A DNA stretch of 64,000 nt from Pelagibacterium sp. 26DY04. Lineage in GTDB: Bacteria > Pseudomonadota > Alphaproteobacteria > Rhizobiales > Devosiaceae. The notes below the pieces were generated by a model. That model was not told the DNA's origin, ran no database searches, and saw only the letters and a list, made by a program, of their open reading frames with translations. The stretch covers positions 3,412,501 through 3,476,500 of the forward strand of contig NZ_CP101731.1 of NCBI RefSeq assembly GCF_031202305.1, given 5' to 3'. Position numbers and translations under genes: made by a program. Positions 1-64,000 of the stretch are shown here, piece by piece; within the stretch, counting starts at the first letter, position 1; every line of letters starts with the position of its first letter.

Positions 1-1
1 T

Positions 2-967
2 GGGACCGACACGCTGATTCCATACCGCGTCTCGATCTATGACGACACCGTCCACCGGGTGACGGTCGCGCTGACCGACCAGGGGCGTTATGTGACGGCA
101 CTGGAGCCGCCGGTGATCGAATTTTCCGAGGAAGACACCGAAGAGGTCAATCTCGGCAATTTGCCCACCATCTATCGTTCGATCTGGGAAACCGGGCGCA
201 AGCATGAGCTCGACGACGCCACCATCGACAGGATCGCGGCGATGTTTGCCTATGACCTCGACCTCACCCGTCGGGTGTCACCAGGTGACTCCATCGAGAT
301 CCTGCTTTCGGGAACCGCCGAGGACGGCGAGCAGGAGTTGCTCTATGTGGCCCTGACCCTGGGCAATACCGTGCGCGAATTGTTCAGGTTCCAGACCGAG
401 GACGGGGTCATCGATTTCTACAATCCCGATGGCGAGACCGGAAAGCAATTTCTGTTGCGCCGGCCGCTCGAAGGGGGTGGGACGCTGCGCTCGCGCTATG
501 GCTATCGCAGCCACCCCATCTTCGGGGATTACCGGCTTCATACCGGTGTCGATCTCGCGGCGCGGACCGGAACGCCGATCTATGCGGGCGGCGACGGGAT
601 CGTCGAGATGGCCCAATGGTATTCGGGCTATGGCCGTTATGTGGAACTGCGCCACGCCAATGGCTACAACACCGCCTACGGCCACATGAGCGCCATCGCC
701 GATGGGATCACGCCGGGTACGCGGGTAACCCAGGGGCAGGTGATCGGCTATGTGGGGTCCACCGGCCAGTCGACAGGTCCGCACCTTCACTATGAGATCA
801 AGATCAACGGGAATACCGTCGATCCACTGGCGGTGAAACTCCCTCGTGCCAACACCCTGCCCCAGCAGTATCAGGGCGAGTTCGAGGCAACCATCGCCCA
901 GGTGCGCGCGCTCATCAACCAGGACGGGACGCCGGCCGATCCGGTGACGGTCGCAGCGAGCGAGTAA
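2..967 (+). CDS. M23 family metallopeptidase (5' end outside window)
   Basis: C-terminal part of a zinc peptidase of the M23/LytM family, which cuts peptidoglycan cross-bridges in the periplasm or regulates amidases. The frame is open from base 2, upstream of the first possible start (GTG at 59), and the residues before that GTG continue the protein, so the gene starts outside the window; 321 codons are visible. The M23 core is complete: HTGVD (zinc His and Asp, about codon 180 of the visible part), YGHMS, and HLHYEI (the H-x-H zinc/catalytic pair near codon 261). The preceding ~140 residues resemble the N-terminal region of longer periplasmic M23 proteins. The gene is convergent with, and directly abuts, the next gene. 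Confidence 0.9.
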   Translation, partial: GTDTLIPYRVSIYDDTVHRVTVALTDQGRYVTALEPPVIEFSEEDTEEVNLGNLPTIYRSIWETGRKHELDDATIDRIAAMFAYDLDLTRRVSPGDSIEILLSGTAEDGEQELLYVALTLGNTVRELFRFQTEDGVIDFYNPDGETGKQFLLRRPLEGGGTLRSRYGYRSHPIFGDYRLHTGVDLAARTGTPIYAGGDGIVEMAQWYSGYGRYVELRHANGYNTAYGHMSAIADGITPGTRVTQGQVIGYVGSTGQSTGPHLHYEIKINGNTVDPLAVKLPRANTLPQQYQGEFEATIAQVRALINQDGTPADPVTVAASE

Positions 968-1312
968 TTATCCCTTCGGTTCGGCCCAGACCGCCAGCTC
1001 GTTCCCGCCAGGTTCGCGGAAATGGAACCGCCGGCCGCCGGGGAAATCATATTGCGGCCGCGTGATCTCTCCTCCGGCCTGGCGCACTGCGGCTTCGGCG
1101 GCATCGAGATCGTCGGCAAAGAGGATGACGAGCGGTACGCGGCGCTCGCCTTCGGCCCTGGCTATGCCGCCATCGAGACCCGCATCTTCGATGCCGACAT
1201 AGTCAGGTCCGTACTCGGTAAAGCGCCAGCCGAAGGCGCCTTCAAAGAATTTACGGCTGGCGGCGAAATCGCCGCTGACGAACTCGACGTAGTTGATGGG
1301 GACAGCGCTCAT
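968..1312 (-). CDS. VOC family protein (glyoxalase/bleomycin-resistance fold)
   Basis: A 114-residue single-module vicinal-oxygen-chelate protein. The N-terminus (NYVEFVSGDFAASRKFFEGA) and C-terminus (FREPGGNELAVWAEP) show the usual beta-alpha-beta-beta-beta pattern, with the terminal Glu/Asn region often used for metal or ligand binding. Such small members bind or modify small molecules, and the substrate cannot be read from the sequence. The start is set by a good ribosome site (AGGAGGT) just upstream of the ATG at 1312. Its stop directly abuts the stop of the M23 peptidase gene. Confidence 0.8.
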   Translation of the reverse strand: MSAVPINYVEFVSGDFAASRKFFEGAFGWRFTEYGPDYVGIEDAGLDGGIARAEGERRVPLVILFADDLDAAEAAVRQAGGEITRPQYDFPGGRRFHFREPGGNELAVWAEPKG

Positions 1313-1361
1313 ATCTACCTCCTGTTTGTTCCTATTATGTTCTCATCGACCCAAGCGCCTG

Positions 1362-2273
1362 TCAATGGCGAAAACCGGTTTTGCGGTAGAGGAAATCGGC
1401 CGGACGGCCCATTCGGATAGAGGCCTGTGCCGGTGGAGCGTCGAGGATCGGGATGCGATCGGCCAGCCGTGCGATGAAGCGCACCACGCTACGTTCTGGA
1501 GCTGAAAGTCCCCTGCCCTCCAGCCCGAGGCGTTCTTGAACCTCGGCGGGTACGATATCGATGGCGGCGCGTATCATCAGGCGCTGCATGGGGCGCAGCG
1601 GCGCTGGCAGAATGAGAGCGCGGTTCATGATGCCGAGAAATTCGAAGACGATTGGCGAAGGCTCGAGGTCTGGCAGCGTTTGCGCCAGCATTGCATGCCA
1701 GGCGTTAAGCGAGTCGGGCGCGCCCAAAGCGCCATAAAGCCTTGCGGCCCCGGCGCCTTCGGCAAAGGCCATCGATTGTTCAGCGGGCGTTAATGGTCGA
1801 ACGAAGGCGGAATAGGCGGTGATGAACCCAAAACCCGCCGTTGCCTGCACCCAATCGAGCAGACGCTGATCGTTGGCGCGGTAGGAAATGCCGGCAGGCG
1901 TCTCTCCCACCACCCGCTCATGGACGCGCACCACGCGGGCGATCATCTTTTCGGCCGCTTCGCGCGGGCCATAAACCGTCATCATCGCCGCCGCGCCCGT
2001 GCGCCGCAGCCGCGTGATGGCATCCTTGCGAAAGCTCGAATGCTCCCAGACGCCAGAGCGCACCGAAGGTTCGGCCAATTCGAGAATCACTGCCGCCACG
2101 CCACCCACGAAAAGCGAAACCGGATTTTTGAACAGCCGCCAGGAGAGCGAATCTGGCGAAACCAGCGCCGGCGCTCCGGCTGGCGCCGCATAGTCGAACG
2201 CCATGCCCTCGGGAGGCTGCATCAGGGCGCCGACCGGTCCGATGAGGCGGTTTAGAATTGCGTCGCTGACCAT
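1362..2273 (-). CDS. Oxygenase MpaB family protein (DUF2236)
   Basis: A 303-residue protein of the DUF2236 / MpaB / latex-clearing-protein fold, an all-helical group that includes heme-binding oxygenases. Supporting segments are the N-terminal GPVGALMQPP, the SWRLFKNPVSLFVGGVAAVI stretch, RLRRTGAAAMMTVYG, and the core RVVRVHERVVG followed by a YRANDQRLLDWVQAT stretch, where the family keeps His and Trp. Bacterial members of this size are mostly uncharacterised, so an actual oxygenase reaction is inference. It is transcribed away from the DUF2147-like gene. Confidence 0.8.
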   Translation of the reverse strand: MVSDAILNRLIGPVGALMQPPEGMAFDYAAPAGAPALVSPDSLSWRLFKNPVSLFVGGVAAVILELAEPSVRSGVWEHSSFRKDAITRLRRTGAAAMMTVYGPREAAEKMIARVVRVHERVVGETPAGISYRANDQRLLDWVQATAGFGFITAYSAFVRPLTPAEQSMAFAEGAGAARLYGALGAPDSLNAWHAMLAQTLPDLEPSPIVFEFLGIMNRALILPAPLRPMQRLMIRAAIDIVPAEVQERLGLEGRGLSAPERSVVRFIARLADRIPILDAPPAQASIRMGRPADFLYRKTGFRH

Positions 2274-2496
2274 TGTCTACATGTGGGAAGACATAACGCC
2301 GATACAACTGCGGTGATCGGCCCGCAAAAGGGGCGGGTGCTGCATTCAGGTTCGGTTCAGAGGAAAAAGCCTATCCCGAGATACCGACGTCCATCCATGA
2401 GACGGCAACCATTGACCTGCTTGGGCGTTTGCCAACGCGGGAATACAAAATCAGAGCACGACGACTCAAATGCGTGCCTGCGAAACGGAGCAAGAT

Positions 2497-2877
2497 ATGA
2501 TGAAACCCCTTATTGCGGCCGCTACGCTTGCAGCCTTTCTCGTGGCTCCCGCCATCGGGCAGGAGATGAACCCCAACGGGACCTGGGTCGATCGCTGGGG
2601 CACAAGCTTTACTTTCCAGTTGTGCGGCGACGGCACCCAGCTTTGCGGCACTCTCAACGACATCCAGGGCGATTCCCGGACCGAAGAGAACCTGCAATAT
2701 GTCGGCACCGAGGTCGTTCGGGGCAATATGGTCGGTCCCAACAAGTGGGAAGGCTCGATCGCGCTCAACGGCGGCAACGCCACCGCGACTGTCGAAATGA
2801 CCGGACCCGATACCATCAAGATCACCGGCTGCCAGGCTGCGATCTTCTGCTCGAGCATCGATTATCACCGCTCGTAA
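2497..2877 (+). CDS. DUF2147-like small secreted protein
   Basis: A 126-residue exported protein. From the ATG at 2497 it begins with a signal peptide (KPLIAAATLAAFLVAPAIGQ, predicted cleavage after AIG). The mature part has the DUF2147-type pattern NGTWVDRWGTSFTFQLCGDG ... LCGTL, a small beta-barrel-like domain of unknown role. Four cysteines (two early, two late) could form disulfides in the periplasm. I prefer the start at 2497 over an ATG at 2470 because GGAG at 2487-2490 is at the right distance and the signal peptide then begins normally. A hairpin terminator follows. Confidence 0.75.
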   Translation: MMKPLIAAATLAAFLVAPAIGQEMNPNGTWVDRWGTSFTFQLCGDGTQLCGTLNDIQGDSRTEENLQYVGTEVVRGNMVGPNKWEGSIALNGGNATATVEMTGPDTIKITGCQAAIFCSSIDYHRS

Positions 2878-2899
2878 GATCTGAACGTGATTGCATTGG

Positions 2900-2934
2900 A
2901 AGGCTGCGGCGCAAGCTGCGGCCTTTCTTGTTTA
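2900..2934 (+). terminator. Rho-independent terminator of the DUF2147-like gene
   Basis: An 11-bp stem (AAGGCTGCGGC / GCTGCGGCCTT, two G-U pairs) with a GCAA loop and a T-rich tail begins 22 bases after the stop codon. Confidence 0.7.
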
Positions 2935-3560
2935 GAGCTAAAGCCGACCCTTCGCGCCCAGGCACACCAAACCGCCCTCCGGCGGTGCCTTCGGGTCATC
3001 GCGATTTCAATAGACGGCATGGGGCGATGAACGCCTCGTGCTGTATTTGTTAGTATGAAGCGACCATCGCCCCATGCGCTCGGGATTTTAGGCTTATGGC
3101 GGCGTCTCGGGCTGGGGGTTGTTGAAGCGCCCGGTCTCCCGTTTGCCTCGCTGCCCCTCCGGGTTTCCCCGGTGCGACGTGGGAGTGATTGGATTGGTGG
3201 TCCGCTCACACCTTTTATCCACATCCGGCCATCTGTCCGCTTTGGGCCTTCCCCACGGCGACCCGCGAGGAACCCGAACCGATCCCGCCCAAACGTTCGT
3301 AGCGCTTGCGTCCATATGCGCGGGGTCGTGAGGGGGAGTATGGGGGAAGTGCAGAGGGCGGGGATAAGTTTTTGCGCCGGTGCCTGTGGAAGCTCAGCGC
3401 CCCCCTCATCCCCTGCCATTCGAGCGTAGCTCTCATGGCCTTCTCACCTCCAATCGTGCCACCGGCACCATTGGCCAAGGGACGGCTCGAAGTCTCCCAC
3501 CAGGGGAGAAGGGGGCTCTTGGGGGAAGGTTGCGGCTGGGGCTCAAGCGCTGAGTGTACT

Positions 3561-3593
3561 GATCCCGGCTCAAGGCCGGGATGACGGTTGGGG
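3561..3593. repeat. REP-like palindrome, copy A
   Basis: A palindrome centred on CCCGGCTCAAGGCCGGG, followed by ATGACGGTTGGGG. On the other strand it reads CCCCAACCGTCATCCCGGCC and on, which is the same family as the two copies flanking the GIY-YIG gene. This type of element is widespread between genes in alphaproteobacteria. Confidence 0.7.
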
Positions 3594-3684
3594 TAGTGTG
3601 ATGATGGGGATAAGCAGTTGGGTTGCTGAAGACTTCGGCGGTGGAGCGTGGTGAGGGGTGGAGACGGTGCAGTGCCCTGCCTCA

Positions 3685-3740
3685 CCCCCAACGTGTCACC
3701 CTGGGCTTGACCCGGGACAAGGTATGCGCGCCGTTTTCGG
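3685..3740 (+). repeat. REP-like element, left flank of the GIY-YIG gene
   Basis: A 56-bp element with core GTCACCCTGGGCTTGACCC and outer parts CCCCAACGT and AAGGTATGCGCGCCGTTTTC. It is matched in inverted orientation by the element at 4176-4232, with about 48 of 55 aligned positions identical and one 2-base gap. The two copies bracket one gene. Confidence 0.75.
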
Positions 3741-3820
3741 TTCCTTCCGTGTCGCGCGCCTGCCGCACTGCCTTGATCGGCGACACGCTCCAAACTAGCT
3801 TCCGGCCTGGGGGCATCGTC

Positions 3821-4120
3821 ATGATCGATGAGAAGCAATACTTCGTCTACATTCTCGCCAGCGGAATCGGGCGTAAGGTCTATGTCGGCGTCACCAACAA
3901 TCTCTTCCGCCGGATTCCCGAGCACAAGGCAGGCAAGGGCGGAACCTACACGAGAGAGAACCGCATAGATCGGCTCGTCTATTACGAGGTCCACACCGAC
4001 GTCGCGATGGCTATCCTGCGGGAAAAGCGGATCAAGCGCTGGTCGCGGCGGGACAAGGTGACGATGATCGAGCGGGAAAATCCGAACTGGGTGGATTTAT
4101 TTCCCAGGCTGCGGCCGTGA
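3821..4120 (+). CDS. GIY-YIG nuclease family protein (stand-alone)
   Basis: A 99-residue stand-alone GIY-YIG domain of the UPF0213/YhbQ type. The N-terminal strand pair FVYILASG and VYVGVTNN gives the YIL...YVG signature, followed by LFRRIPEHK (the Arg and His area of the active site). A later Glu lies in YYEVHTDVAMAILREKRIKR and the NPNW segment is near the C-terminus. Family members are single-strand or structure-specific DNA nucleases. The start at 3821 gives the usual family length; the frame extends upstream to 3623, but that part overlaps the repeat. It is flanked by inverted copies of a REP-like element. Confidence 0.85.
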   Translation: MIDEKQYFVYILASGIGRKVYVGVTNNLFRRIPEHKAGKGGTYTRENRIDRLVYYEVHTDVAMAILREKRIKRWSRRDKVTMIERENPNWVDLFPRLRP

Positions 4121-4175
4121 TGGGTGGAGCGTGGGGCTTGTTCGGTTGGGTACTGTGCTAGCGCTAGTGCAGGTG

Positions 4176-4232
4176 TCGAGAACGGCGAGCGTACCTTGCC
4201 CCGGGACAAGCCCGGGGTGACCAACGTTGGGG
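4176..4232 (-). repeat. REP-like element, right flank of the GIY-YIG gene (inverted)
   Basis: On the minus strand it reads CCCCAACGTTGGTCACCCCG and on, aligning with the element at 3685-3740 through the palindrome core and about 25 bases beyond. Together the pair makes a ~56-bp imperfect inverted repeat around the GIY-YIG gene. Confidence 0.75.
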
Positions 4233-4298
4233 CTGCGTGTCTACCGGTAAGAAGAATCCTGCGCCTGAGTACAGAATCGCATACCTTGGACAAAATCG

Positions 4299-5126
4299 TT
4301 GCCATTAGAAAGAACGCTTTCGCGGAGCTGGAAAATTGCTGTGTTTGTGACAGAGCTACCCGCTAAGAATTCTATTAAATTTGGAAACTTGTATCTGAAG
4401 CCGACCAGCATAAGCCAGACAATTACGCTAGCATGTCGCATGGTGCTTCATGAAGCTACTGACAAAAATCTGCCCATGGGCCGAGGTGGTTCTGCAACCC
4501 TCTTCAAGCACCAGAATAAGAGATACTGCGCACTTACGCGACATCAGATCACAACAGCCGACGGCGATCCGATATCCCAATCGAATCTTGAGACCGTCAG
4601 AGTACATGCTACGAGAAATGATGGTCTAACTAACATTCCTCTCCAGTCGTGCCTGTACGAGATAGCCAATCCCGAAGAAGAGTTCCATGACATCCTTATC
4701 TTTGAAGTCTTTTCCAAATGGAACGCTAGCAGTGACGCTCCATACTTTGCCGAACTTCGCGAATTCGCTTCTGTTGAGCGGCCGGCCTCGTTCGCTGTGG
4801 GCTACCCAGCCATTCCGTCAGTGATGAAAGAGTATCACGATAGCTTTTTATCTGGTTCCATCGGAGCGATACACCTGAAAAGAGCGATCTTTGATTGCCG
4901 TATCAAAGGCGACTTTAAAACAAACGCTCGCAATCTCAAGCTGTATCAATACCAACCGTTAAACCGGATTGTAGATGGAATGAGTGGTGGAGCCGTATTC
5001 TCGCTCATAGGCGACCTCGGAAGCTTCGAAATTGTCCTTGATGGCATAATCGTTCGCGGCGGCAGCGGCCACCTCTACGTAGTGGACTCGAGCTATCTAG
5101 TCACCGCGTTAAATCATGGAAAATGA
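4299..5126 (+). CDS. Probable trypsin-like serine protease, unusual composition
   Basis: A protein of up to 275 residues that I cannot assign to a named family. Numbered from the TTG at 4299, it shows a chymotrypsin-fold pattern: GRGGSATLF..YCALTRHQI (candidate catalytic His82), EFHDILIFEV (candidate Asp131) and VDGMSGGAVFSL (G-x-S-G-G, candidate Ser229). The His-Asp-Ser spacing of 49 and 98 residues fits trypsin-like enzymes. No signal peptide is seen, so it is probably cytoplasmic. The start is uncertain (TTG 4299, GTG 4341 or 4347, ATG 4440, though the last sits close to the fold). Codon use and base content are much more AT-rich than the neighbours, which suggests transfer. Confidence 0.6.
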   Translation: MPLERTLSRSWKIAVFVTELPAKNSIKFGNLYLKPTSISQTITLACRMVLHEATDKNLPMGRGGSATLFKHQNKRYCALTRHQITTADGDPISQSNLETVRVHATRNDGLTNIPLQSCLYEIANPEEEFHDILIFEVFSKWNASSDAPYFAELREFASVERPASFAVGYPAIPSVMKEYHDSFLSGSIGAIHLKRAIFDCRIKGDFKTNARNLKLYQYQPLNRIVDGMSGGAVFSLIGDLGSFEIVLDGIIVRGGSGHLYVVDSSYLVTALNHGK

Positions 5127-5156
5127 AAAAGGCTCCGTCTCCGGGGCCTTTTTATT
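5127..5156. terminator. Bidirectional terminator between the protease gene and clpB
   Basis: A hairpin AAGGCTCCG / CGGGGCCTT with A-runs on the left and T-runs on the right. It can stop transcripts of both the protease gene (+) and clpB (-). Confidence 0.8.
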
Positions 5157-5174
5157 CGCAGCATTGAGGCAGCC

Positions 5175-7787
<2,613 letters not shown>

Positions 7788-7933
7788 GCTTCAACTCTCC
7801 TTTGGCTGGCGCGTCGCCCCTGCCCGTCTTGCGGCACAGTCCGGCAACGCCCGAAGCGTTGACTTTGATTTTAGACCAATCCGCAGGCGCGGCACTGACC
7901 CAAGTCAAAGGATATGTAGGAGAGGATTTCGAA

Positions 7934-7963
7934 ACGAAAAGACCGGGCACAAGGCCCGGTCTC
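7934..7963 (-). terminator. Terminator of the DUF4167 gene
   Basis: A 9-bp perfect stem AGACCGGGC / GCCCGGTCT with a 5-base loop, followed on the minus strand by TTTCGTTTC, just after the DUF4167 stop codon. Confidence 0.75.
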
Positions 7964-7967
7964 ATTT

Positions 7968-8624
7968 TTATTCGGCGGCTGCTTCCCGGCCCACGGTGAG
8001 GAAGGCGGGCAGCTCGGGAGCCGGCCCTTCATCCTCGCTCTCGGCCTTCTTGCGGCGCGGACGGCGGGTCCGCTTGGGAGCCTCTTCCTCGGCGGCAGCT
8101 TCGGCCGCCGGAGCGGGGGTCGATTGGGCGGGCTGCTGATCGCTCGCTTCCCCGTCCTTGGCTTCGGCTTCGATCCTTTCGCGGCGCGGACGGCGCTGGC
8201 GCCGCTGACGCGGCTGCTCTTCACCCTCGCCCGCAGTCTCCTGGGGCTCGGAAGAGCGCTCGGACTGCTCGGCCCCACCATTGGCGGAAGCGGTCTCGAG
8301 CTCCTCGTCGTCCTCGGGGCTGGTGTCGACCTGCTGATCCTGGCGCGGCTGATACTGGGCCTGCGCGGCAAGGATGATGCGGAAATAATGCTCGGCGTGC
8401 TGGAGATAGTTCTCGGCCATCACATTGTCGCCGACCGAGGACGCGTCGCGGGCGAGCTGCACGTATTTCTCGGCGATATGGGCCGCATTGCCACGGATCT
8501 TGACGTCCGGGCCGTTGCTCTCGTAGTTGCGCGACAAGGGATTGCCGCCGCCACCGCCGCCGCGGCGCTGATTATTGTTGCGGCCGCGCGAACGCTGCTT
8601 GTTGTTCTGCTGGTTTGGTCTCAT
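7968..8624 (-). CDS. DUF4167 domain-containing protein
   Basis: A 218-residue protein typical of Hyphomicrobiales. The N-terminus is basic and low in complexity (Asn/Arg/Gly-rich, with a run of Gly). It is followed by the conserved helical DUF4167 module (DVKIRGNAAHIAEKYVQLAR, then NYLQHAEHYFRII), about residues 38-90. The remaining ~125 residues are a disordered acidic then Lys/Arg-rich tail (RRPRRKKAES). The basic ends suggest nucleic-acid or ribosome association, but no function is known. It lies next to prmC on the same strand. Confidence 0.9.
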   Translation of the reverse strand: MRPNQQNNKQRSRGRNNNQRRGGGGGGNPLSRNYESNGPDVKIRGNAAHIAEKYVQLARDASSVGDNVMAENYLQHAEHYFRIILAAQAQYQPRQDQQVDTSPEDDEELETASANGGAEQSERSSEPQETAGEGEEQPRQRRQRRPRRERIEAEAKDGEASDQQPAQSTPAPAAEAAAEEEAPKRTRRPRRKKAESEDEGPAPELPAFLTVGREAAAE

Positions 8625-8973
8625 CTGCTCGCTTCAACACGTTCCGTGAAGGTATGCGCTTGTTGGGGGCCTGCCGCAAAATTCGAGCACGGCGGGCGCA
8701 GGGCACGGCGGACACGGAACCCATAAAGGGGGCCGCGCTGTGCCGATCGCTCTCTCTGGTTGCCCCAAAAAGGCTGCGTGATCTCCGACCCTGTCAAATG
8801 CTGATGCCGACCTTAAGGGAGGTCGGTTCCGCTGCCGGCAATTTTGAGCCGCCGATGTCAGGGTGGGGTCCACCGCGATGACCAAGCACCGCGTCAGCAT
8901 GGGCAACCTAACCGCATATCCTTCGGTTTCCAAGAAAAATATTGGCCTGCTGCAAATTGGCGCGAGCGCTGTG
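8625..8973. other. Intergenic region between prmC and the DUF4167 gene
   Basis: 349 bases without a supportable gene. It holds a small perfect hairpin (CCGACC TTAAGGGA GGTCGG, 8809-8828) without a T-tail and must contain the DUF4167 promoter on the minus strand. I see nothing else in it. Confidence 0.5.
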
Positions 8974-9828
8974 TCATTTCTGCGCCCGGGCGGTGACCAT
9001 CCGGTCATGTCCTGCAAGGTCTCTGGCAACCAAAGGGGATGAAAATCCTGCTTGCTGCAGCAGTGCTTTCACCATGTGGCCCTGGTCGAACCCGATTTCA
9101 AGGGCAAGCGCGCCGCCGGGGCGCAGATAATCGTTGGCCCTCCGGGCAATCACCCGATAGGGCGCCAGCCCATCGGGGCCGCCATCGAGGGCGGCCGGGG
9201 GATCGAACCGGCGCACTCCGGGCTCGAGCGTTTCGATCACCGCGCTTTCGATATAGGGCGGATTGGAAACGATGAGATCGAACGATTCGCCGCCCAACGG
9301 CGCGAACCAGCTCCCCTCTCGGGTTTCGAATCGCGCGGCAAGGCCCAAGGCCTGGGCATTGGCGCGGGCCTGCCCGATTGCCTCGGGGGAGATATCGACG
9401 CCGACCCCGGTGGCGCCGGGGATGTTGGCGAGCAGCGAGAGGACGATGCATCCGGTCCCGGTGCCCAGATCGAGGATGCGGGGATTGGATCGATCTTTGA
9501 GCGCATCGATGCCGAAATCGACGAGCATTTCGGTTTCCGGACGCGGGATCAGGGTGGCGGCGTTGAGACCGAAATCGAGGCCATAGAACTCCTGCACACC
9601 GCGGATGCGGGCGACGGGCTCACCCTCAAGGCGGCGGGCGAACAGGGCGGCGAGAGGATCGGCCTTATCGGGCGGAAAGGGATCGGTTTCCGAGGCGATC
9701 AACCCGGTTTCGTCAAGCCCGAGGACATGGCGGACCAAAAGCCGCGCATCGAGTGCGGGGGTGGGCAGATCGGCAGCCGCCAGGCGGTCGCGCAGGGTAC
9801 GCCAGGTCTGGCCAATGGTTTGGGACAT
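8974..9828 (-). CDS. prmC: Release factor glutamine methyltransferase PrmC (HemK)
   Basis: A 284-residue SAM-dependent enzyme that N5-methylates the Gln of the GGQ motif in RF1 and RF2. Seen: helical N-domain, IPRPETEMLVD, SAM motif I LDLGTGTGCI (about 122), and the substrate-Gln-binding NPPYI (about 190), followed by PPAALDGGPDGL. The start at 9828 (MSQTIGQTW) is preferred over 9873 because its N-terminus is duplicated in frame in the scar at 11,091-11,124. It would normally be adjacent to prfA; here two opposite-strand genes lie between them. Confidence 0.95.
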   Translation of the reverse strand: MSQTIGQTWRTLRDRLAAADLPTPALDARLLVRHVLGLDETGLIASETDPFPPDKADPLAALFARRLEGEPVARIRGVQEFYGLDFGLNAATLIPRPETEMLVDFGIDALKDRSNPRILDLGTGTGCIVLSLLANIPGATGVGVDISPEAIGQARANAQALGLAARFETREGSWFAPLGGESFDLIVSNPPYIESAVIETLEPGVRRFDPPAALDGGPDGLAPYRVIARRANDYLRPGGALALEIGFDQGHMVKALLQQAGFSSPLVARDLAGHDRMVTARAQK

Positions 9829-9963
9829 GAGAAAGCCGGTGCGGATCACGGTAGGCCGTTTCACTCTTTTCACTGTGCTTCCGTCAAGCGGCTTGTCCTA
9901 AAAAAGACACTGACACCCTGCTTGCTCGGTGCCGGTGGAATCGGGGCTTAGGGGGAACTCGCC

Positions 9964-11037
9964 GTGATTTATGACGCCATCATTGTCGGCGCGAGCTTTG
10001 CCGGGCTCGCCTGCGCGCGCCGGCTCGCTCAGGCGGGCCGCAGGGTGCTGGTCATCGAGCGCAAGAAAGAGCCCGGGCAGGCGTGTCACACCACTGGCAT
10101 CGTGGTCAAGGAAGCCGCCGCTGGGCTGGACCTGCCAGCCCACCTCACCCGGCCGATCTCCCGGGTGCGGCTCTATTCCCCCTCTCTCGACCACATCGAA
10201 CTCACATCGGACGATTATTTCTTTCTCGCCACCGACACACCGGCCATGCTGCGCCACCTGGCGCACAGGGCAGTGGCGGCGGGCGTCGAAATCCGGCTTG
10301 GGTGTGCCTTTCCTGGGGCGACTCTCCTGCCCGAAGGCGGCGTAACGCTGCCGCAGTTGGGGCTAACGGCGCGCTATCTGATTGGTGCCGACGGGCCGCG
10401 CTCGGCGGTCGCCAAGGCCTTCGGGCTGGGCCAGAACCGGGAGTTCCTCGTCGGTGTCGAAGCCGAATTCGCCAGCGCCGACCTACCCGCCACCGACGCG
10501 TTCCACTGCTTTCTCAACCAGGATTTCGCGCGCGGCTATATCGGCTGGGTGGTGCCGGGCGTCGAGGTGGTGCAGGTGGGCCTTGCCACCCGATCGCCCA
10601 CAACGCCCGATATCGACGGTTTCATCGCACGCATCGGCCCGATGTTCGGGCTTGCGCGGGAAACCATCATCGCCCGGCGCGGCGGGCTGATCCCGATCGG
10701 CGGGGTGGTCGACCCGGTTTCGGCGGGCAACGTCATTCTCCTCGGCGACGCCGCGGGAACCGTTTCCCCGCTCTCGGCCGGGGGTATCCACACCGCCGAT
10801 CACTATGGAAACCTGTTGGCCGAGGCAATCATAGCCCACGACGAGGGCGGCCCACATCCCGCCGCAGCGATCGCCAGGGCTTATCCGCGCTTCCGCGCCA
10901 AGCACATCCAGCGCTTCGTTTTCGAGCGCTTCGCGCCGAACTGGGCCCTGGATCTGCTGCTCACCAACCCGCTGTTCAAGCTTTTGGCGCGGCTGGTGTT
11001 CTTCCGCAAGAAGCGACTCAAGGGCGGGCAGAATTAG
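9964..11037 (+). CDS. FAD-dependent oxidoreductase, geranylgeranyl-reductase-like
   Basis: A 357-residue flavoprotein. It has an N-terminal Rossmann FAD motif (IIVGASFAGLACARRLAQAG), an acidic residue at the end of the second strand (VIERK) and the second FAD motif VILLGDAAGTVSPLSAGGI (about residue 257), the pattern of the geranylgeranyl reductase / p-hydroxybenzoate hydroxylase superfamily. Substrate unknown; lipid or isoprenoid double-bond reduction or hydroxylation are possibilities. It starts with GTG at 9964. It sits on the opposite strand between prmC and prfA, so it interrupts that conserved pair. Confidence 0.8.
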   Translation: MIYDAIIVGASFAGLACARRLAQAGRRVLVIERKKEPGQACHTTGIVVKEAAAGLDLPAHLTRPISRVRLYSPSLDHIELTSDDYFFLATDTPAMLRHLAHRAVAAGVEIRLGCAFPGATLLPEGGVTLPQLGLTARYLIGADGPRSAVAKAFGLGQNREFLVGVEAEFASADLPATDAFHCFLNQDFARGYIGWVVPGVEVVQVGLATRSPTTPDIDGFIARIGPMFGLARETIIARRGGLIPIGGVVDPVSAGNVILLGDAAGTVSPLSAGGIHTADHYGNLLAEAIIAHDEGGPHPAAAIARAYPRFRAKHIQRFVFERFAPNWALDLLLTNPLFKLLARLVFFRKKRLKGGQN

Positions 11038-11038
11038 G

Positions 11039-11124
11039 CCTGTTCCATGGCCCGGCAGCTGCGCGATCACCTCGCCCATCGCGCTTGGAAGGGTGCGCCA
11101 GGTCCGGCCGTCTCTTTCGCTCAT
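11039..11124 (-). pseudogene. Scar: prmC 5'-end fragment joined to prfA 3'-end fragment
   Basis: On the minus strand the piece 11124-11091 begins with ATG and encodes MSERDGRTWRTL, aligning without gaps with PrmC MSQTIGQTWRTL (17 of 19 bases identical over one run). It is followed by 11082-11039, which matches the end of prfA: 17 of 18 bases over GCGATGGGCGAGGTGATC, then after a 27-base deletion about 22 of 25 bases to the stop region, with one extra base. It has no coding capacity of its own and is best read as the novel joint of a tandem duplication. Confidence 0.65.
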
Positions 11125-11189
11125 CCCTAAAAAAGCCGCGAATGGGCTGGAAAAATGGGCGCACGAGCCAGTTGTTGCGGACGAACGCC

Positions 11190-11486
11190 GTGAACCAGCA
11201 TCTTTCTTTCTATCCCGCCTGGCGCCAGAGCCGCTGGCGCGCCGCGCTTTGGGGCAGCCTTGCCCTGATCCTGATCGTCCCGCTGATGGCCATGCAATTT
11301 ACCACCGAAGTGGCGTGGGGATCCGAGGACTTCCTGTTCGCGGCCATTCTTCTCGGCGCGCTCGGGCTGGCGATGGAAATCCTCTTCCGTCTGCGGCTGT
11401 CTCCATGGGTGCGGGCGGCGGGCGCCGCGCTGGCGCTCTTTGCCTTCCTGCTCATCTGGGCCGACGCGGCAGTCGGGGTTTTCTGA
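11190..11486 (+). CDS. Small membrane protein, three predicted helices
   Basis: A 98-residue protein of unknown function, with basic N-terminus then three hydrophobic segments: about 18-37 (ALWGSLALILIVPLMAMQF), 46-62 (FLFAAILLGALGLAMEI) and 72-92 (AAGAALALFAFLLIWA). I chose the GTG at 11190; its context (GCCGTG) matches that of the FAD gene start. An ATG at 11142 in the same frame would add 16 residues and cannot be excluded. It ends six bases before the convergent prfA stop. Its role may be linked to the FAD gene upstream. Confidence 0.6.
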   Translation: MNQHLSFYPAWRQSRWRAALWGSLALILIVPLMAMQFTTEVAWGSEDFLFAAILLGALGLAMEILFRLRLSPWVRAAGAALALFAFLLIWADAAVGVF

Positions 11487-11492
11487 TTCTTC

Positions 11493-12575
11493 TCAGCCCT
11501 GCTCCATGGCCGCCAGTTGCGCGGCCTGGTTTTCAGTAATCAGCGCATCGATCACCTCGCCCAGCGCTTCACCAGTGATGATCTGGGGGAGCTTGTAGAG
11601 CGTGAGATTGATCCGGTGATCGGTGACGCGTCCCTGCGGGAAATTATAAGTCCTGATGCGCTCGGATCGGTCGCCCGACCCCACCTGACTCTTGCGGCTT
11701 TCCGCCCGCTCGGAGGATGCCTTTTGCTGCTGCTCGTCATAGAGACGGGCGCGCAGGACCTTCATGGCGTTGGCACGGTTCTGGTGCTGTGATTTTTCCG
11801 CCGAGGTGACGACGATGCCGGTGGGGATATGGGTGATGCGCACCGCCGAATCGGTGGTGTTGACGTGCTGCCCGCCGGCGCCCGAGGCCCGCATGGTATC
11901 GATGCGGATATCCTCGCTGCGGATTTCGATATCGATGTCCTCGACTTCGGGCAGCACCGCAACGGTGGCTGCCGAGGTATGAATGCGGCCCGAGGCCTCG
12001 GTTTCGGGCACACGCTGCACCCGATGGACACCCGATTCATATTTGAGCTTGGCGAACACCCCCGCGCCCGAAACGTTGGCGATGATTTCCTTGTAGCCCC
12101 CGGCATCGCCCTCGGAAGCTTCCATGACCGTGACCTTCCAGCCCTGGTCCTGGGCGTAGCGCTGATACATCCTGAACAGATCGCCAGCAAACAGCGCCGC
12201 CTCGTCGCCGCCGGTGCCGGCGCGCACTTCGAGGATGGCGCTCTTTTCGTCCGCCGCATCCTTGGGCAGGAGCATGATGCGGATTTCCTGGAACAGCGCT
12301 TCGATCCGCTCCTTGAGCTCGCCGATCTCCTCATAGGCCAGTTCGGCCATTTCCTTGTCGCCGGATTTGGCCAATTCCTCGGCCCCGGCCAGATCGGACA
12401 GCGCCGTGCGATATTCGCGCACCTTGGCGACCATGGGGGAAAGCTCGGCATACTCCTTGGAGAGCTCGACATATTTGTCGGGATCGGGATTGGCGCTCAT
12501 CGCGTGTTCGATGGAATCGAAGCGACGTTCGAGAGCGTCGAGCTTGTCTGTGGGCAATCCTGCCATCGTGGTCAA
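11493..12575 (-). CDS. prfA: Peptide chain release factor 1
   Basis: A 360-residue RF1 that reads UAA and UAG stops and triggers peptide release on the ribosome. Seen: N-terminal coiled-coil domain 1, codon-recognition loop [16 protein letters not shown] (the P-x-T tripeptide as PET), and the catalytic loop [19 protein letters not shown] (GGQ near 240). It also has the C-terminal [20 protein letters not shown] and NLTLY. The length is normal. It lies 25 bases downstream of ptsP on the same strand, so the two are probably cotranscribed. Confidence 0.97.
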
Positions 12576-12599
12576 ATCCGGAAAAAGGCGCTTGAACCC

Positions 12600-14870
12600 C
12601 TAAACGGGGATGGAGTGGCGCTCGGCGAATTCACTCAGCAGCTCGCGGGCGGAGCCGTCGGTATCGCCATTGTCGAGGTAATCGCTCATTTCGGCCTTGA
12701 GCGCTTCAAGGTCAAGCCCCAGGATCATTTCCTTGATCGGCCCGACCGAGGAGGCGCCCATGGACAGCCGGGTCATGCCGATCGAAAGCAGCGCCATGGC
12801 CTCGATGGCGCGTCCCGCCAGCTCCCCGCACATGGTGACCGGCTTGCCGAACTTGTTGGCCGCATCGACGATGAGCTTGAGCGCCCGCAGGCGCGGCCGA
12901 GCGATGGCGTCGTAATTGCGCGCCACCCGCGGATTGGCCCGATCGGCAGCGGTCAGAAACTGGATTAAATCGTTCGAGCCGATGGAAACGAAATCGGTCT
13001 CCGGCAGCAGCCGGTCGAGTTCGAAGAGCAGCGAAGGCACCTCGATCATCGCGCCGATCTCGAGCGTTTCGGGCCTGGGAAAACCCAGGCGCGGCAGCCG
13101 CTCGATCTCGCGCAGGATGAAGCGCTTGACCTTGAGGAACTCGGTGGTTTCGGTGACCATGGGGACCAGGAGCTTGAGCGCCCTGCCATTGGCGGCCTGC
13201 AGCAAGGCCCGCACCTGGGTGCGCAGCAAAGCCGGCCGGTCGAGCGCCAAGCGCAGCGAGCGCCAGCCCATGGCCGGGTTTTCCTCGGCCATCGAGCGCA
13301 TATAGGGGACGACCTTATCGCCCCCGATATCGAGCAGACGGAAGACGATAGGCTTTTTGCCCACCAGCCGCATGGCTTCAGAATAAAGCTCGACCTGGTC
13401 TTTGACGCGCGGCATCTTGCTCGCGATCATGAACTGGAGTTCGGTGCGGAACAGTCCCACGCCTTCCGCGCCGGTTTCCTCCAGCATCGGCATGTCGGCC
13501 AGAAGCCCCGAATTGTGCAGCAGGGTTATGCGCACCCCATCCCTGGTGACCGGAGGCGTATCTTTGAGCGCCGCATAATGGGCGCGCCGCTTGGCCGAAA
13601 GCCGGACCTTGTCGATATAGGTGGCTTCGATATCCGGGGTCGGGCGGAGATGCACGGCCCCGGTATAGCCATCGACGATGATGTCGTCCCCGTCCTCACC
13701 CATGGAAACGATGTTCTCGGCCTGCCCGACCGCGACAAGGCCCACCGAGCGCGCGACAATGGCCACATGCGCGGTGGCGGCCCCTTCCTCGAGCACCACG
13801 GCCCGCAGCTTGGTCCGGTCATATTCGAGCAGTTCGGCCGGACCCATATTGCGGGCGACCAGAATGGCGTTATCCGGCAGCTCCTTGCCCGCCACCGAGC
13901 CATCGGCCGTGATGATGCGCAGCAGGCGATTGGCGAGATCGTCCAGATCGTGCAGCCGCTCGCGGATATAGGGGTCGGTCTGGCGCAGCATGCGCGCGCG
14001 GGTATCGTTCTGCACCCGCTCGACCGCGGCCTCGGCGGTGAGCCCGGATTCGATGGCTTCCTCGAGCCGGCGCACCCAGCCCCGATCATGGGCAAAGAGG
14101 CGATAGCTTTCGAGGATTTCGCGGTGGTCCGAGGGGATCTGCATATCGCCGGTTGCGAGCATTCCATCGATGGAAACGCGCATGGTTTCCAGCGCCGCCT
14201 CAAGGCGCGCCTTTTCGGCGTCGGTATCGTCGGCAACGAAATTGGTGACCACCACACGCGGATCATGCAGCACCACCTGACCGAGCGCGATGCCTTCGGA
14301 AAAGGCCACGCCCTCGAACATGCGCGGACGGCGCAGATCGATGTCGGATCCGGGCTTGACCAGCGCGTCGAAATCGGCGGTCGAAATCATTTCAGCCAAG
14401 AGCGTTGCCGTGGTCAGCAGCGCCTCGGTTTCATCCTCGCCATAGATGCGGCGTTCCGAATTCTGAACCACGAGGACGCCGAGCGTCTGCCCCGCCCGCA
14501 GCACGGGCACGCCAAGGAACGAAAAGAACGGATCTTCGCCCGTTTCCGGGCGATAGGCGAATGAGGGATGCTCGGGCGCGTTCTGAAGGCTCAGGGGCTC
14601 GGCCTCGGCGGCGATCAGGCCCACAAGGCCCTCGCCCAGACGCAGGGTGGTGATGTGCACGGCATCGCGCTTGAGGCCATGGGTGGCGAAAAGCTCAAGC
14701 GCGCCGTCGTCGCGCAAAACGTAGAACGAGCACACATCGGCCCGCATGTTTTGGGCGATCAGATCGACGATCTTGTCGAGGCGTTCCTGGCTGGCCAAGG
14801 GCTCGGCCATGGTTTCGCGCAACTGGCGCAGAAGGATACGCGGTCCGCCAATTGCTGTTGCCATCACCAT
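12600..14870 (-). CDS. ptsP: Nitrogen-PTS phosphoenolpyruvate phosphotransferase (EI-Ntr)
   Basis: A 756-residue enzyme I of the nitrogen-related PTS, which transfers phosphate from PEP to NPr as a regulatory relay. Seen: an N-terminal GAF domain (about 20-165), the EI N-domain with the phosphorylated His in GAATAHVAIVARS (about 365), and the PEP-binding TIM barrel with GAEGVGLFRTELQFM, RLLDIGGDK, SNDLIQFL and the catalytic Cys in VTMCGELAGRA. The GAF domain is what separates PtsP from sugar-type PtsI, and in the family it senses glutamine or a related nitrogen signal. It sits between lysC and prfA on one strand, as in many Hyphomicrobiales. Confidence 0.96.
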   Translation of the reverse strand: MVMATAIGGPRILLRQLRETMAEPLASQERLDKIVDLIAQNMRADVCSFYVLRDDGALELFATHGLKRDAVHITTLRLGEGLVGLIAAEAEPLSLQNAPEHPSFAYRPETGEDPFFSFLGVPVLRAGQTLGVLVVQNSERRIYGEDETEALLTTATLLAEMISTADFDALVKPGSDIDLRRPRMFEGVAFSEGIALGQVVLHDPRVVVTNFVADDTDAEKARLEAALETMRVSIDGMLATGDMQIPSDHREILESYRLFAHDRGWVRRLEEAIESGLTAEAAVERVQNDTRARMLRQTDPYIRERLHDLDDLANRLLRIITADGSVAGKELPDNAILVARNMGPAELLEYDRTKLRAVVLEEGAATAHVAIVARSVGLVAVGQAENIVSMGEDGDDIIVDGYTGAVHLRPTPDIEATYIDKVRLSAKRRAHYAALKDTPPVTRDGVRITLLHNSGLLADMPMLEETGAEGVGLFRTELQFMIASKMPRVKDQVELYSEAMRLVGKKPIVFRLLDIGGDKVVPYMRSMAEENPAMGWRSLRLALDRPALLRTQVRALLQAANGRALKLLVPMVTETTEFLKVKRFILREIERLPRLGFPRPETLEIGAMIEVPSLLFELDRLLPETDFVSIGSNDLIQFLTAADRANPRVARNYDAIARPRLRALKLIVDAANKFGKPVTMCGELAGRAIEAMALLSIGMTRLSMGASSVGPIKEMILGLDLEALKAEMSDYLDNGDTDGSARELLSEFAERHSIPV

Positions 14871-14916
14871 TTCGCCCGGCGGATGCCCGCCCTACAGATT
14901 GCCCACCCGATGAGGA

Positions 14917-16176
14917 TCACCCCTCGGTCTTGTCCAATCCGTAATAGGTATGCAGAGCCCGAACTGCAAGCTCCGCATATTCCTCATCGATCAGCACCGA
15001 GGTCTTGATTTCGGATGTGGTGATCAACTGGATGTTGATTCCCTTTTCCGAAAGCGCCCGGAACATCGAGGCGGCAACGCCCGCATGCGAGCGCATGCCC
15101 ACGCCGACCACGGAAATCTTGGCGCCGCCCTTGGAGCCCGAAATGGATTCATATTCGAGCTCGGGCGCCGATTTGAGCACCTTGAGCGCCTTGTCGAATT
15201 CGCTGTCGGGGATGGTGAAGGTGATGTCGGTGGTCTGCCCGTCTTCGGAAATGTTCTGGACGATCATATCGACGACGATCCGCGCATCGGCGAGAGGGCC
15301 GAACACCGAGGCGGCGACGCCGGGCTTGTCCTTGACCTTGCGCAAGGTGATCTTGGCTTCGGCCCGCGCAAGGGTGACGCCCGAAACGATCTGCTTTTCC
15401 ATGATCTCATCCTCATCGCAAACAAGCGTGCCCGTCATGCCCCATTCGCTGCCCGGAGCGTTGCCGGCCGTGGGGTCCTCGAAAGTCGAACGCACGACAA
15501 GACGCACGCCCTGGGCCATGGCCAATTCCACCGACCGGGTCTGGAGCACCTTGGCGCCCAGAGAGGCCATTTCGAGCATTTCTTCGAAACTCACGCGCTC
15601 GAGGCGCTTGGCCTTGGGCGCGATGCGCGGATCGGTGGTGTAGACACCATCGACATCGGTGTAGATATCACAGCGATCCGCCTTGACCGCCGCAGCCACC
15701 GCCACCGCCGAAGTATCAGACCCGCCGCGTCCCAGCGTGGTGATGCGGTTCTTGTCGGAAATGCCCTGGAAGCCGGTGACAACGGGCACCCAGCCCGAGC
15801 TCATCCGTTCGTTCAAATTCTTTGGGTCGATATCGGTGATCCGGGCCGAGCCATGAGCATCGTCGGTCCTAATCGGCACCTGCCAGCCGGCATAGGAGCG
15901 CGACTGGATGCCCATGTCCGAGAGCACGATCGCCATCAGCCCCGCCGTCACCTGCTCGCCCGAGGCGACAACGGCGTCGTATTCGCGCGCGTCGTGCAGT
16001 GGGGAAGCCTCGGTGCACCAGCCCACCAGCGCATTGGTCTTGCCCGCCATGGCCGAAACCACCACGGCAACCTCATGACCGGCCTCGACCTCGCGTTTGA
16101 CGTGCTGGGCCGCCTGCCGGATCCGCTCGACATTGGCGACGGACGTGCCGCCGAACTTCATCACAATACGCGCCAT
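14917..16176 (-). CDS. lysC: Aspartokinase
   Basis: A 419-residue monofunctional aspartate kinase, the first step to Lys, Thr, Met and diaminopimelate. Seen: VMKFGGTSVANVERI at the N-terminus, GRGGSDTSAVAVAAA, the DIYTDVDGVYTTDPR substrate loop, and two C-terminal ACT domains (about 270-410), the usual site of Lys/Thr feedback. The length matches the alpha-subunit form. It is divergent from ubiG across 144 bases. ptsP follows after 46 bases. Confidence 0.97.
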   Translation of the reverse strand: MARIVMKFGGTSVANVERIRQAAQHVKREVEAGHEVAVVVSAMAGKTNALVGWCTEASPLHDAREYDAVVASGEQVTAGLMAIVLSDMGIQSRSYAGWQVPIRTDDAHGSARITDIDPKNLNERMSSGWVPVVTGFQGISDKNRITTLGRGGSDTSAVAVAAAVKADRCDIYTDVDGVYTTDPRIAPKAKRLERVSFEEMLEMASLGAKVLQTRSVELAMAQGVRLVVRSTFEDPTAGNAPGSEWGMTGTLVCDEDEIMEKQIVSGVTLARAEAKITLRKVKDKPGVAASVFGPLADARIVVDMIVQNISEDGQTTDITFTIPDSEFDKALKVLKSAPELEYESISGSKGGAKISVVGVGMRSHAGVAASMFRALSEKGINIQLITTSEIKTSVLIDEEYAELAVRALHTYYGLDKTEG

Positions 16177-16320
16177 GACCCAGACCTTACCTATCAGCCG
16201 TAACGGACCGTACGGTTGTGGCGCGGTGAGTACGACAAAGCGGCCCGCCTTGCAATACGGATCGCTTGACTTGCGTGGCGTTGAGGGTCACCTCTGGCTC
16301 CAAGCGAAAAGGATGAGCCC

Positions 16321-17058
16321 ATGAGCACCACCATCAGCCCCGACGAGATCGACCGCTTCCACAAGATGGCCGAGGACTGGTGGGACCCCAAGGGCAAGTT
16401 CCGGCCGCTGCACAAGTTCAACCCCGTGCGCCTCGCCTATATCCGCGAGCATGTGCTGGCTCATTTCGGGCGGGACGGCAATCAGATGCGCCCGTTCGAG
16501 GGGCTGCGCTTTCTCGATATCGGCTGCGGCGGGGGCCTGCTGTGCGAGCCCATGGCGCGACTTGGAGCAACGGTGGTGGGCGCCGATGCGGGGGAAAAGA
16601 ACGTCAAGATCGCCGCGCTTCATGCCGAGCAATCCGGGCTCGATATCGACTATCGCGCCACGACCTCCGAAGCCTTGGCCGAGGCGGGGGAGCAATTCGA
16701 CGTGGTGCTCAACATGGAAGTTGTCGAGCACGTGGCCGACGTGCCGCTCTATCTTCAAAGCTGCTGCAGGCTGGTCAGGCCCGGCGGGCTGATGTTTGTC
16801 GCCACGATCAACAGGACGGCGCGCGCCTATGCGCTGGCGATTGTCGGCGCGGAGCGGGTGCTGGGATGGCTGCCCAAGGGCACGCACCAATACGAAAAGC
16901 TGGTGACGCCCGAGGAGATCACCTCGATCACGGGACGGAATGGCATGCGGGTGATCGACAAGACCGGGGTGACATTCAATCCGCTAAAAAACGAATGGGG
17001 CAGGAGCCGCGACATGGCGGTCAATTACATGCTGCTGCTGGAGAAGCCTTCGGCCTAA
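16321..17058 (+). CDS. ubiG: Ubiquinone biosynthesis O-methyltransferase UbiG
   Basis: A 245-residue SAM methyltransferase that performs both O-methylations in ubiquinone synthesis. The N-terminus with [20 protein letters not shown] and [11 protein letters not shown] is diagnostic for UbiG/Coq3. SAM motif I is [18 protein letters not shown], followed by [10 protein letters not shown] and a C-terminal [11 protein letters not shown]. It is divergent from lysC and convergent with the DUF1178 gene, with 3 bases between stops. Confidence 0.96.
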
Positions 17059-17061
17059 CCT

Positions 17062-17484
17062 TTAGTTGTGCTCGTCGGGCACGTTGGGGAGCGGCATGAA
17101 TTCGATGCCTTCTTCAAGAAGGCTCGAAACCTCGTCGCGGGTCGCTTCGCCGTAAATGCCGCGCGCCTGGGCTTCCTCGTAGTGGATCTTGCGCGCTTCC
17201 TCGGCGAATTTGTCGCCGACATAATCGGCATCGGCCGTCATCTTCTTGCGCAGGGCGCGCATGGCTTCGAGGAATTTGGCATGGTCGGGATGCCCCGAAG
17301 AGAGCGAAACCGTTTCGTTTTTGGTTGAGACTGCGGGAGCCATCAGGGCTTTTTCGATCCGGTGGGAATTGCACACCGGGCAGGTGAGAATTCCGCGCGC
17401 CGCCTGATCGTCATAGGCATCCGCATTGCGGAACCAGGCGTCGAACTTGTGATGGGCTTCGCAGGTGAGCGTATACTGGATCAC
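17062..17484 (-). CDS. DUF1178 family protein
   Basis: A 140-residue protein with a small N-terminal zinc-ribbon-like module: LTCEAHHKFDAWF and then CPVCNSHRIEKALMAPAV. The rest is helical with many charged residues. The DUF1178 family is common in alphaproteobacteria and has no established function. Its start overlaps the end of the nitrilase-family gene by 4 bases (ATGA type), so the two are translationally coupled; grxC and the hydrolase precede it in one tight operon. Confidence 0.9.
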   Translation of the reverse strand: MIQYTLTCEAHHKFDAWFRNADAYDDQAARGILTCPVCNSHRIEKALMAPAVSTKNETVSLSSGHPDHAKFLEAMRALRKKMTADADYVGDKFAEEARKIHYEEAQARGIYGEATRDEVSSLLEEGIEFMPLPNVPDEHN

Positions 17485-18323
17485 CCTGAGATCCTCGCTG
17501 GCAGTTCAAAATCGCGCCCATTGGCGAGCGCGGGAACCCTTTGGCGCGCCGAGGCAACGGCGTCAAGCTCAAGGGTGGCGATAACCAGGCCCGGCTGATC
17601 GCCATTGGCTTCGGCGATCACTTCACCCCAGGGCGCAACGACCAGGGAATGGCCATAGGTCGCCCGGCCGTTGGCATGCTGGCCGCCCTGGGCAGCGGCG
17701 AGGATGAAACAGCCGGTTTCGATGGCGCGGGCGCGCAGCAGCACATGCCAATGGGCTTGCCCGGTGGGGACGGTAAAGGCCGCGGGCACCGCGATCACCT
17801 GCGCGCCGGCCTGGGCCAGAGCCCGGTAGAGCGCTGCAAAGCGCATGTCGTAGCAGATGGAAAAGCCCAGCGTGAATGCACCGAGATCGGCGAGAACGGC
17901 GTTTTCGCCGCCGGCATAGGTGGCGCTTTCGCGATAGGCGTTTATGCCCGGCAGGTCGGCGTCGAAGAGGTGGATCTTGTCGTAGGTCGCTAAAATCTCG
18001 CCGCTGGGCGCGAACAGAACCGAGCGGTTGGCGAACCGCCCATCCTCCAGCGCGATGGCGAGCGAACCGATATGGAGGAACAGCGCGTTCTCCCGGGCGA
18101 TCTCGGCCAGGCGGGAAATGTCGGGATTGCCCTCCCAGCCAGCAGCACGCTGAGCGAGGCCGGCCCGGTTTTCGGCAAAGACGACGCTCATTTCCGGGGT
18201 GAGGATGTAGGCGGCCCCCGCCTGCCTGGCCTCGGCGGCCCGGCGGGCGATTTCAGCCAGATTGGCGTCGGCCTCGAGTCCCGAATTCATCTGGACGAGA
18301 GCGACGGTAACCGTTTCGCTCAC
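17481..18323 (-). CDS. Carbon-nitrogen hydrolase (nitrilase superfamily, Nit1/Nit2-like)
   Basis: A 280-residue C-N hydrolase. The catalytic triad is visible as Glu in LTPEMSVVF, Lys in TYDKIHLFD and Cys in SICYDMRF. This subfamily (omega-amidase / deaminated-glutathione amidase) cleaves amides such as deaminated glutathione or alpha-ketoglutaramate. The link to glutaredoxin directly upstream supports a glutathione-repair role, but that is inference. It overlaps the stop of grxC by 4 bases and the start of the DUF1178 gene by 4 bases. Confidence 0.9.
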   Translation of the reverse strand: MSETVTVALVQMNSGLEADANLAEIARRAAEARQAGAAYILTPEMSVVFAENRAGLAQRAAGWEGNPDISRLAEIARENALFLHIGSLAIALEDGRFANRSVLFAPSGEILATYDKIHLFDADLPGINAYRESATYAGGENAVLADLGAFTLGFSICYDMRFAALYRALAQAGAQVIAVPAAFTVPTGQAHWHVLLRARAIETGCFILAAAQGGQHANGRATYGHSLVVAPWGEVIAEANGDQPGLVIATLELDAVASARQRVPALANGRDFELPARISG

Positions 18324-18580
18324 GCCGCACCCTCGAGCAGGGGATCGAGCTTGCCCTGGCGTTCGAGCGCGGCCAGATCGTCATAGCCGCCCACATGGGT
18401 TTCGCCGACGAAAATCTGCGGCACGGTGCGACGGCCATGGGCGCGCTGGGTCATCTTCTCGCGCAGCGCCGGATCGAGAACGGTGATCTCCTGGTACTCC
18501 ACGCCCTTGTCGCTCAAAAGCGCCTTGGCAGCGTGGCAATAGGGGCATGTGGGGGTCGTATAGATTTCGACCTTTTGCAT
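18320..18580 (-). CDS. grxC: Glutaredoxin 3
   Basis: An 86-residue dithiol glutaredoxin with active site TCPYCHAAK (CPYC, residues 12-15), cis-Pro region RTVPQIFVG and glutathione-binding GGYDDLAAL. It reduces protein disulfides and mixed disulfides with glutathione. It is first in the coupled trio grxC / nitrilase-family hydrolase / DUF1178. The comF-like gene lies 29 bases upstream on the same strand. Confidence 0.96.
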   Translation of the reverse strand: MQKVEIYTTPTCPYCHAAKALLSDKGVEYQEITVLDPALREKMTQRAHGRRTVPQIFVGETHVGGYDDLAALERQGKLDPLLEGAA

Positions 18581-18609
18581 AGGACTTCAAACTCCATCAG
18601 ATCGGGCAG

Positions 18610-19401
18610 TTATACTGCCATATCGGTATCGAAGACAACGCGCGCAAAGCTGAGCACATCCACATGGCTCACGCCGGCCCGCTTGAGCACCTTGGCTGCG
18701 GCTGAAACCGTAGCGCCTGTCGTCAGCACATCATCGATGAGCACAACGCGCCGCCCGGCAAGTCGATCCAGCCGCTTGGGGTCGACGCGGAAGGCGCCTT
18801 CGACATTGCGGGCGCGCTGGGCGGCGTTGAGGCCCACCTGCTGGATGGTGCGCCGGTGCCTTATGATCAGATCGGTATGGAGGGGCGATTTTGCAAGCCG
18901 GGCCACGGCCCGCGCCAGTTCGGCAGACTGATTGTAACGCCGCTCGCGCTGACGCGAGCGATGCAGCGGGACGGGCACCAGCACCGCATCGGGACCGAGA
19001 AGCTCATGCCCGGCTGCCGCCATCATGCGCCCGCAGAACAGGGCGATCTCCGGCCGGTCGGAATATTTCATCTTCGAGATCAGCTTACGGGCGAGATCGG
19101 TATAGGCCACCGCCGAGCGCGCGCGATCGAACGGCGGCGGGTTGGCGAGGGCCTGCACCGAAAGCGCGCCCGCGCCCATGTCGGAAGCGAAAGGCAGGCC
19201 GAGAACGGGGCAGTAAGGCGTCGAAATGGGAATGAGCTGACGCCAGCAGTCAGGGCATAGCCCATCGGGTGTGGCAACCGCATCAGAGCAGGCAAGGCAG
19301 ACTGGCGGGAAGGCGGTATCGAGGACGAGCGCACCCAGACCGCCGATCAAGGCGCGTGCCCCTGCCCAACCCGTTTTGACAAGCCCGGTTTGTCTCTCCA
19401 T
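18610..19401 (-). CDS. ComF family protein (phosphoribosyltransferase-like)
   Basis: A 263-residue protein. The N-terminus holds a four-Cys zinc motif (CLACSDAVATPDGLCPDCW) and the C-terminal half a type-I PRTase fold with RSRQRERRYNQS and the PRPP loop VVLIDDVLTTGATVSAAA. In naturally competent bacteria ComF acts in uptake of transforming DNA; in most alphaproteobacteria the role is untested. The gene is divergent from the methyltransferase gene at 19452. Confidence 0.9.
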   Translation of the reverse strand: MERQTGLVKTGWAGARALIGGLGALVLDTAFPPVCLACSDAVATPDGLCPDCWRQLIPISTPYCPVLGLPFASDMGAGALSVQALANPPPFDRARSAVAYTDLARKLISKMKYSDRPEIALFCGRMMAAAGHELLGPDAVLVPVPLHRSRQRERRYNQSAELARAVARLAKSPLHTDLIIRHRRTIQQVGLNAAQRARNVEGAFRVDPKRLDRLAGRRVVLIDDVLTTGATVSAAAKVLKRAGVSHVDVLSFARVVFDTDMAV

Positions 19402-19451
19402 AAGTGCCGATCATTGCACGGCGCATGTCTGCGCGCCATATGGGGCTCACC

Positions 19452-20315
19452 ATGACCACCCAGCCTCCCCTGGTTTTCGATCGCGCCCGGCTTGCTGCCA
19501 ATGTCGCGCGCCGCAACGGCGCTTCCGATTTCGTGACCGATCTCGTCATCGCGGACCTGGCCGATCGGCTGGCGCCGGTGACGCGCGATTTTACCAGAGC
19601 GCTCATCATGGGGCCCGATCCAAGGCTGCTGCCCAAAACGGCGCATTCGTCCAATGGCGGGATCGAGTTCGAAATCGTCTCGACGCTCGTTCCGGTTTCG
19701 GGATTTGCCATTGTCGATCCCGAACGTCTTGTTCTTCCCGCATCCGATTACGACCTTATCGTTTCCCTGCTCGACCTGCAGACCGTCAACGACGTGCCCG
19801 GCTTTCTCGCCAGTCTGCGGCGGCACCTGGCCCCCGACGGGCTGCTGGTCGCCGCATTGGTGGGCGGACGCACGCTCACCGAACTCCGCGACGCATTCCT
19901 GGCTGCCGATGTTGAGATGCTGGGCGGCGTGATCCCGCGCGTGGCGCCGATGATCGACGTGCGTGACGCCGGCGCCCTGCTCCAGCGCGCCGGCTTTGCC
20001 CTGCCCGTCACCGATCTCGAGACCCACACGGTGCGGTACCGTACGCCGCTGGCGCTGTTCGACGAGCTTCGCACGATCGGCGCCACCAATCCGCTATTGG
20101 ACCGGGGGCAGCGGTTTTTGACCGCGCGTCACCTGATGCGGGCGGCCGAGATCTATACGGAAAAATTCTCCGATCCCGACGGGCGGGTGCGCGCGACATT
20201 GGAAATCCTTTGGCTTTCGGGCTGGGCTCCGCACGAAAACCAGCAAAAGCCGCTGCGTCCAGGCTCGGCCACCACCAGCCTGCGCGATGTGCTGGGGGAT
20301 AAATCCCGGACTTAA
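19452..20315 (+). CDS. SAM-methyltransferase-fold protein, NDUFAF5/BioC-like
   Basis: A 287-residue protein resembling the alphaproteobacterial relatives of the complex I assembly factor NDUFAF5. Seen: VFDRARLAANVARR at the N-terminus, DYDLIVSLLDLQTVNDVPGF (post-motif), LRRHLAPDGLLVAALVGGRT, then FALPVTDLETHTVRY and LTARHLMRAAEIYTEKF. Motif I is degenerate (ALIMGPDPRLLPK instead of Gly-rich), as is common in this subgroup, so SAM use is uncertain. I took the ATG at 19452 (MTTQPP), not the in-frame 19404, since homologous start context begins near the FDRAR motif. It overlaps the SLC13 gene stop by 4 bases. Confidence 0.8.
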   Translation: MTTQPPLVFDRARLAANVARRNGASDFVTDLVIADLADRLAPVTRDFTRALIMGPDPRLLPKTAHSSNGGIEFEIVSTLVPVSGFAIVDPERLVLPASDYDLIVSLLDLQTVNDVPGFLASLRRHLAPDGLLVAALVGGRTLTELRDAFLAADVEMLGGVIPRVAPMIDVRDAGALLQRAGFALPVTDLETHTVRYRTPLALFDELRTIGATNPLLDRGQRFLTARHLMRAAEIYTEKFSDPDGRVRATLEILWLSGWAPHENQQKPLRPGSATTSLRDVLGDKSRT

Positions 20316-22084
20316 AGCGGCCAGAACACCATTATGGCCGGCACCGCGACGATCACCACGATGATTTCGAGCGGCAACCCGAGCCGAACGTAATCGGCGA
20401 AGCGGTATCCGCCCGGCCCCATGATCAAGGCGCTGTTCTGGTGTCCGATCGGGGTGAGGAATGCGCAACTCGCCCCGATGGCCACCGCCATGAGGAAGCT
20501 GTCGGGATTGAGCCCGAGCAATTGCGCCAGCGCCAAGGCCAATGGCGCGGCGATCACCGCCGTGGCCGCATTGTTGAGGATGTCCGAAAGCACCATGGTC
20601 ACAACGAGGATGGCGGCAAGCGCAACCCATCCGGGCAGATGCTGACCCACTCCTGCCAGATTCTGCGCAAGCAGCGCCGTGGCGCCCGATGTTTCCAGCG
20701 CCGCCCCCACCGGAAGCAGAGCGCCCAGCAACACGATCACCGGCCACTCCACCGCATCGTAGATGTCGCGCACCGGCAAAATGTCGAGCAATACGTACAG
20801 GATGCATACCGCGCCCAGCGCGATGGGCAGAGGCACGAGCGCAAAGCTGCTGGCGACCACCGCGCCCAAGAACAGGCCCGCCGCCAGCAATCCCTTTTCG
20901 TGCCTGACGATGGACACTGATGACGCCATGGGCAACAGCCCCAGCCGCGCCACTGCATCATCCATGGTTTCAGACTGGCCCAACAGCAGCAGCACGTCAC
21001 CGATCTTGAGCGGGGTGCGCCGCACGCGTTCGGTCAAGATTCGCCCCTGGCGAGAGATTCCCAGCAGTGACAACCCCTGCCCCCGCAACATTCGGATGTC
21101 ATTTGCCGAGCGGTCCACGAGACGGCTGTCCGCAGCAACGATCGCTTCCATCATCCGCAAATCGGACGAAAGCTCGGCCCGTTCACCCGATTTTCCCTGA
21201 TGGTCGAGCCCCAGCGCTCCGGCCAATGCGCTAAGCGCATCGGGCGTGCCATAGACCACCAGAAGATCGCCATCCTTGATGGTGGTGGCCCGCGCCCGTC
21301 CCGCCAAGCGCCGGTTGCGCCGGATAAGTCCAGCGATAACGCAATCATGCTCGTTGGCGGCCTCATCGAGATCGCGCACCTTTTGCCCGACCGCCTTGGA
21401 CCGCTCGGTCACAACCAGTTCGGCGGTATAGGTTCCCGAGGCGCGCAATTCTGCCACCGCGCCCTGTTTTCCACCACGGTTAGGCAGCAGCCGCCAGCCC
21501 CAAAGCGAAATGAAAACCACCCCGACAATGGCGATCAACAATCCCACCGGGGCAAAATCGAACATTTTGTAGCCTTCGCCCAAGGCATCCTGCCGGTAGG
21601 TCGAAACAATGATGTTGGGAGGGGTGCCGATCAGCGTGACGACGCCGCCCAGAATGGTCGCATAGGCGAGCGGCATGAGCGAGGGCGCCGGCGATCGCCC
21701 CGCCTTTTGCGCCGCCTGCAGATCGACCGGCATGAGCAGCGCCAAGGCCGCGACGTTGTTCATAAACCCCGAAAGCGCCGCCCCCAGGGTGCTCAGGATC
21801 GAGATATGGGCGGGGAGGCTCCGCTCCGCCGAGATCGCATACCGGGTAACAAGGTCGACGGCCCCCGAGCGCGACAAGCCGGCGGTAACGATCAGGACGA
21901 GGGCAACGATGATCGTCGCCTGATCGCCGAAGCCGGAAAACGCGGTGTCCACCGGCACCACGCCGAGGATCACGCCCAGGATCAACGCCGAAAAAGCCAC
22001 CAGATCGTAGCGCCACCTGCCCCAGAGAAGACCGGCAAGCACCAGAACGAGAAGAACAAAAAGGACGATCTGTTCGTAAGTCAA
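20312..22084 (-). CDS. SLC13 family permease with TrkA-C (RCK_C) domains
   Basis: A 590-residue transporter of the SLC13/DASS-CitT superfamily. About 11-12 hydrophobic segments surround two soluble TrkA-C modules (about residues 195-275 and 290-365). The transporter signature LIGTPPNIIVSTY lies near 155, and FLTPIGHQNSALIMGPGGY in the second half is the matching inverted-repeat hairpin. Family members carry sulfate, dicarboxylates or other anions, and the substrate is not determined. I chose TTG at 22084, preceded by GGGGGAAG, over TTG at 22123. Confidence 0.85.
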   Translation of the reverse strand: MTYEQIVLFVLLVLVLAGLLWGRWRYDLVAFSALILGVILGVVPVDTAFSGFGDQATIIVALVLIVTAGLSRSGAVDLVTRYAISAERSLPAHISILSTLGAALSGFMNNVAALALLMPVDLQAAQKAGRSPAPSLMPLAYATILGGVVTLIGTPPNIIVSTYRQDALGEGYKMFDFAPVGLLIAIVGVVFISLWGWRLLPNRGGKQGAVAELRASGTYTAELVVTERSKAVGQKVRDLDEAANEHDCVIAGLIRRNRRLAGRARATTIKDGDLLVVYGTPDALSALAGALGLDHQGKSGERAELSSDLRMMEAIVAADSRLVDRSANDIRMLRGQGLSLLGISRQGRILTERVRRTPLKIGDVLLLLGQSETMDDAVARLGLLPMASSVSIVRHEKGLLAAGLFLGAVVASSFALVPLPIALGAVCILYVLLDILPVRDIYDAVEWPVIVLLGALLPVGAALETSGATALLAQNLAGVGQHLPGWVALAAILVVTMVLSDILNNAATAVIAAPLALALAQLLGLNPDSFLMAVAIGASCAFLTPIGHQNSALIMGPGGYRFADYVRLGLPLEIIVVIVAVPAIMVFWPL

Positions 22085-22222
22085 AAACTTCCCCCATACG
22101 CCGCCCGAGGTTGGGCCGGGCAAGCCGATCTTACGATTTCGATGCAGGATTGCGATAGAAATGCCAGGCGAGTGGTGAAAACGCCATGCCGCCCATGCCG
22201 GTTCCGTGTCCGGGAGCAGGCA

Positions 22223-22256
22223 AAAGAAAAATCCCCGGCCGTTCAGACCGGGGATT
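22223..22256 (-). terminator. Terminator of secA
   Basis: A 9-bp perfect stem AATCCCCGG / CCGGGGATT. On the minus strand it is followed by TTTTTCTTTT. It sits just after the secA stop. Confidence 0.85.
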
Positions 22257-22273
22257 GATTGGGGTTCCGAAGA

Positions 22274-24943
22274 TCAGAACGCGCCGTGGCAGTGCTTGAA
22301 CTTCTTGCCCGACCCGCAGGGGCACGGATCGTTCCGGCGGGTGCGGGCCATCACTTCAGGGCTCAACTGCCCCTTGGGACCATCGTCACGCACCTCGTTC
22401 TCGCCCGTGGTGGGGTCGATATGGGTTTCGCGGAGCTGGCTCTGGTCGGGCTCCTGCGGCGGGGCGGGACGCAGCTCGAAATGGCTCATCTGGGTCGTCA
22501 CCAGCTCGCGCAGATTGCCCAGAAGCTGGGAGAAAAGCTCGAAGGCTTCCTGCTTGTATTCGTTGAGCGGATCGCGCTGGGCAAGCCCGCGCCAGCCCAC
22601 GACCTTGGAAAGATGGTCGAGGGTGATCAGGTGCTCGCGCCACAGCCCGTCGATCGACTGCAGGATGAAGCTCTTTTCGATCTGGCGCATGTTTTCCGGA
22701 CCGACCCGTTCGGCCTTGGCGGCCGCATATTCGTCGGCCATGGTGACGATGCGCTCGCGCAGCTCGCTCACATCCATGCCTTCTTCATCGACCCACTGGG
22801 CCAGCGGCGGCTCGATGCCGAGATAGGTTTTACAGGCCGCGCCAAGCTGCTCGATGTTCCACTGCTCGGGATAGGAGCGATCGGGGCACGATTTGGCGAT
22901 GAGCGAATCCACGACATCGTGGCGCATGTCGGTGATGGTGTCGGTCACCGTTTCGGCGTCCATCAGCTCCTTGCGCTGTTCGAAGATCACCTTGCGCTGA
23001 TCGTTCATCACATCGTCGTATTTGAGGATGTTCTTGCGGATGTCGAAATTGTGCGCTTCCACCCGCGTCTGGGCGCGTTCGATGGCCTTGGTGACCATGG
23101 CGTCGGAAATCGACTCGCCATCCTTGAGGCCGAGCGAGGTGAGGATCTTTTCCATGCGCTCGGGGAAGAAACGCCGCATCAGATCGTCCTGGAGCGAGAC
23201 GAAGAACTTCGAACGCCCGGGATCGCCCTGGCGGCCAGAACGGCCGCGGAGCTGGTTGTCGATGCGGCGGCTTTCGTGCCGTTCGGTACCGATCACCATC
23301 AGCCCGCCGGCGGCCAACGCCTCTTCTTTCTTCTTGGCGATATCGGCCTTGATCTCGGCGATCTTTTTCTCGCGCACCTCGCCCTCGAGCCCTTCGCATT
23401 CGTTTGCGATGCGCATGTCGAGATTGCCGCCGAGCTGAATGTCGGTGCCGCGCCCGGCCATGTTGGTAGCGATGGTCACGGCCCCCGGAACGCCCGCTTC
23501 GGCGATGATCTGGGCTTCCTGCTCGTGATGGCGGGCATTGAGGATCTGGAGGTCCTTGATGCCCTTTTTCTTCAAAAAGTCCGCCAGCATCTCGCTGCGT
23601 TCGATCGAAGTGGTGCCCACCAGCACAGGCTGGTTACGCTGGCGGCACGCAACCACCTCATCAGTGATCGCCTGGAACTTTTCCTCCACCGAGCGATAAA
23701 TCTGGTCATTCTCGTCGATACGGGCGATGGGAAGGTTGGTGGGGATGGTCACCACGTCCAGCCCGTAGATGTCGGCGAATTCGGCCGCCTCGGTATCGGC
23801 GGTACCGGTCATGCCGGCAAGTTTGGTGTAAAGCCGGAAATAGTTCTGGAAGGTGATCGAGGCCAGCGTCTGGTTTTCCGGCTGGATCTTGGCGCCTTCC
23901 TTGGCCTCGAGCGCCTGGTGCAGGCCTTCCGAGAAGCGGCGCCCCGGCATCATGCGGCCGGTGAACTCGTCGATGATCACCACCTCGTCATTGCGGACGA
24001 TATAGTCCTTGTCGCGGGTGAAGATCTTGTGCGCCTTCAAGGCCGAATTGAGGTGGTGGACGATCGAGACGTTGTCGATGTCGTAGAGCGAGCCACCCTT
24101 GATGACGCCATCGCGCTCGAGGATATCCTCGAGCTTTTCGATGCCCTGGTCGGTGAAGGTGGCCGCCCGGTGCTTTTCGTCGATCGTGTAATCGTCTTCG
24201 ACCAGCAGCGGGATGTATTTGTCGATGGTCTTATAGAGCTCGGACCGGTCCTGGGAGGGCCCCGAGATGATCAGCGGGGTGCGCGCTTCGTCGATCAGGA
24301 TCGAGTCCACTTCGTCCACGATCGCGTAATTGTGTCCGCGCTGCACCATCTGGGAGCGCGTGTACTTCATGTTGTCGCGCAGATAGTCGAAGCCGAACTC
24401 GTTATTGGTGCCGTAAGTGATGTCGGCGTCGTAGGCCGCCTTGCGCTCCATGTCGTTGAGGCCATGGACGATGACGCCGGTGGTCAGCCCCAGGAACTGG
24501 TAGAGCCGGCCCATCCATTCGCTGTCGCGGCGGGCGAGATAGTCGTTGACGGTGACCACATGGACGCCCTTGCCTTCGAGCGCATTGAGATAGGCCGCAA
24601 GGGTCGCGACCAGAGTCTTGCCCTCGCCGGTGCGCATTTCGGTGATGGCGCGCTCGTTGAGCACCATGCCGCCGATCAACTGCACGTCGAAATGGCGCAT
24701 GCCCAGCGCGCGCTTGGAGCCCTCGCGCACCGTAGCGAAGGCGGGAACCAGAACATCGGCGAGCTTGGCGCCGCCGGCGATCTTTTCCTTGAACTCGGCG
24801 GTCTTGGCGCGAAGCTGGTCGTCGCTGAGCTTTTCGTATTCGGCTTCCAGAGCGTTGATGGCGTCGACATTGGCCTGGTAGCGCCTGACGCGTCGATCGT
24901 TTGCCGAACCGAAGAACTTCCGGGCGAGCGCAGCAAAAGCCAT
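22274..24943 (-). CDS. secA: Preprotein translocase ATPase SecA
   Basis: An 889-residue motor that drives unfolded proteins through SecYEG. Seen: Walker [19 protein letters not shown] (about residue 103), [19 protein letters not shown], the [10 protein letters not shown] and RSGRQGDPG motifs of NBD2, a helical scaffold, and a C-terminal zinc tail [14 protein letters not shown] that binds SecB. Length is typical. It is divergent from the parvulin gene, a common arrangement in the order. Confidence 0.98.
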
Positions 24944-25211
24944 GAAGAAGTGTCCTTAGAACCTGTTGTATACGCCGGTACGGGCCGAAGCGGCGTTCCC
25001 GGTTATCTCAATAAACGCGTTGAAAGACGGTTGTCTGAAGCACACCGTCAAGGCGCGGGAAATAGTCGGCAGGAGATGTAAGAGTGCCACCAAGGGTTGT
25101 CAACGTTCGCAAAATCCGCCAAACCAGCGCCAAAGTCCGGGCCTAAACGCGTCTACGGACAATCGGTTCGGGCGATGGGGGGCCCGATCTCAAAAAAGGA
25201 GAGTTCTCATC

Positions 25212-26201
25212 ATGTCATCCGATTTCGCCGCCCCGGTGGCAAGCCTGCTCCGTGCGGCGCTGGTGCCTGCAGTGCTCGCGGTCTCGTTCGCCGCGGCTCC
25301 GGTTCTGGCCCAGGAGACGCCCGAAGCGCCTGCGCCCGCCGCCGAAGAACCGGCGCCGGCCCCCACCGAAGCCCCCGCGACGACCGAGGCGCCCACCGCT
25401 CAGCCCGCACCTGAAGCCGTTGCCGAGCCTGTCGATCCGGCCACCGTGCTCGCAACCGTGGGTGGCGAGGAAATCACCGAAGGCGATCTCATGCTGGCCG
25501 CCGAAGAACTGCAGGCCGAACTGCAGTCGGTGCCCGCCGAGCAGCGCCGCGCCTTCCTTCTGACCGTCATGATCGACATGAAGCTCATGGCCGATGCCGC
25601 CCGCGAGGACGGCCTGGCCGAGAGCGAGGATTTCGCCCGCCGCCTGGCCTATCTCGAAGAACAGGCGCTGCGCCGCGAATTCTTCAACCAGATCGTGGAA
25701 ACCGAAGTGACCGAGGAGGCCATCCAGGCCGCCTATGACGAACTGGTCGCCGAATACGAGCCCGTCCCGGAAGTGCGCGCTCGTCACATCCTGGTCGAAA
25801 CCGAAGAGGAAGCCAACGAAATCCGCGCCGAAATCGAAGGCGGCCGTGAATTCGCCGACGCCGCCGCCGAATACGGCACGGATGGCACCGCGGCCAATGG
25901 CGGCGACCTTGGGTTCTTCTCGACCGGCATGATGGTGCCCGAATTCGAGGAAGCGGCGTTTGCGCTCGAAGAAGGCGAACTCTCCCAGCCGGTGCAGAGC
26001 CAGTTCGGCTGGCATCTGATCCAGCTCGAGGAGCGCCGCGTCTCCGAGGCGCCTCCGCTCGACCAGGTGCGTCAGCAGGTCGCCCAGCAGGTTCTCTATC
26101 AGAGCTATGAAGCGGCGATCGACGAGATCAAGGAAGGCACCGAGATCGTGATCGACGATGCCGATCTCGCCGCCGCCGTCGAGGCCCAGGGCGGCATCTA
26201 A
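25212..26201 (+). CDS. Periplasmic peptidyl-prolyl cis-trans isomerase (PpiC type)
   Basis: A 329-residue exported folding factor. The ATG at 25212 follows AAAAAAGGAG and begins a long signal peptide (hydrophobic AALVPAVLAVSFAAAPVLA, cleavage near AQE). A Pro/Ala/Glu-rich linker covers about 33-75, then a SurA_N-like helical region, then the parvulin domain (about 190-285) with ARHILVETEEEANEIRAEI, NGGDLGFFSTGMMVPEFEEA and FGWHLIQLEERR. It probably aids outer membrane or periplasmic protein folding. The frame extends upstream to 24966, but nothing supports that start. Confidence 0.92.
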   Translation: MSSDFAAPVASLLRAALVPAVLAVSFAAAPVLAQETPEAPAPAAEEPAPAPTEAPATTEAPTAQPAPEAVAEPVDPATVLATVGGEEITEGDLMLAAEELQAELQSVPAEQRRAFLLTVMIDMKLMADAAREDGLAESEDFARRLAYLEEQALRREFFNQIVETEVTEEAIQAAYDELVAEYEPVPEVRARHILVETEEEANEIRAEIEGGREFADAAAEYGTDGTAANGGDLGFFSTGMMVPEFEEAAFALEEGELSQPVQSQFGWHLIQLEERRVSEAPPLDQVRQQVAQQVLYQSYEAAIDEIKEGTEIVIDDADLAAAVEAQGGI

Positions 26202-26225
26202 GCCTCCCCGACCTTCGAAAAAACG

Positions 26226-26258
26226 AGAACCCCGGCCTCACCGCCGGGGTTCTTTTTA
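26226..26258. terminator. Bidirectional terminator between the parvulin gene and tetR
   Basis: An 11-bp perfect stem AGAACCCCGGC / GCCGGGGTTCT with TTTTT on the right and AAAAAA on the left, so it can serve both converging genes. Confidence 0.85.
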
Positions 26259-26260
26259 CC

Positions 26261-26875
26261 CTAGCTGCGAAGGCCGTTTTTCGCGGCAGCCATTATCATG
26301 GCGACGACCGCGTCGATATCCTCGTCGGAGTTGTTCAGCCGTCCGGTCAGAAGCCTGTGCCAGGCAAAGCCGGCGAGCAGTTCGATAACGACGGCGCTGT
26401 TGAAGTCGGCGCTGACTTCCCCGCGTGCCTTCGCGCGCTCGATGATCTGCTCGGCGAATTTGCGCCGCCCGCGCTCATAGGCGAACAGGGCTTGCGCGGC
26501 ATCGTCATCGCCCTGCGCCTCGGCAATGATCGAGCGGAACACGGTGCCGCAGAGCCTGCCGTGCCAGAAACCGATGAGCTGATTGGTGAGGAACGCCTTG
26601 AGGTCGCCTTCCAGCGATCCGGTGTCGGGAAAGGGCCGGGTGTTCTTGAAGCGCTGATAGACATCGAGCAGCAGCGCGGTTTTGGTCGGCCACCAGCGAT
26701 AGATGGTCGGCTTGCCCGCCCGCGCCCGCCGCGCCACCGCCTCTATGGAAAAGCCCGCCAGCCCTTCCTCGTTGAGAATGGCCTCGGCGGCATCGAGAAT
26801 GGCATTCTGGCTCGCTGGATTGCGCTTAGCCCCGATCGAGGCCCGTTTCACCGCCGCTGTCTCGCTCTCTACCAT
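26261..26875 (-). CDS. TetR family transcriptional repressor
   Basis: A 204-residue TetR/AcrR regulator. The N-terminal HTH is clear: AILDAAEAILNEEGLAGFSI, then VARRARAGKPTIYRWWPTK, followed by a helical ligand-binding domain with FRSIIAEAQGD, AGFAWHRLL and other typical C-terminal elements. I chose the ATG at 26875, which has GGAGGGA at ideal distance, over 26896. Three related operators lie upstream, one overlapping its own likely promoter and two at the divergent membrane-protein promoter, so autoregulation and control of that gene are likely. Confidence 0.88.
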   Translation of the reverse strand: MVESETAAVKRASIGAKRNPASQNAILDAAEAILNEEGLAGFSIEAVARRARAGKPTIYRWWPTKTALLLDVYQRFKNTRPFPDTGSLEGDLKAFLTNQLIGFWHGRLCGTVFRSIIAEAQGDDDAAQALFAYERGRRKFAEQIIERAKARGEVSADFNSAVVIELLAGFAWHRLLTGRLNNSDEDIDAVVAMIMAAAKNGLRS

Positions 26876-26990
26876 CGCTCCCTCCACACCTTTCATAGCC
26901 GGTAATGAACCGGCATCTTCGTGTTTGCCTCCTCAGATCAGCGTCAAAGCGCTGCCTCGTGAAAATAATATAGTGAGCAACGGCTCTGAA

Positions 26991-27007
26991 CGGAACGGTT
27001 CGTTTTG
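26991..27007. promoter_or_regulatory. TetR operator O3 (tetR autoregulation)
   Basis: CGGAACG GTT CGTTTTG, the same 7-3-7 layout as the two perfect operators downstream, with one changed base in each half. It lies ~115 bases upstream of tetR near a TATATT box on the minus strand, so it could block the tetR promoter. Confidence 0.65.
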
Positions 27008-27166
27008 CAGCAGTATGCCGTGCGCTATTTTCCAGCACCTGCCTCGCCTTTGGATATACCCTGTTCCGGTGTTTGGCGCTTGCAGGACGCCCTTTACCGC
27101 GTCTCATCCGCAATCACCCTGCCTTTTCACGCTACTCTCTCTAGCAAAAAGTTCGCGACACCCCAC
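27008..27166. other. Divergent control region between tetR and the membrane-protein gene
   Basis: The gene-free stretch from 26876 to 27224 (349 bases) holds the three TetR operators, the plus-strand promoter and the tetR leader. This middle part shows no gene, no strong hairpin and nothing else I can name. Confidence 0.5.
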
Positions 27167-27196
27167 TTGAACGAAACGGCTCGTTTCGTATATAAC
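27167..27196 (+). promoter_or_regulatory. Predicted promoter of the 27225 gene
   Basis: TTGAAC (27167-27172), an 18-base spacer and TATAAC (27191-27196) fit a sigma-70 promoter. One TetR operator fills the spacer and the next starts at the last base of the -10 box. Confidence 0.65.
27172..27188. promoter_or_regulatory. TetR operator O1
   Basis: Perfect inverted repeat CGAAACG GCT CGTTTCG, located in the promoter spacer. Confidence 0.8.
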
Positions 27197-27212
27197 GAAA
27201 CGTATCGTTTCG
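27196..27212. promoter_or_regulatory. TetR operator O2
   Basis: Perfect inverted repeat CGAAACG TAT CGTTTCG. Its centre is 24 bases from that of O1, and it lies between the -10 box and the ribosome site. Confidence 0.8.
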
Positions 27213-27224
27213 AAAGGAAATGCG

Positions 27225-27614
27225 ATGTCTTCCTTGTCAGCTTCCAATACTCAGATCTCCGATAATGTGGGTGGTGCTCGAGCTCCGGGCCTGGAGAATC
27301 TCGATTCAGCAAAAGCGACAACCATGGCAGAAGCCACGGCCTCGGCAGGATCAGCGGCGGCCAAAGGTGCAAATGCCCGCCCGCAAGCAGCTCTGGCGCC
27401 GGTTCGCCACCGCCAGTTCCTGGTGACCTTGCTGGGTGTCTATCCCATCATCACGCTTCTGCTCTACGTGGTGCTACCGATGACGGCGGCCTGGCCCATC
27501 TGGCAGACCACGCTGATTGTCGCGCCCCTGATGGTCGCCATCATGGTGTTCTGGCTGATCCCTACTATTCAGAGGCTTTTCGGCCGCTTTATCATGCAGC
27601 CGGTCAAATCCTGA
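27225..27614 (+). CDS. Small membrane protein under TetR control
   Basis: A 129-residue protein. Residues 1-60 are Ala/Ser/Asn-rich and probably disordered. Two membrane helices follow: FLVTLLGVYPIITLLLYVVL (about 65-84) and TLIVAPLMVAIMVFWLIPTI (about 95-115). The C-terminus is basic (RLFGRF). The hairpin resembles the two-helix membrane tail found in some antibiotic-biosynthesis-monooxygenase-type proteins, here without that domain; this is a tentative resemblance. AGGAAA lies just before the ATG. Likely expressed only when the TetR ligand is present. Confidence 0.75.
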   Translation: MSSLSASNTQISDNVGGARAPGLENLDSAKATTMAEATASAGSAAAKGANARPQAALAPVRHRQFLVTLLGVYPIITLLLYVVLPMTAAWPIWQTTLIVAPLMVAIMVFWLIPTIQRLFGRFIMQPVKS

Positions 27615-27639
27615 CCCAAGAGCATGAATTGAAAACGCT

Positions 27640-28674
27640 TTAGCTCTCGGGCGCATCCATCAGCGCCGCCTCCTCGGCTTCGAGCACATCTTCCGAGGAG
27701 GCGCCCAGCCCGAAGCGCCGGGCCACTTCCGGTGCGTAGCGCACCATATCGAGCCTGAGGCGGATGAGGGCCAGATCCTTGGCTTTGGCCTCCAGCATCA
27801 CGTCGAATTCGAGCCCTTCCATGACGCTCATGAAGCCGATGAACTCAAAGGGATGGCAGAAATCGGCATGGCCGGTCCAGACCGGTGCCAGAACCGCTTC
27901 CTTGGCCTTGCCGTCCCTGCCCTTGCGCTTGACAGTGCGCATTTCGGTTCGCGGCGAGGAAAAATGCAATTTGGGCCGCCCCCGCCCCTGCCAGCTCGCC
28001 AGAATCCGTTCCACCGTGGGGCGCATCTCCTGCCTTTCGGGGTTGAGGCAGAGGAAATGCTGGTGATCGAAGATCAACCGCACCCCGGTGTGCTCATGCA
28101 CCCAGAGTACGTCCGCCGCCGAAAACCGCAGATCGTCATGCTCGAGCACCAGGCGGCGGCGCACCGGTTCGGGAAGCGTTGCGAAGGTCTCAACCCAGCG
28201 GCGTAGCGCTTCTGGCTTGTTGCCATAGGCGCCACCCACATGGATGACCAGCACCGCCTCGTCATCGAGCTCCATCAGATCGAGCATTTCGGCCTGCGAG
28301 AGCAGATCCCAGGCACTCTTCTTGACCAATTCGGGATCGGGGCTGTTGAGCACCACGTATTGCGAAGGGTGGAAGGAGAGCCGGATATCGAGCCTCTTGG
28401 CCTTATTGCCGATCGCCTTCAGGCCAGCGGCGCTTTGCCGGACCATATCGTGGAACTGCGGCATGTCGGGATGCGTAGCATAAGGCGCCAGATCGGAACT
28501 CAGCCGGTACATGCGGATATCGTGCCGGGCGAGATAGTCCAGGATCTGGTCCACATAGCCCAATGAGACGTCGAGATGGGGGCCCTGCTGCCAGCGGCGG
28601 GCATCATTGCTCTTGAGCTCCGGCCGGCCCATGACCTTGACCGGAAATCCCAGCCGCATTGCATGTGTCACCAT
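27640..28674 (-). CDS. uvsE: UV damage endonuclease UvsE (UVDE)
   Basis: A 344-residue TIM-barrel nuclease that nicks DNA 5' to UV photoproducts and other lesions, starting an alternative excision repair path. Seen: MRLGFPVKVMG, YRLSSDLAPYATHPDM, LSFHPSQYVVLNSP, HVGGAYGNKPEAL (metal His), RLVLEHDDLRF, LIFDHQHFLCLN, KLHFSSPRTE and HADFCHPFEF, which together supply the family's metal-binding Glu, His and Asp residues. The ATG at 28674 has GGAG 8 bases upstream. It is convergent with the TetR-controlled gene. Confidence 0.95.
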   Translation of the reverse strand: MVTHAMRLGFPVKVMGRPELKSNDARRWQQGPHLDVSLGYVDQILDYLARHDIRMYRLSSDLAPYATHPDMPQFHDMVRQSAAGLKAIGNKAKRLDIRLSFHPSQYVVLNSPDPELVKKSAWDLLSQAEMLDLMELDDEAVLVIHVGGAYGNKPEALRRWVETFATLPEPVRRRLVLEHDDLRFSAADVLWVHEHTGVRLIFDHQHFLCLNPERQEMRPTVERILASWQGRGRPKLHFSSPRTEMRTVKRKGRDGKAKEAVLAPVWTGHADFCHPFEFIGFMSVMEGLEFDVMLEAKAKDLALIRLRLDMVRYAPEVARRFGLGASSEDVLEAEEAALMDAPES

Positions 28675-28788
28675 CTAGAATTCTCCATCGGACCGAGGCC
28701 AACGCATCAGCCGCCCCTGCCGTTGCACTTGCGCGGCCGCTGGCCCGGCCGCACAATGGTCCGTTCGGTTTGCTTGAGGAGGGGTACC

Positions 28789-29184
28789 ATGATTGAACCT
28801 GCCAGCCGGTTGATCCCCATGCTCTCGGTGGCTGATATCGACAGGAGCCTCGGGTTTTATCGCGACGTGCTGGGCGGAGAGATCGTTTACAGGTTTCCGC
28901 CAGAAGGCCCGCCCGCTTTCCTCACCCTCAGCTTCGGCACGACCGAGCTGGGCCTGGGGCTGATTTCCGATGCGCCGCTGCACGGACGCGCGCTGCGCCC
29001 GGCGAGCGGACACCGGATCGAGCTTTGCATCAACGTCGCCGATACCGATGCCGCCCTGGTCGCACTCAATGCGGCCGGTGCGCCGACGGTCGTTTCGCCC
29101 ACGGACCAACCCTGGGGCGAGCGCGCCGCCTATGTCGAGGACCCCGACGGCAATCTGGTGATGCTGGTCGCGCCGATCGGCTGA
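28789..29184 (+). CDS. VOC family protein
   Basis: A 131-residue glyoxalase/dioxygenase-fold protein. Typical segments are PMLSVADIDRSLGFYRDVLG at the start and AAYVEDPDGNLVMLVAPIG at the end. The metal His is not obvious in the first strand, so binding rather than catalysis is possible. The ATG at 28789 follows GAGGAGGGG. argJ begins 73 bases downstream on the same strand. Confidence 0.85.
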   Translation: MIEPASRLIPMLSVADIDRSLGFYRDVLGGEIVYRFPPEGPPAFLTLSFGTTELGLGLISDAPLHGRALRPASGHRIELCINVADTDAALVALNAAGAPTVVSPTDQPWGERAAYVEDPDGNLVMLVAPIG

Positions 29185-29256
29185 GGCCACCCACTTGCGC
29201 GCCCGCAGGGTTTGAGGCACACGGGAGGCCGGCAACGCTTCTCTCAAGGACTTCCC

Positions 29257-30489
29257 ATGGCCCTGCCCGTCTCCCCCCTCGCCCCAAAGACCTATGTCGC
29301 CCCGCCCGCCATTGCCGGCGTGCACTTTGCCACGGCCGAGGCCGGAATCCGGTACAAGGGACGCACCGATGTGCTTCTGGCCGTGTTCGACCAGGGAACC
29401 ACGGTCGCCGGCGTTCTCACCCGTTCGCTCTGCCCTTCGGCGGCAGTGGACTGGTGCCGGCAGAACCTGGGAGGGGGAGTTGCGCGGGCGCTGGTGGTCA
29501 ACTCAGGCAATGCCAACGCCTTCACCGGCATGAAGGGCAAGGCCTCGGTGCAACTGACAGCCGAGATCGCCGCCCGCGCGGTCGGGTGTGATATTTCGGA
29601 GATCTTTCTCGCCTCCACCGGCGTGATCGGCGAGCCGCTCGATGCCACAAAGTTCGATGGCGTGCTCGAGCGCCTCAATGGCGAGCTCGCCGCCGAGCCG
29701 TGGATGGAGCCGGCCAAGGCCATCATGACCACCGACACCTTCCCCAAGCTGGCCGAGGCCAAGGTGGAAATCGACGGCACTATCGTGACCATTGCGGGGA
29801 TTGCCAAGGGTTCGGGCATGATTGCTCCCGATATGGCGACCATGCTCTCATTCGTTTTCACCGATGCGCCGGTTGCCGCCGACGTGCTCCAGGCCCTGGT
29901 TGCCGAGCACAACGCGACGAGCTTCAACGCCATCACTGTCGATAGCGACACCTCGACCTCCGATACGCTACTCGCCTTTGCCACCGGCAAGGCGGCGATC
30001 GCGCCCCTGGCAAACCTGGAGGATCCGCGCACTAAGGCGTTCGGCGATGCGCTCAAGAACGTGCTGTTCGACCTTGCCATGCAGGTGGTTCGCGACGGCG
30101 AGGGTGCGACCAAGTTCGTGACGGTCAACGTCACGGGAGCCGTCTCAGATGAGAGCGCCGCAAGGATCGCTCGCTCGATTGCCGACAGCCCGCTGGTCAA
30201 AACCGCGATCGCCGGCGAGGACGCCAATTGGGGCCGTATCGTCATGGCCGTGGGCAAGGCCGGCCAGCCTGCCGACCGCGACAAGCTCACCATCAGCTTC
30301 GGTGAGCACGTACTGGCGCGCAATGGCGAACGCGCACCGGAATATTCCGAGGACGCGGCCACCGCCTATATGAAGAGCCAGGAGCTTTCGATCACCGTCG
30401 ATATCGGACTGGGAGATGGCAAGGCGACCATCTACACCTGCGATCTCACCCACGGCTATATCGACATCAACGGCAGCTATCGGAGCTGA
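29257..30489 (+). CDS. argJ: Bifunctional ornithine acetyltransferase / N-acetylglutamate synthase
   Basis: A 410-residue ArgJ of arginine synthesis. It moves the acetyl group from N-acetylornithine to glutamate and may also use acetyl-CoA. The self-cleavage site is visible in [16 protein letters not shown] (cut before the Thr of MATML, near residue 191), and [17 protein letters not shown] is the conserved second-half motif. The start at 29257 follows AAGGA. The GNAT gene starts 3 bases after its stop and mutT overlaps that, so argJ-GNAT-mutT form one operon, an order seen in many alphaproteobacteria. Confidence 0.96.
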
Positions 30490-30491
30490 TT

Positions 30492-31244
30492 TTGCTTTCG
30501 GTTGCCGACATCGAAAAAGCGTTTCTGGCCGCCTGGCCCGCTCTCGAAACGATCGAGGCGAATGGCTGGTGCGCGCGCTTTTCCAACGGGCTGACGCGGC
30601 GCGCCAATTCGATCCAATCCAATGACCCGGCAGAAGATACCGACCCCGGAGAACGGCTCGATCGGCTTTCGGCACGCTATGACGAGCGCGGCCTGTCCCC
30701 GGTCTTTCGTGTTACGCCTCTGACCGGCCGGGCCACCTTCACAACGCTTGTCGAGCAGGGCTGGCAGAGCGGCGAGTTCAGCCTGGTGCTGCAGCGGCCG
30801 ATCGATGCGACGACGGGCATTGACGGAGCCTGTGTGGTGACCGCACCGGACGAAAAGGCCTTCCTCAAGTCGCAGAAAAAGCTCCAGGGTTATAATAAGG
30901 CGCAGGCCGAGACCTTCGCCTCCATCATCGCAAGCCTTAAGGCTCCCGCCGCAGGACTGACCTTCTATGCCGAGGACGGCACCCCGGTCGCTTCGCTTTT
31001 ATGCGTGGAGACGGGCGGGATCGGCGTGTTCCTCAACGTCGTCACGGCCACGGACAGGCGGAGGAAGGGCTATGGCCGGCGCATGATGAATTCGGCCCTG
31101 AGCTGGCTGGGCGAGAATGGCGCATCCCAGGCGGCGCTGCAGGTCCATGGCGTCAACGCCGCCGCGATCGGCCTCTATCTCTCGCTTGGGTTCGAATACC
31201 GCTACCCCTACCATTACCGCCGCAAGCCCGAGGCGAGCCAATGA
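30492..31244 (+). CDS. GNAT family N-acetyltransferase
   Basis: A 250-residue protein with a C-terminal GNAT domain. The acetyl-CoA loop is ATDRRRKGYGRRMM (R/Q-x-x-G-x-G/A type), followed by ALQVHGVNAAAIGLYLSLGFEYRYPYHYRR. The N-terminal ~130 residues are the extension seen in the ArgJ-linked group. Substrate unknown; the argJ linkage hints at amino acid metabolism. The start is TTG at 30492, 3 bases after the argJ stop. Its stop overlaps mutT by 4 bases. Confidence 0.85.
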   Translation: MLSVADIEKAFLAAWPALETIEANGWCARFSNGLTRRANSIQSNDPAEDTDPGERLDRLSARYDERGLSPVFRVTPLTGRATFTTLVEQGWQSGEFSLVLQRPIDATTGIDGACVVTAPDEKAFLKSQKKLQGYNKAQAETFASIIASLKAPAAGLTFYAEDGTPVASLLCVETGGIGVFLNVVTATDRRRKGYGRRMMNSALSWLGENGASQAALQVHGVNAAAIGLYLSLGFEYRYPYHYRRKPEASQ

Positions 31245-31639
31245 AGATCACCCTCGTCGTCGCCTGCGCCCTTGTCGATGCCGATCGGCGCGTGCTGATC
31301 GCCCAGCGCCCCCAGGGCAAGCAGCTCGCCGGGCTCTGGGAATTCCCTGGCGGCAAGCTCGAAGCGGGCGAAACGCCCGAAGCGGCGCTGATCCGCGAAT
31401 TGGAAGAGGAATTGGGGATCGAAACTAAAGAAGCGTGCCTGGCGCCGCTGACCTTTGCCAGCCATGCCTATGATGGCTGGCACCTGATGATGCCGCTTTA
31501 TGTCTGCCGCAAATGGCAGGGCACCCCGATGGCCCGGGAGCATTCGGCGCTGAAATGGGTACGCCCGCAGATGCTGCGCGACTACCCCATGCCGCCCGCT
31601 GACGAACCGCTCATCGCCCCGCTCTGCGACCTGCTTTAG
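31241..31639 (+). CDS. mutT: 8-oxo-dGTP diphosphatase MutT (NUDIX)
   Basis: A 132-residue NUDIX hydrolase that removes oxidised dGTP from the nucleotide pool. The complete NUDIX box GGKLEAGETPEAALIRELEEELG spans residues ~37-59, preceded by LAGLWEFPGG, a MutT hallmark. The ATG at 31241 is in a 4-base overlap with the GNAT gene. Its stop overlaps that of the convergent lipoprotein gene by 4 bases. Confidence 0.93.
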   Translation: MKITLVVACALVDADRRVLIAQRPQGKQLAGLWEFPGGKLEAGETPEAALIRELEEELGIETKEACLAPLTFASHAYDGWHLMMPLYVCRKWQGTPMAREHSALKWVRPQMLRDYPMPPADEPLIAPLCDLL

Positions 31640-32679
31640 CTCTGGGGCGCCGTCGTTTCCGCAGCAACCGGTTCGAACATCGCCTGGGCCTGGGGCTGAG
31701 CGCCGCCAAAGGGGCTGAGCAGCGTGCCGAAGAAGCCATTGACGGCGCTGCTGAGCGCCTCGCCACGGGCTTCCATCTCGGCTTGGGTCGCCACGCGCCG
31801 CTCTTCGGCCTGCACGGCTGCCGCTTCGGCATCGGCGGCGCGCACGATGGCGCTCTGTAGCGCTGCAGCATCGGCTGTCTGCTTGGCCATATAGGCCGAA
31901 ACGATGCTCTGGTCGGCGGTCACCGGCTGGCACTGGCCCGCCATGGATGCTGCGGCCGAAATGGCGGAAGGCTGGCGGAAGACGTAGCGTCCGTCACAAA
32001 CGTCCCAGCTCGGGGGCACCTGGGCGACCTCGAAGAAATCGTGGCCTTGCTTGAGATTGTTCCAGAAATCGATGTGCGGACTGGATTGGTGCTTGGCGAG
32101 GTTTTCCGCCGTCATGCGGAACGGGAAGATCTGCACCTCGAAAGAGCGATTGCCACCGGAAAACGCTTCGCGCGCCAGCGCGTAGATCTCGGCGATCTGC
32201 TCGTCTTCCATGGCGTAGCAGCCCGCCGAAGAACATGCGCCATGCACCATCAGATGGCTGCCGGTGCGGCCATGGGCGCGGTCATACTTGTTGGGAAAGC
32301 CGAGGTTGAAGGCGAGATAATAGTTCGAGTTCGGGTTCATCAGCCCCGGAGTGATCGTATAGAACCCTTCGGGCGCCTGACGGTCGCCCTCGTAAAATTT
32401 AGGCCCCAACTCGCCCGACCAGGTGCAGATATCATAGGTCTTGAACAGCCGGAACGAACCCGAAGCGGTCTGCTTCCAGACTTCGAGCTTGGATTCTTCC
32501 TTGAAGATGCGCACCATCATGGCAGCCTGGGGGGAGGATCCCATTGCCGCAAGCTGCGCCTTGGCCGCGCCCGAAAGCGGAACCAGATGCCGCCCATCCC
32601 CTTCGAGGGGCGAACATGACGCCAGCACGACAGCGAGCAGCATCGCGCCAATCAGACCGAAGACCCTTGCCAGCATAGA
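31636..32679 (-). CDS. YafK/DpaA-like L,D-transpeptidase-fold lipoprotein
   Basis: A 347-residue lipoprotein. The signal sequence ends in a lipobox LASC (LLAVVLASCSPL). The catalytic YkuD-type core has YLAFNLGFPNKYDRAHGRTG then HLMVHGACSSAGCYAM, with the His and the SxGC cysteine near residue 160-170. This is the YafK branch, whose E. coli member DpaA (LdtF) cleaves the lipoprotein-peptidoglycan link. The C-terminal ~100 residues are Ala/Gln/Glu-rich and helical, a likely extension. The start at 32679 is favoured for its AGGG spacing over 32715. Confidence 0.85.
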   Translation of the reverse strand, partial: SMLARVFGLIGAMLLAVVLASCSPLEGDGRHLVPLSGAAKAQLAAMGSSPQAAMMVRIFKEESKLEVWKQTASGSFRLFKTYDICTWSGELGPKFYEGDRQAPEGFYTITPGLMNPNSNYYLAFNLGFPNKYDRAHGRTGSHLMVHGACSSAGCYAMEDEQIAEIYALAREAFSGGNRSFEVQIFPFRMTAENLAKHQSSPHIDFWNNLKQGHDFFEVAQVPPSWDVCDGRYVFRQPSAISAAASMAGQCQPVTADQSIVSAYMAKQTADAAALQSAIVRAADAEAAAVQAEERRVATQAEMEARGEALSSAVNGFFGTLLSPFGGAQPQAQAMFEPVAAETTAPQS

Positions 32680-32869
32680 AACCCTGACCCTGACGAACGA
32701 ACTCTTACTCCACATCCCTCGCTTATCGCGCGCGAGGGTTAATGCCCGGTAAGATTCCAGGATATTCGCTGCGATTTTTATGCAAATTGCAAGCGCCCGC
32801 CCTCACTTTGCGGTGAGCAAAGCGGCGCCCCAGCGCATTGGAGGCGGAAATTCTCGCGGGTGGAGCGTG

Positions 32870-33829
32870 CTAGGCGAGCGTCGTCCCGATGGCCAGGAAC
32901 TTCTCGCGCCGCAACTCGCGAATCTCGAGCGGGCCGAGATCGTCGCCATATTCGCCGAGGAACTTCAGGATTTCGGCCTTGGTGTCAGCGATGATCTTGT
33001 CGGGCTGCCGATGGGCGCCGCCCAACGGCTCTTCGATGATGCCATCGATCACCTTGAGCGCCAGAAGATCCTGGGCCGTGATCTTTTGCGCCGCCGCCAT
33101 GTCCTGAGCCTTGCCCGCATCGCGGAACAGGATCGAGGCGCCCGCTTCGGGCGAAATCACCGAATAGACCGAGTGCTCGAGCATCAGCACCTTGTTGGTG
33201 GCCGCAATGGCGATCGCACCACCCGAACCACCTTCACCAATGATGATCGAAAGGTTCGGCACGCCGATTTCGAGGCACTTTTCGGTCGAGCGGGCAATGG
33301 CCTCTGCCTGGCCGCGCTCCTCGGCGCCGATCCCCGGATAGGCGCCGGCCGTATCGACGAACGAAATGACGGGCAGGCCGAACCGGTCGGCCATTTCCAT
33401 GATCCGCACCGCCTTGCGATAGCCCTCGGGCCGTGCCATGCCGAAATTGTGCTTCAGCCGGCTCTCTGTATCGTTGCCCTTTTCCTGGCCGATAATGGCG
33501 ACCGGCATGCCATCGATGCGGCCGAACCCAGCCTGGACGGCGGAATCCTCGGCGAATTTGCGATCACCGGCCAGGGGCGTCCATTCGGTCACCAGCGCCT
33601 TGAGATAGTTGGAAAAGTGCGGGCGCTGCGGATGGCGCGCCACCTGCGTCTTCTGCCAGGGCGTGAGCTTCCTATAGATATCGCGCAAGGCGTCATCGGC
33701 CCGTTGCTGCAGCCGTGAAACCTCATCCCCGATCGAAACCGCCTGATCGGCCTGGGCAAGAGATTTGAGTTCGGCGATCTTGCCTTCGAGTTCGGCGACC
33801 GGCTTTTCGAAATCGAGATATGACTGCAT
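32870..33829 (-). CDS. accA: Acetyl-CoA carboxylase carboxyltransferase subunit alpha
   Basis: A 319-residue subunit that, with AccD, transfers carboxyl from biotin to acetyl-CoA for fatty acid synthesis. Seen: MQSYLDFEKPVAELEGKI at the N-terminus, PWQKTQVARHPQRPH, VISFVDTAGAYPGIGAEERG and IIGEGGSGGAIAIAATNKV, the crotonase-fold oxyanion elements. The start at 33829 gives the family N-terminus; an in-frame start at 33880 adds unconserved residues. xerD lies upstream on the same strand, with 127 bases between them. Confidence 0.97.
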   Translation of the reverse strand: MQSYLDFEKPVAELEGKIAELKSLAQADQAVSIGDEVSRLQQRADDALRDIYRKLTPWQKTQVARHPQRPHFSNYLKALVTEWTPLAGDRKFAEDSAVQAGFGRIDGMPVAIIGQEKGNDTESRLKHNFGMARPEGYRKAVRIMEMADRFGLPVISFVDTAGAYPGIGAEERGQAEAIARSTEKCLEIGVPNLSIIIGEGGSGGAIAIAATNKVLMLEHSVYSVISPEAGASILFRDAGKAQDMAAAQKITAQDLLALKVIDGIIEEPLGGAHRQPDKIIADTKAEILKFLGEYGDDLGPLEIRELRREKFLAIGTTLA

Positions 33830-33956
33830 GCGATCCGCCCGTTGTCGGGCAACCTTCTCATGTTGGAGCGTTCCCAGCAAAATAGGTTGGCTGGATTGGG
33901 TTGCAACGCCCTAGGGTTCCAAAGTGGCGGGAAAGTGTCGATTAGCCCTCAAGATG

Positions 33957-34849
<893 letters not shown>

Positions 34850-34853
<4 letters not shown>

Positions 34854-35005
34854 CGCGAGGCGTCCGGCAGAAGATCCCGTGTGGGCACCCGCACCGTCAC
34901 CTCGCGCTCGGTGGGCTCGACCAGCACCGCAAGCGCGAACATTGCCGCATAGCCGAGGCCGACGATGAAGGCGATGGCAACCAGCAACCGGAACAGTGTT
35001 GGCAT
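34850..35005 (-). CDS. Small membrane-anchored protein coupled to xerD (51 residues)
   Basis: A short gene encoding a protein that starts MPTLFRLLVAIAFIVGLGYA. One membrane helix (about 5-30) is followed by a short soluble tail containing VEPTEREVTVRVP, ending in LLPDASR. The N-terminus faces the cytoplasm by the positive-inside rule only weakly, so topology is uncertain. Its stop TGA overlaps the xerD ATG (ATGA), so it is cotranslated with xerD. Similar short proteins with a V-E-P-T/P-R-E-type tail occur upstream of xerD in related bacteria, which I recall from family knowledge. Function unknown. Confidence 0.75.
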
Positions 35006-35022
35006 GGGATGTCTCCCGCGAA

Positions 35023-35658
35023 TTACCTGGACAGATCGCGGACGCCACTGACCAGCAGCCCGCCACCCACTGCCCCGAATGCGAGCCCGAAAAGGGTTTC
35101 CGCTCCCTTAACGAAACGCGAATAGATCGACCGCGCCACCCCTGTCGAGAATAGCAGGCTATAGCCGCCATAGACGGCGAGCGCGGTCATGAACCCGACG
35201 GGTGCGAAGGCCAGCACCTGCAGGGCCGAAAGGCCCGAGCCGAGCATGAAGGTGGTGACGGCGCCCCACATCAGGGCCGATTTGGGATTGGTGAGATTGA
35301 CGAGAAGGCCTGTCCGCCACGCGCCCAAGGGCGAAAGCCGACGGCGATTGGCCTTGAGAGTGGGGCTTTCGCCCCTGAGGGCGGCGCGGAACGCCTTGAG
35401 CGCGAGAAAGCACAGATAGCCGCCGCCGAGAAATTTCATCACCGTGATGAGCGCCGGATAGATCGACAAGACCGCTCCCAATCCGGCGGCCATGGCCGAA
35501 ACCCAGATGAAGATCGCCGTGGCCACGCCCAGCGTCACCAACAGCGCGGCGGCCCGCCCCTGGCTAAGCGCCATGCCGGCCACCGCCAGAAGATTGGGAC
35601 CGGGCGTGATCTGCGCGATAATGATGGCAACAAGCGTGATGCCGTAGATTTCGATCAT
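35023..35658 (-). CDS. LysE family translocator
   Basis: A 211-residue amino-acid exporter-like membrane protein with six helices. Signature segments: IIAQITPGPNLLAVAGMALSQG (the PGPN motif), FLGGGYLCFLALKAFR, LLVNLTNPKSALMWGAV (NPK) and a C-terminal GLAFGAVGGGLLVSGVR. Members export lysine, threonine, homoserine and similar compounds; the substrate is not known. It lies 17 bases upstream of the 51-codon gene on the same strand and is divergent from aroK. Confidence 0.9.
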   Translation of the reverse strand: MIEIYGITLVAIIIAQITPGPNLLAVAGMALSQGRAAALLVTLGVATAIFIWVSAMAAGLGAVLSIYPALITVMKFLGGGYLCFLALKAFRAALRGESPTLKANRRRLSPLGAWRTGLLVNLTNPKSALMWGAVTTFMLGSGLSALQVLAFAPVGFMTALAVYGGYSLLFSTGVARSIYSRFVKGAETLFGLAFGAVGGGLLVSGVRDLSR

Positions 35659-35772
35659 CGGACGATCTCCAGGTTGAGCCCGATTCTAATCGCGGCGCAG
35701 GGACTTGGGCAATGGGTGTACTTGACACGTTGGCCGCCAAAGGCTTGAACCAGCCAATCGAAAGGGCGAGGA

Positions 35773-36366
35773 ATGGGGCACGACGCGTCGGGTATCGCAA
35801 AGCCGAAAACCGAAAGCCTGGTGCTCGAGCGCCTGGCCGGGCGGCCTATCGTGCTGGTGGGCATGATGGGCGCGGGCAAGACCACAGTGGGCCGCCGGCT
35901 GGCAACGCGGCTGGGATTGGCCTTTACCGATTCCGACGCGGAAATCGAAACCGCCGCCGGCATGTCGATCCCCGACATCTTCGCCGCCCATGGCGAGGCC
36001 GAATTCCGCGCCGGAGAGGCCCGGGTCATTTCCCGCCTGCTGCGCGAGCATAATGGCGTGATCGCCACCGGCGGAGGAGCCTTCGTCAATCCCGAGACAC
36101 GCGCCGCCATCAAGGCGCATGCGGTCTCTGTGTGGATCAAGGCCGATTTCGACGTGCTCTTCGCCCGCGTGTCCAAGCGACCGACCCGTCCCCTGCTCCA
36201 GACGCCCGATCCGCGCGGCACGTTGCGTGACCTCATGGACAAGCGCTACCCCATCTACGCGCTTGCCGATATCACCATCGCGTCGAGCGACGTACCCCAT
36301 GACACCGTGGTCGCCGATATTTTCGCCGCCCTTTGCAACCATCTGGATATTTCAAAGACTCCATGA
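35773..36366 (+). CDS. aroK: Shikimate kinase
   Basis: A 197-residue P-loop kinase phosphorylating shikimate in aromatic amino acid synthesis. Seen: Walker A GMMGAGKTTVGRRLA, DSDAEIETAAGMSIPDIF (substrate Asp), FRAGEARVI, GGGAFVNPETR, and lid RPTRPLLQ. It overlaps aroB by 4 bases (ATGA). aroK-aroB-CorC is an operon common in the order. Confidence 0.96.
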   Translation: MGHDASGIAKPKTESLVLERLAGRPIVLVGMMGAGKTTVGRRLATRLGLAFTDSDAEIETAAGMSIPDIFAAHGEAEFRAGEARVISRLLREHNGVIATGGGAFVNPETRAAIKAHAVSVWIKADFDVLFARVSKRPTRPLLQTPDPRGTLRDLMDKRYPIYALADITIASSDVPHDTVVADIFAALCNHLDISKTP

Positions 36367-37481
36367 GCCTGCAGCACCCTCCGCACCACACAGTCCATGT
36401 GCCGCTGGGCGAACGCGCCTATGACATCGTCATCGGCCCCGACGCCATCACCAGCGCCGGCGAAAGGCTGGCAACCATGTTCCCTGGGGCACGCTACGGC
36501 ATCGTCACGGACGAAAACGTCGCCGCCGCACAGCTGCCGCGCCTCCTGAAATCACTCGAGGGCGCAGGCTTGTCCCATGCCGAGATCGTCCTGCCGGCCG
36601 GCGAAGCCACCAAGTCCTGGACGCATCTACAGGCGGCGGTCGATGCGATTCTGGCCGCGCGCCTCGAGCGCAACGACATCCTTATCGCCCTTGGTGGCGG
36701 GGTGATCGGCGACCTTGCCGGCTTTGCCGCGGCCATTGCGCGGCGCGGCATGGACTTCGTCCAGATTCCCACCTCGCTCCTGGCCCAGGTGGATTCTTCG
36801 GTGGGCGGCAAGACCGGCATCAATTCGACCCATGGCAAGAACCTGGTCGGCGCCTTTCACCAGCCGCGCCTGGTCCTTGCAGATCAGCAGGCCCTCGATA
36901 CGCTTCCTGCCCGCCAGTTCGCCGCGGGCTATGCCGAAGTGGTCAAATACGGGCTGATCGATGACGAGGACTTCTTTTTTTGGCTCGAAGCCAATTACGC
37001 CGAAATCGCTGCCGGCGGCCCAGCCCGCGCCGAAGCCATAGCCCGGGCCTGCGCTGCCAAGGCGCGGGTAGTCGTCGAGGATGAAAAGGAAACCGGCATC
37101 CGCGCGCTGCTCAATTTCGGCCACACCTTCGGCCATGCGCTCGAAAAGGCCACGGGTTATTCGGACCGCCTGCTCCATGGCGAAGGTGTCGCCATCGGCA
37201 TGGTGCTCGCGCATCGCTTTTCGGCCCGGCTGGGCCTTGCACCGTCCCAGGACGCCGGGCGCATCGAAGCGCACTTGAAAGCTGCGGGCCTGCCCACCAC
37301 ATTGGCCGACATCCCCGGAGAACTGCCGCCCACCGAGACGCTCTTGGACGCCATAGCGCAGGACAAGAAAGTCTCGCGCGGAGCGTTGACCTTCATTCTG
37401 ACGCGCGGCATCGGCAAGGCCTTCATCGAGCGGGGTGTCGACCCGCAGGCCGTCGCCAGCTTCCTTGAGGATATGCGATAA
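36363..37481 (+). CDS. aroB: 3-dehydroquinate synthase
   Basis: A 372-residue NAD- and metal-dependent enzyme turning DAHP into 3-dehydroquinate. Seen: GLSHAEIVLPAGEATKSW, ALGGGVIGDLAGFAAAI, PTSLLAQVDSSVGGKTGIN, GYAEVVKYGLI, and LNFGHTFGHALEKATGY with the metal His and Glu residues. The ATG at 36363 is fixed by its overlap with the aroK stop. Its last base is the first base of the next gene's ATG. Confidence 0.97.
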   Translation: MSLQHPPHHTVHVPLGERAYDIVIGPDAITSAGERLATMFPGARYGIVTDENVAAAQLPRLLKSLEGAGLSHAEIVLPAGEATKSWTHLQAAVDAILAARLERNDILIALGGGVIGDLAGFAAAIARRGMDFVQIPTSLLAQVDSSVGGKTGINSTHGKNLVGAFHQPRLVLADQQALDTLPARQFAAGYAEVVKYGLIDDEDFFFWLEANYAEIAAGGPARAEAIARACAAKARVVVEDEKETGIRALLNFGHTFGHALEKATGYSDRLLHGEGVAIGMVLAHRFSARLGLAPSQDAGRIEAHLKAAGLPTTLADIPGELPPTETLLDAIAQDKKVSRGALTFILTRGIGKAFIERGVDPQAVASFLEDMR

Positions 37482-38764
37482 TGGATGCTTCTCTCTGGCT
37501 TTCGTTTCTGGCCATCGTCGCGCTTCTGGCGATGAGCTTTTTCTTTTCCGGCTCTGAGACGGCTCTGACAGCGGCATCGCGTGCCCGCATGCACCAACTC
37601 GCGCGCAGCGGCAACGCTCGCGCCTCGCTGGTCGAAAAGCTGACCGCCGAGAAGGAGCGCCTGATCGGCGCCATCCTCCTGGGCAACAATGTCGTCAACA
37701 TTTTAGCCTCGACCCTGGCCGCCAGCGTCCTCATCCAGATTTTCGGCGAAGCCGGCATTGCCTACGCCACGCTGGCCATGACGGCGGCGGTGGTGATCTT
37801 TTCCGAAGTGATGCCCAAGACGATCGCCTTGATCCGCCCTGACGGGTTTGCGTTGACGGTCGCCCCCATCATCAGGGTCATCGTGACCATCTTTTCGCCG
37901 GTCACCTTCGCGGTGCAGGCGATCGTCAATACGATCCTGCGCCTGTTCGGGCTGGACGCCAGCAACGCCAACGCCATTTCGGGCCATGAGGAATTGCGCG
38001 GCACCGTGGACTTCCTCCACGCCGAGGGCGAAGTGGTCAAGGGCGACCGCGACATGCTGGGCGGCATCCTCGACCTGCGCGAGCTCGAGGTTTCCGACGT
38101 CATGGTGCATCGCACGCGCATGCTGGCTCTCGATGCGGACATGCCCGCCGACGAGTTGATCGGTGCGATTCTTGAAAGCCCCTTCACCCGCGTGCCGCTC
38201 TACAAGGACAAGCAGGACAACATCGTCGGCGTCGTCCACGCCAAGGATCTGCTGCGCGCCATCCAGAAGGCCGAGGGCGACTATTCCAAGGTCAATCCCG
38301 CCCGGATTGCCTTCAAGCCTTGGTTCGTGCCCGACACCACGTCGGTTCAGGCCCAGCTCAATGCGTTCCTCAAGGCCAAGCTCCATTTCGCGCTGGTGGT
38401 GGATGAATATGGCGAGGTGCAGGGACTGATCACCCTCGAAGACATTCTCGAAGAGATCGTCGGCGACATCGCCGACGAGCACGACGCGGTGATCGAAGGG
38501 GTGCGCAAGCAGACGGACGGATCCTATATCATCGACGGACAGCTCCCCATCCGCGACCTCAACCGGGCGCTCGATTGGAACCTGCCCGATTCCGAAGCAA
38601 CGACAGTGGCGGGGCTGGTGATCCACGAGGCCAAGCTGATCCCCGATCCGGGCCAGCAGTTCACCTTCCACAATCTGCGCTTCAAGGTGCTGCGCAAGCA
38701 GCACAACAGGATCACCCAGATCAGGGTGTCGCCGCTGGAAACGGCGGTCAGTCCGAAGGGATGA
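37481..38764 (+). CDS. HlyC/CorC family transporter (CNNM/DUF21 with CBS pair)
   Basis: A 427-residue membrane protein: DUF21/CNNM domain (about 1-190) with helices such as AIVALLAMSFFFSGSETAL, LLGNNVVNILASTLAA and VIFSEVMPKTIALI, then a tandem CBS module (about 205-325, VPLYKDKQDNIVGVVHAKDL and HFALVVDEYGEVQGLITLED), and a C-terminal CorC_HlyC domain. Bacterial members move Mg2+ or Co2+. The start overlaps the aroB stop by one base (TAATG). The 3' end overlaps that of bolA on the other strand by 17 bases. Confidence 0.93.
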   Translation: MDASLWLSFLAIVALLAMSFFFSGSETALTAASRARMHQLARSGNARASLVEKLTAEKERLIGAILLGNNVVNILASTLAASVLIQIFGEAGIAYATLAMTAAVVIFSEVMPKTIALIRPDGFALTVAPIIRVIVTIFSPVTFAVQAIVNTILRLFGLDASNANAISGHEELRGTVDFLHAEGEVVKGDRDMLGGILDLRELEVSDVMVHRTRMLALDADMPADELIGAILESPFTRVPLYKDKQDNIVGVVHAKDLLRAIQKAEGDYSKVNPARIAFKPWFVPDTTSVQAQLNAFLKAKLHFALVVDEYGEVQGLITLEDILEEIVGDIADEHDAVIEGVRKQTDGSYIIDGQLPIRDLNRALDWNLPDSEATTVAGLVIHEAKLIPDPGQQFTFHNLRFKVLRKQHNRITQIRVSPLETAVSPKG

Positions 38765-39011
38765 CCTTGATCGTCAATGCGTGCATGCCGGCGGCGAACT
38801 GATCGGCCAAAGCCGCGTTGATGGCCCGGTGCTGCTCGATGCGGTTCATGCCCTCAAGCGCAGTGCTGGCGATTTTGATACGGAAATGGGTATTGCCCCC
38901 TTCCCGCCATCCTGCATGTCCATGGTGGCGTTCGGAATCGTCGATCACCTCCAAAAGGGCAGGATCGAATTTGGCCCTAAGGGTTGCTTCGATCTGGTCG
39001 CGAACGCTCAT
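38748..39011 (-). CDS. BolA family protein
   Basis: An 87-residue BolA-like protein: IEATLRAKFDPALLEVIDDS then HHGHAGWREGGNTHFRIKI, the conserved His-rich loop, and a C-terminal ALTIKVIP strand. BolA proteins pair with monothiol glutaredoxins in iron-sulfur and iron regulation. It is divergent from the J-domain gene, as usual in related genomes. Confidence 0.93.
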   Translation of the reverse strand: MSVRDQIEATLRAKFDPALLEVIDDSERHHGHAGWREGGNTHFRIKIASTALEGMNRIEQHRAINAALADQFAAGMHALTIKVIPSD

Positions 39012-39135
39012 GTGTCAATTCCCCATGGGCAATAAAATGGTGGTTTTGGTCCGGGCAATCCGAACCGAAACCGTATATGATTGCGGGCCCCTGGTTCACA
39101 AGCCCGGCGAACCGGTAAAAAGTTAAGACCATTCG

Positions 39136-39789
39136 ATGAGTATCAACACCAAGTCCAAGCTTTTCGATTCCGTGCGCATCAAGCCCCGTCGCGCCGCGGC
39201 CGACGAGGAAACCCCGACGCGCCCCGGCTGCGATTGGGAAGGTTGCGACAATCCGGGGCTCTATAAAGCTCCCAAGGGCGCGCGCTCGGAAGGCCAGTTC
39301 CACAATTTCTGCCTCGAGCATGTGCGCCACTATAACAAGGCCTACAACTATTTCTCGGGCATGAACGACGAGGAGATTGCCGAGCACGCCATCAAGATGA
39401 ACGCGCCCGGCTCGCGCGAGACCTGGGCGTTCGGGTCGAACCGGTTCGGCAAATCCAACCCCAATCCGAAAAAGTTCAAGGCGCGCGATTATACCGGTCG
39501 TCAGTTCCATGACGTCAACAACGTCTTTGCCCGGCTGCGCTCGCGCGCCAAGGCGAGCGGGAATGGCGAGCGGACCGAGCGCGATATTACCCTCACCGGC
39601 CAGGACCGGTCGGCGTTCGAGGTATTGGGGCTCGAGGGCCGCAAGCCTTCCGTGGAGATCAAATCGGCGTATAAAGCCCTGGTCAAGCTCCACCACCCCG
39701 ATGCCAATGGCGGCGACAAGGGGTCCGAAGATCGGCTGCGCTCGATCATTGCCGCCTACAATCACCTGAAATCGCGTGGCTTCGTCTGA
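39136..39789 (+). CDS. J-domain-containing molecular chaperone
   Basis: A 217-residue protein with a C-terminal J domain (about 160-215: SAFEVLGLEGRKPSVEIKSA, then the HPD triad in VKLHHPDANGGDKG). It recruits DnaK-type ATPases. The N-terminal part carries CDWEGCDNPGLYKAP and FHNFCLEHVRHYN, a Cys/His set likely to bind zinc. This is the type that sits between bolA and cobS in Hyphomicrobiales. Confidence 0.92.
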   Translation: MSINTKSKLFDSVRIKPRRAAADEETPTRPGCDWEGCDNPGLYKAPKGARSEGQFHNFCLEHVRHYNKAYNYFSGMNDEEIAEHAIKMNAPGSRETWAFGSNRFGKSNPNPKKFKARDYTGRQFHDVNNVFARLRSRAKASGNGERTERDITLTGQDRSAFEVLGLEGRKPSVEIKSAYKALVKLHHPDANGGDKGSEDRLRSIIAAYNHLKSRGFV

Positions 39790-39896
39790 TCCAAACACCT
39801 TGCAGCACCCCGCTCTCTGGGTTTATGGCAACGGGACTGCTATAAGCGCACCGAATTTCTCCCTGAGAGCCACGCGCCGCGCCCTCCAAGAGGCTG

Positions 39897-40880
39897 ATGA
39901 TGACTGAGTTTTCCCACCTGCCCGATACCGAGTACTCCGTCCGCGATCTGTTCGGGATCGACAGCGACATGATGGTCAAGGGCTATAAGGAACGTACCGA
40001 CCACGTCCCCGAGATCGATCCGGACTATCTGTTCGACCGCAACACCACCCTAGCGATCCTCGCCGGCTTCGCCTTCAATCGCCGCGTCATGGTGCAGGGC
40101 TATCACGGCACGGGCAAATCAACCCATATCGAACAGGTCGCCGCACGGCTCAACTGGCCGCTGGTGCGCGTCAATCTCGACAGCCACGTTTCCCGCATCG
40201 ACCTTGTGGGCAAGGACGCGATCGTTCTGCGCGAGGGCAAGCAGGTCACCGAGTTCCGCGACGGCATACTGCCCTGGGCAGTGCAGAACAATGTGGCCCT
40301 GGTGTTCGACGAATACGACGCCGGGCGTCCCGACGTGATGTTCGTCATTCAGCGCGTGCTCGAAGTGTCCGGCCGCCTGACGCTGCTCGACCAGAACCGT
40401 GTCATCCGCCCGCACCCGGCCTTCCGGCTGTTCGCTACCACCAACACCATCGGTCTTGGCGACACCTCGGGCCTCTATCACGGCACCCAGCAGATCAACC
40501 AGGGCCAGATGGATCGCTGGTCGATCGTCGTGACGCTCAACTACCTGCCGCATGAAAAGGAAGTCGGCATCGTTCTGGCCAAGGCCAAGAGCTACAACCA
40601 GAGCGAAGAGGGACGGAAGACCGTCTCCAACATGGTGCGCGTCGCCGATCTCACCCGCTCGGCCTTCATCAACGGCGACCTCTCCACCGTGATGAGCCCG
40701 CGCGCGGTGATCACCTGGGCGGAAAACGCCGAGATCTTCGGCGATCTGGGCTTTGCCTTCCGGCTGACGTTTTTGAACAAATGCGACGAGCTCGAACGCC
40801 CGGTGGTGGCCGAATTCTACCAGCGCGTGTTCGGCGTCGATCTTCCCGAATCCGCCGCCAACCTGGCGATTTCGGCCTAA
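39897..40880 (+). CDS. cobS: Cobaltochelatase subunit CobS
   Basis: A 327-residue AAA+ ATPase of the aerobic cobaltochelatase CobNST, which inserts cobalt into hydrogenobyrinate diamide in B12 synthesis. Seen: [20 protein letters not shown] (Walker A, GYHGTGKS), [14 protein letters not shown] (Walker B), [13 protein letters not shown] (sensor 1), and an N-terminal extension with [14 protein letters not shown] methyltransferase gene lies between it and cobT. The CobN subunit is not in the window. Confidence 0.96.
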
Positions 40881-40894
40881 CCCCTCAAAGAGCC

Positions 40895-41632
40895 ATGGCG
40901 CAGAACATCTACGACGATCCGGCCTTTTTCGAAGGCTACAGCCAGTTCCCGCGTTCGCGCGAGGGATTGGCTGCGGCCAATGAATGGCCGGCGTTGCGCG
41001 CCATGCTCCCCGACCTGAACGGCAAGCGCGTGCTCGACCTGGGCTGCGGCTTCGGCGCCTTTGCCCGTTTTGCCGCCGCAGAGGGCGCCCAAAGCGTGCT
41101 CGGCATCGACCTCTCCGAAAAGATGCTCGAAACCGCCCGCGAACGCACCGAGAACGCCGCCGTTACTTACCAGCGTGGTGACCTCGACAAACTCGACCTT
41201 GGCGGCCGGACTTTCGACGTCGTCTTTTCCTCGCTCGCCTTTCACTACGTCGCCGATTTCGCGGCCCTGGCCAGAACCATCCGCGCGGCGCTGACCGATG
41301 GCGGGGCGCTGGTCTTTTCGGTCGAGCATCCGCTTTTTGCCGTGCGCACCGAGCCCGAATTTTCGACCGACGCGGGCGACAAGCGCGTGTTCCTGGTCGA
41401 CGACTATCTGGGCGAGGGCAAGCGCGTCACCTCCTGGGTGGTCGATGGGGTGGAAAAATACCACCGCACCATCGCGACCTACATCAACGCGCTGCTCGAC
41501 GCCGGATTTTCCCTTTCCGCCATCGACGAATGGGGACCCGGTCCCGAGCTTTTGGTGCAGAACCCCGACTATATCGATCACCGCATCCGCCCGATGTTCC
41601 TTCTGATGGGAGCGCGGGCCACGAGCCGCTAA
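40895..41632 (+). CDS. Class I SAM-dependent methyltransferase
   Basis: A 245-residue methyltransferase of the Methyltransf_11/UbiE-like group. Motif I is [19 protein letters not shown], with the acidic end of strand 2 in [11 protein letters not shown], and [15 protein letters not shown] as motif [12 protein letters not shown] follows. Substrate unknown. The ATG at 40895 is 14 bases after the cobS stop, and cobT starts 5 bases after its stop, so it is embedded in the chelatase operon. Confidence 0.9.
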
Positions 41633-41637
41633 AGACC

Positions 41638-43518
41638 ATGGCCCAGCCCCCGCGCAACAAAGCCAACAAGCCCGATCCCACCGCTGCCTTCAAGGCAGCG
41701 GTCGGCGCTGCCGTGCGCACCGTGGCCGGAAAGCACGATCTGGAAGTCAGCTTTACCGCCGACCGGCCGATTTTGACCTCCGACAAGGCCCGCCTTGCCG
41801 CCCTGCCCCGCCTGCCGACCGCCCGCGATATCGCAGTGGCGCGTGGACAGGGTGACGCCATGGCCATGCGCATGGCCAGCCACGATGCCGACACCCACCG
41901 CAAGATGGCGCCCAAGGACGCCGATGCCCGCGCCGCATTCGACGCGCTGGAGCAGGCGCGGGTCGAATCGCTGGGCTGTGCCCGCATGGCGGGCATGAGC
42001 GGCAACATCGCCGAGATGATCGAGGACCGGCTGTTCCGCGCCAATTATGCCAATGTCACCGATATCGCCGATGCGCCACTTGCCGAGGCGTTGGGGCTCT
42101 TGATGCGCGAGAAGGTGGCCGGCATTCCCGTGCCGCCCTCGGGCACCCCGCTTGTCGATCTCTGGCGCGAGCGGATCGAGACCAAGATCGGCACTTCGCT
42201 CGACGAACTTGCCCAGCACCTGGAAAACCAGGCTGAGTTCTCGCGCCGCTCGCGAGCCATCCTGCGCGATCTCGACCTGATCGCCGAAACCGATTTCGAC
42301 CAGCTCGACCCTGACGATTCCGATTCGTCCACTGAAGACGCTCAGAACAATCAGGCGACGAACGGGGACGAGGAGCAAAACGAGGGCGACGCCGATAACG
42401 CCGAAATGGACGGCACCGAGGAGGCCCCTGGCGAGCATGAGGAAGCCGGCGACGTCGAGGGCATGGAAGCCGATAGCGCCGACACCGACGAAGACGCCCA
42501 GGCCGAAGCTGGCGAGGATTCTCCCGCGCCGCCTCCGGGCCAGGGCGAACAGCGGCTGTCCAACCAGCCGACCTACAAAATCTTCACCGACAAGTTCGAC
42601 GAGATCGTTTCTGCCGCCGACCTCTGCCCGCCCGAAGAACTCGACCAGCTCCGCGGCCTGCTCGACAAGCAACTCGAACACCTGGCCGGCGCCGTGGCCC
42701 GGCTTGCCAACAAGCTGCAGCGCCGGCTGATGGCGCAACAGAACCGTGGCTGGGATTTCGACCTCGAAGAGGGCGTGCTCGACACAGCGCGCCTCACCCG
42801 CGTCGTCACCGATCCGCTCCAGGCCCTGTCCTTCAAGGCCGAGCGCGATACCGAATTCCGAGATACCGTCGTTACGCTTTTGATCGACAATTCCGGCTCC
42901 ATGCGCGGCCGCCCGATCACCATCGCGGCGATCTGCGGCGATATTCTCGCCCGCACGCTCGAACGCTGCGGCGTGAAGACGGAAATTCTGGGCTTCACCA
43001 CCCGCGCCTGGAAGGGCGGCAAATCTCGCGAAGCCTGGCTCGATGCCGGCCGCCCCCCCAATCCGGGCCGCGTCAACGACATTCGCCACATCATCTACAA
43101 GGGCGCCGACGAACCCTGGCGCCATGCCAAGCGCAATCTGGGCCTAATGATGCGCGAGGGGCTGCTCAAGGAAAATATCGACGGCGAGGCCCTGCAATGG
43201 GCCCATAAGCGCATCGTCAACCGCCCGGAGAACCGCCGCATCCTGATGGTGATCTCCGACGGCGCCCCGGTCGATGATTCAACGCAGTCGGTCAATCCCG
43301 GCAATTACCTCGAAGCCCATTTGCGCGCCGTGATCGAAGAGATCGAAACCCGCTCGCCGGTCCAGCTCGTCGCCATCGGCATCGGGCATGATGTGACACG
43401 CTACTACCGCCGCGCGGTGACCATTCTGGATGCGGATGAGCTGGCCGGCGCCATGACTGGCAACCTTGCAGCGCTGTTCGACGAGGAATTGCCAGGCGAA
43501 GCCAGGAGGCGGCGCTGA
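41638..43518 (+). CDS. cobT: Cobaltochelatase subunit CobT
   Basis: A 626-residue partner of CobS in the cobalt chelatase. A helical N-terminal region precedes a long acidic, low-complexity linker (about 215-300, full of Asp, Glu, Ala, Gly). A C-terminal von Willebrand A domain follows with the MIDAS motif [11 protein letters not shown] (about 415-425) and [16 protein letters not shown], the layout of CobT and of the BchD/ChlD chelatase subunits. The ATG at 41638 is chosen for its family N-terminus. A REP element lies between its stop and the next gene. Confidence 0.95.
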
Positions 43519-43607
43519 GACCACCAGCCGTCTCAGCTTGCCCATCTGCTCCGTTCCCTCTCCCCAAAGGGACGCAGAAGGCTTATGCCGCGTCCGCACC
43601 AATCTCT

Positions 43608-43652
43608 CCTTCTCTCCTTGAGGGAGAAGGTGCCCCGAAGGGGCGGATGAGG
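43608..43652. repeat. REP element overlapping a start codon
   Basis: Two adjacent palindromes: CTTCTCTCCTTGAGGGAGAAG and GCCCCGAAGGGGC, followed by GGATGAGG. This type of repeat is widespread in Hyphomicrobiales, usually between genes. Its final ATG at 43647 is the only plausible start of the next gene. Confidence 0.75.
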
Positions 43653-44654
43653 AGTCCGCTGAGTTTCCTCGCACTCACGAGTCTGCTGCTTCCCGCTTCC
43701 GCCCTCGCTCAATCCCCATCCGCCGAACCCATCACGGTCACCGCGTCCCCCATCACCGACTTCCAACGCGCCGCGATCGGGGAGCAGGTCGACGGGCTCA
43801 TCTTCAAGGGTGGCCTCCAGCTCTCCAGTTCGCATCCCGATTTCGGCGGTATCTCCGGCCTTGCCTTTCTCGATGCCGACCGCTTCGTGATGGTCACTGA
43901 CGAGGGGCGGTTCATCTCCGGAGCGCTGGCCCTGGCCGAGGGTGCTCCCGCAGGGGTCGCGGATGTCGAAATCGACGTGATCCGCAATTCCAAGGGTGCG
44001 CCGCTGCCACGCAAATTTGCGCAGGATTCAGAGGCAGTCGAAGCGATTTTCCGCGAGGACGGCACGAGCGCGGTTCGCGTCGGATTCGAACACCTTGCCC
44101 GCATCGCAGATTTCGAGATGATCGCCGGCCGGCCTGGCGGCGCGGCGCGGGAAGTGGCGATTCCAGATTGGCTCACCGCTCTGCGGACCAATGAATCGAT
44201 CGAATCGGTTTGCATCGCCCCGCCGGCTTCGCCGGTGGCCGGATCGACCCTGATCATCACCGAAGCCCATTCGCTTGTGCCTGGAACATGGGCGGCGACG
44301 CTTTTGGGCAATCGCGATCGGGGCGACCTTCACCTCGCCCAGGGGGGCGGAGTCAATCCCACCGATTGCGCCTTTCTGCCCAATGGCGACCTGCTCGTTC
44401 TCGAACGCGGCTTTGCTTTCCTCACCTTCACGGCCCGGCTCCGCCTCATCCCGGCCGATGAGGTCCAGCCCGGCGCAACCATGGAGGGCGAAGTTATCTT
44501 TTCAGCCTCGGGCGGGGAGATCGACAATTTCGAAGCCCTGGGCGTGCGCGGCTTGCCCGATGGCGAAACCCGCATCACCATGGTCTCCGACGATAATTTC
44601 AATTCCTTCCAGCGCACCCTGCTGCTCGATTTTGCCCTACCCGATCCGGAGTGA
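43647..44654 (+). CDS. Exported phytase-like esterase-domain protein
   Basis: A 335-residue protein of the 'esterase-like activity of phytase' family. The N-terminus is a signal peptide (SPLSFLALTSLLLPASALAQ, cleavage about 22). The mature part is a beta-propeller-like domain with LDADRFVMVTDEGRFISG, DSEAVEAIFRED, NESIESVC, VNPTDCAFLPNGDLLVLERG and DNFEALGVRGL, which supply the conserved Asp/Glu residues. Reaction in this family is poorly defined; phosphoester hydrolysis is likely. The start codon lies inside a REP element, with AAGGGG as the apparent ribosome site. Confidence 0.85.
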   Translation: MRSPLSFLALTSLLLPASALAQSPSAEPITVTASPITDFQRAAIGEQVDGLIFKGGLQLSSSHPDFGGISGLAFLDADRFVMVTDEGRFISGALALAEGAPAGVADVEIDVIRNSKGAPLPRKFAQDSEAVEAIFREDGTSAVRVGFEHLARIADFEMIAGRPGGAAREVAIPDWLTALRTNESIESVCIAPPASPVAGSTLIITEAHSLVPGTWAATLLGNRDRGDLHLAQGGGVNPTDCAFLPNGDLLVLERGFAFLTFTARLRLIPADEVQPGATMEGEVIFSASGGEIDNFEALGVRGLPDGETRITMVSDDNFNSFQRTLLLDFALPDPE

Positions 44655-44658
44655 TTTC

Positions 44659-45702
44659 ATGAACATCGACCTTCTCCGCCAGCTCTGCGAAACCCCCGGC
44701 GTTCCCGGCCGCGAACACCGTGTCCGCGCCCTGATCGAACGCGAGATCGAGGGACTTTTCGATGAGGTGAGAACCGATTCCATGGGCTCGCTCATCGCCG
44801 TGCGCCGCTCGCGGACAAAGGCCGAAAAGCCTTTGAAGATCATGCTGCTCTGCCACATGGATGAAATCGGGTTCCTGGTCACCCATGTGGGCGAGAAGGG
44901 CTGGATCCACATCGACAATGTCGGCGGCTTCGATCCGCGCACGCTCTTTGCCCGGCGCGTGAAGGTCGTCACCCGCGACGGCGATTATCCCGGCGTCATG
45001 AATGCCGGCGGTCGTCCGCTGCACATCTCCTCGCCCGAGGATCGCAAGAAGGTGCCGGCGGTCAAGGAGTTCTTCGTCGATATCGGCTTCGGGGCGGAAA
45101 CGCGCTCCAAGGTGCATGTGGGCGATTTCATCGTCATGGACGAACCCCTGGTTGAGATGGGCGACAAGATCGTCTCCAAGGCGCTCGACAACCGCATTGC
45201 CTGCTGGCTGGGTATCGAAGCGATCCGCGCGCTCGAAGCGAGCGGGGTCGACCACGATTGCGAAATTCACGTCGCCTTCACGGCTCAGGAGGAAGTGGGG
45301 CTGCGCGGCGCCCGCACGGCGTCCTTCTCCGTCGCTCCCGATATCGGGCTGGGCGTGGACACCACGCTCGCCTGCGACACCCCCGGCGTGCCGGAAAACG
45401 AAATGGTCACCGCCCAGGGCAAGGGTTTTGGCCTCCAGATCAAGGACGGCTCGTTTATCGCCGATCTGGAACTGGTCGAGGAATTCGAAGCCCTGGCGGC
45501 AAAGGAGAAGATCCCCTTCCAGCGCACGGTCCTCGCCGCGGGCGGCCAGGATGCAGCCGCCGCCCAGCAGGCCGCTGCCGGCGCCCGCGCCGTGGGAATC
45601 GTGGTGGGCACCCGCTATATCCACACCGTCACCGAAATGATCGAGAAATCCGACCTCCAGGCGGCGCTCGATATCCTCGTCGCCTATCTCAAGGGCAAAT
45701 AA
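44659..45702 (+). CDS. M42 family metallopeptidase
   Basis: A 347-residue aminopeptidase-like zinc enzyme (glutamyl aminopeptidase/endoglucanase-M type). Seen: LCHMDEIGFLVTH (first metal His), KALDNRIACWLGIEAI (bridging Asp in KALDNR), AFTAQEEVGLRGAR (catalytic Glu and metal Glu), LGVDTTLACDTPG (metal Asp) and RYIHTVTEM (metal His). It probably acts in cytoplasmic peptide turnover. It starts 4 bases after the phytase-like gene stop and ends at a terminator. Confidence 0.92.
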   Translation: MNIDLLRQLCETPGVPGREHRVRALIEREIEGLFDEVRTDSMGSLIAVRRSRTKAEKPLKIMLLCHMDEIGFLVTHVGEKGWIHIDNVGGFDPRTLFARRVKVVTRDGDYPGVMNAGGRPLHISSPEDRKKVPAVKEFFVDIGFGAETRSKVHVGDFIVMDEPLVEMGDKIVSKALDNRIACWLGIEAIRALEASGVDHDCEIHVAFTAQEEVGLRGARTASFSVAPDIGLGVDTTLACDTPGVPENEMVTAQGKGFGLQIKDGSFIADLELVEEFEALAAKEKIPFQRTVLAAGGQDAAAAQQAAAGARAVGIVVGTRYIHTVTEMIEKSDLQAALDILVAYLKGK

Positions 45703-45705
45703 AAC

Positions 45706-45728
45706 AAGGGCGCCACTGGCGCCCTTTT
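45706..45728 (+). terminator. Terminator after the M42 peptidase gene
   Basis: Stem AAGGGCGCC / GGCGCCCTT with loop ACT and a TTTT tail, directly after the stop codon. Confidence 0.85.
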
Positions 45729-45737
45729 CGCTGCAAC

Positions 45738-46373
45738 TCAAGCGACGATTGCCGTCCGATCGGGGATCACCCGCCGCAGGACCTTGTAGGGTGCGAGCAG
45801 CACCAGAGTGACCGCCATCTTGACCAGGAAATCGCCGACGCCGAGCGAAACCCAGAGCGGCACTTGCGGCCCGAACGAGAGCAGCGGAGTGGGGAAAGGC
45901 AGCGAGCTGTCTTCCAGCCCGAACCCGGTATCGAGGAAGGCAAAGCTTGCGGCAAAGGCGATGCCGAAGAACAGGATCGTGTCGATCACCGAGCCGATGG
46001 TCGAGGAGACAAGCGGCGCCTTCCACCATTGCGCGCCGCGCAGCCTGTCGAAGATCGAAACATCGAGAAGCTGGGCGACAAGGAATGCGGCTCCCGAGGC
46101 GACGGCGATGCGCGGGGAGGCGAGAAAGATGCTCATCGCCACGGCGCAGGCAAAGCCCACGACAACCACCACGCGCGCCGGACGCGGACCGAAATGGCGA
46201 TTGGTGAGGTCGTTGACCAGGAACGCGACCGGATAGGTGAAGGCGCCCCAGGTGAGGATTTGCGCCAGATCGAATCCGCCGATCGTGCCTTGTACCGGAA
46301 ACTGAACGAGATAGTTCGATGCGGTGACCACCACCGCCATGGCCAGCACGGCCCAAAAAAAGCGCACGCCCAT
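45738..46373 (-). CDS. Queuosine precursor transporter YhhQ-like (VUT family)
   Basis: A 211-residue membrane protein of the VUT_1/YhhQ family, about six helices. Signature parts: TWGAFTYPVAFLVNDLTNRH near residue 45, FLVAQLLDVSIFDRLR and APLVSSTIGSVIDTILFF in the middle, and a C-terminal VSLGVGDFLVKMAVTL. E. coli YhhQ imports preQ0 and preQ1 for tRNA queuosine. The ATG at 46373 begins the family N-terminus; an upstream open frame to 46631 covers rpmB sequence. No preQ1 riboswitch was recognisable upstream. Confidence 0.88.
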   Translation of the reverse strand: MGVRFFWAVLAMAVVVTASNYLVQFPVQGTIGGFDLAQILTWGAFTYPVAFLVNDLTNRHFGPRPARVVVVVGFACAVAMSIFLASPRIAVASGAAFLVAQLLDVSIFDRLRGAQWWKAPLVSSTIGSVIDTILFFGIAFAASFAFLDTGFGLEDSSLPFPTPLLSFGPQVPLWVSLGVGDFLVKMAVTLVLLAPYKVLRRVIPDRTAIVA

Positions 46374-46463
46374 ATCGCGTGTTTCCCTTTCCCAAAAGCG
46401 GCAAGATGACCGCCGGATGCTTCGGTTAAACCCCGGACGCGGACCGGCAAATGGCCGGTGCAT

Positions 46464-46508
46464 CCAAAACGAAAGCGCCGCGCCGGGTGTTCCTGGCGCG
46501 GCGCTTTC
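46464..46508 (-). terminator. Terminator of rpmB
   Basis: A 14-bp perfect stem (GAAAGCGCCGCGCC / its complement) with a 10-base loop, followed on the minus strand by GTTTTGG, right after rpmB. Confidence 0.75.
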
Positions 46509-46530
46509 AATTCTTGTGCGCTGTCTTGCC

Positions 46531-46815
46531 TTAGCTGGCGAGAGCGGCGCGGATTTCCTTCTTGATGCCGCGGGCGCGATCGGAAAGATCGGCATCGTCG
46601 GCCTTGATGAGGAAAGCGTCGAGACCGCCACGGTGCTCGACGGTGCGCAGAGCCGCAGCCGAAATGCGCAGCTTGACCTGGCGGTCGAGCGCTTCGGAAA
46701 TCAGCGTCACATCGCAAAGGTTGGGCAGAAAGCGGCGGCGGGTCCGGTTGAGCGCGTGGCTCACATTGTTGCCGGTCATCACGCCTTTGCCGGTGAGTTC
46801 ACAGCGCCGTGCCAT
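46531..46815 (-). CDS. rpmB: 50S ribosomal protein L28
   Basis: A 94-residue L28. Seen: [20 protein letters not shown] at the N-terminus, [11 protein letters not shown], and a C-terminal [20 protein letters not shown]. The C-terminal extension is the alphaproteobacterial form. It is divergent from the DUF3108 gene and precedes the YhhQ-like gene after a strong terminator. Confidence 0.98.
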
Positions 46816-47068
46816 TTTGTATTCCTGTCAATCGAATGCCGGGACCAAGGGCTTGCCCCCCAGTCGACCAGTCTGGGTCTGGTTGGAAGAAACTTTCGGG
46901 CGGATATAGAGAAATGGCGGGTGTCCGTCAAGCACAAGCGCAACAAATGCTCACTGTTGTGACTTCTCGATGCTGGACACGCCGAATCCCAGCAGGCAAC
47001 CTAGACGCAACCCTGATTCGTGGCGCGGCGGATCGGACACTGCGGCAATATCAGGAAACGAGTCTCGC

Positions 47069-47857
47069 GTGAAACGCTTTTCCCTTCCGTCCCTTTTCGC
47101 CACCGCAGCCCTCGCCCTGGGGTTTGCCGGCCCCGCAACCGCCCAGCAGGCGGGCTCGATCGCAACCTATGTGATCTCGATCGGCGGCATCAATGTCGCC
47201 AACGTCTCGATCCGGCTGGCAACGGAAGGCTCGGCCTATCAGCTCGATCTTTCGGCCGATGTCGCTGGCCTTGCTCAGGTCGTGGCGCAGGGGTCCGGGG
47301 CCGTCAATTCGGGCGGGGTCATCACCCAGACGGGGCTGCAGGCCAACCGCTTCTATCTCGAGACCCGCACCGCCAACGAACGCTTCGCGCTTCAGACCGC
47401 CTATACCAATGCCAATGCGAGCGAGGGCACGGTGACCCCGCCGCTTGCGCCCAATTCCGATCGCGTGCCGGTCAGCTCGTCCCACCGCTCCGGCGTCAAC
47501 GACCCGCTGGCCGCTTTCATCCTGCGCGGACAGGTGCTCGACGGCTCGCTCTGCAACCGCACCCTGCGCATCTATACCGGCATCGAGCGCTTCGACATGC
47601 CCATGAGCTATGTCGAAACCACAACCGCCACCTCGGCCCGCACCGCCTATCAGGGGCCGGTCGTTCTTTGCGCCATGCGCTATGTTCCGGTGTCAGGCCA
47701 TTTCGAGACGTCCGAAGTCACCCAATACCTCGCAAATTCCGATCGCATGCTGATCTGGTACATGCCGCTTTCGGATTCGGGATTCTTCATTCCCTATCGC
47801 GTGCTGATGGGCTCGAGCTTCGGGGATATCTCGATGGTGCTGGTGGGGCTGCAATAG
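47069..47857 (+). CDS. DUF3108 domain-containing exported protein
   Basis: A 262-residue protein with a signal peptide (KRFSLPSLFATAALALGFAG, cleavage at the ATAQ site), then a DUF3108 domain: IATYVISIGGINVANVSIRL, followed by strands such as QVVAQGSGAVNSGG and LRIYTGIERFDM. It is probably periplasmic with a beta-rich, lipocalin-like fold; role unknown. The start GTG at 47069 is preceded by AGGAAACGAG. The DUF3108-rpmB divergent pair is common in Hyphomicrobiales. The stop is 7 bases from the converging MFS gene. Confidence 0.88.
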   Translation: MKRFSLPSLFATAALALGFAGPATAQQAGSIATYVISIGGINVANVSIRLATEGSAYQLDLSADVAGLAQVVAQGSGAVNSGGVITQTGLQANRFYLETRTANERFALQTAYTNANASEGTVTPPLAPNSDRVPVSSSHRSGVNDPLAAFILRGQVLDGSLCNRTLRIYTGIERFDMPMSYVETTTATSARTAYQGPVVLCAMRYVPVSGHFETSEVTQYLANSDRMLIWYMPLSDSGFFIPYRVLMGSSFGDISMVLVGLQ

Positions 47858-47864
47858 CCTAGGG

Positions 47865-49082
47865 CTAAACCACCTCCGGCCGCCGTGCAAATCCGCGAAA
47901 CCGCTTGAGCCCCAAGGGCGCGAGCGTGATCGCGAGATAGACGAATCCCAGGATCAGCAGGGTGGCCTCCAGCCCGATCCCGGCAATCAGCACCCCGCCC
48001 ACAATGCCACCGAACGGCATCAACGCCCAGGCCGAAGCGGTGACCAGCGAGGAGACCCGCCCCACCAGCTTTTCGGGTATGCGCTCGAGGATCACCGCTG
48101 AAATGATCGGATTGAGAAATCCCGATGCAAACCCGCCCACCGCCAGCACGGCCAAAATCGCCGCAAGGGGGGCGTCGAATGCAAAGACAACGAAGCGTGG
48201 CAGGCCCACAAGGACAAAAGCGCCGATGTAAACGGCCAGCCGCGGCAGCTTTTCGGCAAAGGCTGTCGCCACCGCCGAGCCGAGGATCGAAAACCCCGAA
48301 AAGACCGCCAGCACCAGCCCGATAGCCGCCGCGCCACGCCCGCTCTCGGCGGCCCAGACCGGCACCAGCACGACGCCAAAGGCCTGATCGATGAAATTGG
48401 TCAGCGCCACCATCACGGCGATCCCGACCAGCACCGCATCCTTGCGCAGAAAATCGAACCCTTCCGCGAACTGACGGCCATAGCTCTGAGGCACCCCGGC
48501 CTCGGCTATCGTGGTGGATCGCGTGCCGGCGAGCAGGACGATCGCCGCCACGGCCAGGCAAATGCCATTGAAGGCCAGCGCCTGCGCTGGACCGATGACA
48601 GCAACCAGCGCGCCGGCCGCAGCCGCTCCGATGGTCGAAGCCAGCCGCTCGATCGTCCCCATTATGCCCGTCACCCGCTCGAGCGGCAGCTTTCCTTCCC
48701 GCGCAACGCTCGGGATCATCGCCTGCTTGGCCGCATCGGCCGGTCCGCGCAGCGCCCCCAGAATCGCCATCAGAGCGATGAGGAGGGGAACGGCCAAAAG
48801 CTCGAAATGATCGAGCACCGGAACGGCCGCCACCACGCCCACCGAAGCGAAGTCACCAACAATCGAAACCCGCCGCGCCCCCAGCCGGTCGAGCAGCGGT
48901 CCGCCGAGCGCCTTGGCAATGACATAGGGCGCCATTTCGGCAAAGGCGACGACGCCGGTGAGCACCGGATCCCCGGTCATGGTCAGCACCAGCCAGGGGA
49001 TGGCGATCATCGAGAGCCTTGTGCCCGAAATGGAACAGACCTCGGCCAGTACGAGAGAATAAAAACCGCGCCGGCCGCTCAT
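47865..49082 (-). CDS. MFS transporter (exporter-like)
   Basis: A 405-residue 12-helix major facilitator. Segments include GTRLSMIAIPWLVLTMTGDP, the loop 2-3 motif GGPLLDRLGARRVSIVGD (motif A type) and FNPIISAVILERIP-like helix starts in the second half. It belongs to the group of macrolide/multidrug-type exporters. The start at 49082 overlaps the stop of the ArsR-like gene by 4 bases, so the regulator and transporter form a two-gene operon, suggesting efflux controlled by the regulator. Confidence 0.88.
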   Translation of the reverse strand: MSGRRGFYSLVLAEVCSISGTRLSMIAIPWLVLTMTGDPVLTGVVAFAEMAPYVIAKALGGPLLDRLGARRVSIVGDFASVGVVAAVPVLDHFELLAVPLLIALMAILGALRGPADAAKQAMIPSVAREGKLPLERVTGIMGTIERLASTIGAAAAGALVAVIGPAQALAFNGICLAVAAIVLLAGTRSTTIAEAGVPQSYGRQFAEGFDFLRKDAVLVGIAVMVALTNFIDQAFGVVLVPVWAAESGRGAAAIGLVLAVFSGFSILGSAVATAFAEKLPRLAVYIGAFVLVGLPRFVVFAFDAPLAAILAVLAVGGFASGFLNPIISAVILERIPEKLVGRVSSLVTASAWALMPFGGIVGGVLIAGIGLEATLLILGFVYLAITLAPLGLKRFRGFARRPEVV

Positions 49083-49669
49083 GTCTCCCCGCCGTCCTCG
49101 GGTACATAGGGAAAGCCATGGAGATGAATGGTGAAGGGTCGCCAGCCTTGGGGAAGCGGCTCGCCCAAAGCCGGTGCCTCCTCTTTGGCCTTCCAGAGAA
49201 GGGCGTGAAGCTCGTCCAAAAGCGCGCGGGCCGCATCGGCGGAAAGCGCAATCGTAAAATCGCTCAGCGTTTGCGCTTTTTGCCATTCGGGCGACAGATC
49301 GGTGAAGGTGTCGTGCGCCCGCTGCATAGCGGCGGCATGGTGACTGACCACGGCCTGCATCATGGCCATCGAGGCGTCCCGGGCATCGCCTTCCGCTTCG
49401 GCCGGCGCGATCATCGTGGATTCGTGCCGCGCCCTCCACCACTTGTCGCGCTTGTTGCCGCGGCTTTCATCGATCTCGATGAAACCGTGCTGGGCGAGTT
49501 GGCGCAGATGATAGCTCGTCGCTCCCGAATTGAGCCCCAGCCGCGTTGCCAGGCTCGTCGCGGTCTGCGGCCCTTCAAGCCGCAAAATCCCCAGCATCTT
49601 GAGCCGGTCCGGATGAGTGAGCGCCTTGAGGGCCCGGGCATCGGGAACGATTTGGGAAATTTCGCGCAT
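49079..49669 (-). CDS. ArsR-like winged-helix transcriptional regulator
   Basis: A 196-residue regulator. The N-terminal winged helix (about 10-85) has ALTHPDRLKMLGILRLEGPQ, LATRLGLNSGATSYHLRQL (recognition helix) and FIEIDESRGNKRDKWWRA (wing). The remaining ~110 residues are helical and could bind a ligand or mediate dimerisation. It is upstream of and overlapping the MFS gene, so it probably represses that operon. Confidence 0.88.
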   Translation of the reverse strand: MREISQIVPDARALKALTHPDRLKMLGILRLEGPQTATSLATRLGLNSGATSYHLRQLAQHGFIEIDESRGNKRDKWWRARHESTMIAPAEAEGDARDASMAMMQAVVSHHAAAMQRAHDTFTDLSPEWQKAQTLSDFTIALSADAARALLDELHALLWKAKEEAPALGEPLPQGWRPFTIHLHGFPYVPEDGGET

Positions 49670-49744
49670 TGCAATGCAGCCCTACGGTGATCGATGAGAT
49701 CACCCTAGAGCTGCAAACAATATTTTGCAAATATTTCTTTGCGA

Positions 49745-50698
49745 TCAATCTTCGTGCGGTGTCACCGCCACGCCCGCCTGCGGATCGGCGGCCACTGGCG
49801 GTGGCAGTGGCGTGTGGCGCTGGCGCTCGCGCAATAGCGTCAAAAGGCCCGAAGCGATGATGAGGACGATACCAAAGACCATGGGCAGATCGACCAATTC
49901 ACCGAAAAATACATAGCCGATGACCAGCGCCCAGAGCATCTGGCTGTACTGGGTGGGCGCCACATAGGCGGCGGGCGCATGGGCCGCCGACATCATCATC
50001 AAAACATTGGCGAGCGCGGCCAGCAGGCCATAGCCGGCAAGGAACAGCCATTGCTCGGGAGAGGGCATCGTAAACACCGGGATCATGGCGATGCCGCAGA
50101 TGATCAGCCATCCCAGTACACCCGCGCCATAAAGCGAGAGGTTCTTTTCCTTGGGGCCCATCGCCCGGAAGATGATGATCGAGATCGCCCCGCTCAATCC
50201 ACCGAAGATCGCCCCCAGATGGCCGATCGACAGCTCGCGGAAACCGGGCCTGAGGATGATCAGCACGCCGATGAACCCCACGATCACCGCGCCCCAGCGC
50301 CTGATGCCGACTTTCTCCTTGAGGAAAAACACCGACATGATGGTGACGAAGGACGGCAGCAGGAAGATCAGCGAAAACGCTTCGGCCATGGGCAGATAGC
50401 TGAATGCTGTGACGCTCCCCACAGCGCCCACGCCCGAAGACACGAACCGCACCAGCCACAGCGGGCGATTGGTGGTCCGCACGATATCGCTCCACTGGTC
50501 CCCCGGCCGCCGCAGGAAGGGCAGCGCCACGAAGCCGAAGGCCGCGCCGAAAAAAGCGATCTCGAACGGATTGATCGCCCCATGCAGGAATTTGATGAAT
50601 GCGTCGCTCCAGGCAAAGACGGCAAAGGCGGAGAACGCCAGTATAAGGCCATAGCCCACCCTGTTCTGTGCCGCCGAATTGAGAACTGCCGTTGCCAT
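49745..50698 (-). CDS. DMT family transporter (EamA)
   Basis: A 317-residue ten-helix transporter made of two EamA repeats. Seen: FAWSDAFIKFLHGAINPFEI, VTAFSYLPMAEAFSLIFLLP, FFLKEKVGIRRWGAVIVGF, and in the second half AHAPAAYVAPTQYSQMLWAL and VFFGELVDLPMVFGIVLII. These are drug/metabolite exporters or importers of unknown cargo. I take the ATG at 50698, which has CGGAG 7 bases upstream, over a TTG at 50701. The leader carries a terminator-like hairpin and two more palindromes. Confidence 0.88.
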   Translation of the reverse strand: MATAVLNSAAQNRVGYGLILAFSAFAVFAWSDAFIKFLHGAINPFEIAFFGAAFGFVALPFLRRPGDQWSDIVRTTNRPLWLVRFVSSGVGAVGSVTAFSYLPMAEAFSLIFLLPSFVTIMSVFFLKEKVGIRRWGAVIVGFIGVLIILRPGFRELSIGHLGAIFGGLSGAISIIIFRAMGPKEKNLSLYGAGVLGWLIICGIAMIPVFTMPSPEQWLFLAGYGLLAALANVLMMMSAAHAPAAYVAPTQYSQMLWALVIGYVFFGELVDLPMVFGIVLIIASGLLTLLRERQRHTPLPPPVAADPQAGVAVTPHED

Positions 50699-50715
50699 CA
50701 AGCACTCCGAACCTG

Positions 50716-50844
50716 AAACAATAAAGCGGCCCCAAGACTGGCGGGGCCGCTGCTGCCGTTACCGCGCCTAACCGCTCCTGTCTCGCCCGACAAAGCGCAT
50801 AGCGGCTCTGCATGACATGCAGGCGTCGGCGTTCCAGGAACGCC
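50716..50844 (-). ncRNA. Candidate structured leader RNA or small RNA upstream of the EamA gene
   Basis: On the minus strand three strong inverted repeats follow each other: GGCGTTCC T GGAACGCC (50828-50844), CTGCATG T CATGCAG (50808-50822) and AGCGGCCCC..GGGGCCGCT (50725-50751). The last is followed by TTTATTGTTT, which resembles an intrinsic terminator 18 bases before the EamA start. This could be an attenuated leader or a small RNA of ~130 nt. I recognise no known RNA family. Confidence 0.4.
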
Positions 50845-50895
50845 TCGGCCCGTTCGGCATTGTGGCTAGGCACCCTACCCCCAAAGGAGGAGCTT

Positions 50896-51267
50896 ATGAT
50901 CAGTAAGCCGCTTGCCGCCACGCTCGCTCTTGCCACGTCGTCGCTGCTGTCGCTGACCTCGGCGGGCTTTGCCCAGACCGTCGGCGGTCAGGAGATCAGC
51001 GAGGCCGATTGGCCCATCGTTGAGAACCATTGCGCCGAACTGGCCGGCCAACCGCTCGAAGATCCCGCCGAGCAAGGCGCTTCCGGCGAGGCCACCGACA
51101 CACCCGCCGATACCGACGCCCGCGCCGATCAGGGCATGCCCCAGGAAATGCTCTCCGAAGGCACCGCCGATGAACCCGCGGAAGAAAACGAGGACCTTGC
51201 CACAGTCGATCTCGATGCCATCACGCTTGAGGATTGCACCGACGCAGGTCTCGTCGCCGAGCAATGA
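50896..51267 (+). CDS. Small acidic exported protein of unknown function
   Basis: A 123-residue protein. The ATG at 50896 follows a near-perfect ribosome site (AAAGGAGG). It starts with a signal peptide (SKPLAATLALATSSLLSLTS, cleavage at the FAQ site). The mature part begins QTVGGQEISEADWPIVENHC and contains a long Asp/Glu/Ala-rich disordered section, with a second Cys in LEDCTDAGLV, so the two cysteines may pair. No known domain. It stands alone, divergent from the EamA gene and ahead of the sugar transport operon. Confidence 0.7.
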   Translation: MISKPLAATLALATSSLLSLTSAGFAQTVGGQEISEADWPIVENHCAELAGQPLEDPAEQGASGEATDTPADTDARADQGMPQEMLSEGTADEPAEENEDLATVDLDAITLEDCTDAGLVAEQ

Positions 51268-51324
51268 GGCCATTGCCGCTCTTGCGGCGAAATCTCTTCC
51301 TGGTTGCAGGCGAAAACCGCGATC

Positions 51325-51355
51325 TTGACTCACTCTGCAACCGGTTGCATAAATG
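51325..51355 (+). promoter_or_regulatory. Predicted promoter of the sugar ABC operon
   Basis: TTGACT (51325-51330), and a -10 element in the CATAAATG stretch starting near 51348. The LacI-type operator fills the spacer between them, a position that blocks RNA polymerase directly. Confidence 0.6.
51336..51349. promoter_or_regulatory. LacI-family operator OA
   Basis: A perfect 14-bp palindrome TGCAACCGGTTGCA with the central CG expected of LacI/GalR sites. A near-identical site precedes operon B at 59,416. Confidence 0.8.
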
Positions 51356-51396
51356 TCTTGTGCTAAAAACCGCACGCACGCTTAGTGGAGGAAATC

Positions 51397-52416
51397 TTGC
51401 GCAAATCTGCAATTTTGGTGGCCCTTGCGGCTGCCGGCCTGTCCTCGACCGCATTCGGTCAGGATAGCTTTACCATCGGCCTTTCCAACGGTTTCGTGGG
51501 TAGCGAATGGCGTACCCAGATGATCGAGGAGGCTCAGGCCGCAGCCGAGGCCTGGTCTGAAAACGGGGTGGAAGTCGAAGTCATCGTCCAGAGCGGCAAT
51601 GTCGACGTCCAGGGCCAGATCGGCCACATCCGCAATTTCATCAATCAGGGTGTCGATGCCATCATCATCAACCCCCAGAGCCCGACCGCTTTCGATCCGG
51701 TCTTTGCCCAGGCCGCCGCTGCCGGCATCCTCGTGATCGCCACCGACGCCGAAGTCTCCTCCCCCGACGCCATCTATGTCGGCATCGACCAGAAGCAGTA
51801 TGGCGTGCAGGCCGCCGAATGGTTGGTTGAAACGCTCGGCGGCGAAGGCAATGTCGTCACCATCGACGGCATCGCCGGCAACCCCGCTAACGAGGCCCGC
51901 GTCGCTGGCTATGAGGAAGTCTTCGCCCAGCATGAGGGCATCAATGTCCTCAATCAGGCCAATGCCAACTGGGATCAGGCACAGGGTCAGCAGGTAATGC
52001 AGAACCTGCTCGCTACCTATCCCGATATCGATGGCGTTCTGGTCCAGGACGGCATGGCCGACGGCGCCTGGCGCGCCATCGAGGCGGCCGGCCGCACTGA
52101 GGACATTGCCGCCACCGGTGAAATCCGCCGCGACTTCCTGGTACGCTGGCAGGAGCAGGGCCTCAATTCGGCCGCTTCGGTCAACCCTCCGGGCGTGATG
52201 GCCTCGGCGCTCAATGTCGCCGTGCTCGCGCTGCAGGGCAATGAGTTCCGCGAAGACGTGTTCACCGGCCAGTATGGCAATGCCATCTATATCCCGATCC
52301 CGTTCGTCGATAACGACAACCTCGCCGAGAACGTGGCTGCTTCCGAAGGACAGCCGGGCTACTGGTCGGTCACCGCAGTCGTGACCCCGGAAGAAGCCCA
52401 GGAATTCTTCCAGTAA
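51397..52416 (+). CDS. Sugar ABC transporter substrate-binding protein (RbsB type)
   Basis: A 339-residue periplasmic binding protein of the ribose/galactose type (Peripla_BP_4). It begins with TTG at 51397, five bases after GGAGG, giving a normal signal peptide (RKSAILVALAAAGLSSTAFG). Typical parts: FTIGLSNGFVGSEWRTQMIE, FINQGVDAIIINPQSPTAFD, VDGIAGNPANEARVAGYEEV and LATYPDIDGVLVQDGMADGA. The ligand is not known; context points to a glycoside-derived sugar. It is the first gene of the operon that runs to the Gfo/Idh gene, and a hairpin follows it. Confidence 0.92.
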   Translation: MRKSAILVALAAAGLSSTAFGQDSFTIGLSNGFVGSEWRTQMIEEAQAAAEAWSENGVEVEVIVQSGNVDVQGQIGHIRNFINQGVDAIIINPQSPTAFDPVFAQAAAAGILVIATDAEVSSPDAIYVGIDQKQYGVQAAEWLVETLGGEGNVVTIDGIAGNPANEARVAGYEEVFAQHEGINVLNQANANWDQAQGQQVMQNLLATYPDIDGVLVQDGMADGAWRAIEAAGRTEDIAATGEIRRDFLVRWQEQGLNSAASVNPPGVMASALNVAVLALQGNEFREDVFTGQYGNAIYIPIPFVDNDNLAENVAASEGQPGYWSVTAVVTPEEAQEFFQ

Positions 52417-52426
52417 CAATCGCATA

Positions 52427-52465
52427 GACCATCCGGGCGCCCCCCTTGGGTTGGCCCGGATGGTC
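52427..52465 (+). other. Intercistronic hairpin after the binding-protein gene
   Basis: A 12-bp perfect stem GACCATCCGGGC / GCCCGGATGGTC with a 15-base loop and no T-run. Such hairpins after binding-protein genes usually protect the upstream mRNA from 3' decay, so the binding protein is made in excess over the membrane parts. Confidence 0.7.
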
Positions 52466-52515
52466 CAATAAGAATACTCGAGATCGGCGCCTCCGGCAGC
52501 CGACGAGGAGGACAG

Positions 52516-54012
52516 ATGTCTGTTGCGCTTCAAGCCAAGGACGTGGTCAAGCATTTCGGCGCCGTCAAGGCGCTGGTCGATGGGCAGCTTTCCGTGGAGG
52601 AAGGCGAAATCCATGCGCTCATGGGCGCCAATGGCTGCGGCAAGAGCACGCTGTGCAAGATCATCGCCGGCGCCGTGTCGCCAACCTCGGGCGAGATCGT
52701 CTTTGAAGGCCAGCGGGCCGATTTCTCCAGCCCCCGCGCCGCCGAACATGCCGGTATCGCGCTGTTCTATCAGGAACTGAGCCTCATTCCGCAATTGAGC
52801 GTCGCCGACAATATCTTCCTCGGCCATGAGCCCAAAAAGGGCGCCTTCGTCGACCGCAAGGCGCTCCGTGAAAAATCGGCCGAACTCATCGCGCTTTTCG
52901 ACGGTGTCGCCGGGGTGGGCCTGGACCCCGACGTCATCGTTGCCGACCTGCCGCCCGATCAGCGTCAGATCGTCGAAATCCTGAAAGTCTTCGCCAAGAA
53001 CCCGCGCCTGATGATCATGGACGAGGCGACCGCCGCCCTCGATGGCCGTCAGTCGGAGCGCTTTTTCGACATCCTGCGCCAAAAAAAGGCGCAAGGTGTC
53101 TCCACCATCATGATCTCGCACCGGCTTGATGAAGTCTTCGCCGTTTGTGACCGCATCACCGTCATGCGCAATGGCGCAACCATCACCTCAGTCGATACCG
53201 CCGCCACGACGCGCGAAGAGGTGGTTCACAACATGGTCGGCGATGTCACCGCCCCCGCCCGCCGCGACCGTTCCGCCGAACCCGCTGGCGAAGTGACCCT
53301 CGAAGTCCGCAACCTGAGAAATTTCCGCGTTTCCAACGTGTCCCTCAAGGCCCACCGCGGCGAGATCCTCGGCCTTGCCGGCCTGCAGGGCCAGGGTCAG
53401 TCGGCGCTGCTCCAAGGCCTGTTCGGCGCCCGGCCCTTTACCGAGGGCGAATTGCGATTCGAAGGTCGCGCGCTTTCGATCAAGCGCCCTGGCCAGGCCG
53501 TTCGCGAAGGCTTTGCCTATGTTTCGGGCGATCGCGCCCGCGACGCGGCCCTGGGCGGGCGCTCGATCTTTGAAAACCTCGTCAGCGCGCTGACCGTCCG
53601 CGAGCGATTGAAGATCGTCAACCCGGGAACCCTCAAGCCTCGCGTCGAGGAGGTTTCAAAGGGTTTGAAGACCAAATTTTCTCATCTCGATGCGCCGATC
53701 GGCACGCTATCGGGCGGCAACCAGCAAAAGATCTTCATCTCCCGCTGGCTGGCAACCAAGCCCAAGCTCCTGCTGCTCGACGACCCCACCAAGGGTATCG
53801 ATCTGGGCGCCAAGTCGGACCTTTTCGCCTTGATGCGGCAATTGGCCGATGGCGGCGCCACCATTCTTTTCTATTCGTCGGAAGATTCGGAAATCCTCGA
53901 CTATGCCGACCGGGTCATCGTTTTCAATGGCGGTGAAATCTCGGCCGAACTCATGGGCGATGCCATCAATCCGGTCAATCTGGCCCGCGCCGCTTTCGGG
54001 GAGGCTGCATGA
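52516..54012 (+). CDS. Sugar ABC transporter ATPase (RbsA/MglA type, two ABC domains)
   Basis: A 498-residue fused double ATPase. Domain 1 has Walker A GANGCGKSTL (about 36), the signature replaced by DLPPDQRQIVEI, and Walker B MIMDEATAALDGRQ. Domain 2 has a degenerate Walker A (GLQGQGQSALLQG, no Lys) but an intact LSGGNQQKIFISRW signature and LLLLDDPTKGIDLGAK. This asymmetry is normal for RbsA/MglA proteins. It starts 99 bases after the binding-protein gene and overlaps the first permease by 4 bases. Confidence 0.95.
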   Translation: MSVALQAKDVVKHFGAVKALVDGQLSVEEGEIHALMGANGCGKSTLCKIIAGAVSPTSGEIVFEGQRADFSSPRAAEHAGIALFYQELSLIPQLSVADNIFLGHEPKKGAFVDRKALREKSAELIALFDGVAGVGLDPDVIVADLPPDQRQIVEILKVFAKNPRLMIMDEATAALDGRQSERFFDILRQKKAQGVSTIMISHRLDEVFAVCDRITVMRNGATITSVDTAATTREEVVHNMVGDVTAPARRDRSAEPAGEVTLEVRNLRNFRVSNVSLKAHRGEILGLAGLQGQGQSALLQGLFGARPFTEGELRFEGRALSIKRPGQAVREGFAYVSGDRARDAALGGRSIFENLVSALTVRERLKIVNPGTLKPRVEEVSKGLKTKFSHLDAPIGTLSGGNQQKIFISRWLATKPKLLLLDDPTKGIDLGAKSDLFALMRQLADGGATILFYSSEDSEILDYADRVIVFNGGEISAELMGDAINPVNLARAAFGEAA

Positions 54013-54953
54013 ACGCGCTGGGATTTGTAAGGAGCCGCCCCTGGCTCATCACCGTTCTCGTTCTGGTGCTGCTGGTTGCGATCAATATCGCGCTGCAGCC
54101 CTCGTTCACCAATCCCGGCGTGTTGCGCTCGAATCTCGCCACCTTCCTGCCCCTGGTGCTGGTTGCCATCGGGCAGACCTACGTGATCCTGGCCGGTGAC
54201 ATCGACCTTTCGGTCGGCTCCATCGTGGCGCTGGCCAATGTGGTGACCGTCACCGTGATCGCCGCCATGGGTGGCACCGACCTCGCTATCTGGATCGGCA
54301 TGGCCAGCGGCGTGGGTGTGGGCCTGGCCTGTGGCCTCGTCAATGGCCTCTTGATCTCTGGCCTGCGCTTCCAGCCGATCGTCACGACCTTCGCCACCGG
54401 CATTCTGTTCGCCGCCCTCGCCCTGTGGGTGCTTCCCCAGGCTGGCCTTCCCGTGCCACAGAACTATTGGCGCACCTATGGCGAGAGCTTTTTCGGTGTT
54501 CCGCTGGTTGCCTGGGTCCTGATCTTCGGCGTCGTCTTTACCCTGGTGGTCTCGCGCACCGTGTTCCACAGCCACCTTCTGGCGGCCGGCGGCAATCGTA
54601 CAGGGGCCTTCCAGTCCGGGCTTCGTCTGGGCAGCATTCGCATCGTCTCGTTCATGATCGCGGGGTTCTTTTCGGCCCTTGCCGCTCTATGCCTTACCGG
54701 CGAAACCGCTTCGGGCGATCCGCTCCTGGGCCAGACACTGGCGCTCTCTTCGATTTCGGCGGTGGTGTTGGGCGGCACGGCGCTGGCCGGCGGCTTCGGT
54801 GGTGCCTTCGGCTCGATCATCGGCGCCCTGGTGCTGGGCATGATCGGCAACGTCATCTTCTTTGCCGGCCTGCCTTTCGAATATCAAACGCTCGTCCAGG
54901 GCATCATCGTTCTTCTCGCCCTTGCCGGCGGCGTATTCGTAACGAGGCGGTAA
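54009..54953 (+). CDS. Sugar ABC transporter permease 1 (RbsC type)
   Basis: A 314-residue membrane protein of the BPD_transp_2 family with about 8-10 helices. Seen: NPGVLRSNLATFLPLVLVAI, QTYVILAGDIDLSVGSIVAL (the conserved GxxDLSVGS), VNGLLISGLRFQPIVTTFAT and the coupling region VLGGTALAGGFGGAFGSIIG. It overlaps the ATPase gene by 4 bases. One base separates it from permease 2, so the two probably form a heterodimeric channel. Confidence 0.94.
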   Translation: MNALGFVRSRPWLITVLVLVLLVAINIALQPSFTNPGVLRSNLATFLPLVLVAIGQTYVILAGDIDLSVGSIVALANVVTVTVIAAMGGTDLAIWIGMASGVGVGLACGLVNGLLISGLRFQPIVTTFATGILFAALALWVLPQAGLPVPQNYWRTYGESFFGVPLVAWVLIFGVVFTLVVSRTVFHSHLLAAGGNRTGAFQSGLRLGSIRIVSFMIAGFFSALAALCLTGETASGDPLLGQTLALSSISAVVLGGTALAGGFGGAFGSIIGALVLGMIGNVIFFAGLPFEYQTLVQGIIVLLALAGGVFVTRR

Positions 54954-54954
54954 C

Positions 54955-55923
54955 ATGGCCAATCCAACGTCCCGCATCACATCGATCCTCACCGATCCGC
55001 TCACCCTGGCGATCGGCGCCTCCATCGCCCTGCTGCTGATCGGCGAACTGGTTTCCCCCGGTTTCGCGCAGGGCCAGCAGATCGTGCGGCTTCTGACCGT
55101 CGCCGCCATCCTGGGCATCGTCGCCGCCGGGCAGAACCTCGTGATCCTCGGTGGCCGCGAGGGCATCGATCTTTCCGTCGGCGCCATGATCTCCTTGGGC
55201 GCCGTTCTCGCCGGCAACATGATGAACGGCCAGAACGAAATGATCCCGCTTGCCATCCTGGTTGCGGCGGGTGTTCCGTTCCTTATTGGCCTCATCAACG
55301 GTCTCGGCGTCACCTTCGTGCGCATTCCACCCCTGGTGATGACCCTGGGCATGACTGCCGTGATCCAGGGCGGCCTTGTGGTCTATTCCCAGGGCGTGCC
55401 CTCGGGTCAGGCCGCGCCCATGCTCTCGGCTTTCATCAACCGGCCGTTCCTCTTCGGCATTCCCGGCATCCTTTTCGTTTGGGTGCTGATTGCCATCGCC
55501 ATGTGGTTCCTGCTGCGCCGCACCGCCTTCGGCTATGCGGTCTACGCCATGGGCTCCAACGAACGCGCCGCCACCCTCAACGGTATTCCCGTGCGCTTCG
55601 TGCGCGTGATGATTTTCGGGCTCTCGGGTCTCTTCGCCGGCCTCGCCGGGCTCTGCGTCATCGGTTATACCGGCTCGTCCTTCATTTCGGTGGGCGACCA
55701 GTATGTCCTGCCCACGGTGATCGCCGTAGTGATCGGTGGCACTTCGCTCGCCGGCGGTATCGGCGGCTACTGGGGCACAATGGCCGGCGCGGTGGCGCTC
55801 ACCATTCTCCAGAGCGTCCTGATCACGCTCAACATGGACGTGTGGATGCGTCAGGTGATCTTCGGTCTTACACTGCTCGCACTGATGTTGCTCTACGGGC
55901 GCCAGAAACAACTTCGCGTCTAA
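54955..55923 (+). CDS. Sugar ABC transporter permease 2 (RbsC type)
   Basis: A 322-residue paralogue of permease 1, with the same markers: LGGREGIDLSVGAMISLGAV, GLINGLGVTFVRIPPLVMTL and VVIGGTSLAGGIGGYWGTMA. The hydrophobic pattern is equal, but the two are far from identical, so this is an old pair and not a recent copy. The ATG at 54955 lies one base after the permease 1 stop. LacI follows after 4 bases. Confidence 0.94.
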   Translation: MANPTSRITSILTDPLTLAIGASIALLLIGELVSPGFAQGQQIVRLLTVAAILGIVAAGQNLVILGGREGIDLSVGAMISLGAVLAGNMMNGQNEMIPLAILVAAGVPFLIGLINGLGVTFVRIPPLVMTLGMTAVIQGGLVVYSQGVPSGQAAPMLSAFINRPFLFGIPGILFVWVLIAIAMWFLLRRTAFGYAVYAMGSNERAATLNGIPVRFVRVMIFGLSGLFAGLAGLCVIGYTGSSFISVGDQYVLPTVIAVVIGGTSLAGGIGGYWGTMAGAVALTILQSVLITLNMDVWMRQVIFGLTLLALMLLYGRQKQLRV

Positions 55924-55927
55924 CCCT

Positions 55928-56962
55928 ATGCAGGCCAAAAAGAGCATTCACGAAATCGCCAGCATCGCGGGGGTATCCGCCGCGACGGTGTCGCGCGCCC
56001 TGCACAATCCCTCGATGGTCAAAAAAGAAACCCTCGAGCGCGTGCTCAAGATCGTCGAGCAAACCAATTTCGTGTCCAATGCCCAGGCGCGCTCGTTCCG
56101 CCAGCAGACGACGAGAACCGTCGTGCTCCTGGTGCGCGATATCTCCAACCCGTTCTATCTCGAGATCTTCAAGGGGGTGGAGGAAGCGGCTTCCGACGCC
56201 GGCTACAAGGTGCTGATGGCCGATGCGCGCAACGACGAAGCGCGGGTCAAATCCTATATCGACCTCGTGCGCCAGCGGCAGGCCGATGGCGTCATCGTCA
56301 TGCTCGGCAGCCTGCCCTTCGACGTCGCCGCCCATATCGACCGCTCCACTCCCATCGTCGTTGCGTCCGAAGCCCTCCCCGATGTCGATCTGCCCACCGT
56401 GCGCATCGACAACGTCGCGGCGGCCCGCGAGGCGGTGCAGTATCTGATCGCCCAGGGCCACCGCTCCATCGCCCATATCGGCGGGCTGCCCGCCGACTAT
56501 CTGGGCCAGGAGCGGCGCAAGGGCTATGAACTCGCGCTGGCCGACGCCGGCATCGCGATCGATCCCGAGCTTGTCGTTTCGGGCGATTTTTCCATCACTG
56601 CCGGCCGCGAGGCGGCAAGCCGGCTGCTCGACCGCGGCGCGCGTTTTACCGCCATTTTTGCTTCGAGCGACCAGATGGCCATCGGCGCAATCGGCGCGCT
56701 GCGCCAGCAGGGCTTTTCGGTGCCCGCCGACATTTCCGTCATCGGCTTCGACGACATCATCCTCGCCGAAGCGTTCGAGCCGCCACTGACCACAGTACGT
56801 CAGCCCCGGCTGGAGATGGGCCGCAAGGCGATGCAATTGATGATCGGACGACTGGAACACCAGGACCTGCCGTCCGTACACGAATTCAAAACGCGCCTTG
56901 TCGTGCGTGCTTCGGTCGCCGCCCCCCGCGGAGCGATCATCGAGCGGCGGCTGGGCGCCTAA
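55928..56962 (+). CDS. LacI family transcriptional repressor
   Basis: A 344-residue LacI/GalR regulator. The HTH at the N-terminus (KSIHEIASIAGVSAATVSRA, residues 4-23) is followed by hinge helix SNAQARSFRQQ and a ribose-binding-protein-like effector domain with LVRDISNPFYLEIFKGVEEA, IDNVAAAREAVQYLIAQGH and ISVIGFDDIILAEAF. The presence of Ala-Arg in the hinge area fits binding of a palindrome with a central CG. It is the fifth gene of the operon it is likely to repress (site OA), and site OB ahead of operon B matches closely. Confidence 0.95.
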   Translation: MQAKKSIHEIASIAGVSAATVSRALHNPSMVKKETLERVLKIVEQTNFVSNAQARSFRQQTTRTVVLLVRDISNPFYLEIFKGVEEAASDAGYKVLMADARNDEARVKSYIDLVRQRQADGVIVMLGSLPFDVAAHIDRSTPIVVASEALPDVDLPTVRIDNVAAAREAVQYLIAQGHRSIAHIGGLPADYLGQERRKGYELALADAGIAIDPELVVSGDFSITAGREAASRLLDRGARFTAIFASSDQMAIGAIGALRQQGFSVPADISVIGFDDIILAEAFEPPLTTVRQPRLEMGRKAMQLMIGRLEHQDLPSVHEFKTRLVVRASVAAPRGAIIERRLGA

Positions 56963-56978
56963 AAGGAGGTTAATTTCG

Positions 56979-58031
56979 ATGAAAACACTCAAAGGACCGG
57001 CGATCTTTCTTGCACAATTCGCCGGTGAGCAAGCCCCGTTCGATACGCTCGACAACATCACCAAATGGGCTGCCGGCCTGGGCTACAAGGGCGTGCAGGT
57101 GCCCACTCTGGGCAATTTCATCGATCTCGAAAAGGCGGCGTCATCCAAGGATTATTGCGACGAGATCAAGGGCATCGCCGCCGCCAATGGCGTCGAGATC
57201 ACCGAGCTTTCGACCCACCTTCAGGGCCAGCTCGTCGCCGTCCATCCCGCGTACGACACCCTGTTCGACGGCTTCGCGGTCCCCGAAGTGCGCGGCAATC
57301 CCAAGGCGCGGCAGGAATGGGCGGTCAATCAGTTGATGCTCTCTGCCAAGGCCTCGCACAATCTGGGGCTCACCGAACACGCGACGTTCTCGGGCGCTTT
57401 GGCCTGGCCCTATGTCTATCCCTGGCCGCAGCGCCCGGCCGGACTGGTCGAGGAAGCCTTCGACGAACTGGCGCGCCGCTGGACCCCGATCCTCGATGCG
57501 TTCGAAGAGGCCGGCGTCGATCTGTGCTACGAGATCCACCCGGGCGAGGACCTCCATGACGGGGTCAGCTACGAAATGTTCCTTGAGCGCGTGAACAACC
57601 ACGCCCGCGCCAACCTGCTCTACGATCCGAGCCACTTCGTCCTGCAGCAGCTCGATTATCTCGACTATATCGACATCTATCACGAGCGGATCAGGATGTT
57701 CCACGTCAAGGACGCCGAGTTCAACCCGACCGGGCGTCAAGGCGTTTATGGCGGGTATCAGGGCTGGGTCGAACGTGCCGGGCGCTTCCGTTCTTTGGGC
57801 GACGGGCAGGTCGATTTCGCCGCGATCTTTTCCAAGCTCGCTGCCTATGATTTCGCCGGCTGGGCCGTGCTCGAATGGGAGTGTGCGCTCAAGCACCCCG
57901 AGGACGGAGCGCGTGAAGGCGCCGAGTTCATCAAGAACCACATCATCCGCGTCACCGAAAAGGCCTTCGACGATTTCGCCGGCACCGGAACCGACACGGC
58001 GGCCAACCGCAAGATGCTCGGCATCGACTAA
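56979..58031 (+). CDS. Sugar phosphate isomerase/epimerase-type TIM barrel (cytoplasmic)
   Basis: A 350-residue xylose-isomerase-like TIM barrel without a signal peptide. Markers: GYKGVQVPTLGNFIDLEKAA, FDELARRWTPILDAFEEAGV, LCYEIHPGEDLHDG (metal Glu), LLYDPSHFVLQQLDYLDY (metal Asp and His), RMFHVKDAEFNPTG (metal His, Asp) and VLEWECALKHPEDG (metal Glu). These residues fit one divalent metal. Family relatives epimerise or isomerise keto sugars; YcjR of E. coli is a 3-keto-glycoside 4-epimerase. It has a strong AAAGGAGG ribosome site and lies directly upstream of the Gfo/Idh gene. Confidence 0.9.
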   Translation: MKTLKGPAIFLAQFAGEQAPFDTLDNITKWAAGLGYKGVQVPTLGNFIDLEKAASSKDYCDEIKGIAAANGVEITELSTHLQGQLVAVHPAYDTLFDGFAVPEVRGNPKARQEWAVNQLMLSAKASHNLGLTEHATFSGALAWPYVYPWPQRPAGLVEEAFDELARRWTPILDAFEEAGVDLCYEIHPGEDLHDGVSYEMFLERVNNHARANLLYDPSHFVLQQLDYLDYIDIYHERIRMFHVKDAEFNPTGRQGVYGGYQGWVERAGRFRSLGDGQVDFAAIFSKLAAYDFAGWAVLEWECALKHPEDGAREGAEFIKNHIIRVTEKAFDDFAGTGTDTAANRKMLGID

Positions 58032-58045
58032 AGGGAGAGAGGACA

Positions 58046-59200
58046 ATGGCAGAGAACGGAAAACGCCCCATTCGCTTAGGCATGGTCGGCGGCGGCAAGG
58101 GCGCCTTCATCGGTTACGTCCACCGCATCGCGTCCCGGCTCGATGGTGACTACCAGCTCGTCGCCGGCGCCCTCTCTTCCCGCGCCGAAGTCGCAAGGCA
58201 ATCGGGCAAGGATCTCGGCCTTGCCGAAGACCGCATTTACACCGATTTCGCCGCAATGGCCCGCGCCGAAGCCGCCCGCGAGGACGGCATCGAAGCGGTG
58301 GCGATCGTCACGCCCAATCACATGCATTTCGCCCCCGCCAAGGCGTTCCTCGAAGCGGGCATCCATGTGATCTGCGACAAGCCTTTGACCTCTTCGATCG
58401 ATGACGCCTATGCGCTGCAAAAAATCGAGGCGAAAAACGGCGCCAAATTCCTTCTCACCCACAACTACACCGGCTACCCGCTGATCCGGCAGGCGCGCGA
58501 GCTCGTCCGCTCAGGCGCCTTGGGCAAGATCCGCGTCGTCCAGGCCGAATACCCCCAGGATTGGCTGGCCGAGCCGGTGGAAAAATCGGGCAATGCGCCA
58601 GGGGCCGAATGGCGCACCGATCCGGCCCGCTCCGGCGCCGGCGGCGCCATCGGCGATATCGGCACCCATGCCTACAACCTACTGCGCTATGTGACCGGCC
58701 TCAAGACGGCGGCGGTTTCCGCCGATCTCGACCATTTCGTCGAAGGTCGCCAGCTCGACGATAATGTCAATATCATGCTGCGCTTCGAAGGCGGGGCCAA
58801 AGGCATGCTCTGGGCCAGCCAGGTGGCCGTCGGCTGCGAGAACGGGCTCCAGCTTCGGGTCTATGGCGAAAAGGCCGGCCTCGAATGGCGGCAGGATAAC
58901 CCCAATTACATGTGGTTCACCGAGTTCGGCAAACCGCGTCAGCTTCTGACCCGCGGCGGCGCCATCAACGGTGCGCCGGCCAGCGCCATGGGCGTTCGCG
59001 TCCCGTCGGGCCATCCCGAAGGATATCTTGAGGCCTTTGCCACGCTCTATTCGCAATTCGCCGCCATCATCCGTGGCGAAGGGGATGAGTTCGAAGGCCT
59101 GCTGCCCACCCTCGATGATGGCGTCGAAGGCATGGAGTTCATCATGGCCGCCGTCGAATCGAGCCGCAACGACAGCCGCTGGACCCCGCTGAGTCGCTAG
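58046..59200 (+). CDS. Gfo/Idh/MocA family oxidoreductase
   Basis: A 384-residue NAD(P)-dependent sugar dehydrogenase. Rossmann motif LGMVGGGKGAFIGYVHR at the N-terminus, VAIVTPNHMHFAPAKAFLEA, the catalytic-lysine motif as CDKPLT (usually EKP), and the substrate-side GGAIGDIGTHAYNLLRYVTG with the catalytic Asp and His. Close family types oxidise a sugar C3 hydroxyl or reduce a 3-keto sugar (for example YcjS, LgdA, ThuB). The substrate is not shown by sequence. It is the last gene of operon A. Confidence 0.92.
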   Translation: MAENGKRPIRLGMVGGGKGAFIGYVHRIASRLDGDYQLVAGALSSRAEVARQSGKDLGLAEDRIYTDFAAMARAEAAREDGIEAVAIVTPNHMHFAPAKAFLEAGIHVICDKPLTSSIDDAYALQKIEAKNGAKFLLTHNYTGYPLIRQARELVRSGALGKIRVVQAEYPQDWLAEPVEKSGNAPGAEWRTDPARSGAGGAIGDIGTHAYNLLRYVTGLKTAAVSADLDHFVEGRQLDDNVNIMLRFEGGAKGMLWASQVAVGCENGLQLRVYGEKAGLEWRQDNPNYMWFTEFGKPRQLLTRGGAINGAPASAMGVRVPSGHPEGYLEAFATLYSQFAAIIRGEGDEFEGLLPTLDDGVEGMEFIMAAVESSRNDSRWTPLSR

Positions 59201-59415
59201 CGGCACGCTTGTTGTAGCCGGCAGCCGCGACAGGCCGCAACCGACACGGGCAAGGGGCTCAGATCCCTTGCCGGCGCCCCACCCAAGGGCGTCCAGAACG
59301 AAAGCCGAAAAGGCCCTTGAAGCGCCCTTGGGGGAGGTGCGCCTCAAGGGAGCGGGCTTTCCATTTCTTCTGATAACCACATGAAATCATTGAAGTTTTT
59401 TCACGCCTTCGCAAC
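59201..59415. other. Intergenic region between operons A and B
   Basis: The gene gap is 361 bases (59201-59561). Its first half holds GGCAAGGG..CCCTTGCC (59249-59272) and a longer-range stem CCCAAGGGCG / CGCCCTTGGG (59282-59332), which may stop operon A transcripts, though neither has a clear T-tail. The second half holds operator OB and the operon B leader. No gene is seen. Confidence 0.55.
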
Positions 59416-59429
59416 TGAAACCGGTTGCA
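59416..59429. promoter_or_regulatory. LacI-family operator OB
   Basis: TGAAACCGGTTGCA, 13 of 14 bases identical to operator OA. It lies 133 bases before the first gene of operon B, so the operon A repressor probably controls both operons. A promoter around it cannot be placed with certainty. Confidence 0.7.
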
Positions 59430-59561
59430 AGAATAGCCCGCCTATGGCTTAATCAAACTTGGGCAGGAGAGATATTCAGAGACAATGTGACCGATCTCCC
59501 TGCCCACAGTTGCGGCCGCCTCGATGCTGTTCGGCGGCCATCATCAGGTGAGGAGATTGAA

Positions 59562-60431
59562 GTGAAAAAGCAGGGTCTTTTGCTGAGCACGGCCATTGCC
59601 GGTTTTGTGGTTGCCGCCGGTGCGGCCTCGGTGTCGGCGCAGGACGCCGCCCCGCAAGAAGATGCAGCGCTGCCGATCGCCGTGCAGATGTACACGCTGC
59701 GCAATTTCGGTTCCGTTGATGAACAATTGGCCATCGTCGAAGAGGCCGGCGTTTCGGCCGTCGAACTCGTCGGCACCCATGATATGAGCGCCGAGGACCT
59801 CAACGGGCTGCTCGACGCCCACGGGATCGATGCGATTTCGGCCCATGTCCAGCTCGATGCGCTGCGCAGCGGCATCGAGGATGTCATCGAATTCAACAAG
59901 GCCGTGGGCAATGAGGTGATCACCGTACCCTATCTGGCCGAAGAGGCCCGCCCGACCGATGCCGAAGGCTGGACCGCCCTTGGCGAAGAGCTCGAAGGGT
60001 TCGCCGGCCAGCTTCAAGCCGAAGGCCTCCAGCTCGCCTACCATAACCACGATTTCGAAATGGAAGAGTTCGATGGCCAGACGGCGCTCGAAGTGATGTT
60101 CGACGCCGCGCCCAGCGTCCTCGCCCAGCTCGACGTGGCCTGGATCGACCGCGCCGGCCTCGATGCGGCCGAATATATAGCCAATTTCGATGGTCACCTG
60201 TTCGCCATCCATGCCAAGGACAATGCGCCCGAAGGTGAGGCCGAGGAAGAGGACGGCTGGGCCGCTGTCGGCTCGGGCACCATCGATTGGCAGGCGGTTC
60301 TGACCGCCGCCAACGATGCGGGTGCCCAATGGTACATCATTGAGCACGACAACCCGGCAGACGCGTCGGCTATCGTGGATAGCAGCGCACGCTTCCTCGA
60401 ACAGGAACTGCCCGGCATTCTGGGCGAATAA
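59562..60431 (+). CDS. Exported sugar isomerase/epimerase-type TIM barrel
   Basis: A 289-residue xylose-isomerase-like TIM barrel with a signal peptide (KKQGLLLSTAIAGFVVAAGA, cleavage near VSAQ), unlike most relatives, which are cytoplasmic. Markers: LPIAVQMYTLRNFGSVDEQL, AYHNHDFEMEEFDG (metal residues), LAQLDVAWIDRAG, HLFAIHAKDN (His) and WYIIEHDNPAD (Glu). Related secreted proteins are thought to act on 3-keto-glycosides in the periplasm. It starts with GTG at 59562 after GAGGAGA. It is the first gene of operon B and follows operator OB. Confidence 0.88.
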   Translation: MKKQGLLLSTAIAGFVVAAGAASVSAQDAAPQEDAALPIAVQMYTLRNFGSVDEQLAIVEEAGVSAVELVGTHDMSAEDLNGLLDAHGIDAISAHVQLDALRSGIEDVIEFNKAVGNEVITVPYLAEEARPTDAEGWTALGEELEGFAGQLQAEGLQLAYHNHDFEMEEFDGQTALEVMFDAAPSVLAQLDVAWIDRAGLDAAEYIANFDGHLFAIHAKDNAPEGEAEEEDGWAAVGSGTIDWQAVLTAANDAGAQWYIIEHDNPADASAIVDSSARFLEQELPGILGE

Positions 60432-60505
60432 CAGCCTGACGGCCGGGCCGCTCAACAGCCCGGCGGATTAACGTCCAGGCCAATCCAGCTCCATCCCTTA
60501 CCACC

Positions 60506-60527
60506 CGCGAATGGCACCCCATTCGCG
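60506..60527 (+). other. Hairpin upstream of the GMC gene
   Basis: A 9-bp perfect stem CGCGAATGG / CCATTCGCG with a 4-base loop, in a 171-base gap. It lies 3 bases before GGAGGAG (60531), which is too far from the ATG at 60603 to serve it. It may adjust expression between the exported isomerase and the GMC enzyme. Confidence 0.55.
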
Positions 60528-60602
60528 GCAGGAGGAGCTTTGCACCCAAGCGCAGCGGATTGGCCTGCCCTCACGGCCTTTAAAATCCATGGAGAACCTC
60601 AC

Positions 60603-62294
60603 ATGGCCAATGCCAACAATCATTACGATGCCATCGTCGTTGGATCCGGCATCAGCGGCGGCTGGGCCGCCAAGGAGTTGACGGAAAAGGGCTTGAAAGT
60701 CCTGCTGCTCGAGCGCGGCAAGAATGTCGAGCACGTCACCGACTACACAAGCGCCAACAAGGAAGCCTGGGATTTCCCGCACCGCAACCGCGCCACCCAG
60801 GAGATGAAGGAGAAATTCCCCGTTCTCTCGCGCGACTACCTGCTCGATGAGGCGACCCTGGGCATGTGGGCGGACGAACAGGAAAATCCCTATGTAGAGG
60901 AAAAGCGCTTCGACTGGTATCGCGGCTATCATGTGGGCGGCCGCTCCCTGATGTGGGGTCGCCAATCCTATCGCTGGGCTCCCATCGATTTCGAAGCCAA
61001 TGCCAAGGACGGCATCGCCGTCGACTGGCCGATCCGCTATGAGGACGTTGCCCCCTGGTACGATTATGTCGAGCGCTTCGCCGGCATTGCGGGCACCCGC
61101 AACGGGCTCGACATCCTCCCCGATGGCGAGTTCCTGCCCCCCATCCCGCTCAACTGCGTCGAAGAGGACGTGGCCGCCCGTATCCAGACTGCGTTCAACG
61201 GCACGCGGCACCTGATCCACTCGCGCTGCGCCAACATCACCCAGGAGCTCGAAGGCCAGAACCGCACCCGTTGCCAATACCGTAACAAATGTCGGGTCGG
61301 CTGCCCGTTCGGCGCCTATTTCTCCACCCAGTCCTCGACGCTCCCCGCCGCCATGGCGACGGGCAATCTCACCCTGCGCCCGTTTTCGATCGTCAAGCAG
61401 GTGCTCTACGACCGCGACGCCAAGCGCGCCACCGGCATCGAGATCATCGATGCGGAAAACAACCAGACCTACGAATACACCGCCGACATCATCTTCCTCA
61501 ACGCCTCCACCCTCAACACCACCTGGATCCTGATGAATTCGGCCACCGATGTGTGGGAGGGCGGCCTGGGCTCGAGCAGTGGCGAATTGGGCCACAACGT
61601 CATGGACCACCATTTCCGCGTCGGCGCCAATGGCGACATCGAAGGCTATGAGGACGTCTACTATCAGGGACGCCGTCCGGCCGGCTTCTATGTCCCCCGC
61701 TTCCGCAATGTGGGCGACGATACCCGCGACTATATCCGCGGCTTCGGCTATCAGGGCTCGGCCAGCCGCCAGGGCTGGCAGCGCGAGATCGCCGAACTCA
61801 ATATCGGCCGCGATTTCAAGGACGAACTGCTCCAGCCCGGCAAGTGGACCATCGGCATGACCGCCTTTGGTGAAATGCTGCCCTATCACGACAACCGGGT
61901 CACGCTGGACCACAACACCACCGACAAATGGGGCTTGCCCGTCCTCTCGATGAATGTCGAGATCAAGGACAACGAGCTCAAGATGCGCAAGGACATGGCC
62001 GACGATGCCGCCGAGCTCTTCGAGGCGGCCGGCGTCAAGAACGTTACGACCTACGACGCCGAATACGCGCCCGGCATGGGCATCCATGAAATGGGCACCG
62101 CCCGTATGGGCCGCGATCCCAGAACGTCCGTGCTCAACGCCCACAACCAGGTTTGGGACGCCCCCAATGTGTTCGTGACCGACGGGGCGTGCATGACCTC
62201 GGCGTCCTGCGTCAATCCCTCTCTGACCTACATGGCCCTGACGGCGCGCGCCGCCGATTTCGCGGTCGAAGAACTCAGGAAAGGAAACCTGTGA
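60603..62294 (+). CDS. GMC oxidoreductase, probable catalytic subunit of a glycoside 3-dehydrogenase
   Basis: A 563-residue FAD enzyme. The N-terminus has AIVVGSGISGGWAAKELTEK (dinucleotide motif) and LLLERGK. GYHVGGRSLMWG follows, then a Cys motif RCQYRNKCRVGCPFG with C-x5-C-x3-C spacing, as in the [3Fe-4S] site of bacterial FAD glucose dehydrogenase. The C-terminal active site is GMGIHEMGTARMG (His) and ASCVNPSLTYMALTARAAD (Asn). There is no signal peptide; export would depend on the Tat signal of the next gene, whose ATG overlaps this stop. C3 oxidation of glycosides is inferred from subunit type and the DUF1080 neighbour. Confidence 0.9.
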   Translation: MANANNHYDAIVVGSGISGGWAAKELTEKGLKVLLLERGKNVEHVTDYTSANKEAWDFPHRNRATQEMKEKFPVLSRDYLLDEATLGMWADEQENPYVEEKRFDWYRGYHVGGRSLMWGRQSYRWAPIDFEANAKDGIAVDWPIRYEDVAPWYDYVERFAGIAGTRNGLDILPDGEFLPPIPLNCVEEDVAARIQTAFNGTRHLIHSRCANITQELEGQNRTRCQYRNKCRVGCPFGAYFSTQSSTLPAAMATGNLTLRPFSIVKQVLYDRDAKRATGIEIIDAENNQTYEYTADIIFLNASTLNTTWILMNSATDVWEGGLGSSSGELGHNVMDHHFRVGANGDIEGYEDVYYQGRRPAGFYVPRFRNVGDDTRDYIRGFGYQGSASRQGWQREIAELNIGRDFKDELLQPGKWTIGMTAFGEMLPYHDNRVTLDHNTTDKWGLPVLSMNVEIKDNELKMRKDMADDAAELFEAAGVKNVTTYDAEYAPGMGIHEMGTARMGRDPRTSVLNAHNQVWDAPNVFVTDGACMTSASCVNPSLTYMALTARAADFAVEELRKGNL

Positions 62295-62878
62295 TGATGA
62301 ACCGACGCGACCTCTTAAAGCTCATCACCGCCGCAACGGGCATGTCCCTGATCGGCGGATCCATTGTCACCGCTCAGGAATTGTTCGGCCCGCAAAGCGA
62401 CACGGGACGTGCCTTTGGCGAGGCCGGCAGCGCCCTTAGTGACGAGGAGATCGCCTTCCTCAACGAAGTTGCCGAGGTGATCCTGCCCCGGACCGACACG
62501 CCCGGTGCCAAGGAGGCCGATGTGGCAACCTTCATGTCGACCTATGTTGCCGATGTGTATTCGGCTGATGAGCGGGAGACATTCCTCACCGCCATGCCGG
62601 AAATCTCGGCCCGCAGCCAGGATCAGTTCGGCAAGGACTTCCTCGACCTCACCGAAGACGAACGGCTCACGCTGGTTTCCGAACTCGACGAGGAAGCCCG
62701 CGCGGCCGCCTCATCCGATGACCCGCACTATTTCACCATGGTCAAGCAACTGACCCTACTGGGGTTCTTCACATCCGAGGTCGGCGCCACCCAGGCCCTG
62801 CGCTATGAGGCGGTGCCCGGCGGTTACGACGGCTGTGCCGTCTACGAAGAGGGCCAGCCGGCCTGGGCCACCGGCTGA
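62294..62878 (+). CDS. Gluconate 2-dehydrogenase subunit 3 family protein with Tat signal
   Basis: A 194-residue small subunit. A twin-arginine signal is visible (MNRRDLLKLITAATGMSLIG, RRDLLK). After it: EAGSALSDEEIAFLNEVAEV, VILPRTDTPGAKEADVATFM, which is the conserved core of the gluconate_2-dh3 family, and DDPHYFTMVKQLTLLGFFTSE near the C-terminus. These proteins carry the folded GMC subunit across the membrane and hold it there. The ATG at 62294 overlaps the GMC stop (ATGA). No cytochrome c subunit is seen in the window. Confidence 0.92.
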   Translation: MMNRRDLLKLITAATGMSLIGGSIVTAQELFGPQSDTGRAFGEAGSALSDEEIAFLNEVAEVILPRTDTPGAKEADVATFMSTYVADVYSADERETFLTAMPEISARSQDQFGKDFLDLTEDERLTLVSELDEEARAAASSDDPHYFTMVKQLTLLGFFTSEVGATQALRYEAVPGGYDGCAVYEEGQPAWATG

Positions 62879-63009
62879 TTTTCGATCGCCCCGGTACGGG
62901 CAAAGGTGTCGGCGGGGCCTTCCCCGCTGGCGAGGTCCCGCGGCGGACCGAGGTGTCGCATCCGGTTGCTCCCGACGGATGCGGCACCCATTGGATGGAG
63001 GAGGTGCCT

Positions 63010-63510
63010 ATGAACATGCATTTCATGCCGGTCGCCGAAGCCGGCTTCAAATCGGCGATGGCAAATCTTGCCGGAGCCGTCAGCGTGGTGACGACACTTT
63101 CGGGCTCGACTCGGTTGGGCATGACGGCGAGTTCGGTCACCTCGTTTTCGGCCCAGCCACCCTGCATTGCCGTCAACATCAACATGGCCACCCGCACCGG
63201 CCGGGCCATGCGCGCCGGCAGCCCGCTCTGCGTTAACATTCTCGGCGACCAGCAGGACGAGATCGCCGCGATATTCGCCGGGCGGGCAGACGCCGCCGGT
63301 GACCGTTTTTCGGCCGGCCGCTGGCACATGATGAGTTCGGGCGCTCCCGCGCTCGAAGACGCAATCGCCAATATCGACTGCATCGTCGAGGACGTGATCG
63401 AACGCCACACCCACGCCATCGTGCTGGCCCGCGTCATCGCCATTGTATCCGGCAGCGAGCGCCGCCCGCTGCTTTACTGGCAACGAGGTTTCCACAGCCT
63501 GCAGACCTGA
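63010..63510 (+). CDS. Flavin reductase family protein
   Basis: A 166-residue FMN-binding split-barrel protein of the HpaC/flavin_reduct type. Seen: FKSAMANLAGAVSVVTTLSG, GMTASSVTSFSAQPPCIAVN (flavin loop), INMATRTGRAMRAGSPLCVN and the C-terminal ARVIAIVSGSERRPLLYWQR. Such enzymes reduce flavin with NAD(P)H for a partner. No signal peptide is present, so it is likely cytoplasmic among exported gene products. Its ATG follows GGAGGAGGTG. The 131-base gap ahead holds a weak LacI-type site. Confidence 0.85.
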   Translation: MNMHFMPVAEAGFKSAMANLAGAVSVVTTLSGSTRLGMTASSVTSFSAQPPCIAVNINMATRTGRAMRAGSPLCVNILGDQQDEIAAIFAGRADAAGDRFSAGRWHMMSSGAPALEDAIANIDCIVEDVIERHTHAIVLARVIAIVSGSERRPLLYWQRGFHSLQT

Positions 63511-63540
63511 CCGGTCCACTGGATAATGAGGAGATATTCC

Positions 63541-64000
63541 ATGATCAAACACATCATTTTGTCGGGCACCGCCCTTTTGAGCACGACCGCCATGGCCCTC
63601 GCCCAGGAGGCCGAACCCACCGACGGCCAGAAATCGGAAGTGACCGAAATCTGGGAGCCGGTCCCCGAAACCGTCGAAACCCCGGAAGGCGAGCCGCCTT
63701 CGGACGCCATTGTGCTTTTTGACGGCACCAATCTCGACGCCTGGGAATCGGTCGATGGCGGTCCCGCCGAATGGACCGTGGAGGACGGCGCCTTCACAGT
63801 CGCCCGGGGTACGGGCGATATCCGCACCACCGAAAGCTTCTGCGACGTGCAATTACATATCGAGTGGCGCTCGCCTGCCGAAACCGAGGGCTATGACAGC
63901 CAGGATCGCGGCAATAGCGGCGTGTTCCTCCAGGAACGCTATGAAGTCCAGGTCCTCGACAGCTTCGAGAACCCCACCTACGTCAACGGTCAGGCAGCCT
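63541..64000 (+). CDS. DUF1080 (3-keto-disaccharide hydrolase family) protein, truncated by window end
   Basis: The first 153 codons of an exported protein. Signal peptide [20 protein letters not shown] (cleavage about AQE), an acidic linker (about 22-55), then the DUF1080 domain: [19 protein letters not shown], then [20 protein letters not shown], and [20 protein letters not shown] with TYVNGQA at the edge. This concanavalin-like domain hydrolyses 3-keto-glycosides in studied members. It is the last gene in the window, 30 bases after the flavin reductase gene; the stop lies outside. Confidence 0.9.

Follow-up and report, generated by a model that had tools for sequence, protein, structure and literature searches.

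Which pathway does this locus encode, and what does its sugar transporter carry across the inner membrane? For the non-hydrolytic glucoside pathway this cargo is not stated in the open-licence PMC passages on it. An earlier note had named the genes of two operons at the end of the window (the whole stretch of 64,000 nucleotides that was analysed); all of these gene types are present, collinear and on the + strand, as listed here in window coordinates.

51336-51349, upstream of operon A: LacI-type operator TGCAACCGGTTGCA, a 14-bp perfect palindrome
51385-52416, + strand: SBP, a CUT2 sugar-binding protein (Peripla_BP_4; PF13407, 202 bits), predicted to be exported; start codon uncertain, no ATG
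52516-54012, + strand: CUT2 ABC ATPase with two ABC domains (PF00005, two stretches; 72-73% to Agrobacterium)
54009-54953, + strand: CUT2 permease 1 (PF02653; 78% to Agrobacterium)
54955-55923, + strand: CUT2 permease 2 (PF02653; 82-83% to Agrobacterium)
55928-56962, + strand: LacI-family repressor (PF00356 and PF13377; 60% to Agrobacterium)
56979-58031, + strand: HYD, a TIM barrel without signal peptide, 2-hydroxy-3-keto-glucal hydratase homologue (8RO4, 653 bits)
58046-59200, + strand: GFO, a Gfo/Idh/MocA oxidoreductase, probable 3-keto-glucose reductase (PF01408/PF22725)
59416-59429, upstream of operon B: LacI-type operator TGAAACCGGTTGCA, a 14-bp palindrome
59562-60431, + strand: OGE, an exported TIM barrel (signal peptide), 3-keto-O-glucoside beta-eliminase homologue (8BVK, 311 bits)
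60603-62294 (searched from 60597), + strand: GMC, large subunit, GMC-family sugar 3-dehydrogenase homologue (PF05199/PF00732; 82% to Agrobacterium)
62291-62878, + strand: SUB3, Tat-type small subunit (Gluconate_2-dh3; PF13618, 128 bits) with the twin-arginine start MNRRDLLK
63010-63510, + strand: flavin reductase, HpaC/RutF-like (PF01613)
63541-64293, + strand, running past the window end at 64000: DUF1080/3-keto-disaccharide hydrolase with signal peptide (PF06439, 147 bits; 4QHZ, 276 bits)
64365-65261 in the window frame (L003:13865-14761), outside the window: TIM2, a second TIM barrel with a twin-arginine start

Operon A carries, in this order, the CUT2 (ribose-type) ABC transporter, LacI, HYD and GFO; operon B carries OGE, GMC, SUB3, the flavin reductase and DUF1080, with TIM2 just beyond the window end. 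TIM2, the 13th gene, was hence out of the earlier note's view, as was the kinship of HYD-GFO, whose lineage is that of another locus of the genus.

The reading that we consider fairly likely is that of an Agrobacterium-type non-hydrolytic glucoside pathway split across the membrane and placed under LacI control, in which acquired CUT2/LacI and OGE/GMC parts are combined with a relocated or swapped HYD-GFO pair that would serve two routes. The four-enzyme glycoside pathway of A. tumefaciens consists, in the available passages of its description, of GlycDH/TAT, AtOGE, AtHYD and Gfo, where OGE is characterized and the evidence for AtHYD and Gfo is preliminary (Bitter et al., 2023; PMC10628242). 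By homology the locus has the parts expected of an Agrobacterium-type OGE/HYD system, namely GMC with a Tat-type subunit, the OGE active site, and HYD and Gfo in the same cluster. Residues H161, H163, D191, H217 and E261 of OGE correspond to H132, H134, D163, H189 and E233 of AtOGE; the active metal site keeps all four of its ligands, the catalytic His134 is conserved as well, and one ligand of the alternative site differs (E161 to Q189). GMC contains the motif stretches GSGISG, HEMGTARM and CVNPSLT. GMC and SUB3 are 82% and 50% identical to the genes of the Agrobacterium locus L040, and HYD and GFO 79% and 62%, in conserved order. HYD aligns with the solved hydratase 8RO4 over residues 1-349 of both. 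The description 'YcjR/YcjS-type' was thus loose: HYD is a hydratase homologue and probably not a YcjR-type epimerase, YcjR being outside its three PDB matches. TIM2 matches the YcjR-type 3-keto-glucoside 4-epimerase 6WN6 weakly, with 33 bits only.

Both TIM barrels in the window also match TIGR04379 IolE, and GFO weakly matches inositol dehydrogenases, which might suggest a part in inositol metabolism, or else two unrelated neighbouring operons. All of these IolE and inositol-dehydrogenase NCBIfam matches are, however, far below the curated cut-offs, the two operators are common to operons A and B, and their linkage is conserved in relatives, so that we regard this explanation as very improbable.

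The operator pattern TGNAACCGGTTNCA occurs at exactly two places in the 3.89-Mb genome, both at the promoters of operons A and B, and with one mismatch allowed none of 100 shuffled windows reaches two matches. The same operator class is found 5′ of the Agrobacterium and Neorhizobium operons, the exact operator in only seven of 21 related loci. A sigma-70 promoter scan and a terminator scan of both intergenic regions found nothing; the case for two transcription units therefore rests on the operators and on the 361-bp gap. The putative operators support the predicted control by LacI, and with it the earlier proposal of two probably LacI-controlled operons.

Is the linkage of A and B kept elsewhere? 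An OGE-alignment profile search of genome contigs gave at least 569 confirmed stretches; among the best 80, which were kept, ten reach 50% identity (L037-L045 and L047), and the other 70 are TIM barrels of 30-40%, used only where named. The first ten genes stand in the order found here in two Agrobacterium loci (L039 and L040). In the Neorhizobium locus L045 this holds for the first eight; OGE is present there, and neither GMC nor SUB3 lies within 10 kb behind it. The linkage proposed earlier thus passes this check. The gene set can no longer be called undescribed: GMC with its Tat subunit, OGE, HYD and Gfo form the pathway of Bitter et al. (2023; PMC10628242, as far as its available passages go), and the gene order recurs in the two Agrobacterium loci. 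While the enzymes are alike, and L040, from an A. tumefaciens MAG, shares the ten-gene order including the ABC transporter and LacI, the present locus differs in three extra operon B genes (flavin reductase, DUF1080 and the Tat-type TIM2), in a second operator that divides the cluster into two units, and in an HYD-GFO pair that belongs to the host genus's own lineage. For the flavin reductase, tblastn against the related loci examined gave no match, and the best one across 12 sister genomes is 39%. DUF1080 is 56-76% identical to proteins from loci of gamma-proteobacteria and Paracoccus whose GMC reaches 70% or more. In the gamma-proteobacterial loci L041-L044, L071 and L100, plus L191-L198 and L201, GMC, SUB3, DUF1080, TIM2, HYD, GFO and LacI occur together as here, but a PF03825-type permease replaces CUT2, the genes often lie on two strands and some loci have a cytochrome c gene.

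The predicted sorting of the gene products between compartments follows from their N-termini. Signal peptides are predicted for OGE, DUF1080 and SBP, SUB3 and TIM2 have twin-arginine starts, and the alignment of HYD starts at the first residue of the solved structure, although the signal-peptide rule is weak (it misses 2/16 OGEs and 4/17 DUF1080s and fires on 12/25 HYD and 7/25 GFO rows). Judged by these features, oxidation and elimination look periplasmic, and hydration and reduction cytoplasmic. On the outer side of the inner membrane, the glucosyl unit would be oxidized at C3 by the GMC/SUB3 dehydrogenase; elimination by the exported OGE, with DUF1080 probably acting on other linkages, would split the 3-keto-glucoside into the aglycone and 2-hydroxy-3-keto-glucal; CUT2 would transport this reactive compound, or its hydrate 3-keto-glucose, inwards; and HYD would hydrate 2-hydroxy-3-keto-glucal in the cytoplasm, where GFO would reduce 3-keto-glucose to glucose. 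This supports, at the level of homology, the earlier proposal of 3-keto-glycoside chemistry with extracytoplasmic oxidation and cleavage, dedicated uptake and cytoplasmic finishing.

From this division, the CUT2 transporter probably carries 2-hydroxy-3-keto-glucal or 3-keto-glucose. SBP is 71-74% identical to the Agrobacterium, Neorhizobium and G092 proteins, and its PDB matches are binders of the CUT2/ribose/allose type (best 112 bits); a structure model of SBP, built from a five-sequence alignment, has a mean pLDDT of 51.6 and was too poor for a fold search. Among 20 related loci, which are not independent (HYD in the piece and either a GMC at 70% or more or an OGE at 50% or more), four have CUT2, 16 a PF03825-type (nucleoside-symporter-type) permease and none CUT1; the PF03825 class was assigned by Pfam for four of the 16 permeases and by a 55-92% tblastn match for the remainder. 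In all, 32 related loci were classified, and those outside the 20 are L037, L199, L200, L205, L206, L207 and L209 (no HYD in the piece) and L202, L203, L204, L208 and L210 (GMC of 48-59%); the latter five have four PF03825-type permeases, one locus is without any and CUT1 occurs in none. A rule that a cytosolic eliminase goes with CUT1 was not adopted, as the pairing was seen in a single family (L151, L152, L153 and L155) and a fifth such locus, L218, has CUT2.

Could CUT2 instead import an intact small glycoside or a levoglucosan-like anhydrosugar, with GFO oxidizing and HYD eliminating and hydrating inside, and operon B forming a parallel periplasmic route that shares only the regulator? The lgd operon carries out oxidation, elimination, hydration and reduction via 2-hydroxy-3-keto-glucal, a route predicted for the present locus as well, and levoglucosan genes are likewise accompanied by sugar ABC transporters in the available passages (PMC7676230, PMC10066097), so that an importer encoded near enzymes of this kind may have a cargo other than the keto-glucal. 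According to these passages, the lgd genes of Bacillus smithii have a sugar ABC transporter and LacI nearby, those of others have ABC transporters (class not stated), LgdB2 is bifunctional and LgdA possibly dual. CUT2 is also present with no lyase in the piece at 19 of 55 HYD loci. GFO does match the levoglucosan dehydrogenase LgdA (NF052479), but with 116 bits, far below the cut-off of 650, and whereas the four named lgd enzymes start, in the same passages, with an NADH-linked dehydrogenase, here the GMC/Tat pair would oxidize and OGE has a signal peptide. Moreover, AtHYD is inactive on 3-keto-phlorizin (PMC10628242, available passages), A and B form one collinear block in Agrobacterium, and here they have operators in common. 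Import of an intact sugar is thus, in our judgement, rather unlikely.

A GMC protein and a small subunit are LacABC subunit types, and LacB is the cytochrome c subunit of LacABC. In the accessible part of the Caulobacter study, LacABC and DUF1080 are linked to lactose use (Price et al., 2022; PMC9007349), and the likeness extends to an exported DUF1080 near the dehydrogenase. DUF1080 is near GMC in most of the gamma-proteobacterial loci seen. A LacABC-like disaccharide system, in which DUF1080 would hydrolyse 3-keto-disaccharides outside and the transporter take up the released free sugars, nevertheless seems improbable to us: the Agrobacterium and Neorhizobium pieces have no DUF1080 match yet keep OGE, HYD and GFO, and HYD would be left purposeless. 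Nor does any frame stretch of 60 or more codons in the 20-kb piece L003 contain CxxCH (an unlinked protein of this kind is possible), whereas OGE, HYD, GFO and the transporter are present.

Within the membrane-split pathway that we favour, the HYD-GFO pair has a history of its own. A search of this genome at E 1e-100 gives a single HYD match, and GFO is 88% identical to the copy in the sister genome G007. In the trees, HYD and GFO fall among the copies of sister species and GMC groups with Agrobacterium. At E 1e-80 none of the 60 other genomes searched, 12 of which belong to the same genus, has a GMC match, and we therefore reject vertical descent of operon B within the genus. HYD-GFO is thus probably of the genus's resident lineage, while CUT2/LacI and OGE/GMC are probably acquisitions; their GC content (0.626-0.629) does not set them apart from the window (0.627). 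In 11 of 12 sister genomes HYD-GFO adjoins GFO2, behind a cytosolic oxidoreductase-eliminase set. This genome keeps CUT1, the eliminase and GFO2 at about 1.734-1.740 Mb, 1.7 Mb from the window locus, without HYD-GFO; the 4.6-kb stretch that carries the pair in the sisters is absent there. Since this set survives without it, HYD-GFO appears to have been relocated or swapped out of another pathway of the same genome, and this one finishing pair may serve both routes.

A bolder extension can be offered only tentatively: CUT2 would be dedicated to importing the reactive enone 2-hydroxy-3-keto-glucal (or 3-keto-glucose), an uptake coupled to cleavage in periplasmic 3-keto loci, and LacI-CUT2-HYD-GFO cassettes that stand alone in genomes lacking an oxidase subunit (for example G092, SBP 71% identical) would scavenge intermediate leaked by neighbours, the relocated HYD-GFO pair here joining the LacI-controlled periplasmic route to the older cytosolic one. 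HYD matched in 179 of 397 genomes, from which 55 Hyphomicrobiales loci were hand-picked among the matches listed, about one per genus (G092 gave two). Neither lyase nor GMC is in the piece at 49 of these 55, so HYD-GFO may have other uses. When 18 of the 19 genomes behind the CUT2 loci without a lyase were searched (all but G323), PF13618 matched in four (G295, G279, G161 and G198) and PF06439 weakly in three (G277, G351 and G369; one above the cut-off); not every such genome is therefore without other parts.

Compared with the Agrobacterium pathway, the two-site operator, the compartment split with its transporter pattern and the HYD-GFO relocation seem new; the word 'periplasm' occurs 0 times in the main text of Bitter et al. 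(2023; PMC10628242) and no transporter is assigned there, as far as the available passages go. The breakdown of glucosides without hydrolysis has only recently joined the known routes of carbohydrate metabolism. A 2024 Angewandte paper on A. tumefaciens and Bacteroides lyases is said to identify a DUF1080-type protein as an alpha-specific lyase, a 2024 Nature paper reportedly deals with an alternative glycan pathway, and the two may already state compartments or transporter. The locus offers a concrete answer to how this pathway would cross the membrane, with one transporter, a small regulon and a single intermediate, and it may be a natural experiment in which a single HYD-GFO pair has been shifted between the cytosolic and periplasmic versions of the pathway.

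The genome is a single contig of 3.89 Mb, in which the window is G000:C1:3412501-3476500. The genes considered here are arranged as follows:
51385-59200, operon A: CUT2 sugar-binding protein (SBP), ATPase, two permeases, LacI, a 2-hydroxy-3-keto-glucal hydratase homologue (HYD) and a Gfo/Idh/MocA oxidoreductase (GFO), in this order
from 59562, operon B: exported 3-keto-O-glucoside β-eliminase homologue (OGE), dehydrogenase large subunit (GMC), small subunit (SUB3), flavin reductase and DUF1080 protein
64365-65261, outside the window: second TIM barrel (TIM2) continuing operon B, with a twin-arginine start

Just 5' of operon A, positions 50890-51267 encode a small, very acidic, exported-looking protein that matches no Pfam or NCBIfam family.

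HYD aligns with PDB entry 8RO4, named 2-hydroxy-3-keto-glucal hydratase, over residues 1-349 of each (653 bits), and OGE with the O-glycoside β-eliminase of A. tumefaciens (AtOGE; PDB entry 8BVK; 311 bits). With the AtOGE numbering of Bitter et al. (2023) transferred onto the protein of L040, a locus from an A. tumefaciens MAG, the metal ligands H132, D163, H189 and E233 correspond to H161, D191, H217 and E261 of the window OGE and the catalytic H134 to H163; the alternative-site ligand E161 is replaced by Q189. The nearest relative found for OGE (97% identity) is from Pelagibacterium sp. H642. GFO and the DUF1080 protein match PDB entries 3V5N (493 bits) and 4QHZ (276 bits), the best matches of GMC are the large subunits of fructose and glucose dehydrogenases, and SUB3 belongs to the Gluconate_2-dh3 family. 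Elsewhere in the genome (L005:9259-10320, G000:C1:2265233 region), another DUF1080 protein with 76% identity to the first is encoded beside what we take to be two Gfo/Idh-like genes and a gene for a mannonate dehydratase-like protein.

Two Agrobacterium loci, L039 and L040, keep the window order SBP-ATPase-permease-permease-LacI-HYD-GFO-OGE-GMC-SUB3 at 50-83% identity. In Neorhizobium (L045) the first eight genes are present, and GMC and SUB3 have no match within the piece. The sections of Bitter et al. (2023; PMC10628242) drawn on here report that C3 is oxidised by a GlycDH of Rhizobium, to which the A. tumefaciens homologue is 95.5% identical, that AtOGE carries out the elimination and, as preliminary evidence, that AtHYD performs the hydration and Gfo the reduction. 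The chemistry predicted for the window locus is thus already known from A. tumefaciens and, given the ten-gene order and these enzymes, the earlier note's description of the gene set as undescribed fails for the core set. Those sections assign no transporter, and the word 'periplasm' occurs 0 times in the main text.

GMC was found (E 1e-120) in 27 of 398 genomes of a phylum-wide sample, the window genome included, and in 5/385 of the class sample. It is 72-79% identical in 11 other genomes of the phylum-wide sample, and nine of these 11 loci hold HYD, GFO and a PF03825-type permease. Among 20 related loci (GMC at least 70% or OGE at least 50%, plus HYD in the piece), which are not phylogenetically independent, four (L038, L039, L040 and L045) have CUT2 as the importer next to HYD/GFO and 16 have a PF03825-type permease, an identity confirmed by Pfam for four permeases; tblastn with the queries used placed CUT1 there in none of the 20. 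For the flavin reductase, the related loci that were compared gave no match, and the 12 sister genomes of the genus hold no close homologue. TIM2 lies near GMC in Paracoccus loci and in most gammaproteobacterial loci seen. No CxxCH protein occurs in the 20-kb piece around the window locus; six related loci do carry a cytochrome c gene:
L041:10835-11137: small gene for a cytochrome c, located between OGE and DUF1080; similar in L043 and L193-L196
Its product is a candidate electron acceptor for GMC/SUB3.

The window OGE and 16 others (at least 50% identity) all have an N-terminal extension ahead of the barrel. By a crude rule based on hydrophobicity, 14 of these 16 score as having a signal, as do 0/5 cytosolic eliminase homologues (L051, L151, L152, L153 and L155); the rule is unspecific, firing on 12/25 HYD and 7/25 GFO rows and missing 4/17 DUF1080 rows. 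The stretch that it picks in HYD lies inside the solved chain (8RO4), aligned from residue 1. The L040 OGE frame has a TTG start and a signal-like stretch, and the crystallised OGE chain starts at about its predicted mature end. From these signal-like N-termini and the twin-arginine motifs at the starts of SUB3 and TIM2, we infer that the product crossing the membrane would be 2-hydroxy-3-keto-glucal or its hydrate.

In the sample of the order (397 genomes), 179 contain HYD. We inspected 55 HYD loci, about one per genus, judging absence of lyase and GMC within the piece only: 19 have CUT2 and 12 have CUT1 without lyase or GMC, 18 have neither transporter nor lyase, four combine a cytosolic eliminase with CUT1 and one with CUT2, and one has a 27% GMC match. 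L173, from genome G092, reproduces operon A (identities: SBP 74%, ATPase 62%, permeases 64-66%, LacI 56%, HYD 75%, GFO 53%). G092 has no PF13618 (SUB3 family) or PF06439 (DUF1080 family) match and is absent from the genomes in which OGE was matched (112 in all), taken from a sample that probably included it. Among 18 of the 19 CUT2 genomes without lyase, PF13618 occurs in four and a weak PF06439 match in three. Scavenging of the pathway intermediate would explain such stand-alone CUT2-HYD-GFO cassettes; uptake of an intact anhydrosugar substrate would also explain them.

Across the genome, the pattern TGNAACCGGTTNCA has exactly two occurrences, window 51336-51349 and 59416-59429, and its reversed control has none. 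With one mismatch allowed there are still two matches in the window, a number reached by 0/100 shuffles. The same operator pattern precedes the operons of L039, L040 and L045 and, in L037, OGE; in L047, L191 and L192 it stands between LacI and GFO (in all 7/21 related loci; 0/55 HYD loci). L039, L040 and L045 have no operator ahead of OGE; the second operator unit, operon B, is therefore new in the window locus relative to these three.

In trees, the window HYD falls with copies from Devosiaceae (10 rows; 97/93), GFO with that of sister genome G007 (96/81) and GMC with Agrobacterium (99/98). HYD-GFO directly adjoin GFO2, the Gfo/Idh gene of the cytosolic eliminase operon, in 11 of the 12 sisters (five and six from two comparisons). 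Views of 17-20 kb cover seven of the 11; in six of them, CUT1 genes are followed by the cytosolic eliminase, GFO2, HYD and GFO, and the seventh, G003, has no CUT1 matches. In the window genome the CUT1-eliminase-GFO2 operon persists at about 1734000-1740050 of G000:C1 (L230) without HYD-GFO, its GFO2 being 87% identical to that of G007. Compared with sister loci L232 and L234, 4.6 kb are absent before the flank resumes, and that stretch holds HYD-GFO in those sisters. G010 (L237) is the mirror case: it keeps HYD-GFO, but the corresponding site yields no match to CUT1, eliminase or GFO2. The window genome holds one HYD match, and its HYD-GFO block aligns with that of G007 in a single 2.2-kb stretch (82%). 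Two histories fit these comparisons: the pair may have moved, or it may have taken the place of an incoming pair, the old copy then being lost. Under either history, a single HYD-GFO pair appears to finish two routes.
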